Shown piece by piece: positions 1 to 43,877 of a DNA stretch of 43,877 nt (positions are counted from its first letter, which is position 1; the number at the start of each line of letters is the position of its first letter). The position numbers and the translations under genes are program-made. A model generated the notes under the pieces. The model was not told where the DNA came from and ran no database searches. It saw nothing but the letters and a program-made list of their open reading frames with translations. This DNA is from Haloferax elongans ATCC BAA-1513. Its GTDB lineage: Archaea > Halobacteriota > Halobacteria > Halobacteriales > Haloferacaceae. The stretch lies in contig NZ_AOLK01000015.1 of assembly GCF_000336755.1 (NCBI RefSeq), positions 160,663 through 204,539 on the forward strand, given 5' to 3'.

Positions 1-137
1 TGAAGCGACCAAACGGCGACCGCCCCGGTCGCGAGGATACCGAGTCCATGACCGACTCGCCGCGAGACGAACGGCATGATAATCGCCACCGCGAGGACGA
101 CGAACGCGGGTGGCAAGAGCGTGAGGCTACTCGCCAT
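1..137 (-). CDS. Mrp/Mnh antiporter MnhD-like subunit, partial (N-terminus only)
   Basis: The first 45 codons of a membrane protein that runs off the left edge. It begins MASSLTLLPPAFVVLAVAII and is a hydrophobic helix followed by a short basic loop, as at the start of proton-pumping NuoN/MrpD-type subunits. Its ATG shares one base with the TGA of the preceding antiporter gene (TGATG), so it is the next cistron of the mnh operon, and a third MnhD-like subunit is expected in archaeal Mrp clusters. The assignment to MnhD rests on position and hydrophobicity because no family motif lies in the visible part. Confidence 0.7.
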   Translation of the reverse strand, partial: MASSLTLLPPAFVVLAVAIIMPFVSRRVGHGLGILATGAVAVWSL

Positions 138-1834
138 CAGAACACCACCCCCGTCGCGCCAGCGACGACCTGTTGGACGAGCGCGAGGAACACCGCCGTG
201 TAGGGAACGATACCGAGGACGAGCGCGCCGGTCGCGGCCGTCGCAATCGGTGCCATGATGAACCACGTACTCTCGGTGCCGAGCGCGCGGTGCTCCCACC
301 CCGCTGCTGGCGGGCCGCCGTGGTGCTCGTCGTCGTGGTCGTGTGCGTCCTCAGTGAGGTGGTCGCTGGGGTGTTGGTCGACTGCATAGGTTTCTCCGTT
401 CGCTTCGGTTTCAGAGGTGAGCGTCGCGTTCTTCCGTCCGCCGTCAGCACGGGTGGGCGTGCCGCCGATTGGGAACTCGATGAGCGGTTTCGCATCGGAG
501 TCCTCGGGCGTCTGGAAGAACGCCTGGTAGATAATCGGCCAGAAGTAGCCGATGTTCAACAGGCCGGAAGTGAGTAAGACGAGAGCAAACACCGTCTGTC
601 CGGCATCGAGACTCCCGATGAGGAGGTACCACTTGCTGACGAACCCGGCGACGAGCGGCAGGCCCGCCATGCCGAGGCTTGCGATAGTAAACGCAATCAT
701 GGTCAGTGGCATCCGCTTCCCGATACCGGCCATGTCGCTGATATCGTCGGTGTGAGTCTCGACGTGAATCGCGCCCGCACAGAAGAACAGCGTGAGCTTC
801 ATGAACGCGTGGGCGGGGATGTGGAGCAATCCGCCGACGAGCGCTGCGGGCGAGAGCAACGCGAGACCGAGCACGATGTACGACAACTGACTCACCGTCG
901 AGTACGCGAGTCGCCGTTTGAGGTTGTCCTGTCTGAGCGCGATGATACTCGAGACGAGGATGGTGAACGCGGCGACGGCGGCGAGTGGCAGGCCGACACC
1001 GAGTGACTCCACGGTACCCGGACCGTACACGTCGAGAATGACGCGCGCGATACCGAAGACACCGCTTTTGACGACGGCCACAGCGTGCAGGAGGCCCGAA
1101 ACGGGCGTCGGGGCGACCATCGCGTCAGGAAGCCACGAGTGAACCGGCATGAGGGCCGCCTTCACACCGAACCCGGCGATGAGGAGGCCGAACGCAGCGC
1201 GAGCGAGAACTGGGTCTGCGCTCGCGAGCGCGGCGATGCCGCCGGGCGTGAACTCGACAGATCCGGTCGTCAAGAACACGAGCGCAGTGCCCGCGAGTGC
1301 GGCGACGCCGCCACCGAAGGTGTACGCCAGATACTTTCGACCGGCCTTGCGCGCTTCGTCAGTCTCGTCGTGAGTGACGAGTGGGTACGTCGCCACCGTC
1401 AGCAGTTCGTAGAACACGTACAGGACGATGAGGTTCGACGCGAACGCGACACCGATTGCGGCGCTGACGCTCCCCGCGAACGCGGCGAAGTACCGCGTCT
1501 GCGAGTGCTCGTCGAGGCCGCGCATGTAGCCGATACTGTAGAAGCTCGTGACGACCCAGAGGAGACTGGCCAAGAGGCCGAAAATCATCCCGAGCGGGTC
1601 GGCGGTGAGCGTGAACGAGATGCCGGGTACGAACGCCCCGAGCTCGGTCACGTAGGTCGACCCGTCGAGGACGGCCGGCACCATACTGGCGACGATGGCA
1701 AGCGTCGAAACGGACGAGGCGATGGTCGCGCCCTCGCGGAGGTTCGGGCGACGGTTCAGTGCGACGATGAGGAGAACACCGACCGCGGGGGCTAACACGG
1801 CCGCGAGCGGTCTCAGTGAGTCGAGTTCAGTCAT
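137..1834 (-). CDS. Mrp/Mnh antiporter proton-translocating subunit (MnhD/NuoL-like, second copy)
   Basis: A 565-residue polytopic membrane protein of the proton-conducting transporter family (NuoL/M/N, MrpA/D). The family pattern is visible: an early conserved glutamate in a helix (YVFYELLTVATYPLVTH), a lysine helix (GFGVKAALMPVHSWLPDA) and the loop HAVAVVKSGVFGIARV. It should form one of the ion channels of a membrane Na+(K+)/H+ antiporter. It starts with ATG four bases inside the previous gene (ATGA overlap), which indicates translational coupling. A hydrophilic segment near residues 445-515, containing DAHDHDDEHHGG, interrupts the last helices and is unusual. It could equally be called an MrpA-type subunit because MrpA and MrpD are homologous; the C-terminal MrpA domains are on a separate gene upstream. 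Confidence 0.88.
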   Translation of the reverse strand: MTELDSLRPLAAVLAPAVGVLLIVALNRRPNLREGATIASSVSTLAIVASMVPAVLDGSTYVTELGAFVPGISFTLTADPLGMIFGLLASLLWVVTSFYSIGYMRGLDEHSQTRYFAAFAGSVSAAIGVAFASNLIVLYVFYELLTVATYPLVTHDETDEARKAGRKYLAYTFGGGVAALAGTALVFLTTGSVEFTPGGIAALASADPVLARAAFGLLIAGFGVKAALMPVHSWLPDAMVAPTPVSGLLHAVAVVKSGVFGIARVILDVYGPGTVESLGVGLPLAAVAAFTILVSSIIALRQDNLKRRLAYSTVSQLSYIVLGLALLSPAALVGGLLHIPAHAFMKLTLFFCAGAIHVETHTDDISDMAGIGKRMPLTMIAFTIASLGMAGLPLVAGFVSKWYLLIGSLDAGQTVFALVLLTSGLLNIGYFWPIIYQAFFQTPEDSDAKPLIEFPIGGTPTRADGGRKNATLTSETEANGETYAVDQHPSDHLTEDAHDHDDEHHGGPPAAGWEHRALGTESTWFIMAPIATAATGALVLGIVPYTAVFLALVQQVVAGATGVVF

Positions 1835-3318
1835 ACGAAGTACACCTCCAGTGCAGGCTGGATGATGCTGATGAGGTCAGAACCGGCGATGCCGAGCAGG
1901 ACCGCGGTGACCGCGGCGACGACGACGACGGTTCGCATGCCGAGCGAGACGTCGCTCGCTGGCTGGCCGCCGTCGGCCGAAACGCTGGCGTCGGCCACGT
2001 CGGCCTCGTCGGGATGGGTGAAGTACATCCGCTCGATGACGCGCCCGAAGTACGCGAGCGTCAGGAGCGTGCTGACGACGACGACGAGCGCGACCGACCA
2101 CGACCCGGCTTCGACCGCACCGACGACGATGTTCCACTTGCCGATGAAGCCGATTGCGGGCGGGATGCCGACCATCGAGAACGCGAGCACGGCGAACGCC
2201 GCGCTCGTCACCGGTTCGCGAGCGGCAAGTCCCTTGAACTCGTCCATCGTTCGAGCGCCGACCGACGCGGCGAAGACGCCGAGCGCCAGAAACAGGCCGC
2301 CTTTCATCACGGCGTGGCCGATGAGGTGGACCACCGCGCCGATAAGCGCCGTCTCGTTCCCGATTCCGATTGCGGTGACGACGAGACCGAACTGCGAGAC
2401 AGACGAGTACGCGAGCATCCGTTTGAGGTCGGACTGCATGACTGCGAGTACCGACCCGGCGACGATGCTCACGCTTCCGAGGAGGACGAAGGCGTCCGCC
2501 GCGATGGGAACCGTCTCGAGGAAGTCACGGGTGAAGACCGTGTAGGTAACGCGGAACAGCCCGTACGCCGCAGCGGTCGAGACGAGCGCGGAGATGTACG
2601 CGCTCACCGTATCCGGCGATTCGGCGTACGCACCGGGTTGCCACGTGTGCAGTGGGAAGACGGCGACCTTGACTAACAGCCCGGTCGCCATCAGGCCGAA
2701 CCCGGTCAGCACGGCTGGCGTGTACCCCACCCCGGCGAGTGCTTCCGAGAGGGAAGCCATGTTCAACGTCCCGGTGGCGATGTAGAGATAGCCGGTCCCG
2801 AGCAGGTACAGCGAGGCACCGATAGTACCGACAAACAGGTACTTCAGGCTCGCAACCGCGGCCCGGGGCGACCGACCGCTCGCGACGAGCGCGTAGGTTG
2901 CCAGCCCCGTAATCTCCAAGAAGACGTACAGGTTGAACACGTCGGCAGTCGCAACGACGCCGGAGATACCCGCGGTGAGAAGCGCCAGTTCGCTGTAGAA
3001 CGCGTTCGAGTGCGGTCCGGCGCGTCGCGCGTACACCACGACGCCCAGCGTCGAAAGCGAGATGAGCACTAACAGCGGTGCCGAGATGCCGTCGGCGACG
3101 AGTTCGATACCGAACGGTGGTTGGAAACCGCCGACCGCATACGAGAGCCGCCCGCTCGTAACCACTGCGTTGGCGACGACTGTCGACAACCCGAGGTGGG
3201 CGAGCGACATAGCGAGTGCGACGTACCACCCGGCGCGGTCGGAGAGAATGCCGAGGAACACCGGCAGTATCGCCGCCACAATCGGGAGTACGATGAGCAA
3301 GACGAGTGCGTCAGTCAT
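1831..3318 (-). CDS. mnhD: Mrp/Mnh antiporter subunit D
   Basis: A 495-residue polytopic protein of the MrpD/NuoM family. Characteristic stretches are YVFLEITGLATYALVASG (glutamate helix), LLVKVAVFPLHTWQPGAYAE (lysine helix) and LKRMLAYSSVSQFGLV (broken-helix region), in the expected order. The protein is a proton channel subunit of the multisubunit monovalent cation/proton antiporter, which serves pH and sodium homeostasis in the cytoplasmic membrane. The ATG overlaps the end of mnhC by eight bases and the stop overlaps the next antiporter gene by four. Length is normal for MnhD. The family call is secure; which cation is exported cannot be read from the sequence. Confidence 0.92.
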   Translation of the reverse strand: MTDALVLLIVLPIVAAILPVFLGILSDRAGWYVALAMSLAHLGLSTVVANAVVTSGRLSYAVGGFQPPFGIELVADGISAPLLVLISLSTLGVVVYARRAGPHSNAFYSELALLTAGISGVVATADVFNLYVFLEITGLATYALVASGRSPRAAVASLKYLFVGTIGASLYLLGTGYLYIATGTLNMASLSEALAGVGYTPAVLTGFGLMATGLLVKVAVFPLHTWQPGAYAESPDTVSAYISALVSTAAAYGLFRVTYTVFTRDFLETVPIAADAFVLLGSVSIVAGSVLAVMQSDLKRMLAYSSVSQFGLVVTAIGIGNETALIGAVVHLIGHAVMKGGLFLALGVFAASVGARTMDEFKGLAAREPVTSAAFAVLAFSMVGIPPAIGFIGKWNIVVGAVEAGSWSVALVVVVSTLLTLAYFGRVIERMYFTHPDEADVADASVSADGGQPASDVSLGMRTVVVVAAVTAVLLGIAGSDLISIIQPALEVYFV

Positions 3319-3670
3319 CTACCTGTACCTCCTTGATGACGTCTTCGTCGAGAGAGCCATAGCCGTTGTAGATACGAACGATAAGCGCGAGCGCGACGGC
3401 GGTCAGGCTCACCCCGACGACAATCGCCGTGAGAATGAGCACGTGCGGGAGCGGGCTCACGATTGGACCCTCGGAGTGGCCGACGATGGGCGGAACGCCG
3501 CCGTCGACGTAGCCGGTGGTCACGAAAAAGAGGAAGATACCAACTTGGAAGATGTTCATACCGATGACCTTCCGAACGAGGTTGGGACTCCCCATGACGA
3601 CGTAGAGCCCGATGCCGACCAAGAGAATGCTCGCGATGTAGTTGTAGTGGGTCGTAAGCAGGTCAATCAT
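3311..3670 (-). CDS. mnhC: Mrp/Mnh antiporter subunit C (NuoK-like)
   Basis: A 119-residue, three-helix membrane protein of the MrpC/NuoK family. The helix with NLVRKVIGMNIFQVGIFLFF and the segment SPLPHVLILTAIVVGVSLTA are typical of this subunit, including the conserved PLPHALVLTAIVIG-type motif. It is a small membrane subunit of the antiporter and probably lines the proton path between the large subunits. Its ATG overlaps the stop of mnhB by four bases (ATGA), and it runs into mnhD with an eight-base overlap. The C-terminal tail (SLDEDVIKEVQVDD) is acidic, as usual in haloarchaea. Confidence 0.92.
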   Translation of the reverse strand: MIDLLTTHYNYIASILLVGIGLYVVMGSPNLVRKVIGMNIFQVGIFLFFVTTGYVDGGVPPIVGHSEGPIVSPLPHVLILTAIVVGVSLTAVALALIVRIYNGYGSLDEDVIKEVQVDD

Positions 3671-4134
3671 GCTTCATCACCGTCCGTCTCCTCGTCGGAG
3701 AACCCCGCAGCGAGGTTCATAAACAGCGAGACGATGACGCCTGCGACAATCGCCCCGATGCCGAGTTCGACGAGTTCGATGCCGTATTTGACACCGTGGC
3801 TGATTCCGTAGGCGGAGTAGTTGAGGAACGGTCCACCGAAGGCGAGCGCACCCAAACCGATGAGTGCGAACGTCGATGCTCCCCCGCCGATGACGACGCG
3901 AACGAAGTCGTCGTCGAGCCACTCTCGCGTCGGTTCGATACCGAAGGCGAACGCGAGCATGATGATACTCGACGCGACGATGGCTCCACCTTGGAAGCCA
4001 CCGCCCGCGGACTCTGCGCCGTGGAACATGACGAAGAGCCCGAACGTGAAGACGAACGGGCTGACGACGCGAACTGTCGTCATGATAATCGTACTTTCGA
4101 CGTATGCACGGGGGCTGAAATCGAGTGAACTCAT
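3667..4134 (-). CDS. mnhB: Mrp/Mnh antiporter subunit B
   Basis: A 155-residue membrane protein of the MnhB family (Na+/H+ antiporter subunit B). The motif FVMFHGAESAGGGFQGGAIV corresponds to the conserved GH..PGGGFQGG region of MrpB. About four transmembrane helices can be seen, ending in an acidic tail (SDEETDGDEA). It lies between the MbhD-like subunit and mnhC, with four-base ATGA overlaps at both ends, so translation of the cluster is tightly coupled. The family assignment is firm. Confidence 0.92.
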   Translation of the reverse strand: MSSLDFSPRAYVESTIIMTTVRVVSPFVFTFGLFVMFHGAESAGGGFQGGAIVASSIIMLAFAFGIEPTREWLDDDFVRVVIGGGASTFALIGLGALAFGGPFLNYSAYGISHGVKYGIELVELGIGAIVAGVIVSLFMNLAAGFSDEETDGDEA

Positions 4135-4667
4135 ACGTACACCTCCTTGCGAAGGACGACGAGGACCGCGATTCCGGCGGCCAGCACGACCGCTGCCTCA
4201 CCGAGGGTGTCGAACCCACGGTAGGCGGCCAACACCGCCGTCACGACGTTTTCGACGTCAGTCTGCGGGTACGCGTTTTCGAGGTAGTAGCGCGTCACCT
4301 CAGAGGTTGCGACCGCCGAGTTCGGGTCTCCGATGCGCGGCAGCGAGCGCACCGTCGTCAGCAACACGCCGACGAGGGCCGTCGCTACCGCCGCTGGACC
4401 CCACTTAATTCGCTCGAAGAGGCGGTCGCCACCGGGACGAACCGTCCGAACGATGGTCAAGAGGAACAGGACGGTCGTGACGCCCGCGCCGACGGCCGCT
4501 TCGGTGAGCGCCACGTCGGGTGCGCGCAGAAGGACGTACACCAACGCGATACCGAAGCTGAATCCGGCGAACGCGATAATCGCGCTGAGGATGTCGCGGA
4601 GGAACGCGGCCGCGAGCGCAGCGAATATGACGAACGCGAGCAAGAGCGCGAACAACGTGAGCTGCAC
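4131..4667 (-). CDS. Mrp/Mnh antiporter MbhD/MbhE-like subunit (equivalent of the MrpA C-terminal domain)
   Basis: A 178-residue membrane protein. Its first half has the MbhD (DUF4040) signature LRAPDVALTEAAVGAGVTTVLF, which in bacterial Mrp complexes forms part of the C-terminus of MrpA. The second half (about residues 95-178) resembles MbhE, with a helix, a soluble loop and the motif YRGFDTLGEAAVVLAA at the end. I chose a GTG start because GGAGGTGA lies five bases before it and the upstream mnhG ends two bases earlier; an in-frame GTG three codons upstream is less well placed. The gene splits off domains fused to MrpA in many bacteria and resembles archaeal Mbh/Mbx-type modules. Confidence 0.87.
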   Translation of the reverse strand: MQLTLFALLLAFVIFAALAAAFLRDILSAIIAFAGFSFGIALVYVLLRAPDVALTEAAVGAGVTTVLFLLTIVRTVRPGGDRLFERIKWGPAAVATALVGVLLTTVRSLPRIGDPNSAVATSEVTRYYLENAYPQTDVENVVTAVLAAYRGFDTLGEAAVVLAAGIAVLVVLRKEVYV

Positions 4668-4668
4668 G

Positions 4669-4986
4669 TCAGTCACCTCCTCCGTCGTCTGCAGTCCACG
4701 GTTCGATACCCTGTTCGTAGGCCGCCCGGGTGATGGCGTGAGCGGCCGTCGGGTTAGTGATAAACATGAACAAGAGCAGGAGCGCCGTCTTGACGGCGGC
4801 AACGTCCGCCCCGAAGAGGAGCATGACTCCCCCGAGCGACAGAACCGTTCCGAGGGTGTCACTCTTCGAGGTGGCGTGAGCGCGGGTGTAGAGGTCGGGC
4901 AGTCGGATGATACCGACGACCGCGACGAAGCCGAAAAACACCCCCGCGAGGACGAGCCCCGAGATGAGGTATTCGAGCGGCGTCAT
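4669..4986 (-). CDS. mnhG: Mrp/Mnh antiporter subunit G
   Basis: A 105-residue, three-helix protein of the MnhG family. The motif GIIRLPDLYTRAHATSKSDT matches the conserved RLPD.Y.R.HA....TLG pattern of this subunit. It is a small membrane subunit of the cation/proton antiporter. The ATG at 4986 is preferred over a GTG four codons upstream because that GTG lies directly on the GGAGG of mnhF's last codons. The ATG starts one base after the mnhF stop. The acidic, glycine-rich C-terminus (ADDGGGD) encodes the Shine-Dalgarno sequence of the next gene. Confidence 0.92.
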   Translation of the reverse strand: MTPLEYLISGLVLAGVFFGFVAVVGIIRLPDLYTRAHATSKSDTLGTVLSLGGVMLLFGADVAAVKTALLLLFMFITNPTAAHAITRAAYEQGIEPWTADDGGGD

Positions 4987-4987
4987 C

Positions 4988-5278
4988 TCAGAGCACACCT
5001 CCGCGCTCGACGATGAACTTCGAGATTGCGATGCTTGCGAGGAAGTTCAACAGCGCGTAGACGAGCGCAACGTCGAGGTACCCCGGTTGGCCGAACGCCG
5101 CCGCAGCAAGCGCCAACACGACGACAGTGTTCGTCCCGATGGCGTTGATGGCGATAACGCGGTCTTCCATGGTGGGACCGCGGACCACACGGTAGAGCAG
5201 CACGATGGCGAACGTCGCGAACGCGGCCGCCCCGCCGAGCAGAACCGTTTGGAACGTCGAAAAACCTTCGAGTACCAT
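4988..5278 (-). CDS. mnhF: Mrp/Mnh antiporter subunit F
   Basis: A 96-residue, three-helix membrane protein of the MnhF (MrpF) family. Diagnostic features are the RVVRGPTMEDRVIAINAIG loop, matching RGP...DR..A.d..g, and the final helix with ALLNFLASIAISKFIVERG. It is a structural membrane subunit of the antiporter complex. The ATG follows the mnhE stop (TAA) by two bases and has GGAGG shortly before it, inside the last codons of mnhE. The order E-F-G-B-B-C-D-D is that of archaeal Mrp operons. Confidence 0.92.
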   Translation of the reverse strand: MVLEGFSTFQTVLLGGAAAFATFAIVLLYRVVRGPTMEDRVIAINAIGTNTVVVLALAAAAFGQPGYLDVALVYALLNFLASIAISKFIVERGGVL

Positions 5279-5280
5279 TG

Positions 5281-6372
5281 TTAGGGTTCCTCCGGTGTTT
5301 GTGGAACCGATTCGTCTTCGACCGTCCCGCGCTCTCGCGGGCTCGGGATGCGCGCCGCTGCGCGACCGTAGAAGATGAACCGCACGGCGCGTTCGAGCGT
5401 TCCACCGGCCAGTCCGTCACGAGCCGAGCCAGTAAGCGAGTGAATGACGAGACTGTCTCGGTCGACATCGACAGTGAGCGTGCCCGGCGTCAGCGTGATG
5501 CTGTTCGCCAGCGTCGTCACCGAGAGGTCGTCCCAGATAGCCGCCCGATATCGCTGTATCTTCGGGTCGATAGGCAAGCTCGGGTGGAGGATAATGTACG
5601 CAACCTCGATGTTCGCTTTCAGAATCTCCCACAGCAGGTACGGAACGTACAGGATGAACCGGCCGGTCCGCCTGAGCAGGCGGCCCGCTTTCGGCGTCTC
5701 TCTGAACGTGATACGAGAGAAGACGGTGGTGACGATACCCGCCGAGACTGCGCCGGTAACGAGGTTGAACGTGTCGAGCACACCGGCCAAGAGCAGGTAG
5801 AAACCGAACGATGCGCCGAACATCACGAGCGCTTTCGACAGGTTCGAACGGCTCGGAAACCGTCCGCGCTCGACGACGCGGTCGACAGGGGCTTCCTCGA
5901 CGATACGGTCAGACCGAGAGAGTTCGAGTTCCAGCGGTTGGAGCATCGGTGCGCTCCCGCCAGGCTGGTACTCCGGGTCCACGATGATACGGCCAAGGTC
6001 GCGGTCGCGTGCGTATTCGAGAAGTACGTCCGCGAAGTCACTCGGCGAAAACAGATATCGGTCTTCGCCGACGACAGCCGTCTCTATCGAGACCGGTACA
6101 CCGTCGTCGTCGATTTCACCGTCGTCGTCGTAGTCTAAGTCCTCGGCCGCCCAGACACGCGCTCGGTCGAGTACGTCGGCGACCTCTTCGGACGCCGACC
6201 GTTCGACTTCGTCGACCAACTGCCAGCGGACCGGATAGACGAAATGAACGGTCGCTTCTTCACCCGTTTCGCTGGCGACACGCCGAGCTTCACGAGTTGC
6301 GTACGCGGCCGTGTTCCTGAACGTCGAGGACTCTCCGACAGGGACGAGAATACGTGCGCTCGTCTCTGACAT
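5281..6372 (-). CDS. mnhE: Mrp/Mnh antiporter subunit E fused to an N-terminal universal-stress (UspA-like) domain
   Basis: A 363-residue fusion. Residues 5-160 look like a UspA-type nucleotide-binding fold: a first strand SARILVPVGES, a helix rich in Ala/Arg, the strand EEATVHFVYPV and later DRDLGRIIVDPEY. Residues 180-345 are the MnhE domain, with two membrane helices, the segment LWEILKANIEVAYIILHPS and LANSITLTPGTLTVDV, which is the family signature. Ordinary MnhE proteins are about 160 residues. The ATG at 6372 follows GGAGGTGG. This is the first large gene of the operon. The stress domain may sense nucleotide or energy state, but that is inference. Confidence 0.9.
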   Translation of the reverse strand: MSETSARILVPVGESSTFRNTAAYATREARRVASETGEEATVHFVYPVRWQLVDEVERSASEEVADVLDRARVWAAEDLDYDDDGEIDDDGVPVSIETAVVGEDRYLFSPSDFADVLLEYARDRDLGRIIVDPEYQPGGSAPMLQPLELELSRSDRIVEEAPVDRVVERGRFPSRSNLSKALVMFGASFGFYLLLAGVLDTFNLVTGAVSAGIVTTVFSRITFRETPKAGRLLRRTGRFILYVPYLLWEILKANIEVAYIILHPSLPIDPKIQRYRAAIWDDLSVTTLANSITLTPGTLTVDVDRDSLVIHSLTGSARDGLAGGTLERAVRFIFYGRAAARIPSPRERGTVEDESVPQTPEEP

Positions 6373-6428
6373 CACCCACCTCCGGCGCCGTTCGAGACAG
6401 TTCGCCGCGGATTCAGATACTGACTCAT
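6372..6428 (-). CDS. Short ORF (18 codons) overlapping the mnhE start
   Basis: Reads MSQYLNPRRTVSNGAGGG and stops with the TGA of a TGATG that is also the mnhE start. A weak TATA-like CTTTTGTAA at 6446-6454 would place the transcript start close to this ATG, so the ORF could be translated as a leaderless mini-cistron. Its last codons (GGA GGT GGG) form the Shine-Dalgarno sequence of mnhE. This arrangement suggests that ribosomes entering at the leaderless ATG terminate and restart on mnhE. The peptide itself has no recognisable family and may be unimportant as a product. Confidence 0.4.
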   Translation of the reverse strand: MSQYLNPRRTVSNGAGGG

Positions 6429-6445
6429 AAGCACTATTTCCCACT

Positions 6446-6454
6446 TACAAAAGG
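6446..6454 (-). promoter_or_regulatory. Candidate TATA box of the mnh operon
   Basis: On the minus strand the sequence is CTTTTGTAA, about 26 bp before the short ORF that precedes mnhE. The match to a haloarchaeal TATA box is only fair. No closer candidate is evident between mnhE and the Lrp gene. Confidence 0.35.
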
Positions 6455-6559
6455 CAGGCAAAACGCTTTCCGCTATCGGATGGCGAGTATTGGCGATTCG
6501 ACACACTGTCTGTGGATTAGTTCGGTTCTCGAACGCCGTCCAGTCGAGCGATTTGGCAG

Positions 6560-7045
6560 TCAGTCGTCGTCTTCGTCGGTCGACCCCTTGCCGAAGGGAC
6601 TGTACGGGGAGGTGTACTCGTTGCGGATGAGTTCCTCCTCGGCGATTTCGAAGCCCAGCGCGCTGAGTTCGCGACCGATTCGACTCAAGTCGTCGCTGTT
6701 TCGGCCGAGTGCGGTTATGTGGACGTTCTTCTCGCCGGTCATGATCTCTCGAACCGAGATGACGCCGTCGACTTCCAGTGCCGCCTTTGCGAGTTGCTCT
6801 CGCTCGGGAATCGGCGCGGTACAGAAGATAATCGTGTGGAGTTGGTAGCCCAGCACCTCGTAGTCGATATCGAGATGACTGCCCCGGATAACGCCCTTCG
6901 ATTCGAGCTTTCCGACTCGGTTTCGAACCGTACTCGCCGAGACGCCGAACGCCTCTGCGATGTCGCTTCCGGAGGTGTGTCGAGCGTCCTTCTGAAGCGC
7001 ATAGAGGATGTATTTGTCGAGATCGTCTACCGAGATGGTCGCCAT
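6560..7045 (-). CDS. Lrp/AsnC-family transcriptional regulator
   Basis: A 161-residue protein with an N-terminal winged helix (helix-turn-helix near residues 26-47, SDIAEAFGVSASTVRNRVGK) and a C-terminal RAM-like ligand-sensing domain (about 65-145, with DGVISVREIMTGEKNVHITA). Lrp/AsnC proteins bind DNA as multimers and usually respond to amino acids. It lies between the mnh operon and an amino-acid permease on the same strand, so the permease is the most natural regulatory target; this is inference. The ATG is preceded at the leaderless distance by a TATA-like box. The tail (KGSTDEDDD) is strongly acidic. Confidence 0.92.
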   Translation of the reverse strand: MATISVDDLDKYILYALQKDARHTSGSDIAEAFGVSASTVRNRVGKLESKGVIRGSHLDIDYEVLGYQLHTIIFCTAPIPEREQLAKAALEVDGVISVREIMTGEKNVHITALGRNSDDLSRIGRELSALGFEIAEEELIRNEYTSPYSPFGKGSTDEDDD

Positions 7046-7060
7046 GCACCAACGAATGGA

Positions 7061-7070
7061 CGTGCTTAAA
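7061..7070 (-). promoter_or_regulatory. TATA box of the Lrp/AsnC gene
   Basis: The minus strand reads CTATTTTAAG, centred about 21-25 bp before the Lrp ATG. This fits leaderless transcription of the regulator independently of the permease. Confidence 0.5.
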
Positions 7071-7144
7071 ATAGGTGTTTTGTTCCCTCAGAGGCGCTCC
7101 TGCAGTCGAAAACGCGTCCGAGAGCGGGTAACGCCGTCTCATGG

Positions 7145-9349
7145 TCAGAAGACCCACCGGTCGAGTGCGCGGGCGATTCGACTGCGTCGCATCGAGTCGC
7201 GGCCGTGAACGGCGAGAACTGAACCTTCCCAGCGGTCGATGGTGTGCTTCCCGCGGTCGGCTCTGGCCGCGGCTTCGTCTTCGACACTCACGACGAGAAT
7301 GTCGCCCGTTTTTGCGGGAGTATCGCCACCATCGGAGACCAAGTCCCCTGTTTTGACCGGCACGGAACAGAGCTCAGCAATCTGCGACTTGTACTCTCGG
7401 AGGCTCGTCGCCTGTGCCGCAGACGCGCCAGCGTCAGACTCGTGGCTCAGGTGAATCACCGCACCGGCCTGGCTCGCGAGTGCGTCCGCGACGGCGACTT
7501 TCGTCGGGTCGTACGGCCCTTCGCTCGTCAGCAGTTCGACCGTCTCGATGTCGTCGAGACCGCGGTCGTCCAGCAGGGCCACCTCGCAGGTGGCGTGTCG
7601 GAGAATCCAGTCGATGTCGTTTCCGAGGAGTCGCTCTCGAACGCTGGCCGAGCGGTCGGGTTGTTCCATGAGCACGATATCGGCACCGGAGTGGTCGGCG
7701 TAGTTGACCACCGCGTGTTTGGTGTCGTGGCTGACGATGGTGCCGCAGTCGACCGTGACGTCGAAGTCGGCACCGAGTTCGGTGGTCTGACGCTCGAACT
7801 GAACGTCGGCGGGCGACTGTATCTCCGAGGCGTGCGCTAACGGCACTTGGTCCGGGACCTCGTCGAATCGGCTGACGATAACGCGACCATCGTGTCCGCG
7901 AGCGAGGTCGGCGGCGACACGAACTAACGAGCGCTCTCTGTCTTTCGAGATATCGTTCGAAATCGCGACGAGGACGCGGTATTCGTCGGCCACCGAGCCG
8001 ATTGTCTCTTGGGTTCGGTCGACGGCGTTCTGTGCAACTTCCTGTCGGACTGCGTCGATAGCCGCGCCTTCGCGGTCGACTCGCTCGTGTGCGTACACGT
8101 AGTACCACGTAATACCGGCAGCCACGAGGACGACTGCGCCGACGAGCGGCACCGTACCCATCTGCGTCAACAACACGAGACCACTGACCGCACCGAACAG
8201 TTGCATCCACGGGTAAAGCGGCGAGTCGAACGACGGTTCGTACTCGACGTGGCCTTCGCGGAACGCGATGACCGCGACGTTGATGAGCACGAACACGAGC
8301 AGTTGAAACGCGCTGGCGAGTTTGGCGATTTCCAAAAGCGGGACGAACGCAATGAGCAGGAGCAACACGACGCCGGTGAGCGTGATGGACGTGCTGGGCG
8401 TTCCGAATCGGTCGCTAATCGTCGCTAACGACGGCGGGACGAGGTTGTCCCGACTCATGGCGAACGGATACCGAGACGAAGAGAGCACGCCCGCGTTTGC
8501 GGTACTCACCAAGGCGAGAACCGCCGCGATGACGACGGCGACGATTCCGGGCGTCCCCAGCGTCGCTTCGGCGGCAAGTGCCATCGGCGTCGAACTCTCA
8601 GCGAGCGCGCCCCGGTCTGTGACGCCGACCATGACCGCCACGATGAGCGTGTAGAGAAGCGTCGTGAACACGAGCGACCCGAGAATACCGAGCGGGATGT
8701 TGCGGCCGGGGTTCTCGACTTCTTCGGCGACGCTTGCGATTTTCGTGACGCCCGCATACGAGACGAAGACGAGCCCAGTCGCGGCGAGCAATCCGCCGAC
8801 CCCACCGCTGAAGAACGGCTGGTAGTTCGTCGAGTGGACGCTCGGCGTGCCGCCGATGACGAACCACACGAGCGCGGCGAGCATGAGTACGACGATGACT
8901 ACTTGGAGGCGACCAGTCTGCTTCGCGCCGACGAGATTGACGAGCACCAAGAGTGCTGCGAGCGCCAGCGCGACCGGCGTGACGACGCTCGGAGAGACAT
9001 CGAACAGCAACAGGAGATACGGAACGCCACCGACGAGGGCGAGGGCACCTTTGAACGACAGCGAGAACCACGTCCCGATGCCAGCGACGGTGCCGAGGAG
9101 CGGTCCCATACCGCGCTCGATAAAGAGATACGTCCCACCGGATTCGGGCATCGCGGTCGCCATCTCGGACTTCGAGAGCGCCGCCGGAAGGACGAGAATG
9201 CCTGCGATGACGTACGCGAGAATGACTGCGGGACCAGCGATGTCGATGGCGAGCGCCGGGAGGATGAAGATGCCGCTCCCGACCATCGCACCGATGCTGA
9301 TAGCGAGTACTGAGTAGATTCCCAAGTCGCGTTCGAGTGTCTTTCCCAT
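7145..9349 (-). CDS. APC-family amino-acid permease with two C-terminal universal-stress domains
   Basis: A 734-residue protein. Residues 1-430 are an amino acid-polyamine-organocation (APC) transporter: the N-terminal helix carries ISIGAMVGSGIFILPALA, the classical G-[SG]-GIF motif, followed by the conserved ESGGTYLFIERGMG. About twelve membrane helices are visible. From residue 456 the protein is soluble, with one UspA-like domain (EYRVLVAISNDISKD to CEVALLDD) and a second, more degenerate one (about 605-720). Such APC-Usp fusions are known in haloarchaea. The protein should import amino acids across the cytoplasmic membrane. The ATG follows an AGGTGGA Shine-Dalgarno. The neighbouring Lrp gene may control it. 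Substrate unknown. Confidence 0.9.
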   Translation of the reverse strand: MGKTLERDLGIYSVLAISIGAMVGSGIFILPALAIDIAGPAVILAYVIAGILVLPAALSKSEMATAMPESGGTYLFIERGMGPLLGTVAGIGTWFSLSFKGALALVGGVPYLLLLFDVSPSVVTPVALALAALLVLVNLVGAKQTGRLQVVIVVLMLAALVWFVIGGTPSVHSTNYQPFFSGGVGGLLAATGLVFVSYAGVTKIASVAEEVENPGRNIPLGILGSLVFTTLLYTLIVAVMVGVTDRGALAESSTPMALAAEATLGTPGIVAVVIAAVLALVSTANAGVLSSSRYPFAMSRDNLVPPSLATISDRFGTPSTSITLTGVVLLLLIAFVPLLEIAKLASAFQLLVFVLINVAVIAFREGHVEYEPSFDSPLYPWMQLFGAVSGLVLLTQMGTVPLVGAVVLVAAGITWYYVYAHERVDREGAAIDAVRQEVAQNAVDRTQETIGSVADEYRVLVAISNDISKDRERSLVRVAADLARGHDGRVIVSRFDEVPDQVPLAHASEIQSPADVQFERQTTELGADFDVTVDCGTIVSHDTKHAVVNYADHSGADIVLMEQPDRSASVRERLLGNDIDWILRHATCEVALLDDRGLDDIETVELLTSEGPYDPTKVAVADALASQAGAVIHLSHESDAGASAAQATSLREYKSQIAELCSVPVKTGDLVSDGGDTPAKTGDILVVSVEDEAAARADRGKHTIDRWEGSVLAVHGRDSMRRSRIARALDRWVF

Positions 9350-9352
9350 CTG

Positions 9353-9508
9353 TTATCCACCTGCCGAGTAGACCGCGGACTGCTCGGAGTGAGTCGCATG
9401 TAGCGTGTCGAGCGGTTCGACCCCAAACCGACCGAGCGTGGGGGTCGAAACGTCGTGTTCAGCGGTCGAATCGCGGCAGCCATCGAGTATCAGCGTTCGT
9501 TCGAGCAT
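9353..9508 (-). CDS. Small ORF (51 aa) immediately upstream of and in frame with the amino-acid permease
   Basis: An ATG-started ORF encoding 51 residues (begins MLERTLILDGCRDSTAEHDV, ends EQSAVYSAGG). It ends TAA three bases before the permease ATG and in the same frame, so only a stop and one codon separate the two. The last codons (GCA GGT GGA) supply the permease Shine-Dalgarno sequence. About two thirds of its third positions are G or C, more than the AT-rich DNA upstream but less than neighbouring genes. It could be a small regulatory or leader peptide coupled to permease translation, a distinct small protein, or chance. No family recognised. Confidence 0.42.
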   Translation of the reverse strand: MLERTLILDGCRDSTAEHDVSTPTLGRFGVEPLDTLHATHSEQSAVYSAGG

Positions 9509-9922
9509 GGTTGGTAAGACGGCCGTTGACTATCGGGCCGAGTTGCTTGTCCACGTCTATAGGACGATTCAACATAATATGCTCGGTTATTTTGCGGATT
9601 CGTTTATTGTAATGGTTCTTTATGTCGGTTTGTCCTAATAGTCCGAATTCTGCGGGCAGGAGTAGTCTCTCGGCAAATTAATCTCTCGGACGAATTCGTC
9701 GAAATCTCTCGCTTCGATAACGAATCGGCAGATTGTGATCGATAAATTCGCGCACCACTATCTGATCGTCTCCCTCGGCAACTTCTATATTTGTGAAATT
9801 TCGAACAATTAGCGCCCCCGATCACTTCGAGAGCGAGTTCGTGATGAACGCGACTCGCGGAACATCGAGGTGGATTTCTAAAGATACCTTCTGCAATTCA
9901 CGAAAGTGAGATGAGGGTGAAA
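9509..9922. other. AT-rich non-coding region upstream of the permease transcript
   Basis: No convincing gene. The stretch is markedly AT-rich for this genome and probably carries the permease promoter on the minus strand. It contains a perfect 12-bp palindrome GACGAATTCGTC at 9689-9700, flanked by three copies of TCTCTCG (near 9666, 9683 and 9705), and several TATA-like words. The palindrome is a possible operator. One 43-codon ORF on the plus strand (9507-9638) is not supported. Confidence 0.5.
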
Positions 9923-9930
9923 TTTATATT
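9923..9930 (+). promoter_or_regulatory. TATA box ahead of a gene-less, GC-rich segment
   Basis: TTTATATT preceded by a purine-rich BRE-like element (GGGTGAAA). It predicts a plus-strand transcript starting at about 9950-9955, where no ORF begins. Confidence 0.5.
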
Positions 9931-9950
9931 CTCAGACCACTACTATACGT

Positions 9951-10274
9951 ATTAGAGCGCGACTCGCGCGTCGGGTATTATTCTGGCCCGGGACAGGGAG
10001 TCCACGAGTCACCCAGCCGGGGGCGCGCTCAGGAGTCACGTATACCGCGGCCGCGAGTCCTCACGGACCACTGGTCGGCTGTGGTGGTGGTGGTACAGTG
10101 GCTCTCGAACCTACCAGACGACCACTTCACTATCGGTGAAGCGGTCAGTTGCCATCTAGTATTGGTGTTGCAGCCAACGGCGTCCCCTCGCTTCGGTCCT
10201 CAGTGGCGGTTGTGATTGTCCTCGCGTGCGGTGCCCTCCTCGAAGCGCCCCAGGTGGACGACTTTAGGGGCGTA
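9951..10274 (+). ncRNA. Candidate structured non-coding RNA (unidentified)
   Basis: The segment follows a good TATA box, turns abruptly GC-rich and has no ATG on the plus strand until 10285. Its predicted 5' end can pair: GAGCGCG at 9955-9961 with CGCGCTC at 10024-10030, and CTGG near 9983 with CCAG near 10013. These features fit a structured RNA of up to about 300 nt, or a long leader. I looked for SRP RNA, RNase P RNA and tRNA hallmarks and did not find them. A new small RNA or simple untranslated DNA both remain possible. Confidence 0.25.
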
Positions 10275-10277
10275 ACT

Positions 10278-10286
10278 AATTTATAT
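10278..10286 (+). promoter_or_regulatory. TATA box of the 113-aa regulator gene
   Basis: AATTTATAT lies about 26 bp before the ATG at 10311, the spacing expected for leaderless transcription. Confidence 0.6.
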
Positions 10287-10310
10287 GCACTCTCGGAGAA
10301 ATGAATCACG

Positions 10311-10652
10311 ATGGACGGACCCGTGTCGAGCGACGACCTACTCGACATCCTCGGTGACACCGAAGGGAGGGCACTTCTCACTGCGCTCCGCCGCGAACCA
10401 CAGTCAGCGAAAGAACTCGCATCGACCACTGACCTGTCTCTTCCGACCGTCTACCGCCGGCTCGACAAACTGACCACACGCGGACTCGTCGACTCGACGA
10501 CCGAGGTGGAAGCAGACGGGACGCATTACCAGCGATACGAGTGTTCGTTCGACGAGGCGGTCATCACACTAACGACAGACGGGTTTTCGACCGAACTCTC
10601 GCGTGATGGTGAGGCCATCGATTCGGGAGACGTAGGCGGACAGTCCAACTAA
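10311..10652 (+). CDS. Winged-helix (ArsR/HTH_20-like) transcriptional regulator
   Basis: A 113-residue protein with a typical haloarchaeal winged helix: helix-turn-helix near residues 32-55 (SAKELASTTDLSLPTVYRRL), a recognition-helix run-on DKLTTRGLVDSTTEVEADG and a beta wing ending HYQRYECSF. The remaining tail (about 85-113) is acidic and has no recognised domain. It should bind DNA in the cytoplasm as a one-component regulator. The start is fixed by the upstream TATA box. Its target is unknown; the 140-residue gene just downstream is transcribed from its own promoter. Confidence 0.82.
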   Translation: MDGPVSSDDLLDILGDTEGRALLTALRREPQSAKELASTTDLSLPTVYRRLDKLTTRGLVDSTTEVEADGTHYQRYECSFDEAVITLTTDGFSTELSRDGEAIDSGDVGGQSN

Positions 10653-10762
10653 ATACGTGGACAGTCGGTGGGATTGGACAATTCTAACGCGGCCGCTGAG
10701 AGGTTTGTTCAACAGATTGAAGCAAATTTGGCCGATTCTCAGTCAGAGAAATTCCACCTCTA

Positions 10763-10770
10763 CATTTATA
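10763..10770 (+). promoter_or_regulatory. TATA box of the 22-codon ORF and the 140-aa gene
   Basis: CATTTATA at 10763-10770 would start transcription at about 10793-10796, exactly at the ATG of the short ORF (10795) and about 65 bases before the ATG of the next gene. Confidence 0.55.
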
Positions 10771-10794
10771 CTGGTTACTGACTATCAGAAATCC

Positions 10795-10863
10795 ATGAAT
10801 GGTCCAGGCGCGCGCTCCGGGCAGGGAGACGCGCAGCGTCAGGGCACGGGGGTTGAGTTATGA
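10795..10863 (+). CDS. Leaderless short ORF (22 codons) overlapping the next start
   Basis: Starts at the predicted transcription start and encodes MNGPGARSGQGDAQRQGTGV plus two residues, stopping at the TGA of an ATGA shared with the ATG at 10860. The end of the ORF contains GGGGGTTGA, a partial Shine-Dalgarno match for the following gene. Translation of the downstream gene may depend on termination-reinitiation. The first five residues (MNGPG) recur, with different codons, at an in-frame GTG at 10890 inside the next gene. The short ORF could therefore be a partial duplication of that gene's start. Confidence 0.4.
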   Translation: MNGPGARSGQGDAQRQGTGVEL

Positions 10864-11282
10864 TAATCGATCCGGCGCGGATGGCATCCGTGAACGGACC
10901 GGGACCAGACAGCGATGTCGCAATGGATGCGATTAACGAGACAGCACAAGGGGATGTCTCGTTGGTCGCCATCTATGGCGCGACGTCGTTCAACCTCTTC
11001 CACGTGGGAGAGGCCGTTCGTCAGTCGTTCGGGAGCAAACCCGAACTCATCGACCATCTGAGCGAGCTCGCCGAAGAGACACGGCGAGAGTTCATGGAGC
11101 GCGGCCTGTTCTCCGGGCTCAGTCCGGTGCAAAACAGCGTCGAGTACCAGTTTGACGAGGAGGACAGCCACGGAGTCCTCCAAGTGTACTGTGGCGGCCG
11201 CGGAATGCTACTGTTCGTAGACCCAGACGAGGAGGTCGAACCCCTCGTTCGGACGGCGTCTCAGTTGCTCGGCGGAATGTAA
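10860..11282 (+). CDS. Conserved haloarchaeal protein of unknown function
   Basis: A 140-residue acidic, soluble protein without membrane segments. It seems to be a single alpha/beta domain: VAMDAINETAQGDVSLVAIY, a helix SELIDHLSELAEETRREFMER-like in the middle, then a strand-rich end with VLQVYCGGRGMLLFVDPDEE. I recognise the general look of a haloarchaea-specific family but cannot name a function. The start is uncertain: ATG 10860 overlaps the stop of a leaderless short ORF, while ATG 10881 and GTG 10890 are in-frame alternatives. It is followed by two hairpins that probably end the transcript. Confidence 0.7.
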   Translation: MIIDPARMASVNGPGPDSDVAMDAINETAQGDVSLVAIYGATSFNLFHVGEAVRQSFGSKPELIDHLSELAEETRREFMERGLFSGLSPVQNSVEYQFDEEDSHGVLQVYCGGRGMLLFVDPDEEVEPLVRTASQLLGGM

Positions 11283-11288
11283 CCCCAC

Positions 11289-11341
11289 TGGGACCGTTTC
11301 GGTCCCAACCCAAGTTATCCTTCTGAGAGTGACAACTCTCA
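11289..11341 (+). terminator. Two adjacent perfect hairpins after the 140-aa gene
   Basis: The first is TGGGACCG-TTT-CGGTCCCA (11289-11307), eight perfect pairs with a three-base loop, seven bases after the stop codon. The second is TGAGAGT-GACA-ACTCTCA (11324-11341). There is no long T-run, but the position suggests transcript termination or 3'-end stabilisation. Confidence 0.45.
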
Positions 11342-11470
11342 CGTCGGCCGTCTTGTGAGAGACACGCCGCGGTTTGAGTGCCTCTAACCTCATATCTCAC
11401 CGCCGGGGTGTGCGTGAGTCGATACCGTCCATCGTGGGTCGGCCTCTCCGTGACACCGCGAACCGCCACA

Positions 11471-11477
11471 TTTTATG
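11471..11477 (+). promoter_or_regulatory. TATA box of hpt
   Basis: TTTTATG centred about 26 bp before the hpt ATG, giving a leaderless transcript. Confidence 0.6.
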
Positions 11478-11499
11478 CCGAACACCGGGAACGGGCGTC

Positions 11500-12066
11500 A
11501 TGGACCAGTTGCGTCAGTCCCTTCTCGACGCGCCGATCATCGAAAAAGGCGATTACGAGTACTTCGTGCATCCCATCAGCGACGGGGTTCCGATGCTCAA
11601 GCCCGGACTCCTCCGTGAAATCGTCATCAAGATTATCCGCAAGGCCAACCTCGAAGACGTCGACAAAATCGTCACGCCCGCAGCGATGGGGATTCACATC
11701 TCCACGGCCGTGTCGCTCATGACCGACATCCCGCTTGTCGTCATCCGAAAGCGCGAGTACGGTCTCGACGGTGAGGTCTCGCTCCACCAGCAGACCGGGT
11801 ACTCCGAGGGTGACATGTTCATCAACGACGTCAACGAGGGCGACCGCGTCCTCGTCCTCGACGACGTGCTCTCGACGGGTGGCACGATGAAGGCCGTCCT
11901 CGACGCACTCGACCACATCGGTGCGGACGTCGTCGACACCGTGGCAATCATCAAGAAAGCCGGTCCGAACGAACTCGACGACTCCGGCCACCACGTCAAG
12001 ACGCTCATCAACGTCACCGTCGAAGACGGCGAAGTCGTCATCGTCGACCAGCACGGCGACGACTGA
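11500..12066 (+). CDS. hpt: Hypoxanthine/guanine phosphoribosyltransferase (haloarchaeal type)
   Basis: A 188-residue type I phosphoribosyltransferase. The PRPP-binding loop [20 protein letters not shown] lies at residues 118-137. An N-terminal hood [20 protein letters not shown] and the segment [20 protein letters not shown] match the archaeal Hpt/adenine-PRTase-like group that salvages hypoxanthine and perhaps guanine to their nucleotides with PRPP. The start at 11500 is chosen because the TATA box sits 26 bp before it and the codons upstream do not look like this family. A T-run (12076-12080) follows the stop. Substrate specificity between hypoxanthine, guanine and adenine cannot be decided from sequence alone. 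Confidence 0.9.
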
Positions 12067-12074
12067 AGCGCAGA

Positions 12075-12090
12075 CTTTTTCCTCACTTTG
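12075..12090 (+). terminator. T-rich terminator after hpt
   Basis: CTTTTTCCTCACTTTG begins nine bases after the hpt stop. T-runs are common archaeal termination signals. Confidence 0.35.
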
Positions 12091-12236
12091 TAATTACGGA
12101 ATATAGATACATCTCCGATTGAAACATCGTTGTTCCGGTTGAATCGAGTTTATCACTTCTTCGGCCCCAATTAAATAGTTCATTCGTTTTCGAAGACAGC
12201 TCTGGGGTATCGTTGTCATACCATAAATAATCGAAG

Positions 12237-12246
12237 GATATTTACA
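12237..12246 (+). promoter_or_regulatory. TATA box of the dpp operon
   Basis: GATATTTACA is centred about 26 bp before the ATG at 12268, which supports that ATG over an in-frame TTG six codons upstream. The 200-bp gap between hpt and this operon is AT-rich. Confidence 0.55.
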
Positions 12247-12267
12247 TTATTGTCTGCCAGTGACGAT

Positions 12268-14139
12268 ATGGCATCACGTAACAATGTCAGTTTAGATAGA
12301 CGTTCACTCCTTCGGACGCTTGGTGCGGGCGGAATTGTTGGTCTTGCAGGATGTACTGGTGGGAACGATGACACCACGACCACTGCGAGTGATAGTGGCG
12401 AGGGTGGTGGCGGCGATTCGACCGCGACGCCCGCCGAGGACCTCGGCAACACGCTTGTCGGACCCGATGGCGAACAGGTCTCGCTGAGCATGGTCTACAG
12501 CACGGGCAGCGAGACGACCAAGACCATCGCCCAGTTCATGAAACAGGAGTACGGGAAGATGGGTATCGGCGTCGAGTTGACGGGTGTTCCGTTCAACACG
12601 ATGCTGTCGAAGTACGCCCAGAACACGTACAAACCGGAAGACGGCGAAGAGCGCTCCTCGTTCAACGCTGGGCCGCGAGACAAGGCCACGAGCCAAGAGC
12701 AGTGGGACCTCATGCTCGGTATCGGCTTCAACTCCTATCCCCGAACGCCGACCTCGATTCGACCCTTCTGGACGAGCGAGAAGAAACGAAAACAATCTAC
12801 GGTCAACTTCTACGGCTACCGCCCGAGCGAGGACATCGCGGGCATGCTCGACGAAGCGTCCCAAGAGACTGACGAGGCAAAGCGTCAGGAACTCCTCGCG
12901 AACGTCTTCGGCGTCCTCAGCCACGACCAGCCGGTGAACTTCTACGAGTTCTCCGTCGACCTCAACGGCTTCCAGAAGGACGTTCAAGGTATCAAGCCCG
13001 GGCAAAGCATCGGCTACAACTACCAGCAGTACTTCCGCGGCGACTCCGGCGGCTCGGGGTCGATGTCGGGCGGTTACAGTTACGGTGCGGGTACGGACGC
13101 CAAGACGCTCAATCCGATTCGAATCAACGACGAGTCGTCTTCGGACCGGCTCGCGCTCACGCTCGACGGAGCGTACTCGTTCGACAACAACAACGAAATC
13201 GTCTACCGGTGGGTCAAGTCCATCGACACCGACGACAAACAGAACTACGAGTTCACCCTCCGCGACAACCTCCAGTGGGGCGGCGACTACGGCCAGATGA
13301 CCGCCGACGACTGGGTCTACTACATCAAGGAAGTCCACCAGGCCGAGGACAACTGGGCGGGCGACGTGAACCAGTCCGACTGGTTCCGCGGCGAAGAGCC
13401 AATCCCGGTCGAAAAGACTGGCAAACTGAGCTTCGAAATCCAACTTCCCGAGGTCGACCCGGCGTTCATCAAGAAGCCGATTATGTGGGGTGCGATGTGT
13501 CTGCCGAAGGGCCTCGTCGAGAAGTACCACGACATGGACGACGGCGGCAACAAGCTCAACCAATCGACGGCGATTCAGGAGATTACCTACTCCGGCAACC
13601 TCGGGCCGTACACCTTCGAGCGCTGGGACCGAGAGTCGGTGTTCGTCGCCAAGCGCAACGAGAACTACTACCTCCGCGACGCCGAGGACTACGACGGCAC
13701 GCCGAACTTCGAGGAGTACAAGTTCCAGGTGTTCGGCGAGCAGTCGACTCGACTGTCGGCGTTCGAGACCGGGGAAATCGACCAGCTGATGCTTCCTTCC
13801 TCGAAGGCGAAGAAGTTCGAAGACCTCTCGTCGACGAAGGTCATTCAGACGCCCAACGCGTTCTGTTCGATTCTCGCGTACAACCAGCGTGCAAACGGTT
13901 GGGACCAACTTCGCACCCGCGAGGTCCGCAAGGCACTCTCGATGGGTGTGAACAAGAAGACCATCGTCGAGAACATCGACCGCGGCTACGCCAAGGTCGC
14001 CCACACGCACCAGCCTGAGTACTCCAACTGGTTCGACGACTCGAAGGTCGAAAAGACCGGCATCGGCGAGAACTACAGCGCTGCGAAGGCCAAACAGATG
14101 CTCGCCGACAACCTGTCGGGCGACTACAAATTCGAGTGA
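12268..14139 (+). CDS. dppA: ABC transporter substrate-binding lipoprotein, dipeptide/oligopeptide type (SBP_bac_5), apparently circularly permuted
   Basis: A 623-residue exported lipoprotein. The signal has twin arginines (DRRSLL) and a lipobox LAGC, so it should cross by Tat and be lipid-anchored outside the membrane. A Ser/Thr/Gly-rich linker follows. The mature part has the two pieces of an SBP_bac_5 protein in reverse order. Residues 68-250 match the usual C-terminal part (VSLSMVYSTGSETTKTIAQ, GIGVELTGVPFNTML, SYPRTPTSIRPFW). After a GDSGGSGSMSGG linker, residues 270-623 match the usual N-terminal two thirds (GTDAKTLNPIRIN, YEFTLRDNLQW, SGNLGPYTFERWD, FETGEIDQLM, REVRKALSMGVNKKTI), ending where the C-terminal part would start. 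Peptide binding is inferred from family and operon. Confidence 0.88.
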   Translation: MASRNNVSLDRRSLLRTLGAGGIVGLAGCTGGNDDTTTTASDSGEGGGGDSTATPAEDLGNTLVGPDGEQVSLSMVYSTGSETTKTIAQFMKQEYGKMGIGVELTGVPFNTMLSKYAQNTYKPEDGEERSSFNAGPRDKATSQEQWDLMLGIGFNSYPRTPTSIRPFWTSEKKRKQSTVNFYGYRPSEDIAGMLDEASQETDEAKRQELLANVFGVLSHDQPVNFYEFSVDLNGFQKDVQGIKPGQSIGYNYQQYFRGDSGGSGSMSGGYSYGAGTDAKTLNPIRINDESSSDRLALTLDGAYSFDNNNEIVYRWVKSIDTDDKQNYEFTLRDNLQWGGDYGQMTADDWVYYIKEVHQAEDNWAGDVNQSDWFRGEEPIPVEKTGKLSFEIQLPEVDPAFIKKPIMWGAMCLPKGLVEKYHDMDDGGNKLNQSTAIQEITYSGNLGPYTFERWDRESVFVAKRNENYYLRDAEDYDGTPNFEEYKFQVFGEQSTRLSAFETGEIDQLMLPSSKAKKFEDLSSTKVIQTPNAFCSILAYNQRANGWDQLRTREVRKALSMGVNKKTIVENIDRGYAKVAHTHQPEYSNWFDDSKVEKTGIGENYSAAKAKQMLADNLSGDYKFE

Positions 14140-14155
14140 ATCTGGAGGGTCCCCG

Positions 14156-15130
14156 ATGAGCATGCACTGGTACGTCGCCCGCCGCGTCGCGTGGGCAGTG
14201 ATTGCGACGTATCTCATCTTGAGTATCACGTTCGGCCTCCTCGCCGTCGCCCCCGGCGACGGTCAGACGGCCTTTGCGTTCAAGGCCGCCACCCAAGGTG
14301 GCGACGTGGACGAGGCACAGGAGACGTTCGACGAGATTACCGGCCGCGACGAACCGCTGTTGACGCGATACAAGAACTACATGGTGAACATGGCGACGCT
14401 CAACTGGGGGTGGTCGTTCACGCGGAACCAACCGGTGTTAGACGCCATCGCCCAGGCGTACCCCTACTCGTTGATGTACGCCCTTCCAGCGACGCTTATC
14501 TCCATCATCGCCGGGTACGCTATCGGGCTGTATTCGGCGACACACCAGTACACGCTGACCGATTACTTCGGGACGTTCACTGCCTTCTTCGGCATCAGCA
14601 TCCCGAACTTCTGGTTCGGAATCATGTTGATACTGGTGTTCGCCGTGGACTTGGGGTGGTTACCCAGCTACTACCAAACAGGACGAGGTGTCTGGACGGT
14701 TGCGAACGCCAAACAACTCATCTTGCCAATCATCGTCCTCTCGACTGGAGCCATCGCCGGAAACATGCGTTACTCCCGCGCTGAAGCGCTTGAGTACGTC
14801 CACGCCGACTTCGTGAAGACAGCGCGAGCGAAGGGCGCAGACGACTGGCGCGTCCTCGTCAGGCACATCTTCAGACCGGCGCTCGTGCCACTCATGACCA
14901 TCTTGGTCGCCGACATCCTCGGCCTGCTCTTCGCCGGCGCGTACATCACAGAGGTGGTCTTCCAGATTCCCGGCCTCGGGCTGTTGAGTTACAAAGCGAT
15001 TATCCAACAGGACACGGCGCTCGTCATGGCGACGACGCTCATTCCGGTGTTCATCGCAATCATCGGGAACCTCGTCCAAGACATCGCCTACACCGTGTTG
15101 GACCCACGAATCAGCTACGGTGATCGATAA
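14156..15130 (+). CDS. dppB: ABC transporter permease, dipeptide/oligopeptide type (DppB)
   Basis: A 324-residue inner-membrane permease of the DppB/OppB family (binding-protein-dependent transport, BPD_transp_1). The N-terminus MSMHWYVARRVAWAVIATYL starts with the typical RR..W first helix. A large extracytoplasmic loop follows, and near residues 220-250 lies the EAA-type coupling motif YVHADFVKTARAKGADDWRV that docks onto the ATPase. About six helices are visible. The ATG has GGAGGG seven bases upstream and lies 16 bases after the binding-protein gene. The stop shares one base with the start of dppC (TAATG). Confidence 0.93.
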   Translation: MSMHWYVARRVAWAVIATYLILSITFGLLAVAPGDGQTAFAFKAATQGGDVDEAQETFDEITGRDEPLLTRYKNYMVNMATLNWGWSFTRNQPVLDAIAQAYPYSLMYALPATLISIIAGYAIGLYSATHQYTLTDYFGTFTAFFGISIPNFWFGIMLILVFAVDLGWLPSYYQTGRGVWTVANAKQLILPIIVLSTGAIAGNMRYSRAEALEYVHADFVKTARAKGADDWRVLVRHIFRPALVPLMTILVADILGLLFAGAYITEVVFQIPGLGLLSYKAIIQQDTALVMATTLIPVFIAIIGNLVQDIAYTVLDPRISYGDR

Positions 15131-16287
15131 TGGCGGCCGATACGCGCTCCGAGACGGCCGCAACCGAGCGATTCGAGGACGTCGATTGGAACGACGTTGG
15201 TGGCCTCGGCTTCACCCGGCGGACGCTGGCACTCGGTGTCTCCTCGCTGGCCTACGCCGTCGCAGTCCTCTACGACGTGTTCCTCACCGAGGATGCGCTC
15301 ATCTCGGGAACGAACTGGCTGTTCCTCCTCACGCTCCTCGCGGGCGTGTTCTTCGTGGCGTGGCCGCTCGCCGATAACCGACGTCTGACGGCGTACTACT
15401 GGCGGCGATTCAAGAAGAATCGCGCGGCAGTCATCAGTGCCATCTACCTGCTCGTGGTGTTCGTCCTCGGGACGTTCGGCCCGATGCTCATCGCGAAACC
15501 CGAGTTGAACGTCCTCGCGGCGTATCAACCGCCGGTGTTCCTCAGCGTCGACTCCAGCGTCCCCACGAGTTGTGTCGGACAGGCCGCAGAGGGCCTGTGC
15601 CACGGAACGTGGAAGTACCCACTCGGGACGACAAGCGACGGGAAAGGCATCGCCAGACTCGTCGTCTTCGGCATGCGCGTGAGCATGCAGGTCGGCCTCA
15701 TCACCATGCTCATCGTCATCAGCATCGGAACCGTCGTCGGCACGTCGGCGGCGTACTTCTCCGGTCTCGTCGATGAGCTATTAATGCGCTATGTCGACAT
15801 CCAGCAGACGTTCCCGACGTTCTTCCTGTTCCTCATCGTGACGTACCTGTTCAAGCCGAGCCTGTTCTTACTCATCACGATTTTCGGCTTCCTCGGATGG
15901 GGCGGTATCGCCCGACTGGTTCGCTCCGAAGCGCTCCAGCGACGCGAGGAGTCGTACATTCAGGCCGCCGAAAACGCAGGGGCCTCGGACGGATGGATAA
16001 TCCGCCGACACCTGATGCCGAACGTGTCGAACACGGTCATCACGGCCGCGACGCTTCTCATCCCGTCGTTCATCCTGTTCGAAGCGACGTTCGCGTTCCT
16101 CGGGCTGACCGACCCCTCGACGCCGTCGTGGGGACAGGTCATCTCCTCGGGACGCGGCGACCTCGACAGTGCGTGGTGGATTGCAACGATTCCCGGCGTG
16201 TTCCTGTTCTTCACCGTGCTGGCGTTCAACTTCGTCGGCGACGCGTTGCGTGACGCGCTTGACCCACGCTCGGAGGGAGACGCATGA
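15130..16287 (+). CDS. dppC: ABC transporter permease, dipeptide/oligopeptide type (DppC), with extra N-terminal helices
   Basis: A 385-residue permease, longer than the usual DppC of about 300. The core (from about residue 85) has the OppC N-terminal helix [20 protein letters not shown] and the coupling loop [20 protein letters not shown] near residues 274-293. The C-terminal [18 protein letters not shown] is the usual DppC signature. About 85 residues precede this core and include two predicted hydrophobic helices ([19 protein letters not shown] and [17 protein letters not shown]). It overlaps dppB by one base and dppD by four. Confidence 0.92.
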
Positions 16288-17363
16288 CCGACCCGCTTCT
16301 CTCCGTCCGCGACCTGCACGTCCAGTTCAACACCGACGAAGGCACTGTCCGCGCCGTCGACGGCGTCTCGTTCGACGTCGCCCGCGGCGAGACGGTGTGT
16401 GTCGTCGGTGAGTCCGGTTCGGGGAAGACGGTCGCCTGTGAGTCCATCACGAAACTCATCCCGATGCCGCCGGGAGAAATCGCTGGCGGCGAGATTCTGT
16501 TCGACGGTGAAGACCTCACTGAGGCATCCGAAAAGCGCCTCGAAGACATCCGTGGCGGCCGAATCGCCCACGTCTTCCAGAATCCGCAGAGTGCGCTCAA
16601 CCCGGTCTATCCGGTCGGGGCGCAAATCGTCGAAGCGATTCGACTCCATAGAGACGTGTCGAAAGAGGCAGCGCGCGACCGCGCTATCGACCTCCTCGAC
16701 CGCGTCGGTATCCCGGAGGCGACCGCCCGCATCGACGACTATCCACACGAGTTCTCCGGCGGCATGAAACAGCGCGTGGTCATCGCCATGGCGCTGGCCG
16801 CCGACCCGGACCTTCTTATCGCCGACGAACCGACGACGGCGCTCGACGTGACGATTCAAGCGCAGATTCTCCGACTCCTCCGCGACCTGCAAGACGAGTT
16901 CGGAATGAGCATCGTCTTTGTCACCCACGACCTCGGCGTCGTCGCCGAAATCGCAGACCGAGTCGTCGTCATGTACTCGGGCAAGGTGATGGAGACCGGT
17001 CCCGTCTACGACGTGTTCGAACAGCCGTCGCACCCATACACGAAGGCCTTGCTCGGGTGTCTCCCGGGACAAGGGAAGTCGATGGAACCCATCGGCGGCA
17101 CGCTCCCCGACCCGAAGAACCCGCCCGCAGGCTGCCGATTCCACCCGCGATGCCCGCACGCGACAACCGACTGTCGCACGGGCGACCATCCCGAACTGCT
17201 CGACGTGGGGACCGACCACGAAGCCGCGTGTGTGTACTACGGGCCGGGATACGACGCCTCGGTCATTCGGGGCGACGCCGTCTCGGAGTCGACTGCGGCA
17301 GATGGGGGTTCCGAGGGCGGAACGCCTGGAGACGCAAGCAAATCTGGAGGTGACGACCGATGA
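16284..17363 (+). CDS. dppD: ABC transporter ATP-binding protein, dipeptide/oligopeptide type (DppD)
   Basis: A 359-residue cytoplasmic ATPase subunit. Walker A is GESGSGKT near residue 45, the ABC signature is FSGGMKQR, and Walker B is [15 protein letters not shown]. The oligopeptide-family C-terminal domain follows, with the cysteine pattern CRFHPRC-HATTDC and a last cysteine in EAACVYYG. In related DppD proteins this domain has been reported to hold an iron-sulfur cluster. It should pair with DppF to drive import. The start (ATGACC) overlaps the dppC stop by four bases. The acidic tail carries the Shine-Dalgarno for dppF. Confidence 0.93.
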
Positions 17364-18664
17364 GTTCTGACCCACTGTTGTCGGTTCGCGGACTGAAGAA
17401 GCACTACCCGATTACGGAGGGCGTCCTCAAGAAGGAAGTCGGCCGGGTGAAAGCGGTCGACGGCATCTCCTTCGACGTCGAATCCGGTGAGACGCTCGGA
17501 CTAGTCGGCGAGTCCGGCTGTGGCAAGTCCACGGCCGCGACGTCGCTCCTTCGATTAGAAGACCCGACAGACGGTGATATCGTCTTCGACGGCGAGGACA
17601 TCACCGAGTTCGACGACACGCGACTGAAGTCGTTCCGCCGACGGGCGCAGATGATGTTCCAAGACCCGTCGTCGAGTTTCGACCCGCGGATGAGCGTCGG
17701 CGAGTCGGTCGCCGAACCGCTCGAAATCCACGGGATGCGCGACCGAAGTCGTCGCCGTCGCATCGTCGAGAACCTCCTCGAACGCGTCGGACTGTCGGCG
17801 TCGGACTTCGACCGATACCCACACGAATTCTCCGGCGGACAGAAACAGCGCATCGCCCTCGCGCGGGCGCTGGTCCTGAATCCGGACATTATCGTCGCCG
17901 ACGAACCAGTCTCCGCGCTGGACGTGTCCATCCAGGCCGAGATTATCTCGCTGATGCGCGACCTGCAAGACGAGTTCGACCTCGCTATCGTGTTCATCAG
18001 CCACGACCTCGGCGTGGTCCGCGAGGTGTGCGACCGCGTGGCCGTGATGTACCTCGGCGAAATCGTCGAGGTTGCGGACACGGAGACGCTGTTTACCGAC
18101 CCGCAGCATCCCTACACGCGCGCACTCCTCTCGTCGATTCCGACGCCGGACCCGACCCGCCGCAACGAGCAAATAGAACTCACCGGCGACGTGCCGAGCC
18201 CGTCGAACCCGCCGTCTGGCTGTCGGTTCCACACGCGCTGTCCCGAGGTCATCCCACCCGCGGAGTTCGACCTCGACCAAGACGAGTGGCGGCACGTCCT
18301 CGACCTGCGACTCCGCGTCGATAGTGGTCTCGACGTCGAAGACGTGCGTTCGTTCCTCGTCGCCGAGGGGGTCGCAAACGACCCCGAGGCCGTTCCCGAC
18401 GACGCCGTCGAGCGCGAACTCCGACGCGAGTTCGACATCCCCGAGACGCTCTCGGACGCGGCGGCGGAAACAGTCCTCTCGGAAGGACTCACGGCACTCG
18501 TCTCCGGCGACCACGACCACGCGAAACAGACGCTCGACGAAGCGTTCTCCACCGTGTGCGAACGGGACGCTCCCACTCTCGAAACGTCGGAACGAGGGTC
18601 GACCGCTGCCTGTCACCTCGTCGATGAGAGCGTGACTGTCGAATCGCCCGTGACCAACGACTAA
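17360..18664 (+). CDS. dppF: ABC transporter ATP-binding protein, dipeptide/oligopeptide type (DppF), with an insertion in its C-terminal cysteine domain
   Basis: A 434-residue ATPase with Walker A GESGCGKST, signature FSGGQKQR and Walker B IIVADEPVSALDVS. The first 290 residues are a standard DppF. In the C-terminal cysteine domain the first pair CRFHTRC (C288, C294) is separated from the other two cysteines (C400 in VCERDAP, C418 in AACHLV) by about 105 residues, where family members, including the neighbouring DppD, have fewer than ten. The insert is acidic and helical (VRSFLVAEGVANDPEAVPDD, ALVSGDHDHAKQTLDEAFST). The gene closes the operon and overlaps dppD by four bases. Confidence 0.92.
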   Translation: MSSDPLLSVRGLKKHYPITEGVLKKEVGRVKAVDGISFDVESGETLGLVGESGCGKSTAATSLLRLEDPTDGDIVFDGEDITEFDDTRLKSFRRRAQMMFQDPSSSFDPRMSVGESVAEPLEIHGMRDRSRRRRIVENLLERVGLSASDFDRYPHEFSGGQKQRIALARALVLNPDIIVADEPVSALDVSIQAEIISLMRDLQDEFDLAIVFISHDLGVVREVCDRVAVMYLGEIVEVADTETLFTDPQHPYTRALLSSIPTPDPTRRNEQIELTGDVPSPSNPPSGCRFHTRCPEVIPPAEFDLDQDEWRHVLDLRLRVDSGLDVEDVRSFLVAEGVANDPEAVPDDAVERELRREFDIPETLSDAAAETVLSEGLTALVSGDHDHAKQTLDEAFSTVCERDAPTLETSERGSTAACHLVDESVTVESPVTND

Positions 18665-18674
18665 GGACGCACTG

Positions 18675-18704
18675 CGCCGATTCGGCGAGAACCCACAGCG
18701 GGTT
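18675..18704 (+). terminator. Paired short hairpins after dppF
   Basis: CGCCG-ATT-CGGCG (18675-18687) and AACCC-ACAGC-GGGTT (18690-18704) begin eleven bases after the dppF stop. The CTTTTTAT run that follows also serves as the TATA box of the next gene. Confidence 0.35.
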
Positions 18705-18720
18705 TCCGCCTCCCGGCCGC

Positions 18721-18730
18721 CTTTTTATCG
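18721..18730 (+). promoter_or_regulatory. TATA box of the DJ-1/PfpI gene
   Basis: CTTTTTATCG centred about 26 bp before the ATG at 18751; leaderless spacing. Confidence 0.55.
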
Positions 18731-18750
18731 CCAGTCCGTACCTCGCGTCG

Positions 18751-19431
18751 ATGACGTCAGCACTCTTTATCGTAAGCGAGCATGGCTACTGGGGCGAGGA
18801 GTGTATCGAACCACTGACGACGCTGACCGACGCGGGCGTCGATATCACCGTTGCAACACCGACAGGCGGCGTTCCGGTCGTCGACGAGCGCTCTGTCGAC
18901 CCCGATGCTGTCGGTGAAGAACTCGCCGAGCACGTCATGGAGGTCCACGAAACCGACGGCCGACTGCAAAATCCCGAGAAACTCGCGGCGGTCGACGCCC
19001 GCGAGTACGACGCAGTCGTGTTCCCCGGCGGCCACGGAACCGCCTGGGACATCAATCAGGACCGACACGCTCGACAGGCGCTCTTGCAGGCTGTCGCGGG
19101 CGACGAGAGTAAGGCCCTCGTCGTCTGCCACGCGGTCGGTATCCTCGCGTTCACCCGCGAAGCCGACGGCTCGTCCCTCGTCGACGGCCGCGACGTGACT
19201 GGCTTCCCGAACGAGTGGGAGGCAGACATCGTCGACGACGACCTGATGCCAGACGGTCGAAAGCTCCCGTACTGGGTCGAAGACGAGGTGAAGGCCGCAG
19301 GCGGCAACTGGGACGCTGAACTCGACAGCGAGACGAGTGTCACTGTCGACGGCGACCTGATTACTGCCCGCGGCCCGGGGTCGTCCGCGGCAGGGGCGCA
19401 GACGTTGCTGGACGAGTTGGGTCTCGCGTAG
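18751..19431 (+). CDS. DJ-1/PfpI-family protein (Hsp31-like type 1 glutamine amidotransferase fold)
   Basis: A 226-residue cytoplasmic protein of the DJ-1/PfpI superfamily. The start MTSALFIVSEHGYWGEECIE carries the conserved glutamate, VVFPGGHGTAWDI is the oxyanion loop, and ALVVCHAVGILAF holds the nucleophile-elbow cysteine. Relatives act as glyoxalases (methylglyoxal to lactate), holdases or amidases. The length and the GHGTAWD motif place it near Hsp31/glyoxalase III-type members rather than the 165-residue PfpI proteases. It is a single gene between the dpp operon and an HNH nuclease. The exact activity cannot be told from sequence. Confidence 0.85.
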   Translation: MTSALFIVSEHGYWGEECIEPLTTLTDAGVDITVATPTGGVPVVDERSVDPDAVGEELAEHVMEVHETDGRLQNPEKLAAVDAREYDAVVFPGGHGTAWDINQDRHARQALLQAVAGDESKALVVCHAVGILAFTREADGSSLVDGRDVTGFPNEWEADIVDDDLMPDGRKLPYWVEDEVKAAGGNWDAELDSETSVTVDGDLITARGPGSSAAGAQTLLDELGLA

Positions 19432-19461
19432 GAAAGACGACACCACGACCGGCTGTAGAAG

Positions 19462-19470
19462 CAATATTCT
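19462..19470 (+). promoter_or_regulatory. TATA-like box of the HNH nuclease gene
   Basis: CAATATTCT centred about 30 bp before the GTG start. The match is fair. Confidence 0.35.
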
Positions 19471-19496
19471 TTGACAGGTCGGTCGTTAGCGCTCTT

Positions 19497-20342
19497 GTGA
19501 AACTCTCTGAACTCTCGCTCGGGCCGGGTGAGAAACTTGACGGGGCGGAACTCGAGCGCCGGTTCGACCGAGGGATGACCGGCCGCGGAATCGAGATTTG
19601 TTACGACGAGGACGACCAGCGGTATCTCCGACTGTTCTCTTCGGAAACCGGTCCGTACGCCGACGACGTTACGGGAGGGCAGTTCACCTATATCGGTGAA
19701 GGGCGCACCGGAGACCAAACGCTCACCGCGGGGAACAAATACCTCGCAAATGCAATCGATGCACCGCTCCCAATCTTCTTTTTTCACCGAGGGAGCGGCG
19801 ATGACAGGTGGGAATACCAAGGAAAAGTCGAAGTCCTTCGCTGCGAAAAGGGACCGTTCGATTCGAGCGACCGGGACGTGTTTCGGTTTACGCTCCAGCG
19901 ACGCCGGGACGCACGCGAGCAGGTAGACCCAGTCGAAGCAGGAGCGGACTTGGCTTCTCCTGAGCGAATCGAATCGACCCGAAGCAGAATCATTCGGAAC
20001 ACACAGCAGGCCCTCGATTTGAAAGAGCAGTATTCCTACACCTGTCAAGTCTGCGGCGCACGTCGCCGCCGAACGGTCGACCAAGGGTATGCTGAAGCCC
20101 ATCACCTCAAACCACTCGGAAAACCACACGAGGGGCCAGACGTTCGTGCGAACCTGCTCGTGCTCTGTCCGGACCACCACGCGGACTTCGATTACGGAAC
20201 GATTGCAGTCGACCCGGACACACTCACAATCTCGCATGCGTACGAACAGTCACTCGACGGAACGACGTTACACCTCCGCGAGGACCACGAACTCGACGGG
20301 ACGCACCTCGAGTACCACAACAGAAATATCGCGCAGTTCTGA
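19497..20342 (+). CDS. HNH endonuclease with a possible SRA/YDG-like N-terminal reader domain
   Basis: A 281-residue protein. The C-terminal part (about 178-245) is an HNH nuclease: CQVCG at 183-187, AHHLKPLG with the His pair at 202-203, and LVLCPDHHADFD at 221-232, giving the two CxxC-like zinc ligands and the catalytic His. The N-terminal part (about 20-130) contains GGQFTYIGEGRTGDQTLTAG followed by GNKYLANA and a YQGKVEV strand. This resembles SRA/YDG-type domains that bind modified cytosine, as in modification-dependent McrA-like enzymes. A role in cutting modified foreign DNA is inference. Start GTG, probably leaderless. Several A/T-ending codons suggest horizontal acquisition. It converges with the next gene at six bases. 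Confidence 0.75.
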   Translation: MKLSELSLGPGEKLDGAELERRFDRGMTGRGIEICYDEDDQRYLRLFSSETGPYADDVTGGQFTYIGEGRTGDQTLTAGNKYLANAIDAPLPIFFFHRGSGDDRWEYQGKVEVLRCEKGPFDSSDRDVFRFTLQRRRDAREQVDPVEAGADLASPERIESTRSRIIRNTQQALDLKEQYSYTCQVCGARRRRTVDQGYAEAHHLKPLGKPHEGPDVRANLLVLCPDHHADFDYGTIAVDPDTLTISHAYEQSLDGTTLHLREDHELDGTHLEYHNRNIAQF

Positions 20343-20348
20343 GCGTCG

Positions 20349-20648
20349 CTACTCGATTTTGAACACGGCTTCTTCGATACCTTCGCTTCGGCACTCGGGA
20401 CACCGCGAGGGGTAGTTCACCGGGTCGTCGAAGGCGCTGAAGCCGCAGTCTCGGCACTCCGGCGGGGCGACGAGGAATTGTTCGTCGTCGTCGCCGTGAA
20501 TCGACCGCGCGACGTGCTGGAGATGGCCGTACACCGAGGAGGCAGGAACACCAACCGTCGTCGAAAGCTCGGAGGCTGTGGCGGGGTCAGAACGGAGCGC
20601 GTCGGCGATACGCTGTCGAGTCGTCGCAGAAGACTCCCGGTCGGTCAT
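20349..20648 (-). CDS. Small helix-turn-helix/zinc-ribbon transcriptional regulator
   Basis: A 99-residue protein. The N-terminal winged helix (residues 8-50, TRQRIADALRSDPATASELS, then VGVPASSVYGHLQHVARSI) is followed by a zinc ribbon with CRDCGF at 65-70 and CPEC at 83-86. This type of small regulator, annotated as transcriptional regulator with Zn ribbon, is common in euryarchaea. It should be cytoplasmic and bind DNA. The ATG at 20648 has GGAG seven bases upstream; an upstream in-frame start would add 14 residues without family support. Target unknown. Confidence 0.82.
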   Translation of the reverse strand: MTDRESSATTRQRIADALRSDPATASELSTTVGVPASSVYGHLQHVARSIHGDDDEQFLVAPPECRDCGFSAFDDPVNYPSRCPECRSEGIEEAVFKIE

Positions 20649-20762
20649 ATCGACTCCTTGGGAGGCGAGGGGAAAATCCCTTCTGCCCAATCGGACTGCA
20701 AATTGTCAGCAGAATAGAGAAGATGCAAAAAGACCTTGAACTCGTGGCGGGACCTCAATGGT

Positions 20763-21737
20763 ATGAAAGCAGTCGTCCTTGCAGGTGGGTACGCGACGCG
20801 TCTGTGGCCGATTACGAAACACCGTCCGAAGATGTTCTTGCCGGTGGGCGAAGACACCGTCATCGACACAATCTTCGAGGATCTCGAGGCCGACGACCGC
20901 GTCTCGGAGGTGTTCGTGAGTACGAACGAGCGCTTCGCCGATGCGTTCGAGGAGTATCTCGCCGACTCCCCGTTCCAAAAGCCGACGCTCTCTGTCGAAG
21001 ACACGAGTGCCGAAGACGAGAAGTTCGGTGTCGTTGGTGCGCTCGCCCAACTCATCGACCGCGAGGAAGTCGACGAAGACCTCGTCGTCATCGCTGGCGA
21101 CAACCTCATCAGCTTCGACGTTGGCGACTTCGTCGACTTCTTCTACGAGAAGGAAGCGCCGTGTCTAGCCGCCTACGACGTGGGGAGCCGCGAACGCGCG
21201 AAATCCTACGGGCTCGTGCAACTCGATGGCGACCGCGTCATCGACTTCCAGGAAAAGCCCGAGGACCCAAAGAGCACGCTCGTCTCGATTGCCTGCTACG
21301 CGCTCCCGGCAGACGACCTCCCGAAGTTCGACGAGTACCTCGCGGGAGACAACAACCCCGACGAACCCGGGTGGTTCATGCAGTGGCTCCAGAAGAACGG
21401 TGACCTCTTCGCGTACACCTTCGACGACGCGTGGTTCGACATCGGCACTCCCCAGAGCTACCTCGACGCAGTCGCGTGGTATCTCGGCGGCGAGAACTTC
21501 GTACACGAGAGTGCGACCGTCGAAAACTCGACACTCGGGACGAATGTCCACGTGATGGCCGACGCAGTCGTCGAGGACTCGCACCTCGAAGAGTCGGTCG
21601 TCTTCCCCGGTGCGACCATTCGGAACGCCGAACTCAAGGGCTCTATCGTCGACGAAGAGACTCGAATCGAGAACCTCGACCTCTCGAACGCGCTCATCGG
21701 CGCGCACTCGCAGTTGACGAACGGGCACAAAGAGTAA
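20763..21737 (+). CDS. Sugar-phosphate nucleotidyltransferase (RmlA/GlmU-like)
   Basis: A 324-residue enzyme. The N-terminus MKAVVLAGGYATRLWPITKH continues RPKMFLPVGE, the nucleotide-binding signature of sugar-1-phosphate nucleotidylyltransferases. A metal-binding aspartate lies in VVIAGDNLISFD, and sugar contacts are seen in IDFQEKPEDP. From about residue 235 the hexapeptide-like repeats (ESATVENSTLGTNVHVMADA, then EDSHLEESVVFPGATIRNAE) suggest a left-handed beta helix. It makes NDP-activated sugars such as UDP- or dTDP-glucose or UDP-GlcNAc for cell-surface glycosylation. The precise sugar is not visible. The ATG at 20763 is preferred because the protein family begins exactly there. A stand-alone gene. 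Confidence 0.85.
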   Translation: MKAVVLAGGYATRLWPITKHRPKMFLPVGEDTVIDTIFEDLEADDRVSEVFVSTNERFADAFEEYLADSPFQKPTLSVEDTSAEDEKFGVVGALAQLIDREEVDEDLVVIAGDNLISFDVGDFVDFFYEKEAPCLAAYDVGSRERAKSYGLVQLDGDRVIDFQEKPEDPKSTLVSIACYALPADDLPKFDEYLAGDNNPDEPGWFMQWLQKNGDLFAYTFDDAWFDIGTPQSYLDAVAWYLGGENFVHESATVENSTLGTNVHVMADAVVEDSHLEESVVFPGATIRNAELKGSIVDEETRIENLDLSNALIGAHSQLTNGHKE

Positions 21738-21806
21738 GCTGGTCGGGACTCATTTTCGTCGACGCTGGTACAGTTTTACGATAGAATAGCGCGACTTCTG
21801 GACGTA

Positions 21807-22517
21807 ATGGCCGGCTCAGTAGACGAAATCACGTTTCCAGAGGCGCGTTCGGTACGGTTTCTGTTTCGAGGGCAGATGCTTCACGTTGCGGCCGCAGTCA
21901 TTCTCGCTTCCGTCGCGTGGGCGCTTGCAGTGCCTGCACTGGGCGACGGGTCGTGGCTCGGCGTGACAGACACGGCGTGGTTCTGGGCCGGCCTCGGCAT
22001 CGGCATCGTCCATCAACTGTACGTGTGGCTCACGTTTCGAGGGCAACTCGGCTGGGGAATTCTCACTCGGTGGTTTGGCGAGCGTGACCTGACTGTCCAC
22101 GGACTGCTTTTCTTTCCGATGCTGATTGCTCGGCCTGTCGTCGTTGTCGCCGCAGGTCTCGCCGACCCGTTTACCCTCGCGCTTCCCCGGTGGCTCGAAC
22201 TCGTCTTCGGTGTCGGGCTGCTCGTTCCGGCGCTGTACACTGGCTGGTCAATAGTCCGCTATTTCGGCCTCAAACGTGCACTCGGCGGCGACCATTTCCG
22301 AGGCACGTTCCGCGAGACGCCTCTCGTCGACGAGGGAGCGTTTCGCTGGACGCCGAACGCGATGTACACCTTCGCGTTTCTCGGGCTCTGGAGCCTCGCC
22401 TTCCTCCTCAGTTCGCACGTGGCACTCGTCGTGGCGCTGTTTCAACACGCGTTCGTGTGGGCGCACTATCTCGGCACGGAGCGACCTGACATGGAACTCA
22501 TCTACGGCGATAACTGA
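21807..22517 (+). CDS. Integral membrane protein, NnrU/isoprenylcysteine-methyltransferase-like
   Basis: A 236-residue protein with five to six membrane helices. The C-terminal third (VDEGAFRWTPNAMYTFAFLG, then LFQHAFVWAHYLGTERPDME) resembles the PEMT/ICMT/NnrU superfamily, where a conserved RHP/NPMY-type motif and a terminal E..D pair bind S-adenosylmethionine. Here the motif reads RWTPNAMYT, with conservation of the N..MY part. It may methylate a lipid or a protein in the membrane. A TATA-like GTTTTACGATAG about 27 bp before the ATG supports the start. Converges with dph6. Function uncertain. Confidence 0.65.
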   Translation: MAGSVDEITFPEARSVRFLFRGQMLHVAAAVILASVAWALAVPALGDGSWLGVTDTAWFWAGLGIGIVHQLYVWLTFRGQLGWGILTRWFGERDLTVHGLLFFPMLIARPVVVVAAGLADPFTLALPRWLELVFGVGLLVPALYTGWSIVRYFGLKRALGGDHFRGTFRETPLVDEGAFRWTPNAMYTFAFLGLWSLAFLLSSHVALVVALFQHAFVWAHYLGTERPDMELIYGDN

Positions 22518-22553
22518 GCCGTGCTTCGTTAGGTCGGAAACAGTCTGTCGGAC

Positions 22554-23264
22554 TCAGCCGAGGTACGCGTCGGTAATGTCGAGGTGGCCGCGCGTCCGTT
22601 CCCACACCGTCTCGTATTCGAGTTCGATTGGGCGGTCCATATGCGGGCCGTCGGTGACGAACGTCTCGAACTCCCCGCCTTCGCCGAGGATGTGGACGCC
22701 GTAGTCGTCGTTGAGCTCAGCGAGTTCGTCGAGCGCGTCGGCGTCGAGGGTTCGGCCGAGCCACGACTCGTCGAGGCCGTGCGCCGCGACCTGAATCAGC
22801 GTGATTTCGAAGCCGGCGTCGAGCATCGCGTGACCGAGGTCCCACGGGTCTTCCTGCCACAGCGGGGCGAAGAGGTCGATTCCGAGGCGGTCACACATCC
22901 CCTGAATCCGGTTCGTCTGGAACTCGCTTTCGATAGCGCCCGCGGTGACGCCCGCAACGTCGAATTCCGACTGGAGGTCCGAGACGGCCGCTTCGAGGGG
23001 TTCGAGTTCCGCGTCGCCCTGCGCGCCGGAGTCCTCGGCGGCGGCCGCATCGAGGTCACCGGGATGGACGTTCACCTGCTCGATGCCGATGCTCTCGGCC
23101 GCGAGGGCGGTGAGGTCCGTCGCGGGGACGTGGTACATATACGAGTCGTCGCTTGGGTGGACGGTCAGGAGACGGGAGACGTTCAGTCCCTCTTCGAGCG
23201 CGCGGTAAAGCGCCCACGAGGAGTCCTTCCCGCCGGAGAAGAGGCTGACCCACTCGGATTCCAT
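22554..23264 (-). CDS. dph6: Diphthine--ammonia ligase family PP-loop ATPase (Dph6)
   Basis: A 236-residue enzyme of the DUF71/Dph6 family. The ATP pyrophosphatase loop SGGKDSSWAL is at residues 9-18. Family hallmarks follow: FDVAGVTAGAIESEFQTNRI, CDRLGIDLFAPLWQEDPWDL and the strand LNDDYGVHILGEGGEFETFV. In archaea and eukaryotes Dph6 uses ATP and ammonia to amidate diphthine on elongation factor 2. The length is normal for archaeal members. ATG start; the gene is transcribed alone, converging with the membrane protein gene. It is the first of three PP-loop genes in a 3.5-kb stretch. Confidence 0.9.
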   Translation of the reverse strand: MESEWVSLFSGGKDSSWALYRALEEGLNVSRLLTVHPSDDSYMYHVPATDLTALAAESIGIEQVNVHPGDLDAAAAEDSGAQGDAELEPLEAAVSDLQSEFDVAGVTAGAIESEFQTNRIQGMCDRLGIDLFAPLWQEDPWDLGHAMLDAGFEITLIQVAAHGLDESWLGRTLDADALDELAELNDDYGVHILGEGGEFETFVTDGPHMDRPIELEYETVWERTRGHLDITDAYLG

Positions 23265-23338
23265 GGGGGCGATAGCGGGTTGGAGGAGATAGGCGCTACG
23301 GTGTGGAGTTTCGGCTTACTCGGGGACGCACAGAGATG

Positions 23339-24001
23339 TCAGTCGATTCGACCGGCCCAGTAGCAGAGCCCAACTCCAGTGAAAAAGAGGGCCATTCGGA
23401 CCATGAACGGTGCGCCTTCCATGCTTCTCCGAGACGTTCTATTGTGGTGGTGGTAATACGTCCCATCGTCGGAGACGATAGCACGCGTTCGTCCCCAGCG
23501 GTCGATTCCTGTGAGTTGACGACTCGTGTGAACCGTCCCTTCTCGAACGATTCGCTGCACGCCCTGTGGGAAATCACTGGCCGGAGTGGACGCGAGTTCG
23601 AGCGCCGTGGCGTTCGAAACCGGAGTCAGCGCAACACGAACCGTGCTGTTCTCGTAGTGTGTGACGTTCGGTTTGTAGAACGCAGGGTCGGAGTCGGGAA
23701 ACACGATGAGCGTGTACTCTCTGTCGAACTCCTTGGCATTCCAGTACGTCGAACTCGGGACGACGCGCGGACCACCTTCCTTGACAGTCGATGCGAGACG
23801 GCAATGGCTCACACACGAAACGGTCTTCTCCGGCCAATACAGCCACGAATCGAGGTCCGGGTCGGTCGGTTCGATGGTGTCGGCGGTGTACTCGTAAGTC
23901 CAAAAGACGGACCCGATGGGCGCGAAGATGGCCGCGAAGAGGACCGCGGCACCGAGTGAGAGGACAATGAGGCGTCGTTGTGGAGGGTCAAGCGAGGGCA
24001 C
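23339..24001 (-). CDS. Membrane-anchored protein of unknown function
   Basis: A 220-residue protein with one hydrophobic helix at each end (about residues 11-33, LIVLSLGAAVLFAAIFAPIG; and about 198-217, ending GVGLCYWAGRID) and a 160-residue loop between. The loop has several Asn-X-Ser/Thr sites (NVT, NST, NAT, NRT), which would suit N-glycosylation outside the cell. Two cysteines lie together in CVSHCRLAS. No known domain recognised. It begins with GTG at 24001, placed 26 bp after a strong TATA element that overlaps the end of the upstream gene. Codon use is slightly more A/T than in its neighbours. Confidence 0.65.
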   Translation of the reverse strand: MPSLDPPQRRLIVLSLGAAVLFAAIFAPIGSVFWTYEYTADTIEPTDPDLDSWLYWPEKTVSCVSHCRLASTVKEGGPRVVPSSTYWNAKEFDREYTLIVFPDSDPAFYKPNVTHYENSTVRVALTPVSNATALELASTPASDFPQGVQRIVREGTVHTSRQLTGIDRWGRTRAIVSDDGTYYHHHNRTSRRSMEGAPFMVRMALFFTGVGLCYWAGRID

Positions 24002-24020
24002 GGGTGTGCCTCGTGAGTGT

Positions 24021-24036
24021 TTTAATGTATATATTT
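24021..24036 (-). promoter_or_regulatory. TATA element of the 220-aa membrane protein gene
   Basis: The minus strand reads AAATATATACATTAAA, centred about 27 bp before the GTG at 24001. It lies just after the stop of the CysD-like gene, so the two genes can be transcribed separately. Confidence 0.6.
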
Positions 24037-24990
24037 CTACATGTATCCCAAGTCCCGAAGCCGTCCCATCAGGTCTTCTTTGTCCTGCGCTCTGCCCTCA
24101 CGCTCCTTGCTCGCTCCGAGGTCCTGCACCCACGCCGGGCGGTCTTCCGTCTTCGCCGACCCGGATTCAGTGCCGAGCGAGCGGTAGCCCTCGAAGTATT
24201 TCGGCGACACGGGAAGGTCGGAGGGAGTGATTCCCTCCGGGAGGTCGTCTGACGTTTTGGGGACGTGGCCCACCGGATATCCATCGACGGAGTCGGGGAC
24301 GATGTAGTTCCAGAACGCCGCCCACACGTCCGCCTCCTCAAACTGGAGAATCGAGTGCACGCGGTCGTGTGGCGGGTATTTCTCGGACTCGTGGCGGGGG
24401 CTGAAGAACGTCTCGTCGGCGCGGGCTTCCTGTTCGTCCCAGCGGACGCCCGAGAAGATGCCGTCGAACTCGTGGTCCGAAATCACGTCGTTGAGGGCGA
24501 CGGTCTTCAGGAGGTGATTCCCCTCGAAGGTATCGGCGTCGAGGACGAGCGTGTCACCTTCGTAGCCGAGGCGGTCGAGTTCGCGCCGGGTCTCTTCGCT
24601 CAGGTCTGACAGGGCGAGTTCGTCCCCTGGGTCGGCATCGAGGCGGGCGATGTCCTCGTTGCGGGCGACGATGAGGTCGAGGTCCCACTTTTCGGTCCAC
24701 TCGTGGACGAACGCCTCAGTCTCGTCGAAGTGCTCGAAGTGGTCGATGAAGACGACTGGGGGGACGGGCACGCCCATGTCGGCCGCAACTTCACGGACGA
24801 CGTAGAGGACGACAGTCGAATCCTTCCCACCAGTCCACATGACGGCGGGGTTTTCGTACTGTTCGAGCGCCGTCGCAGTGACTTCGGCGGCCTTTTCGAG
24901 TTTGTCTTCGAGGGTCGGATAGTCGGACGCGGTCTGGTCTCGGCCTGCGCTGTAATCGAGGTCGAGATACTCCGGGAAGGCAACAACCAT
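24037..24990 (-). CDS. CysD/PAPS-reductase-like PP-loop ATP pyrophosphatase (paralogue 1)
   Basis: A 317-residue protein of the adenine nucleotide alpha-hydrolase superfamily. The PP-loop MWTGGKDSTV is at residues 51-60. Like CysD (sulfate adenylyltransferase small subunit) it has an arginine/acid motif FSGVRWDEQEARADETFFSP and ends with EREGRAQDKEDLMGRLRDLG followed by YM, like the ERQGR...GYF end of CysD. No CysN GTPase or other sulfur-assimilation gene is adjacent. It may adenylate sulfate or another acid, or be a PAPS reductase-like enzyme; the exact reaction is open. It is a close paralogue of the gene just upstream, from which it is separated by 133 bp. Confidence 0.82.
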   Translation of the reverse strand: MVVAFPEYLDLDYSAGRDQTASDYPTLEDKLEKAAEVTATALEQYENPAVMWTGGKDSTVVLYVVREVAADMGVPVPPVVFIDHFEHFDETEAFVHEWTEKWDLDLIVARNEDIARLDADPGDELALSDLSEETRRELDRLGYEGDTLVLDADTFEGNHLLKTVALNDVISDHEFDGIFSGVRWDEQEARADETFFSPRHESEKYPPHDRVHSILQFEEADVWAAFWNYIVPDSVDGYPVGHVPKTSDDLPEGITPSDLPVSPKYFEGYRSLGTESGSAKTEDRPAWVQDLGASKEREGRAQDKEDLMGRLRDLGYM

Positions 24991-25123
24991 AGGTCATCCA
25001 TCGGGTGGAGCGGATATCTATGTTTTCGCGCTAACGAGTCGGTAAGGACCCATTATCGACTGTTAGGCAAGAAGAAACGACCGTCGAAAGAAGACTCGAC
25101 CGTCGAAGAATGGTCGCCGCGTG

Positions 25124-26095
25124 TTACATGTAGCCGAGGTCGCGCAGGCGCTCCATCAGGTCTTCTTTGTCCTGGGCGCGGCCCGCGCGCTCGGTCGTGT
25201 TCGCCATGTCCTGTTTCCACGCCGGCTCTTCGGCGGACTTGTCCGTCGAAACCTCGCTGCCGAGGCTGCGGAAGCCGGCGAAGTACTTCGGCGAGACCGG
25301 GATGTCTTCCTGCTCGACGCCCTCGGGAAGGTCGGTGTCGCTCTCGGGGACGTAGCCGTCGTCGGGGTAGTTCTCGACAGTGTCCGGGACCGCGAAGTAC
25401 CAGAAGGCGTCCCAAACGGCGCTCTCTTCGAACTGGAGGATGGGTTGAATGCGGTCGTGCGGCGGGTAGATGTCGGGGTCGTGGCGGGGGCTGAAGAACG
25501 TCTCGTCGGCACGGGCTTCCTGTTCGTCCCAGCGGACGCCGGAGATGACGCCGTCGATGTCGTACTCTTCGAGCGTGTCGTTGAGCGCGACGGTCTTCAG
25601 GAGGTGGTTGCCGACGTAAGTGTCGAGGAGGAACGGGAAGGTGTCCTCTTCGTACTCCAGAATGTTGCGGATGTGGTGCTGGTTGTGCTCGGAGAGTTCC
25701 GAGACGTCGATATCGTCGCCGGGTTCGAGACCGTGCTCGTCGACGTACTCGCCGACATCCTCGTTACGCGCCCAGATGACGTCGAGGTCCCACTCCTCGG
25801 CCCAGTGCTTGACGAAGTCCATGATTTCGTCGAAGTGCTGGTAGTGGTCGATGAAGACCGCCGGCGGGACTTCGAGGTCGTACTTCTCTGCGACTTCCTT
25901 GATGAAGTAGAGCGTAAGCGTCGAGTCCTTCCCACCAGTCCACATGACGGCGGGGTTCTCGTACTGTTCGAGGCCCTGCTTCGTGACTTCGATGGCTTTT
26001 TCGATTTTGTCCTCGATACTCGGGTAGTCGTCCGGCGTCTCCCCCTCACCGTCGGTGTAGTCGACGTCGAGGTAGTCTGGGAAGGCTTGCGACAT
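25124..26095 (-). CDS. CysD/PAPS-reductase-like PP-loop ATP pyrophosphatase (paralogue 2)
   Basis: A 323-residue paralogue of the preceding entry. The two align from end to end with few gaps: both have MWTGGKDST at residues 51-59, the same FSGVRWDEQEARADETFFSP block (here ISGVRWDEQ...) and the same GRAQDKEDLM.RLRDLGYM ending. Differences concentrate in residues 115-170. The pair presumably arose by tandem duplication and diverged. The ATG is preceded by a perfect palindrome at 26100-26119. Roles considered are sulfate activation (CysD), PAPS/APS reduction, or an unknown adenylating step. Expected to be cytoplasmic. Confidence 0.84.
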   Translation of the reverse strand: MSQAFPDYLDVDYTDGEGETPDDYPSIEDKIEKAIEVTKQGLEQYENPAVMWTGGKDSTLTLYFIKEVAEKYDLEVPPAVFIDHYQHFDEIMDFVKHWAEEWDLDVIWARNEDVGEYVDEHGLEPGDDIDVSELSEHNQHHIRNILEYEEDTFPFLLDTYVGNHLLKTVALNDTLEEYDIDGVISGVRWDEQEARADETFFSPRHDPDIYPPHDRIQPILQFEESAVWDAFWYFAVPDTVENYPDDGYVPESDTDLPEGVEQEDIPVSPKYFAGFRSLGSEVSTDKSAEEPAWKQDMANTTERAGRAQDKEDLMERLRDLGYM

Positions 26096-26099
26096 GACT

Positions 26100-26119
26100 C
26101 GTAATTACATATAATTACG
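26100..26119. promoter_or_regulatory. Palindromic operator candidate at the CysD-like gene (paralogue 2)
   Basis: CGTAATTA-CATA-TAATTACG is a perfect inverted repeat with eight-base arms, ending five bases before the ATG at 26095. A TATA-like AATTTATGG lies just beyond it at about 26123-26131. The palindrome would cover the transcription start, so a bound regulator should repress. No similar site is present before paralogue 1. Confidence 0.5.
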
Positions 26120-26230
26120 CGCCATAAATTCCTTTTGTCCGCGGAGGCCGTTGTCGAGTGCTACCACAAAACAAGGGTCTGGCCGCACACTCAGTTCATC
26201 GTCGGGTACGAGACGAGAGACCGAGCGAGG

Positions 26231-26794
26231 TCAGGAGATGAACTTGTTGTCGCGCCAGTTGACACCGCTGTCACCGGACGAGTTTTGCTGTGGGTTCTCG
26301 ACGACTTCGACCGAGGCAGCACGCGTCTCGCCCTCGACGATGCGCGTGGCTTGCAGGTCGCCGTCGTCTTCCGTAATCGCGGTTAGCGTCCCCTTCTCGG
26401 ACAACAGGGCAATCTCCCGAAGAACGAGGAACATGGGGTACTGAAGCGCGGTGTTCTGCAGTACGGTTTCGAGGTCGCCTTTGAAACAGGCGAACTCTAC
26501 GAGTTCGGACGGAATCTCCTCTTCTTCTTCCCCCCAGGCTGGCGCACCCGCACGGGGTGGCTCCTCCTCGTACACGCGATTCTCGGTCACACTCGCTTTC
26601 AGTTGGGCCGTCGGCGTGTACTTGCTGAGGTTGTCGTCGGCGGAGACGGCCTTGATGATGAGAGTGTTGTTGCGGCGCGTGATGTCCACGTCCTCAACCT
26701 CCGGTGGGAGGTCGGGGTCGTTCTCGAAGTAATCCATTACCTCTTCGAGTGGCAGTTCCAGCGTCGAATGAAGTCGATATACGCGGCCTGACAT
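26231..26794 (-). CDS. Conserved haloarchaeal protein of unknown function
   Basis: A 187-residue acidic protein. It starts MSGRVYRLHSTLELPLEEVM, followed by YFENDPDLPPEVEDVDITRR and a beta-rich N-terminal domain ending near residue 75. A low-complexity linker (PPRAGAPAWGEEEEEIP, about 82-98) leads to a helical segment FACFKGDLETVLQNTALQYP and a strand-rich end. I recall similar proteins only in haloarchaea and cannot name a function. The start at 26794 is chosen because the recognisable fold begins there; a GTG at 26836 in frame would lie closer to a TATA-like AATATAAGC (about 26872) and cannot be excluded. No membrane segments. Confidence 0.7.
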   Translation of the reverse strand: MSGRVYRLHSTLELPLEEVMDYFENDPDLPPEVEDVDITRRNNTLIIKAVSADDNLSKYTPTAQLKASVTENRVYEEEPPRAGAPAWGEEEEEIPSELVEFACFKGDLETVLQNTALQYPMFLVLREIALLSEKGTLTAITEDDGDLQATRIVEGETRAASVEVVENPQQNSSGDSGVNWRDNKFIS

Positions 26795-26938
26795 TGTTGG
26801 CTTCGGTATCGACGATGAGCCACGGTGCGGGCACACGCGGTTTCGATACCTGTGTTGTCTTACGCAGTGAAGGCTTATATTGCCTCCCCTTTCGATTTGA
26901 TGGCTATCCGTTGGAACAATCCCCCTGCAGTCGGGCGA

Positions 26939-27283
26939 TTAGTTGGCGTTAGTGAGTGTCGCTTCGAGTTCGCCGCGCTCGTCGAGTTCTTCGAGAATGT
27001 CGCTCCCGCCAATGAACTCGCCGTCGACGAACGTTTGGGGGATGGTCTCCCAGCCACTCCGGTCGTCGAGTGCCTCACGGAAGTGGGGAAGCGCTGGGAG
27101 GACGTCGACTGTCTCGAATTCGTCGACGTACGTCGAGATGAGTTCGAGAGCCTTCGCGGAATAGCCACACTGGGGCATCAGGCGATTCCCCTTCATGAAC
27201 AGGACGACGTGGTTGTTTTCGATGGCTTCCTCGACGCGGGCGTCGACCTCGTCTGGGTCGAAACTCTCCGGTTGGAACGTCAT
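26939..27283 (-). CDS. Monothiol glutaredoxin-family protein (CGYS active site)
   Basis: A 114-residue thioredoxin-fold protein. The segment VVLFMKGNRLMPQCGYSAKA corresponds to the VV.FMKG....P.CGFS.. of Grx4/GrxD-type monothiol glutaredoxins, with the active-site cysteine at residue 39 and Tyr in place of the usual Phe. The later WETIPQTFVDGEFIGGSDIL is the conserved glutathione-binding region (cis-Pro and GG.D). Relatives carry or transfer Fe-S clusters. Haloarchaea generally lack glutathione, so the thiol partner is probably gamma-glutamylcysteine; this is inference. The ATG at 27283 is chosen because the upstream extension has no similarity. Confidence 0.87.
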   Translation of the reverse strand: MTFQPESFDPDEVDARVEEAIENNHVVLFMKGNRLMPQCGYSAKALELISTYVDEFETVDVLPALPHFREALDDRSGWETIPQTFVDGEFIGGSDILEELDERGELEATLTNAN

Positions 27284-27333
27284 GGCACCACGTAGCGGCC
27301 GCGACGACAAATGGGTTGCGTCGTAGACTGCGT

Positions 27334-27452
27334 TACGTCACAGAAACCGGTGCATCACAGAAAGCGTCGCGTCACGGGAGGCCCACGTCACAGAAGGCGT
27401 TGCGGCACGGGAAGCGTCGCATCGCGGAATACGTCGCGTCGCTGCGGACGTT
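27334..27452. repeat. Degenerate 17-bp tandem repeat next to the gfcR stop
   Basis: Seven consecutive units of 16-18 bp with a consensus close to GCGTCACAGAAAGCGTC. Examples are ACGTCACAGAAGGCGTT (27385-27401), GCGGCACGGGAAGCGTC (27402-27418) and GCATCGCGGAATACGTC (27419-27435). The array runs from about 50 bp upstream of the glutaredoxin start to the gfcR stop codon, which the last unit touches. Units differ by several bases, so the array is old. Function unknown. Confidence 0.6.
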
Positions 27453-28083
27453 ACTGCTCGCCGACGCGGACGACGTTGATAAGCGAGTGAACGGGGACGC
27501 CGTCGATTTCCTCGACGCCCTGTTTGTCGACGATGACGACACAGGCGAGCGGGACGCCACCCTCGGCGCGGATGGCCTCGATGGTCTCTTTCAGCGTCGT
27601 ACCGCTGGTCACGGTGTCGTCGACGATGAAACACTCGCGACCTTCGACCGGCGCGAAGTTTCGAGAGAAGCCACCGCTGATGTCGTCGATGTCGCCTTCG
27701 TCCCACTGGTGCTTGGCGGGGGAGTACGACCCGAGCGAGGTCTCCAGTTCGCGGGAGACGACGGTCGCAAGGGGGACGCCAGCTTTCTCGATACCGACTG
27801 TGACCTCGGCAGGGCCGTTGGACTCGGTCAGCAAGTCGGCGAGCGCGCGACCGACGTACGTGAGGCGAGCGCCACCGCTTCCGATGGCGTTCCAGTCGAC
27901 GTGAATGTCGTGCGGGCCGTCCGGCTCTTCGACGGGTTCGGGTTCGGTCGCGGTACCACTCCGCTCGACCAACCAGCTCGCCGTTTCACGCGAGACGTTG
28001 AGTTCGTCTGCAATCTCTCCTTTCGAGAGACCTCGGTCCGCCAGCTCGGCCGCGCTGGCGATGAGGTCGTCGACGTTCTTCAT
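27451..28083 (-). CDS. gfcR: Transcriptional regulator GfcR (HTH plus phosphoribosyltransferase-like domain)
   Basis: A 210-residue protein. Residues 15-42 form a helix-turn-helix (LSKGEIADELNVSRETASWL), and residues 55-210 are a type I phosphoribosyltransferase-like domain with the PRPP loop FIVDDTVTSGTTLKETI at 152-168. In Haloferax volcanii, GfcR has been described as an activator of glycolytic and semi-phosphorylative Entner-Doudoroff genes and a relative of PurR-type PRTase regulators. The position right behind glucose dehydrogenase fits this. The ATG overlaps the gdh stop by four bases, so enzyme and regulator are translated together. An older name is orotate-PRTase-like protein. Confidence 0.92.
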   Translation of the reverse strand: MKNVDDLIASAAELADRGLSKGEIADELNVSRETASWLVERSGTATEPEPVEEPDGPHDIHVDWNAIGSGGARLTYVGRALADLLTESNGPAEVTVGIEKAGVPLATVVSRELETSLGSYSPAKHQWDEGDIDDISGGFSRNFAPVEGRECFIVDDTVTSGTTLKETIEAIRAEGGVPLACVVIVDKQGVEEIDGVPVHSLINVVRVGEQ

Positions 28084-29153
28084 ACAGTGCCGAATTCGAT
28101 GGCCGTTTTTATAGTGGTGTCGTCGTCGTCGAACGCTTCCTCGAACTCCGAAACCGGATAGACGCCAGTGACGAGGTCGTCGAGGAACCACCGCGGAAGC
28201 TTCGTGAACGTGACTGTCGCGGCCTCGAAGTGGCGAACGTGGGAGTTGACGCTCCCGACGAGTGCCTTGTTGTGCAGCACCATCTCACGGTGGAACGCCC
28301 CGGCGTCGACTTCGAACGACCAGTCGTTCGGGACGCCGAGGAGGGCAGCCACGCCGTTCGGAGCCAGCGCCTGGACCGACTGAATCGGGTGCTTTGGGAA
28401 GCCCGTCGCCTCGTAGATGAAGTCCATATGCTCGTGTGTCTCCGGAATCTCGTCGACCGGTGTCTCTCGCGAATCGACGTATGTGCCGCCGAGCTTTTCG
28501 ATGATGTCGATGGTCGGGTCGGGACGGTCGCGGCGGCCCAGACAGTAGAGCGACTCGTAGGCCTTGTCGTCAGCTTTCAGCATCGCAAGCGTCAGCAGAC
28601 CGAGACTGCCGTTTCCGAGAACGAGCGCGGACGAGGGGTCCCAGTCGAACGCCGACCGGGTCGCGTAGGCGTGTTCGAGCGCCTTTTCGGTGATAGAGAG
28701 AGGTTCGATGAGAAAGCCGAGTTCTGCTTGCGAACGGGGGATACGAATCAGGTACTTCGCGGGACTGGTGAAGTATTCGGACATGTAGCCGTGCGCGCCG
28801 ACGATGCCGCGTTCGACGTACGCGCCGTCGGGAGCCATGTCGGGTTGGTCCTTCTCGAAGTACTCGTTCGTTCCCGATTCGGGCGGGCGGCGGACCGTGG
28901 GCACGACGATGTCGCCTTCTTCTAACTCGGAGTCGTTGGGGTCGACCACGACACCGACTGCTTCGTGACCGATGACGAGGTGGTCTTCCCCCTCAGGAAA
29001 TCCCCCATGTCCCCCAGCGATGACCTCGTGGTCAGTTCCGTCCACTCCGACACGGAGTGTCCGAACGAGTGCCTCCCCTGCCTCGGGTTCCGGTCTCGGT
29101 TTCTCGATGACGACCGGTTTTTCTTTCCCGCGCTTGACGGCGATAGCTTTCAT
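28080..29153 (-). CDS. gdh: Glucose 1-dehydrogenase (NADP-preferring, zinc-dependent)
   Basis: A 357-residue enzyme of the medium-chain dehydrogenase family that oxidises D-glucose to gluconolactone, the first step of the haloarchaeal semi-phosphorylative Entner-Doudoroff pathway. Residues known from the Haloferax mediterranei enzyme are all in place: zinc ligands D38, H63, E64 and E150, the nucleotide-fold motif VLGNGSLG at 178-185, and G206-R207-R208, which bind the NADP 2'-phosphate. The ATG at 29153 gives the standard N-terminus MKAIAVKRG. It forms an operon with gfcR by a four-base overlap. A TATA-like AGAATAAG at about 29183-29190 would yield a leader of only a few bases. Confidence 0.96.
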   Translation of the reverse strand: MKAIAVKRGKEKPVVIEKPRPEPEAGEALVRTLRVGVDGTDHEVIAGGHGGFPEGEDHLVIGHEAVGVVVDPNDSELEEGDIVVPTVRRPPESGTNEYFEKDQPDMAPDGAYVERGIVGAHGYMSEYFTSPAKYLIRIPRSQAELGFLIEPLSITEKALEHAYATRSAFDWDPSSALVLGNGSLGLLTLAMLKADDKAYESLYCLGRRDRPDPTIDIIEKLGGTYVDSRETPVDEIPETHEHMDFIYEATGFPKHPIQSVQALAPNGVAALLGVPNDWSFEVDAGAFHREMVLHNKALVGSVNSHVRHFEAATVTFTKLPRWFLDDLVTGVYPVSEFEEAFDDDDTTIKTAIEFGTV

Positions 29154-29436
29154 ACTCGGACAAACGCACCACCCCACCAAAAGACTTATTCTATGCTGAG
29201 TAAATAATTGATAGTACGGTGGACGCCCCGCGTCGTCCTACCAGCCCATGACGCGCCGCCTCGTGCGGACCAACTGTCCAGCCCAACCGTGTCGGCGTTC
29301 ACCGAATCCCGTGCCAGTACCGCTACCGGCTGACGACCGTGCCCAGTTGGCCGGCATCCGCGGTACGTTTCTGAAGAACTAGATACTCCGCGAGAGCAGT
29401 CGCTCGCACCGCAGCATCGTAAAAAGAGGTGCCCAG
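29154..29436. other. Intergenic region between purB and gdh
   Basis: 283 bp with no supported gene. On the minus strand it begins with a T-run (CCTCTTTTTACG, about 29420-29431) that probably ends the purB transcript. The part next to gdh is AT-rich (AATTATTTAC near 29203-29212 and AGAATAAG near 29185) and should hold the gdh promoter and GfcR site. An 11-bp direct repeat AACTGGGCAC lies at the purB stop and about 100 bp downstream. Confidence 0.5.
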
Positions 29437-30828
29437 TTAGTTGTCGATGTCGTCGACGAGTTCGTCGGCGAGTCCGACGTAGGTCGCAGGCGTGAGCGCC
29501 AGCAGTTCCTCGCGCGTCTCCTCGCTCACGTCGAGGTCGGCAAACAGGTCGTGGAAGTCGTCGAGGGTCACTTCGCGGCCACGAGTGAGTTCCTTCACCC
29601 GCTCGTAGGCCTGCGTGTCGCCCTCGCGTCGGAGAATCGTCTGGACCGCTTCGCCGATGATAGCGGGCGTGTCGTCGAGTTCCTCGCGCATGACGTGTTC
29701 GTTCGGGACGACCTTGCCGAGTCCGGCCAGCGTCTTCTTGTAGCCGATAAGCGAGTGGGCGAACGCGGCTCCGATGTTTCGTTTGACGGTCGAATCCGAG
29801 AGGTCGCGCTGGAGGCGCGAGGTGGTCACGTAGTCCGCGAGGAACGTGAGGTCCGAGTTCGCCTTCGAGAGGTTGCCCTCGGAGTTCTCGAAGTCGATTG
29901 GGTTGACCTTGTGCGGCATGGTCGACGAGCCGGTTTCGCCCTCGACGGCCTCCTGTCCAAGATAGCGGTCCGAGACGTAGAGCCACGCGTCGCGGTCGAG
30001 GTCGAGAATAACGTTGTTGACGCCGCGGAAGGCGTCGAACAGGGATGCGAGGTCGTCACAGGGGTTGACCTGTGTCGCCAGCGCGGTGTGTTCGAAGCCG
30101 AGCGACGAGACGAACTCGCGGGAGAATGCGCGCCAATCGACCTCGGGGTAGGCGGCGACGTGGGCCGCGTAGGTCCCCGATGCACCGGCGAGCTTGCCCG
30201 AAATCGCGTCGTTTGCGGCTTCGATGCGGGCGAGTGCGCGACCAACGCGAGCGGCGTAGACGGCCATCTCCTTGCCGAACGTCGTTGGCGTGGCGGGTTG
30301 GCCGTGGGTTCGTGCGAGCATCGGCACGTCGCGGTACTCCTGTGCGAGCGCGACGAGTTCGTCGCGGACTTCGCGGAGTTCGGGCACGAGGACTTCTTCG
30401 ACGGCTCCCTTGACCATCAAGCGGTGTGAGAGGTTGTTCACGTCCTCGGAGGTCAGCCCGAAGTGAATCCACGGGTGGACCGACTCCGGCGTCTCGGTGC
30501 GGATGAAGTACTCGACGGCCTTCACGTCGTGGTTCGTCGCCGAGAACCCTTCTGCGCCCTCGACTTCGAGGCGCTTGACGAGGTCGGCGTCGTCGGCGTC
30601 GAACTCCTCGTAGAGCGCTCTGAGGTCCGCGCGCTCGGCGTCCGAAAACGAAAGCGGCGTCTCGTCGAGGTCGGCCAGCGCGAGGAGATATTCGACTTCA
30701 ACGTGCACGCGAGCACGCATGAGCGCGGCCTCGCTCACGTGCGGTGCCAGCGGTGCTGTTCGGGAGGCGTAGCGCCCGTCGAGCGGCGACACCGCATACA
30801 GCGGGTCGTTCCGGTCGGCGTCGGTCAT
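29437..30828 (-). CDS. purB: Adenylosuccinate lyase
   Basis: A 463-residue enzyme of the fumarase/aspartase superfamily. It catalyses two steps of purine synthesis: SAICAR to AICAR plus fumarate, and adenylosuccinate to AMP plus fumarate. The family signature GSSTMPHKVNPIDFEN lies near residue 300, a THGQPATPTTFGKEM motif holds the catalytic histidine, and HFGLTSEDVNNLSH is the substrate-binding loop. The start MTDADRNDPLYAVSPLDGRY is the usual N-terminus. A TTTAAC box about 27 bp upstream points to a leaderless ATG. It is divergent from purN-purH, so two purine genes share a 190-bp control region. Confidence 0.96.
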   Translation of the reverse strand: MTDADRNDPLYAVSPLDGRYASRTAPLAPHVSEAALMRARVHVEVEYLLALADLDETPLSFSDAERADLRALYEEFDADDADLVKRLEVEGAEGFSATNHDVKAVEYFIRTETPESVHPWIHFGLTSEDVNNLSHRLMVKGAVEEVLVPELREVRDELVALAQEYRDVPMLARTHGQPATPTTFGKEMAVYAARVGRALARIEAANDAISGKLAGASGTYAAHVAAYPEVDWRAFSREFVSSLGFEHTALATQVNPCDDLASLFDAFRGVNNVILDLDRDAWLYVSDRYLGQEAVEGETGSSTMPHKVNPIDFENSEGNLSKANSDLTFLADYVTTSRLQRDLSDSTVKRNIGAAFAHSLIGYKKTLAGLGKVVPNEHVMREELDDTPAIIGEAVQTILRREGDTQAYERVKELTRGREVTLDDFHDLFADLDVSEETREELLALTPATYVGLADELVDDIDN

Positions 30829-30853
30829 GGCTGACCTGACTCGGTGCGGAGGG

Positions 30854-30859
30854 TTAAAC
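30854..30859 (-). promoter_or_regulatory. TATA box of purB
   Basis: The minus strand reads GTTTAA at about 27 bp before the purB ATG, in the 190-bp region shared with the divergent purN-purH gene. Confidence 0.5.
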
Positions 30860-30960
30860 GGTGGTGGTTCGGCTCCACGCCGGAACACGAATTTAGGCAT
30901 AGGTGTGAATATTTGTCGCCCATTTTGTCCGAAGTCTCCGAGTACATATACACAAACGAG

Positions 30961-30970
30961 GATATATTTG
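30961..30970 (+). promoter_or_regulatory. TATA box of the purN-purH fusion gene
   Basis: GATATATTTG would start transcription near 30990 and give a leader of about 30 bases. No mini-ORF lies in this leader. Confidence 0.5.
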
Positions 30971-31018
30971 CCCGCTCGGACCGCAACCACTTTGAGGACT
31001 GCGACACGCCTCTTTCAC

Positions 31019-32596
31019 ATGCTCACCATCGCCGGACTCGCCAGCAACCGTGGACGAAACCTCCGCAACATCGCCGACCGCGCTCCGGGCGGGGCCGACC
31101 TCGGCGTCGTCGTCTCGAACCGCGCCGAGGCACCCATCCTCGATTGGGCTGCCGAGCACGGTATCCCGACAGAAGTCGTCGAGCGCGGCGACGACGAGTC
31201 CCGCGAATCACACGAACAGCGCATCCTCGACGCGCTCGCAGACTACGACTTCGACATCGTCTGTCTGGACGGCTACATGCGCGTTCTCACCGCGACGTTC
31301 CTCGAAGAGGCTCCGACGACACTCAACGTCCACCCCTCGCTTCTCCCCGCGTTCCCCGGGATGAACGCCCACGAGCAGGTTCTCGACGCGGGCGTCAAGA
31401 CGACCGGCTGTACGGTCCACGTCGTCAACGAGGAAGTCGACGGCGGCCCAATCGTCACACAGGAGGCCGTCCCCGTCTACGGCGACGACGACGAAGACGA
31501 CCTGAAGCACCGTGTCCTCTACGAGGCCGAGTTCAAGGCCTACCCGCGCGCAGTCCGCTGGTTCGCCGAGGGCCGCGTAACGGTCGAAGACGATTCGGTC
31601 ACCGTCGAGGGCGACGTTGACGCCGGACTTCCCGAGCGCCGCGTTACCTCCGAAGACCGCTACGACACGCTCCGGTACGGTGAGAACCCGCATCAGGACG
31701 CCGCTGTCTACGTGGACGAGACGTGCGACGAGGCCTCTGTCGTCGGCGCACCCCAGCTCAACGAGGGCGCGAAGGGCCTGTCGTACAACAACTACAACGA
31801 CGCCGACGGCGCGCTCAACCTCATCAAGGAGTTCGACGAGCCTGCCGCGGCGGTCATCAAGCACACCAACCCCGCCGGCTGTGCCACGGCCGACACCCTC
31901 GCGGAAGCCTACGCCGACGCGCTCGCCACGGACCCGATGAGCGCCTTCGGCGGCATCGTCGCCCTCAACCGCGAGTGCGACGCCGAGACGGCCGAACTCA
32001 TCATCGACTCGTTCAAGGAAGTCGTCGTCGCGCCGGGCTACACCGACGACGCGCTCGACGTACTCACCGAGAAGAAGAACCTTCGCGTCCTCGATGTGGG
32101 CGAACTCGGCGAGCGCACCGAGACCTACACCGAAAAGGCGCTCGTCGGCGGGCGACTCGTTCAGGAGCGCGACATGTGGACGCCGACGCTCGAAGACCTC
32201 GAAATCGCCACCGAGAAAGAGCCGACTGACGAGCAGTTAGAGACGATGCTGTTCGCGTGGAAGGTCCTGAAGCACGTGAAGTCAAACGGTATTCTCTTCG
32301 CCAAGGGAACGGAGACGGTCGGCGTCGGTATGGGGCAGGTCTCCCGTGTCGACGCTGTCGAACTCGCGTCGATGAAGGCCGAGGAACACGCCGAGGGCAA
32401 GGACGCGCAGGGAGCAATCATGGCCTCCGACGCGTTCTTCCCGTTCCCGGACGGCGTCGAGAAGGCGGCCGATGCGGGTATCGAGGCGGTCATCCAGCCC
32501 GGTGGGTCGGTAAACGACGACGACGTTATCGAAGCCTGCAACGAGCGCGGGATTGCGATGGTGTTCACCGGACAGAGGTGCTTTAGGCACGACTGA
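31019..32596 (+). CDS. purH: Phosphoribosylglycinamide formyltransferase / AICAR formyltransferase fusion (PurN-PurH)
   Basis: A 525-residue bifunctional formyltransferase. Residues 1-195 are a PurN-type domain: MLTIAGLASNRGRNLRNIAD, the folate-site motif TTLNVHPSLLPAFPG and the catalytic VDGGPIVTQEAVPV. Residues 205-525 are the AICAR transformylase half of PurH (YGENPHQDAAVYVD, AAAVIKHTNPAGCA, SAFGGIVALNR, ending TGQRCFRHD). The IMP cyclohydrolase half of bacterial PurH is missing, as expected in haloarchaea, where a separate PurO-type cyclohydrolase closes the ring. Both transferred one-carbon units come from 10-formyl-tetrahydrofolate, consistent with the folate gene nearby. The final codons lie inside a hairpin and are duplicated downstream. 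Confidence 0.94.
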   Translation: MLTIAGLASNRGRNLRNIADRAPGGADLGVVVSNRAEAPILDWAAEHGIPTEVVERGDDESRESHEQRILDALADYDFDIVCLDGYMRVLTATFLEEAPTTLNVHPSLLPAFPGMNAHEQVLDAGVKTTGCTVHVVNEEVDGGPIVTQEAVPVYGDDDEDDLKHRVLYEAEFKAYPRAVRWFAEGRVTVEDDSVTVEGDVDAGLPERRVTSEDRYDTLRYGENPHQDAAVYVDETCDEASVVGAPQLNEGAKGLSYNNYNDADGALNLIKEFDEPAAAVIKHTNPAGCATADTLAEAYADALATDPMSAFGGIVALNRECDAETAELIIDSFKEVVVAPGYTDDALDVLTEKKNLRVLDVGELGERTETYTEKALVGGRLVQERDMWTPTLEDLEIATEKEPTDEQLETMLFAWKVLKHVKSNGILFAKGTETVGVGMGQVSRVDAVELASMKAEEHAEGKDAQGAIMASDAFFPFPDGVEKAADAGIEAVIQPGGSVNDDDVIEACNERGIAMVFTGQRCFRHD

Positions 32597-32699
32597 GCGG
32601 AGCGAAAGAGGGCCTAAAGCTCGGTGCACGAGCAACGCGAGTGCACCGGTGTTTCAGGCACGATTAGTGTCTGAAACTCGTAGCCGGGTGTAACCCGGA
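32576..32699 (+). repeat. Hairpin series and re-coded duplicate of the purH C-terminal codons
   Basis: Four successive inverted repeats: GCTTTAGGC/GCCTAAAGC (32580-32588 with 32612-32620), CGGTGCAC/GTGCACCG (32622-32629 with 32641-32648), GTTTCAGGCAC/GTGTCTGAAAC (32651-32661 with 32667-32677, one G-T pair, five-base loop) and CCGGGT/ACCCGG (32684-32689 with 32693-32698). In addition, the codons AGG TGC TTT AGG CAC GAC TGA that end purH (32576-32596) recur as CGG TGT TTC AGG CAC GAT TAG at 32647-32667. Both encode RCFRHD-stop, with different synonymous codons and 71 bp apart. Transcript end structures and a relic attachment or recombination site are both possible. Confidence 0.65.
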
Positions 32700-32912
32700 T
32701 ACGGTGTTTTCGTCACGACACCACCACTGACCAACCTCGTTTTCGATACTTGACTCACCGACCACCAACGAGCGCCGCGGAAATCGAACTATAGTACTGG
32801 CGATACTGGGAACCTCTGACCCTATCAACGCGTATTCGGACCGTTGTCGCACAGAATGTCAAATTCAAATGCAATTCGAGAGATTGATAATGAGGCCGAC
32901 AGACACTGTCCT
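32700..32912. other. Intergenic region ahead of the GGGP-synthase-like gene
   Basis: No supported gene. The part nearest to the next gene (32850-32912) is AT-rich; ATTGATAAT at 32884-32892 is placed about 26 bp before the ATG at 32913 and may be its TATA box. An in-frame ATG at 32856 would read through this region, but the codons there (TCA, AAT, GAT, CGA) are unlike the rest of the window. Confidence 0.45.
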
Positions 32913-33680
32913 ATGGTGTCATTCGACTGGGGGAACGTGACCCACATTACGAAGGTCGATCCAGCGAAGGAATTTCCCGACGATGCGAGCGTGCTCGGTC
33001 ACACCGACGCCGTCATCGTCGGTGGGTCGGACGGGGTGACCGAGGAGAACTGCCTCGACGCAATCGAACGGGTTCGGTCGGAGTTCCCGAACCTGCCGCT
33101 GTTTCAAGAGCCGAATAGTTCGGACCACGTCTCCAAGGAGACTATCGAGGCCGTGGACTACCTCCTCGTTCCGGCAGTCTACAACGGCGACAAGGGGAAC
33201 TTCGTGGGCAAGCACGTCGACTTTTTCACCGAAATCGGAGCCAAGCCAGATGAGATGATTGGGTCGGGCGTTCCACTCGTCGGCGGACTCGTCGCGTCGA
33301 AAGGGCGCGAGGTCGTCGCGGAACTCGCAGAGAAGGTTGTCGGAGAGGGATACGTCATCCAGAATCTCGATTCGAAAGCGGCCGCGGAGACGAACGTCGA
33401 GACGACCTTCACGCCGGAAGAGGTCGCGGGCGCTGCACTGGCGACCGAGTCGTTCTATCAATTCCCGATGTTCTACATCGAGTACTCCGGGACCTACGGC
33501 GGCCCCGAGGACGTTGCGGCCGCGGCGCAGTATCTCGACGATACGGCGCTGGTCTACGGCGGCGGAATCAAGCGTCGCCAGCAGACCGACGAGATTCTCG
33601 ACGCCGGTGCCGACGCCGTCATCGTGGGCGACTGCTTCCACGAAGACACAGAGCGGTACCGACAGACGATACCCGCGTGA
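32913..33680 (+). CDS. Geranylgeranylglyceryl phosphate synthase family protein (PcrB-like)
   Basis: A 255-residue TIM-barrel enzyme of the PcrB/GGGPS family, which makes the first ether bond of archaeal lipids between sn-glycerol-1-phosphate and geranylgeranyl diphosphate. The start WGNVTHITKVDPAKEF carries the H..K.DP motif (residues 11-17), followed by DAVIVGGSDGVTEENC, PLFQEPNSSDHVS and the C-terminal phosphate loop VYGGGIKRRQQTDEI and ADAVIVGDCFHED. The ATG at 32913 is chosen because the family begins there, codon use is normal from there on, and a TATA-like box is correctly placed. Haloarchaea can have two members of this family; which one this is cannot be settled. Confidence 0.85.
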   Translation: MVSFDWGNVTHITKVDPAKEFPDDASVLGHTDAVIVGGSDGVTEENCLDAIERVRSEFPNLPLFQEPNSSDHVSKETIEAVDYLLVPAVYNGDKGNFVGKHVDFFTEIGAKPDEMIGSGVPLVGGLVASKGREVVAELAEKVVGEGYVIQNLDSKAAAETNVETTFTPEEVAGAALATESFYQFPMFYIEYSGTYGGPEDVAAAAQYLDDTALVYGGGIKRRQQTDEILDAGADAVIVGDCFHEDTERYRQTIPA

Positions 33681-33776
33681 TAGTCGGCGGCCGGTGCCTA
33701 CCGGTCGACGAAACGCCCTCCCCGTCCGTGAAAATCAACGCGACACTTCAAGTGGCGGCGAGTAGAATTCCGGGGT

Positions 33777-34205
33777 ATGTACGAGGATATCTTGGTTCCG
33801 ACCGATGGGAGTCCGGGAACGATGAAGGCAGTCGACCACGCGCTCGAACTCGCCGGGCCGGAGTCGACGGTTCACGTCCTCTCGGTCGTCGACCAGCGAG
33901 TCTACCTCGCCGCGGGCGGCGACCAGCAGGACGCGGTCATCCAGTCGCTTCGAGACGACGCTATCGAAGCGGTCGAAACGTGCGCCGAAGCCTGCGAAGG
34001 CGAGTGCGAGACGAAGACCGGCGTTCGTGAGGGTGTTCCGCACCGCGTTATCCTCGAATACGCAGACGAACACGACATCGACGTGGTCGTGATGGGAACT
34101 CACGGACGGACCGGCCGCGACAAACTCACTGCACTTGGAAGCGTCACCGAGCGCGTCGTCGAGAACGCCCACCGGCCGGTCCTCGTCGTCCACATCGACG
34201 AGTGA
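33777..34205 (+). CDS. Universal stress protein UspA family
   Basis: A 142-residue single-domain Usp. It begins MYEDILVPTDGSPGTMKAVD, has the strand STVHVLSVVDQ, and ends with the ATP-binding motif VVVMGTHGRTGRDKLTALGS, where the spacing G-2x-G-9x-GS is intact, so it probably binds ATP. Cytoplasmic. It sits alone between the GGGP-synthase-like gene and folC-folP with 53 bp to the latter. Two further Usp domains or domain pairs in this window are fused to transporters. Specific role unknown. Confidence 0.9.
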   Translation: MYEDILVPTDGSPGTMKAVDHALELAGPESTVHVLSVVDQRVYLAAGGDQQDAVIQSLRDDAIEAVETCAEACEGECETKTGVREGVPHRVILEYADEHDIDVVVMGTHGRTGRDKLTALGSVTERVVENAHRPVLVVHIDE

Positions 34206-34258
34206 CTGCGCCCGGTGTGGAGCGTTAGGCCTAAGCCCGCCCTACGGGATTTTCGCGT

Positions 34259-36715
34259 ATGGAGTACCACGAGGCGGTGAACTTCCTTTTCGACCTCCGG
34301 CGCTTCCAAATCAAGCCGGGGACCGAGTCGATACAGCGGCTACTTTCTCACCTCGGCGACCCCCACGAGGACGTTTCGTTCGTGCAGATTGCGGGGTCGA
34401 ACGGAAAGGGAAGCACCGCCCGGATGCTCGAATCGACGCTCCGCGAGAGCGGTCGCAGCGTCGGTCTGTACACCTCGCCGCACTTCGACGACGTGCGCGA
34501 ACGCATTCGCGTCGACGGTCGAAAGATATCGAAATCGGCGCTCTCGGACTTTGTCGAGGAGGCGAAACCGTATCTCGTCGAGCAAGCCGCCGACGGAACG
34601 CCCCTCACGTTCTTCGAGACGATGACCGCGCTCGGAATCTGGTACTTCGCCCGCACCGACGTGGACGTGGCCGTCCTCGAAGTCGGGATGGGCGGCGAAC
34701 TCGACGCGACGAGCGTCGTCGACCCCATTGCGAGTACGGTCACGAACGTCTCGCTCGAACACACCGCCATCCTCGGCGACACCGTCGAGGAGATTGCGAA
34801 GACGAAGGCCGCGGTCGCTCCGGCTGACGCACCGCTCGTAACCGGCGCGACGGGCGATGCACTGGACGTTATCCGCGATGAAGTCGGCGACGTGGTGACG
34901 GTTCATCCCTCGGATGCAGACGACGAAAGCGACGTTCGCGTCGAGTACGGCGGCCGCGTCAACCACCAAGAAGCGGCCGTCGAAATCGAGACCGACGACG
35001 ACAGTCTGGACGTTCGAGTCCCACTGTTAGGCTCGTACCAAGCCCAAAACGCCGGTATCGCCGTGACCGTCGCTCGGCAGGTCGCCCCCGACATCACCGC
35101 CGAGGCGATTCGCCGCGGCCTCCGAAACGCCCACTGGCCCGGTCGATTCGAAGTCATGGGAACCGACCCGTTCGTCGTCCTCGACGGTGCACACAACCCG
35201 GCCGCATGCAGGGAACTCGCGACCGTCCTCGACGAATTCGACTACGGCGACCTGCACCTCGTCTACGGTGCGATGCACGACAAGGACCACCGCGGGATGA
35301 TTTCCGAACTCCCAGATATCGCCTCGGTCGTCACCTGCGAAGCCGATATCTCCCGGGCCGAAGACGCCGACATCCTCGCGTCGGTCTTCGAATCCGCCGG
35401 GGTCGAATCGGTCTCGACTCGCGGTGCCGTGGCGTCTGCGCTCGACGCAGCACGCACCCGCGCCGACGAAGACGACCTCGTGCTCGTGGTCGGGTCGCTG
35501 TACTGCGTCGCAGAGGCCCGGACGACGTGGACGCGAGCGATAATTCCGAAGCGACATCGAACCCTCGACGACTCCGGCGAGACGCTCGAACGTGCCAACG
35601 TCACCTCGGGTGGCATCAAACACATGCGCGGCAAAGGTGTCCATCGCGTCGTCCACACTCGCGTTCAGCGCCGACAGGCGCAGTACCTCAAGGAGGGCTT
35701 CCTCGCCGAGGGCGGCGAGTGCGCCACCTCCGGCCACGACTCGGGCGGCGAACTCATCGACATCGTCCTGATGGGGACGATGAGTCAGTTCCTCCGCGTG
35801 ACCGAGAAACTGCACGACCAGCAGTACGCACTCCCCCAACTGGCCGAGGAGATTCGGACGCAACTCGGCATTCGCGTCTCGTCGGACGACCACGGCTACC
35901 CGTGGGAAGACGGCACCTCTGTCATGGGCATCCTGAACGTCACGCCGGACAGCTTCCACGACGGCGGCGACTTCTACGACATCGACGACGCCGTCGAACA
36001 GGCACAGGCGATGGTGGACGCGGGCGTCGATATCATCGACGTTGGCGGCGAGAGCACCCGCCCCGGTGCCGACGAGGTTCCGGTGGACGAGGAAATTCGC
36101 CGTGTGACGCCTGTCGTCGAAGCTATCTCGGACCTCGACGCGCTCGTCTCCGTGGACACCCGGAAGGCCGCTGTCGCCGAGGCGGCCCTCGACGCCGGTG
36201 CCGACATCCTCAACGACGTGACCGGCCTCGAAGACCCCGAGATGCGGTTCCTCGCCGCCGAACGCGACGTGCCGGTTATCGTCATGCACAGCATCGACGC
36301 GCCGGTGATTCCCGACAAAGACGTGGACTACGACGACGTGGTCGAAGACGTCATCGACGAACTCACAGAGCGCATTCTCCTCGCCGAAAAAGCGGGCATT
36401 CCGCGCCGCAACATCATCGTCGATCCCGGCCTCGGCTTCGGGAAGTCGGCGGCGGAGAGCTTCGAACTCCTCGGCCGAATCGACGAGTTCCGCGCTCTCG
36501 GCTGCCCGATTCTCGTCGGCCACTCCCACAAGTCGATGTTCACGCTCGTCGGCGAGGAGACCGGCGACAACCTCGCGGCGACCATCGCCGGGACGGCCAT
36601 CGCCGCGGACCGCGGGGCCGACATCGTCCGCGTCCACGACGTGCCGGAGAACGTCGCGGCCGTGAACGTCGCGCTCGCGTCGCGGGACGTGAGTCGGTTC
36701 GAAGCCGACGAATAG
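34259..36715 (+). CDS. folCP: Folylpolyglutamate synthase / dihydropteroate synthase fusion (FolC-FolP)
   Basis: An 818-residue bifunctional folate enzyme. Residues 1-425 are a Mur-ligase-type FolC: the P-loop AGSNGKGSTARMLEST is at 45-60, and the partner domain holds FEVMGTDPFVVLDGAHNPAA. Residues 552-818 are dihydropteroate synthase: GTSVMGILNVTPDSFHDGGD, DVGGESTRPGADEV and DPGLGFGKSAAESFELL are the pterin and pABA-site motifs. The linker (about 426-550) contains GGIKHMRGKGVHRVVHTRVQ and a helical region. The fusion is known in Haloferax. It makes dihydropteroate and then adds glutamate, supplying folate for the purine formyltransferases. ATG start; no frameshift is seen. Confidence 0.95.
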   Translation: MEYHEAVNFLFDLRRFQIKPGTESIQRLLSHLGDPHEDVSFVQIAGSNGKGSTARMLESTLRESGRSVGLYTSPHFDDVRERIRVDGRKISKSALSDFVEEAKPYLVEQAADGTPLTFFETMTALGIWYFARTDVDVAVLEVGMGGELDATSVVDPIASTVTNVSLEHTAILGDTVEEIAKTKAAVAPADAPLVTGATGDALDVIRDEVGDVVTVHPSDADDESDVRVEYGGRVNHQEAAVEIETDDDSLDVRVPLLGSYQAQNAGIAVTVARQVAPDITAEAIRRGLRNAHWPGRFEVMGTDPFVVLDGAHNPAACRELATVLDEFDYGDLHLVYGAMHDKDHRGMISELPDIASVVTCEADISRAEDADILASVFESAGVESVSTRGAVASALDAARTRADEDDLVLVVGSLYCVAEARTTWTRAIIPKRHRTLDDSGETLERANVTSGGIKHMRGKGVHRVVHTRVQRRQAQYLKEGFLAEGGECATSGHDSGGELIDIVLMGTMSQFLRVTEKLHDQQYALPQLAEEIRTQLGIRVSSDDHGYPWEDGTSVMGILNVTPDSFHDGGDFYDIDDAVEQAQAMVDAGVDIIDVGGESTRPGADEVPVDEEIRRVTPVVEAISDLDALVSVDTRKAAVAEAALDAGADILNDVTGLEDPEMRFLAAERDVPVIVMHSIDAPVIPDKDVDYDDVVEDVIDELTERILLAEKAGIPRRNIIVDPGLGFGKSAAESFELLGRIDEFRALGCPILVGHSHKSMFTLVGEETGDNLAATIAGTAIAADRGADIVRVHDVPENVAAVNVALASRDVSRFEADE

Positions 36716-36751
36716 CCATTCTTTTTGACACGTCGTCAGAGTATCACGGGT

Positions 36752-36871
36752 ATGGGCCTCCCCACGCAGTTTCCCGCAGTTCTCGGAATTGCCGTTCCGT
36801 TCGTGCTGGTCCTCGTTCTCGTCGGCGGTCTCGCAGTGAAGTCGGTTCTCATGGATGTCGCGACCAGATGA
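36752..36871 (+). CDS. Single-pass membrane microprotein (39 aa)
   Basis: A 39-residue ORF with one strongly hydrophobic helix (residues about 8-33, FPAVLGIAVPFVLVLVLVGG and onward) and a short basic or polar end (MDVATR). Third positions are mostly G/C as in real genes of the window, and a TATA-like TTCTTTTTGA (about 36719-36728) sits at the leaderless distance from the ATG. I have the impression of similar tiny haloarchaeal membrane proteins, with no known function. It overlaps the next small ORF by 17 bases. Confidence 0.6.
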   Translation: MGLPTQFPAVLGIAVPFVLVLVLVGGLAVKSVLMDVATR

Positions 36872-36935
36872 CGACCTCGAACAGCGCGTCGAGGAGTTAG
36901 AAGCGCGGGTCGAGGAGTTGTCGGACGAGGAGTGA
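36855..36935 (+). CDS. Acidic coiled-coil microprotein (26 aa)
   Basis: A 26-residue ORF overlapping the end of the previous microprotein in another frame. It begins MSRPDDDLEQRVEELEARVE and ends with an acidic EELSDEE. Leu/Val at heptad positions (L, V, L, V, L) predict a short coiled coil. Heavily G/C-biased third positions and its position directly behind the membrane microprotein suggest translational coupling and perhaps a joint complex, but this is inference. It could also be a chance ORF. Confidence 0.5.
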   Translation: MSRPDDDLEQRVEELEARVEELSDEE

Positions 36936-36986
36936 CCGCCCCCAACGAGACACGCATTTTTGCACCACGGGACCCTACTCACTCCC

Positions 36987-37739
36987 GTGTGCACACTCAT
37001 CCTCGCGTGGCAGGTGTTCGAAGGGACTCCAGTCGTCGTCGCCGCCAACCGCGACGAACTCCTCGACAGGCCCGCCGAACCCCCACAGCACTGGTCTGAC
37101 GGTGAGGGACCCGCGATAGTCGCCCCCCGAGACGCCGAAGCGGGCGGCACGTGGGTCGGCTACAACGACGAAGGCGTCTTCGTTGGCATCACTAATCGCT
37201 GGGTGGATGTCGAGGACGGCGGTGAGCGCTCTCGCGGTCATCTCGTCCGCGACGTGCTGCGCCACGAGTCGGCCGAAGACGCTGCCCGATTCGTCGAGCA
37301 CGCCATCGACGACCACACCTACGACGGATTCAATCTCGTCGTCGCCGACGAGAACGCCGCGTTCCTCTTCGAGTGGGACGGCAGCGTGTCGGTTCGGAAC
37401 CTCGACCCCGGCGTCCACGTCGTCGTCAACGTCGGCACCCCAGACTCGTGGTTTATCCCCGAAGAGCGCCCCGAGGTGGGCGAACAGCAGGCCGACAACG
37501 CTCGGCGCGTCTGGGAGACGCTGCAACCGGACCCGAGCGAGGAGATGACGGCGTGGCGCGAGCGAGCGCGGTCGGTCCTCGGCGACCACGACTACGGCGT
37601 CTGTGTCCACGACCCCGAAGAGCGATTCGGCACGCGTTCGTCGTCGGTCATCACGCTCGGCGACGGCGAGCGGTCGTACGAATTCGCCGACGGGCCGCCG
37701 TGTGAGACCGCCTTCGAACCGGTCGAACGTCACCGTTAA
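36987..37739 (+). CDS. TANGO2/NRDE-family protein
   Basis: A 250-residue protein of the NRDE (TANGO2) family. The start is set at GTG 36987 because the family begins MCTLILAWQ, with Cys2 as the expected N-terminal nucleophile (Ntn hydrolase-like fold). The motif VVVAANRDELLDRPAEPPQH contains the name-giving NRDE. Later family blocks are APRDAEAGGTWVGYNDEGVF, VGITNRW and SRGHLVRDVL. A TATA-like ATTTTTGC about 30 bp upstream fits a leaderless GTG. The eukaryotic homologue TANGO2 is linked to metabolic disease and heme or lipid handling. The function in archaea is unknown. Confidence 0.88.
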   Translation: MCTLILAWQVFEGTPVVVAANRDELLDRPAEPPQHWSDGEGPAIVAPRDAEAGGTWVGYNDEGVFVGITNRWVDVEDGGERSRGHLVRDVLRHESAEDAARFVEHAIDDHTYDGFNLVVADENAAFLFEWDGSVSVRNLDPGVHVVVNVGTPDSWFIPEERPEVGEQQADNARRVWETLQPDPSEEMTAWRERARSVLGDHDYGVCVHDPEERFGTRSSSVITLGDGERSYEFADGPPCETAFEPVERHR

Positions 37740-37764
37740 ACCACTCGCCCCACGTGTAGATTGT

Positions 37765-38118
37765 ATGAGCGTGAGCGAAGCCGAAGCCGACCTCTCTTCT
37801 GACGAGCGCGCGGGACTGGAACTCATCCGCGAGTCTGGCGGCATCCACCAGAGCGACTTCTGGAAAGAACTCGACATCTCCTCCCGCAAAGGGAGTCGCA
37901 TCGCCGAAGTCCTGGAGTCGCTCGACCTCATCAAGCGAACCTCGACCGTCTACAACGGGCACAACACCTACTATCTCGAACCCGCCGCCCGCGACCTCGA
38001 CTTCTCGATGCTGATGGCCGGAGACATGCTCTCGCCCTTTATCGGCGAAGAGGAAATCAACGCCAATAGCAACGCCTTCTCGCAGTGGTTGATGAACCTC
38101 GCCTACGAAGAGTACTGA
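37765..38118 (+). CDS. Winged-helix DNA-binding protein
   Basis: A 117-residue protein with a MarR/IclR-like winged helix: GLELIRESGGIHQSDFWKEL, then LDISSRKGSRIAEVLESLDL as the recognition helix (about residues 38-56), and the wing KRTSTVYNGHNTYYLEP. The C-terminal part (75-117) is predicted helical (DFSMLMAGDMLSPFIGEEEI, then SQWLMNLAYEEY). It should be a cytoplasmic transcription factor. The ATG at 37765 is preceded at 27 bp by TTAAACC inside the end of the upstream gene, a plausible TATA box. Its target is unknown. Convergent with psmA. Confidence 0.8.
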   Translation: MSVSEAEADLSSDERAGLELIRESGGIHQSDFWKELDISSRKGSRIAEVLESLDLIKRTSTVYNGHNTYYLEPAARDLDFSMLMAGDMLSPFIGEEEINANSNAFSQWLMNLAYEEY

Positions 38119-38303
38119 AACGCTCCGTCCGAGCGCACGACACACTGTCTACTGCGATTTTCTACGTGACGCGACTTCCCGCTGAGTGACGAGTCTGTGT
38201 CGGCCTGCAACGCTCAATCGAGGCCGACGGTGAAACAACTCCGTCGAGATGCGTCGTAACTGGTCGAGTAGTACAGAAGAAAGAACGAACCGCGGGATGC
38301 GGT

Positions 38304-39083
38304 CTATTCTTCGGCCGGTTCGTCGTCGTCGTCGCCGTCGTCGTCTTCCTCGGTCGCCAGCAGGTCGTTGGCGACGAGGTGTTCCTCGATGTCGTCGTTC
38401 GAGAGTTCGACGAAGCGCTCGGAGTCGGCCGAGACGGTTGCGACGTCGATGCCGTCGGGGCGGATGCCACCTTCGCTGGCGGAGGCGACGGCCTCCAGAG
38501 CCAGTGCGACACCCTCGTCGAGGGTTAGCTCGTCGGAGTAGTTCTCTTCGAGGTACTCCTGGAGGTCACCGCGGTCGGCACCGATGGAGACGGCCTTCCA
38601 CTCGTAGGGCGTCCCCGAGGGATCCGTCTCGTAGAGACGCGGCGTGCCGTTTTCGACGCCGCCGATGAGGAGGGCGACACCGAACGGACGGGCCCCACCG
38701 ACCTGCGTGTACTGCTGGATGTGGTCGGTGACTTCCTTCGTCAGCGTCTCGATACCGATTGGCTCGCCGTAGCGCAGGCGGTTGACCTGCGACTGGCGGC
38801 GAGCGAAGTCGATAAGCTGGCGGGCGTCGGCGACGTGGCCGGCGCTCGCGATACCGATGTGGTCGTCTGCTTTGTGAATCTTTTCGACACTCGTCGGCTC
38901 CATCAGCGGCGAGCGAGAACGCTTGTCAGCCGCGAGGACGACACCCTCGGGCGTTCGCACGCCGATACTCGCGGTGCCGCGCTTTACGGCCTCGCGAGCG
39001 TACTCGACCTGATAGAGTCGACCGTCCGGCGAGAAGATAGTAATCCCGCGGTCGTACGCCTGTTGTTGCGCTTGTCCCTGCAT
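38304..39083 (-). CDS. psmA: 20S proteasome alpha subunit PsmA1
   Basis: A 259-residue proteasome alpha subunit. The N-terminus MQGQAQQQAYDRGITIFSPD and the following GRLYQVEYAREAVKRGTASI are those of Haloferax PsmA1; YDRaITvFSPDGRLyQVEYA is the alpha-type signature. Seven such subunits form each outer ring of the 20S core and gate substrate entry to the beta ring. The body is highly conserved through residue 185. The C-terminal tail (LLATEEDDDGDDDDEPAEE) is acidic and longer than I recall for H. volcanii. It lies six bases behind rnp2, in the conserved archaeal RNase P-proteasome gene cluster. Confidence 0.96.
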   Translation of the reverse strand: MQGQAQQQAYDRGITIFSPDGRLYQVEYAREAVKRGTASIGVRTPEGVVLAADKRSRSPLMEPTSVEKIHKADDHIGIASAGHVADARQLIDFARRQSQVNRLRYGEPIGIETLTKEVTDHIQQYTQVGGARPFGVALLIGGVENGTPRLYETDPSGTPYEWKAVSIGADRGDLQEYLEENYSDELTLDEGVALALEAVASASEGGIRPDGIDVATVSADSERFVELSNDDIEEHLVANDLLATEEDDDGDDDDEPAEE

Positions 39084-39089
39084 GGAATA

Positions 39090-39569
39090 TCACTCGAGAT
39101 CGAGTTGCGTCGCGCCCGTGAACCCGTCCGGGCCGCTCACGTCCAAGAGTGAGTCACGGACAGTTGCGGTCCGGGATTCGTTCTCGAACACGACGTCTCT
39201 CTGCTCAGAAAATCCGGCCCGGCCGTGTAAATACCTTTCCGAACAGGCACGCACCGTACCGGAGACGCCTCGCACTCTGACGCCGACTGGGTCGCCACCG
39301 ATGTCGTCGATGCAGGCGAGCGCGGCCCTCGCCTCGTCGACGTGGCCGCGACGGGCGCGAACGATAGTCTCGGCGACGCAGTCGTCGGAGTCGAATCCGA
39401 GAACTGTCAGGTCGGCGTCGGCGCTTCCGGCGTCGCCGAAGAGGTTCTGTGCGGCGTACCACAGCTCTCGCTGGAACGTACCGCGATTGAGGCTCGCGTC
39501 CGGCCACGTCTCGACTTCGACCGCGAGATACCGCCAGCGCGGTCGCAGATGTTTGGGCAGGTGTTTCAT
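39090..39569 (-). CDS. rnp2: Ribonuclease P protein component 2 (Pop5/Rnp2)
   Basis: A 159-residue protein. MKHLPKHLRPRWRYLAVEVE is the typical Pop5 start, and the domain continues through LNRGTFQRELWYAAQNLFGD and ETIVRARRGHVDEARAALAC, ending with VRVRGVSGTVRACSERYL. With Rnp3 (Rpp30), encoded two genes upstream, it forms the pair of protein subunits that activates the catalytic RNA for 5' maturation of tRNA. The C-terminal extension (about 125-159) is longer than in non-halophilic archaea. Six bases separate it from psmA. Confidence 0.93.
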   Translation of the reverse strand: MKHLPKHLRPRWRYLAVEVETWPDASLNRGTFQRELWYAAQNLFGDAGSADADLTVLGFDSDDCVAETIVRARRGHVDEARAALACIDDIGGDPVGVRVRGVSGTVRACSERYLHGRAGFSEQRDVVFENESRTATVRDSLLDVSGPDGFTGATQLDLE

Positions 39570-39594
39570 TGGGTGTGTTCAGGTGCTCGTGTCG

Positions 39595-40221
39595 CTACTC
39601 GTCCACAGGCGGGACGCGTTCAGCGACGAGGACGCCGACCTGCTCGTGGACAGCTTCGACGGCCGTGAGGACGAATCCGGCGTCGGTGAGCGCGTCAGCG
39701 AGATAGCCCACCGTCGAGGGGTCGTCGACCTCGGGCGAGTAGAACGGTTCGTCGGGGTTGGGTTCGCCGAAGAACATCACGTCACCGAGGACGAACCGCT
39801 CGGGTTCGAGGTCGGCGATGACCTCGATGGCCTCGCGCTTTTCCTCGTCCGAGAGGTGGTGCATGGCGAAGTTCGAGACGACGATGTCGATATCCTCGGC
39901 GTCGTCCACGTTCGGGTCGCGGAACCGACCTTCGCCGAACTCGACGTTCTCGATGCCGACTTCGGCTGCTTTCGTCCGCGCTTGTTCGAGCATTCCCTCG
40001 CTGATATCGCGGCCGACGACACGCTTCGCATCGGGTGCGAGTGCGAGCGCAATAGCGCCTGTCCCGGTCCCGAGGTCGAGCACGGTGTCGTCCTCGGAGG
40101 GGTCGGCGTAGTGGACGACGAGCGAGACGCACGCGCGGTACTCCTCGCTGTCTTGGGAGTCGTCGTAGTCGGAGGCGATGTCCGAAAAGCGGTCGGCGTG
40201 TTCCTCAAGTGTCTTCTTCAT
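39595..40221 (-). CDS. Class I SAM-dependent methyltransferase
   Basis: A 208-residue Rossmann-fold methyltransferase. Motif I is DTVLDLGTGTGAIALALAPD, motif II VVGRDISEGMLEQAR, and the catalytic-region strand is IDIVVSNFAMHHLSDEEK. It lies between rnp3 and rnp2, overlapping rnp3 by 17 bases, and the same arrangement occurs in other haloarchaea as I recall. This suggests a function linked to RNA or translation, but the substrate is unknown. The ATG at 40221 is preferred over a GTG six codons upstream. Confidence 0.85.
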   Translation of the reverse strand: MKKTLEEHADRFSDIASDYDDSQDSEEYRACVSLVVHYADPSEDDTVLDLGTGTGAIALALAPDAKRVVGRDISEGMLEQARTKAAEVGIENVEFGEGRFRDPNVDDAEDIDIVVSNFAMHHLSDEEKREAIEVIADLEPERFVLGDVMFFGEPNPDEPFYSPEVDDPSTVGYLADALTDAGFVLTAVEAVHEQVGVLVAERVPPVDE

Positions 40222-40900
40222 ATCGGCCACGTTCGACACCCGGGGCTATGAACGACTCGGACATCAGTTCGCGATTGCGCTCGGCGAGTCGGCCCCACTC
40301 GCGCAGTCCGTCGAGAATCTGCTCGCGGTCGAAGCCGATGACCTCCCCCAGCCCAGCCAACTCGCGGGGCGCGCGAAGTTGGAGGTGCGAACCCGGCCGC
40401 GCAGAGACCACGTACGGTGCGTCGTAGTACTCCACGAGTTCCCGAAGCTTTCGGAGTTTTGAGAGCGCACGAACCCGCGTGCCGCCGTCAGACCGCAACA
40501 CCGGGGCGAGGTCGAACTCGACGCGAACGCCGTTGTCGCGGGCAGCTTTCGCGAGAACGTGATTGAAGTTCCCGTCGTCGGCCATCGGTTGTGTGAGCAC
40601 GTCGACGCGCGGTTGCTCGACGGCGAACCGATTCAGCCCGTTCGTGCCGCCGCGAATGAGGACCAGTTCCCGCTGTGGTCGGTAGTTTCCGACCGCGCCG
40701 CTGGCGTGCTCGGGGTCGGGAGCGACGATTTCGACGCCCTCGACGATGTCTACGTCGAGTTCGTCTCGAAGGCGGTCGTAGTCTGGCGTTGCGTCCACAC
40801 CCCGGACGACGATGCCATCGTAGTCGTAGCGACGGGCAGCGCTCGCGACGCGACTGGCCGTGCTCTCGCCGTCCGGGTGGGCGTAGACCGCCTCGTACAT
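40205..40900 (-). CDS. rnp3: Ribonuclease P protein component 3 (Rpp30/Rnp3)
   Basis: A 231-residue TIM-barrel protein of the Rpp30 family. The start MYEAVYAHPDGESTASRVAS leads into YDYDGIVVRGVD and VDIVEGVEIVAPDPEHASGA. Later family motifs are LTQPMADDGNFNHVLAKAAR and VRVEFDLAPVLRSDGG. It binds the specificity half of RNase P RNA together with Pop5 (Rnp2). The ATG at 40900 is chosen because family members start with M(Y/F)(E/D)A and the upstream extension is arginine- and proline-rich and out of character. It is the first gene of the rnp3-methyltransferase-rnp2-psmA group. Confidence 0.92.
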   Translation of the reverse strand: MYEAVYAHPDGESTASRVASAARRYDYDGIVVRGVDATPDYDRLRDELDVDIVEGVEIVAPDPEHASGAVGNYRPQRELVLIRGGTNGLNRFAVEQPRVDVLTQPMADDGNFNHVLAKAARDNGVRVEFDLAPVLRSDGGTRVRALSKLRKLRELVEYYDAPYVVSARPGSHLQLRAPRELAGLGEVIGFDREQILDGLREWGRLAERNRELMSESFIAPGVERGRYEEDT

Positions 40901-41003
40901 ACGCGACCGAACGGGGTGGTAGAAAAAGGGCGTTGCGTTCCTGTCGCCGGGACGAGTCGGGCGCACAGCACACCCGGGACGCTTGTTGTGCGGCCGCAGC
41001 AGT

Positions 41004-41579
41004 TCAGTCGCGCGTCACTCGGATGATGACTCCCAGCGCGAGTATGGACCCAGCAGCCGCGAGGACTCCGAACCCGGGGATTTCGAAGCCAGATGACGAG
41101 GGCGGCGTCGTAGTCGTCGTCTCGGTCGTGGGCTCCGTCGTGGGCTCCGTCGTGGGCCGCTCCGTCGAAGTCGTCGGTGGCGATAGCGTCGACCCGTCGG
41201 GCATGTTGTTGGTGACGAGTACTCCTTCTATCGAGTGAATCTCTGATTCGTTGTGCCTTATTGACACTTCTACTGGGCCGCCGCGAAGTGGTGCCAACTC
41301 GTCGAGGTCGAACGACACGACGAAGGTTCCGTTTTCACCGACGCGGATAGCCTTCGAGACGAGAAACGGGTGTGTGTCGCCGATGGACTTGACACGAACG
41401 CCGACGATGGTTCCTTCTTCAAACGGTGTCGTCCCGTGTATCTGCTGGTCAGTCGCCGCATCGAGGACGAGTTCGTCACCGGAGTATTCGATGACGCTCC
41501 CGTTCGCTGCCGTCGCGACACCGGCAGTCACGAGAAAGAGGAGGACAAAGACGACAGTAAACTGTCGTAGCGGGTGCAT
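41004..41579 (-). CDS. Secreted PGF-CTERM surface protein
   Basis: A 191-residue exported protein. A Sec-type signal (FTVVFVLLFLVTAGVATAAN, cleavage near residue 26) is followed by a beta-rich domain of about 100 residues (SVIEYSGDELVLDAATDQQI to VLVTNNMPDG). A Thr/Pro linker comes next with the repeat TTEP (STERPTTEPTTEPTTETTTT). The C-terminus FEIPGFGVLAAAGSILALGV, then IIRVTRD, is a PGF-CTERM tripartite signal, so an archaeosortase (ArtA) should cut it and attach it to lipid. NGS, NGT and NES sites suggest N-glycosylation. The globular domain is a haloarchaeal surface-type domain of unknown role. Confidence 0.8.
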   Translation of the reverse strand: MHPLRQFTVVFVLLFLVTAGVATAANGSVIEYSGDELVLDAATDQQIHGTTPFEEGTIVGVRVKSIGDTHPFLVSKAIRVGENGTFVVSFDLDELAPLRGGPVEVSIRHNESEIHSIEGVLVTNNMPDGSTLSPPTTSTERPTTEPTTEPTTETTTTTPPSSSGFEIPGFGVLAAAGSILALGVIIRVTRD

Positions 41580-41629
41580 CGAGCAAATTATTTCCGCCAA
41601 CAAACAAGTACGTTTTGATTCCCCGACAC

Positions 41630-42721
41630 TTAGTGGACGAGTGAGGCGACCGCTTCGGTGAGTGCGGCCGCCGCGCTCCGAACGTCGGCGGTCTGCACGT
41701 ACTCGCGTTCTGCGTGTGCGACCGCCCCGTCTTCGTCTGCGAGAACACCGGGGCCGAAGACGACGACCGGCGCTGGTGAGAAGTAGGAGGCTTCGGTCGC
41801 CGCGGTAAACGGTCGGACCGCCCCATTTCCACCAGCATTCTGCGATGCGTCGGCGACCGTCGTCACGAGTTCGTGGTCGGGGTCGGTGGCGAACGCTTCG
41901 AGGAACGGGGTCGGACGTTCAGTAAGTGCGAACTCGACTTCGACATCGTCAGGAACGGCCGCTTCGAGCGCGGCTTGGAGCGTCGAGCGAAAGTCGTCTG
42001 CTGTCTCGGGCGGGACGCTCCGACGGTCGACCACCAGTTGACACTCGGCCGGGACTTGATTGGAGTTGGCTCCGCCGTCGACCAGCGTCGGCGTCAACGT
42101 CGGCGCACCGAGGTCCGGGTGAGCGTCCCTGTCGTCGTCGAACGACCGAATCACGTCGAGGACGGGCGCGAGTGCGTCGATTGCGTTGACGCCGGAATCC
42201 GGCTCTGCCGCGTGGGCCGCGACGCCGCGGAGCGTGATTGTCCCCTCGAAGCGACCCTTGGCCGCCGTACACACGTCGAGGTTCGTGGGTTCGCCGACGA
42301 TGTACAGGTCGCCGTCGAGGTCGAGGGCGTCAGCGCCGGTCGAAAGCACCTCCTCGTCGGGTGTCACTGCGAGGGTAACCCGAGCTTCTGGGACTGGGTC
42401 GGCAGCGAAAAACGCCGCGAGCAAGGCTGCAAGCGGTCCCTTCGCGTCGCAGGACCCGCGGCCGTGGATGACGCCGTCCTCGCGTTCGTAGGGCACGTGC
42501 GGTGAGACGGTGTCGATGTGCGTGTTGAGAACGAGATGTCGCTCCGGGTCGGCCGCGCCCTTCGACGCGAGCGTGTTGCCCGCATCGTCGACAGTGGCTT
42601 CGACGCCGTTGGCTTCGAGCGTCTCGACGAGGAACGCCCGCATCTCGCTTACGTCGTCGTTCGACGCGATGGGAACGGCCTGTTCGAGGAACGCGACGGG
42701 GTCGAACCCCTCGCCGCTCAT
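41630..42721 (-). CDS. dapE: M20 metallopeptidase, probable succinyl-diaminopimelate desuccinylase
   Basis: A 363-residue M20-family amidohydrolase (ArgE/DapE/CPG2). Zinc ligands and catalytic residues are visible: NTHIDTVSP (H68, D70), GRGSCDAKGPLA (D92), TPDEEVLSTG (E123 catalytic, E124 ligand), a further acid in VGEPTN and a histidine in AVAHAEREY near the C-terminus. The dimerisation domain (about 165-275) lies in between. Adjacent dapF and lysA make succinyl-DAP desuccinylase the most natural role, in lysine synthesis; acetyl-DAP or ornithine deacetylase are alternatives. The ATG overlaps the dapF stop by four bases. Confidence 0.85.
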   Translation of the reverse strand: MSGEGFDPVAFLEQAVPIASNDDVSEMRAFLVETLEANGVEATVDDAGNTLASKGAADPERHLVLNTHIDTVSPHVPYEREDGVIHGRGSCDAKGPLAALLAAFFAADPVPEARVTLAVTPDEEVLSTGADALDLDGDLYIVGEPTNLDVCTAAKGRFEGTITLRGVAAHAAEPDSGVNAIDALAPVLDVIRSFDDDRDAHPDLGAPTLTPTLVDGGANSNQVPAECQLVVDRRSVPPETADDFRSTLQAALEAAVPDDVEVEFALTERPTPFLEAFATDPDHELVTTVADASQNAGGNGAVRPFTAATEASYFSPAPVVVFGPGVLADEDGAVAHAEREYVQTADVRSAAAALTEAVASLVH

Positions 42722-43584
42722 CGCTGACGGAAGACGACGTCCGCCTCGCCGTCACCCTCGTGGACGGCTGGACCGCCCAGAAGTGCGGTCCCTTCGTCGG
42801 GGACCGTTACGGACAGTTCGCCACCCGGCGGCGACACCGACACCGGGTCGTCGCCCTCGACGAGTCCGAGGCGCTTGGCGACGGCGACGACCGCGACAGC
42901 ACCGGTTCCGCAGGACTGGGTTTCACCTTCGACACCGCGTTCGAAGGTTCGTTGTCGGAAGCCACCGTTACCGTCTGGAGATGCGATGGTGACGTTCGCT
43001 CCCTCGGGGAACAGCGGTGCGTGCCGAATCGACGGAGCGACCGATTCGAGGTCGACACCGTCCACGTCGTCGACGATTGCGACCGCGTGCGGAACGCCGG
43101 TGTTGACGGCCGTGACCGTCAGGTCGCCGACCTCGGCCTCGACGAGTTCTTCGCCGCTGTCGAGTGGGACATCTCGCGGGGCGAACGACGGCACACCCAT
43201 CTCGACGGAGACGTAGTCGTCTTCGACCGTCGCGCGCCGAGTTCCGGCGGGCGTGTCTATCATGACCTCGGTCGTCTCGGCGCGCTCGGCAGCCCACGCG
43301 GCGGCGACGCGAGCGCCGTTGCCGCACATCGCGGCGACAGAGCCGTCTGGCTGGACGAGGGTCATCACGACCCGCGGCGGGTCGTAGCGGTCTTCGAGGG
43401 CGAGAAACAGGACGCCGTCAGCGCCGCGGCGGTCACTCTCGGTGAGCGAGATGCCTGCGTCTCGGTCACAGTGCGTTCGTGCGAATTCTGGTCGGTCTGG
43501 GACCGGGTCTTCGGCGTCGACGACGACGAAGTCGTTTCCGGTGCCGTGGAACTTTTCGAATGGGACGGTGTTGAGTGCGCTCAT
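42718..43584 (-). CDS. dapF: Diaminopimelate epimerase
   Basis: A 288-residue PLP-independent epimerase converting LL- to meso-diaminopimelate. The two catalytic cysteines are C87 in MCGNGARVAA and C225 in QSCGTGAVAV. The N-terminal FEKFHGTGNDFVVVDA and the motif ANVTIASPDGNGGFRQRTFE (followed by ERG) also match. The enzyme works in the cytoplasm on the branch leading to lysine, since haloarchaea lack DAP-containing murein. The gene overlaps dapE by four bases and starts 17 bases after lysA, so the three form one operon. Confidence 0.95.
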   Translation of the reverse strand: MSALNTVPFEKFHGTGNDFVVVDAEDPVPDRPEFARTHCDRDAGISLTESDRRGADGVLFLALEDRYDPPRVVMTLVQPDGSVAAMCGNGARVAAAWAAERAETTEVMIDTPAGTRRATVEDDYVSVEMGVPSFAPRDVPLDSGEELVEAEVGDLTVTAVNTGVPHAVAIVDDVDGVDLESVAPSIRHAPLFPEGANVTIASPDGNGGFRQRTFERGVEGETQSCGTGAVAVVAVAKRLGLVEGDDPVSVSPPGGELSVTVPDEGTALLGGPAVHEGDGEADVVFRQR

Positions 43585-43600
43585 AGTTGTGTGTGCTTGG

Positions 43601-43877
43601 TCAGTTTGGGATGGTTTCTGAAGCGGTTCGTTCGAGGAGGGTCACGTCGTCGAGGGTTTCGCGACGGCGGGCGACGCGGGTGTCACTGCCGTCGAGGACG
43701 ACTTCTGCGGGTCGCGGGCGGGAGTTGTAGGTACTCGCCATCTCGTAGCCGTACGCCCCCGCATTTCCGATTGCGAAGACGTCGCCGCGCTCGGACCGGG
43801 CGAGCCGGCGGCCGTCTGCGAACACGTCGCTCGTCTCGCAGACGGGGCCAGCGACGATGGTCGGAACCGCCTCGGCA
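43601..43877 (-). CDS. lysA: Diaminopimelate decarboxylase, partial (C-terminal 91 residues)
   Basis: The C-terminal part of a fold-type III PLP enzyme; the gene continues past the right edge. VAGPVCETSDVFADGRRLAR is the LysA signature with the dimer-interface cysteine that completes the neighbouring active site. GDVFAIGNAGAYGYEMASTY, followed by NSRPRPAEVVLDG, is the conserved PLP/substrate region. It decarboxylates meso-DAP to lysine. Its order with dapF and dapE matches lysine operons of haloarchaea. Stop TGA or TAA-type end at 43601-43603 is in frame; the N-terminal PLP lysine is not visible here. Confidence 0.93.
   Translation of the reverse strand, partial: AEAVPTIVAGPVCETSDVFADGRRLARSERGDVFAIGNAGAYGYEMASTYNSRPRPAEVVLDGSDTRVARRRETLDDVTLLERTASETIPN

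Follow-up and report, generated by a model that had tools for sequence, protein, structure and literature searches.

A circularly permuted SBP_bac_5 protein in Haloferax elongans and repeated segment re-ordering in its haloarchaeal family

In the 43,877-nucleotide stretch of Haloferax elongans ATCC BAA-1513 analysed here (the window), a gene encoding a putative substrate-binding lipoprotein is followed directly by dppB-dppC-dppD-dppF (Table 1). The operon thus has a pair of permeases and a pair of ATPases, all from the Dpp/Opp family, as in ABC importers of this type. An in-frame TTG is also present upstream of the ATG, at 12250. The substrate-binding protein (SBP) starts with MASRNNVSLDRRSLLRTLGAGGIVGLAGC; this signal, which lies ahead of the C-piece, carries a twin arginine and a lipobox cysteine, from which the protein is predicted to be a Tat-exported lipoprotein.

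Table 1. Features of the SBP gene and of its neighbours in the window
Feature	Coordinates	Strand	Evidence
Hypoxanthine/guanine phosphoribosyltransferase (HPT_Archaea)	11374..12066	+	NCBIfam NF040646 247.5 bits, cut-off 200
Putative substrate-binding lipoprotein ORF	12268-14139	+	ATG 12268, stop 14137-14139, 623 aa
Tat-type lipoprotein signal RR...LAGC29, residues 1-29	12268..12354	+	Sequence; twin-Arg and lipobox
Gly/Ser/Asp/Thr low-complexity spacer, residues 30-59, after lipid-anchor Cys	12355..12444	+	Sequence
C-piece, residues 60-256, normally C-terminal third of SBP	12445..13035	+	Family HMM 365-559; PF00496 285-366 (residues 68-173)
Linker RGDSGGSG, residues 257-264, ancestral C-terminus to ancestral N-terminus	13036..13059	+	Short, Gly/Ser-rich
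N-piece, residues 265-623, normally N-terminal two thirds	13060..14136	+	Family HMM 5-364; PF00496 6-275 (residues 315-614)
DppB/OppB-type permease	14156..15130	+	NCBIfam Opp2B 2e-68; same gene order beside permuted and normal SBPs
DppC/OppC-type permease	15130..16287	+	NCBIfam Opp4C 4e-71
DppD/OppD-type ATPase	16284..17363	+	NCBIfam 3.4e-102
DppF/OppF-type ATPase	17360..18664	+	NCBIfam 7.3e-118

The protein scores 149.8 bits against SBP_bac_5 (PF00496; curated cut-off 32.4; E 1.5e-43 for the whole protein), and its first piece alone is matched with an E value of 9.4e-6. The seven other SBP_bac_5 genes of the genome each give one match in normal order. We also used a family HMM of 563 positions trained on 66 normal-order haloarchaeal homologues, with permuted sequences kept out of the training set; in its listing the ORF begins 31 residues upstream of the ATG at 12268. 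This HMM matches the C-piece with 211 bits and the N-piece with 489 bits, and no segment is lost or doubled at the cut. All 66 normal-order homologues (the same 66 that trained the HMM) give one continuous match, from about position 2 to 562, and all 42 permuted homologues give two, C-piece then N-piece. The standard segment order of SBP_bac_5 and of cluster C is N to C; here the C-piece comes first, which makes the window protein a circular permutant of the family and not one of its standard members. It shows what marks a natural circular permutant: homologues occur in both orders, the whole sequence is kept and the ancestral termini are joined. The original prediction, that the normally C-terminal portion is followed by a Gly/Ser linker and then by the normal N-terminal two thirds, is borne out by PF00496, the family HMM and the linker RGDSGGSG, and the PF00496 coordinates run 285-366 and then 6-275, not in normal order. 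Its claim of a re-ordering and not a truncation also holds: neither piece lacks anything, a single reading frame runs through both, each is under purifying selection, and their HMM positions come in reverse order.

Among 391 genomes of the class, a survey recovered 42 permuted and 66 normal-order homologues; the permuted order, whose spread the original prediction had left to such a survey, is not an isolated case. Permuted forms occur in three families (codes f1, f3 and f4) and 13 genera, the four named Haloferax loci being counted with genus code g1, and within Haloferax in 7 of the 15 genomes examined. Both orders coexist within genera g2, g37, g42, g45, g55 and g65. Normal-order homologues are 47-70% identical to both permuted pieces, with the pieces in the opposite order. 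For instance, in L070 (Halorussus halophilus, plasmid NZ_CP044524.1) residues 434-612 are 53% identical to the window C-piece and residues 71-433 are 54.5% identical to the N-piece, the two pieces abutting in the opposite order; similarly, normal-order L128 is 66% and 70% identical to the pieces of permuted L052 from the same genus. Viral contigs were scanned for relatives and none were found there.

Ahead of the first domain, a twin-arginine and lipobox pattern is present in 41 of the 42 permuted homologues and in 64 of the 66 with normal order. The L070 gene (5322-7214, + strand) encodes a twin-arginine signal but lacks a clear lipobox cysteine (GVAGVGSVGAQ), and its product may be soluble instead of lipid-anchored. 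In L103 (5100-6851, +) a normal-order family gene carries an in-frame stop that leaves open frames of 396 and 187 codons, either a broken gene or a sequencing error; we rejected it as a two-gene intermediate, since it is a normal-order gene interrupted by a stop.

The permuted forms use two cut sites, which flank one helix (E. coli DppA ...TYDPEKAKALLKEAG...). Site P1, at HMM positions 364|365, is found in the Haloferax group and in L052. The cut of group B (355|367) is P1 within limits, mapped less exactly because the group B sequences are divergent. Site P2 (332|335) is found in 17 genomes of genus g2; in these proteins the mature domain starts with the flanking helix, and zero to one residue separates the HMM matches where the old termini are joined. 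From the alignment we infer that the cut is located in a loop. AlphaFold models reached a pLDDT of 32 from the single sequence and of 28 with five close Haloferax orthologues, and were unusable. Among the solved chains listed for a search with the permuted profile there was no full-length match, and the best stretches covered the N-piece only.

The order dppB-dppC-dppD-dppF is kept beside most permuted and normal-order homologues, and the operon is retained in 30 of the 36 permuted loci with flanks. In the other six (L062, L063, L066, L068, L069 and L108; orphan SBPs) no Dpp permease homologue was recognised within the fetched flanks. In the DppBCDF tree of genus g2, operons of the permuted kind are interleaved with those that carry a normal-order SBP, and the closest permuted/normal pairs are 86-89% identical in DppB and 85-90% in DppC. 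In the closest pair, L116 and L058, DppBCDF is 91% identical (DppB 89%, DppC 90%) and the re-ordered SBPs are 68% identical. On the simplest view, the importer takes SBPs of either order, and the pattern suggests that SBP genes of both orders have been swapped between g2 operons. Because DppBCDF is about 90% identical across both orders in this genus, the re-ordered SBP probably works with the same importer. An importer that takes either order counts against a large change in docking to DppB/DppC, which appears less likely. As a separate observation in g2, L115, L116, L118 and L121 are about 90% identical in DppBCDF to L054-L064, with SBPs of either order.

With regard to the solute, the residues that hold dipeptide termini in E. 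coli DppA, Arg383 and Asp436 (precursor numbering), are not recognisably kept: most members of the family have A, S or T in the Arg383 column, and the Asp436 column aligns poorly. As R383 is not conserved, the window protein is probably not a DppA-like dipeptide binder. An HPT_Archaea gene lies just upstream of the SBP gene in four permuted (Haloferax) and 11 normal-order loci. Given this gene and the A/S/T column, purine-type ligands are worth considering, and the HPT_Archaea neighbour may hint at a purine-related solute.

The gene product is very probably a working SBP lipoprotein of family 5 (SBP_bac_5, cluster C) in circularly permuted form, serving a Dpp/Opp-type ABC importer. In the fold, the former N- and C-termini would lie close together, joined by a linker of 0-16 residues, and the two-lobed type II fold with its large cleft would form again. 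On the E. coli DppA precursor the new termini fall at residue ~374 (P1) or 347-350 (P2), and from the lobe layout of DppA we take both cuts to be in the C-lobe. With the new termini there, the lipid tether, attached at the N-lobe in the normal order, would hang from the C-lobe at the cut. The protein would otherwise act as an ordinary Venus-flytrap SBP that hands its solute to a DppBCDF of the same kind; the general layout of DppA and the contacts of its lobes with the DppB scoop have been described (PMC12136057). Tandem duplication followed by in-frame fusion and trimming is the probable route. In L052 the N-piece is preceded by an acidic linker of 16 residues, which is like the post-lipobox spacer of normal-order L128; the resemblance supports this route but is suggestive only. 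No fused N-C-N-C intermediate was seen among the fetched loci, which were not searched systematically for one. In L098, two family genes of normal order lie a few kb apart on one strand (4599-6614 and 12268-14253, +), and this pair could be the type of duplication that precedes a permutation.

The trees came from short searches; for those of the SBP, permuted sequences were first put into normal order. On the tree of 84 sequences, the order label requires three changes, in groups A (Haloferax and two relatives), B and C. Forcing all permuted sequences into one clade was rejected (dlnL 532, p 2e-71). When extra normal-order relatives were added, group C divided into L052 and the P2 group, so that at least four order changes are required. 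In the SBP tree and the DppBCDF tree alike, L052 (cut at P1) adjoins L128, a normal-order sequence from the same genus, and in the SBP tree the P2 group adjoins normal-order genes of its own genus. The DppBCDF genes, which are independent of the SBP alignment, also keep A, B and C separate, and one permuted clade was rejected on them (dlnL 1686, p 2e-7). AU tests on the pairs A+B and L052+P2, framed after a tree had been seen, rejected the first on the SBP (dlnL 78, p 2e-4) and on DppBCDF (dlnL 212, p 3e-8), and the second on the SBP (dlnL 44, p 0.011). In all, this SBP family has seen four or more changes of segment order, at two neighbouring cut sites. Some of these changes could in principle be reversals to normal order; any reversal would itself be a re-ordering, and normal order prevails in the family at large.

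Alternatively, the permutation arose once, long ago, and was passed on by vertical descent and by horizontal transfer, the apparent repeats being due to tree error. This would account for the same or nearly the same cut in groups A and B and in L052. Movement of SBP genes from operon to operon does occur, as the SBP and DppBCDF trees conflict in genus g2. Against this stand the cost of one clade on both data sets, the rejection of A+B alone on both, the different cut site of the P2 group and the pairing of L052 with L128, and we consider a single origin very improbable. Assembly errors can produce swaps of gene order, and the gene of one normal-order relative, L103, is interrupted by a stop. 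For the permuted gene itself, decay, mis-assembly or a functionless fusion of truncated paralogues has a negligible probability given the 42 loci from different genomes, full HMM coverage, low dN/dS and conserved operon. The dN/dS values of Haloferax orthologues are 0.02-0.11 for the C-piece and 0.09-0.23 for the N-piece, so that in Haloferax strong purifying selection acts on both pieces. Truncation, frameshift and assembly artefact were rejected on the number of loci and on dN/dS well below 1, and a fusion of unrelated paralogues was rejected as identity to a given normal-order homologue is similar for the N-piece and the C-piece.

The choice is closer as to why the order changed. The permuted forms may be neutral products of tandem duplication and trimming in the operon, with no gain from the move of the tether; we give this close to an even chance. 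It fits the pairing of both SBP orders with nearly the same permeases and their persistence in the same genera, and it is compatible with the identity of the protein as a permuted SBP. The recurrence, the use of just two cut sites flanking one helix and the retention of all segments suggest constraint instead, but structural tolerance could yield recurrent cuts at two sites without any advantage. Alternatively, the move of the lipid anchor from N-lobe to C-lobe may itself have been selected, for example through lobe closure, docking, or Tat export and lipidation. The family consists almost wholly of predicted lipoproteins, independent order changes put the anchor at the same place, and tethering was raised for the permuted Treponema MglB-2 by its authors (PMC4990184); yet the 66 normal-order homologues, nearly all predicted lipoproteins, persist without a moved anchor, and we regard selection on the anchor as rather unlikely. 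It is equally doubtful that an advantage of a C-lobe anchor explains the four or more permutations, at two neighbouring sites, of SBPs of the peptide/nickel class. Overall, we lean slightly towards neutral re-ordering.

Whatever the cause, evolution can repeatedly re-wire this SBP while its transporter partner is kept. We know of few families in which natural circular permutation has recurred and permuted and normal forms live on side by side in the same genera. Routine domain annotation hides the re-ordering, as just the larger piece passes the cut-off, and other permuted SBPs may have been overlooked. If it were true, repeated selection on tether attachment would set apart a permuted sub-class within cluster C. 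Permuted and normal-order SBPs on DppBCDF about 90% identical form natural pairs for testing which lobe carries the tether, a question raised for Treponema MglB-2 and left open there (PMC4990184).

The closest known systems are the normal-order haloarchaeal SBP_bac_5 lipoproteins of this family (for example L070 and L024), which are about 54% identical over both pieces and have the same DppBCDF operon and a similar low-complexity spacer. They differ in that their pieces run N then C, and L070 also in its want of a clear lipobox. The Halorussus locus is annotated 'ABC transporter substrate-binding protein'. E. coli DppA, of DppABCDF, belongs to the same SBP_bac_5 family and serves the same importer type, but has the normal order and a carboxylate-binding Arg383 in the column that is A, S or T in most of the haloarchaeal family (PMC12136057). 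In the open-access literature we found no report of permuted SBPs of the SBP_bac_5 or oligopeptide class, of recurrence there or of haloarchaeal cases. Treponema pallidum Tp0684 (TpMglB-2) likewise serves an ABC importer as a lipid-tethered SBP with a natural circular permutation, and it still binds ligand and changes shape (PMC4990184). Unlike the haloarchaeal proteins, it is of the type I / cluster B sugar-binder class, is cut in the N-lobe and was presented as one sub-class, for which its authors proposed 'Type Ic / Cluster Bc', with tethering as a possible reason (PMC4990184). Circular permutation of SBPs is thus already known, and its recurrence in the peptide/nickel class is the surprising part.
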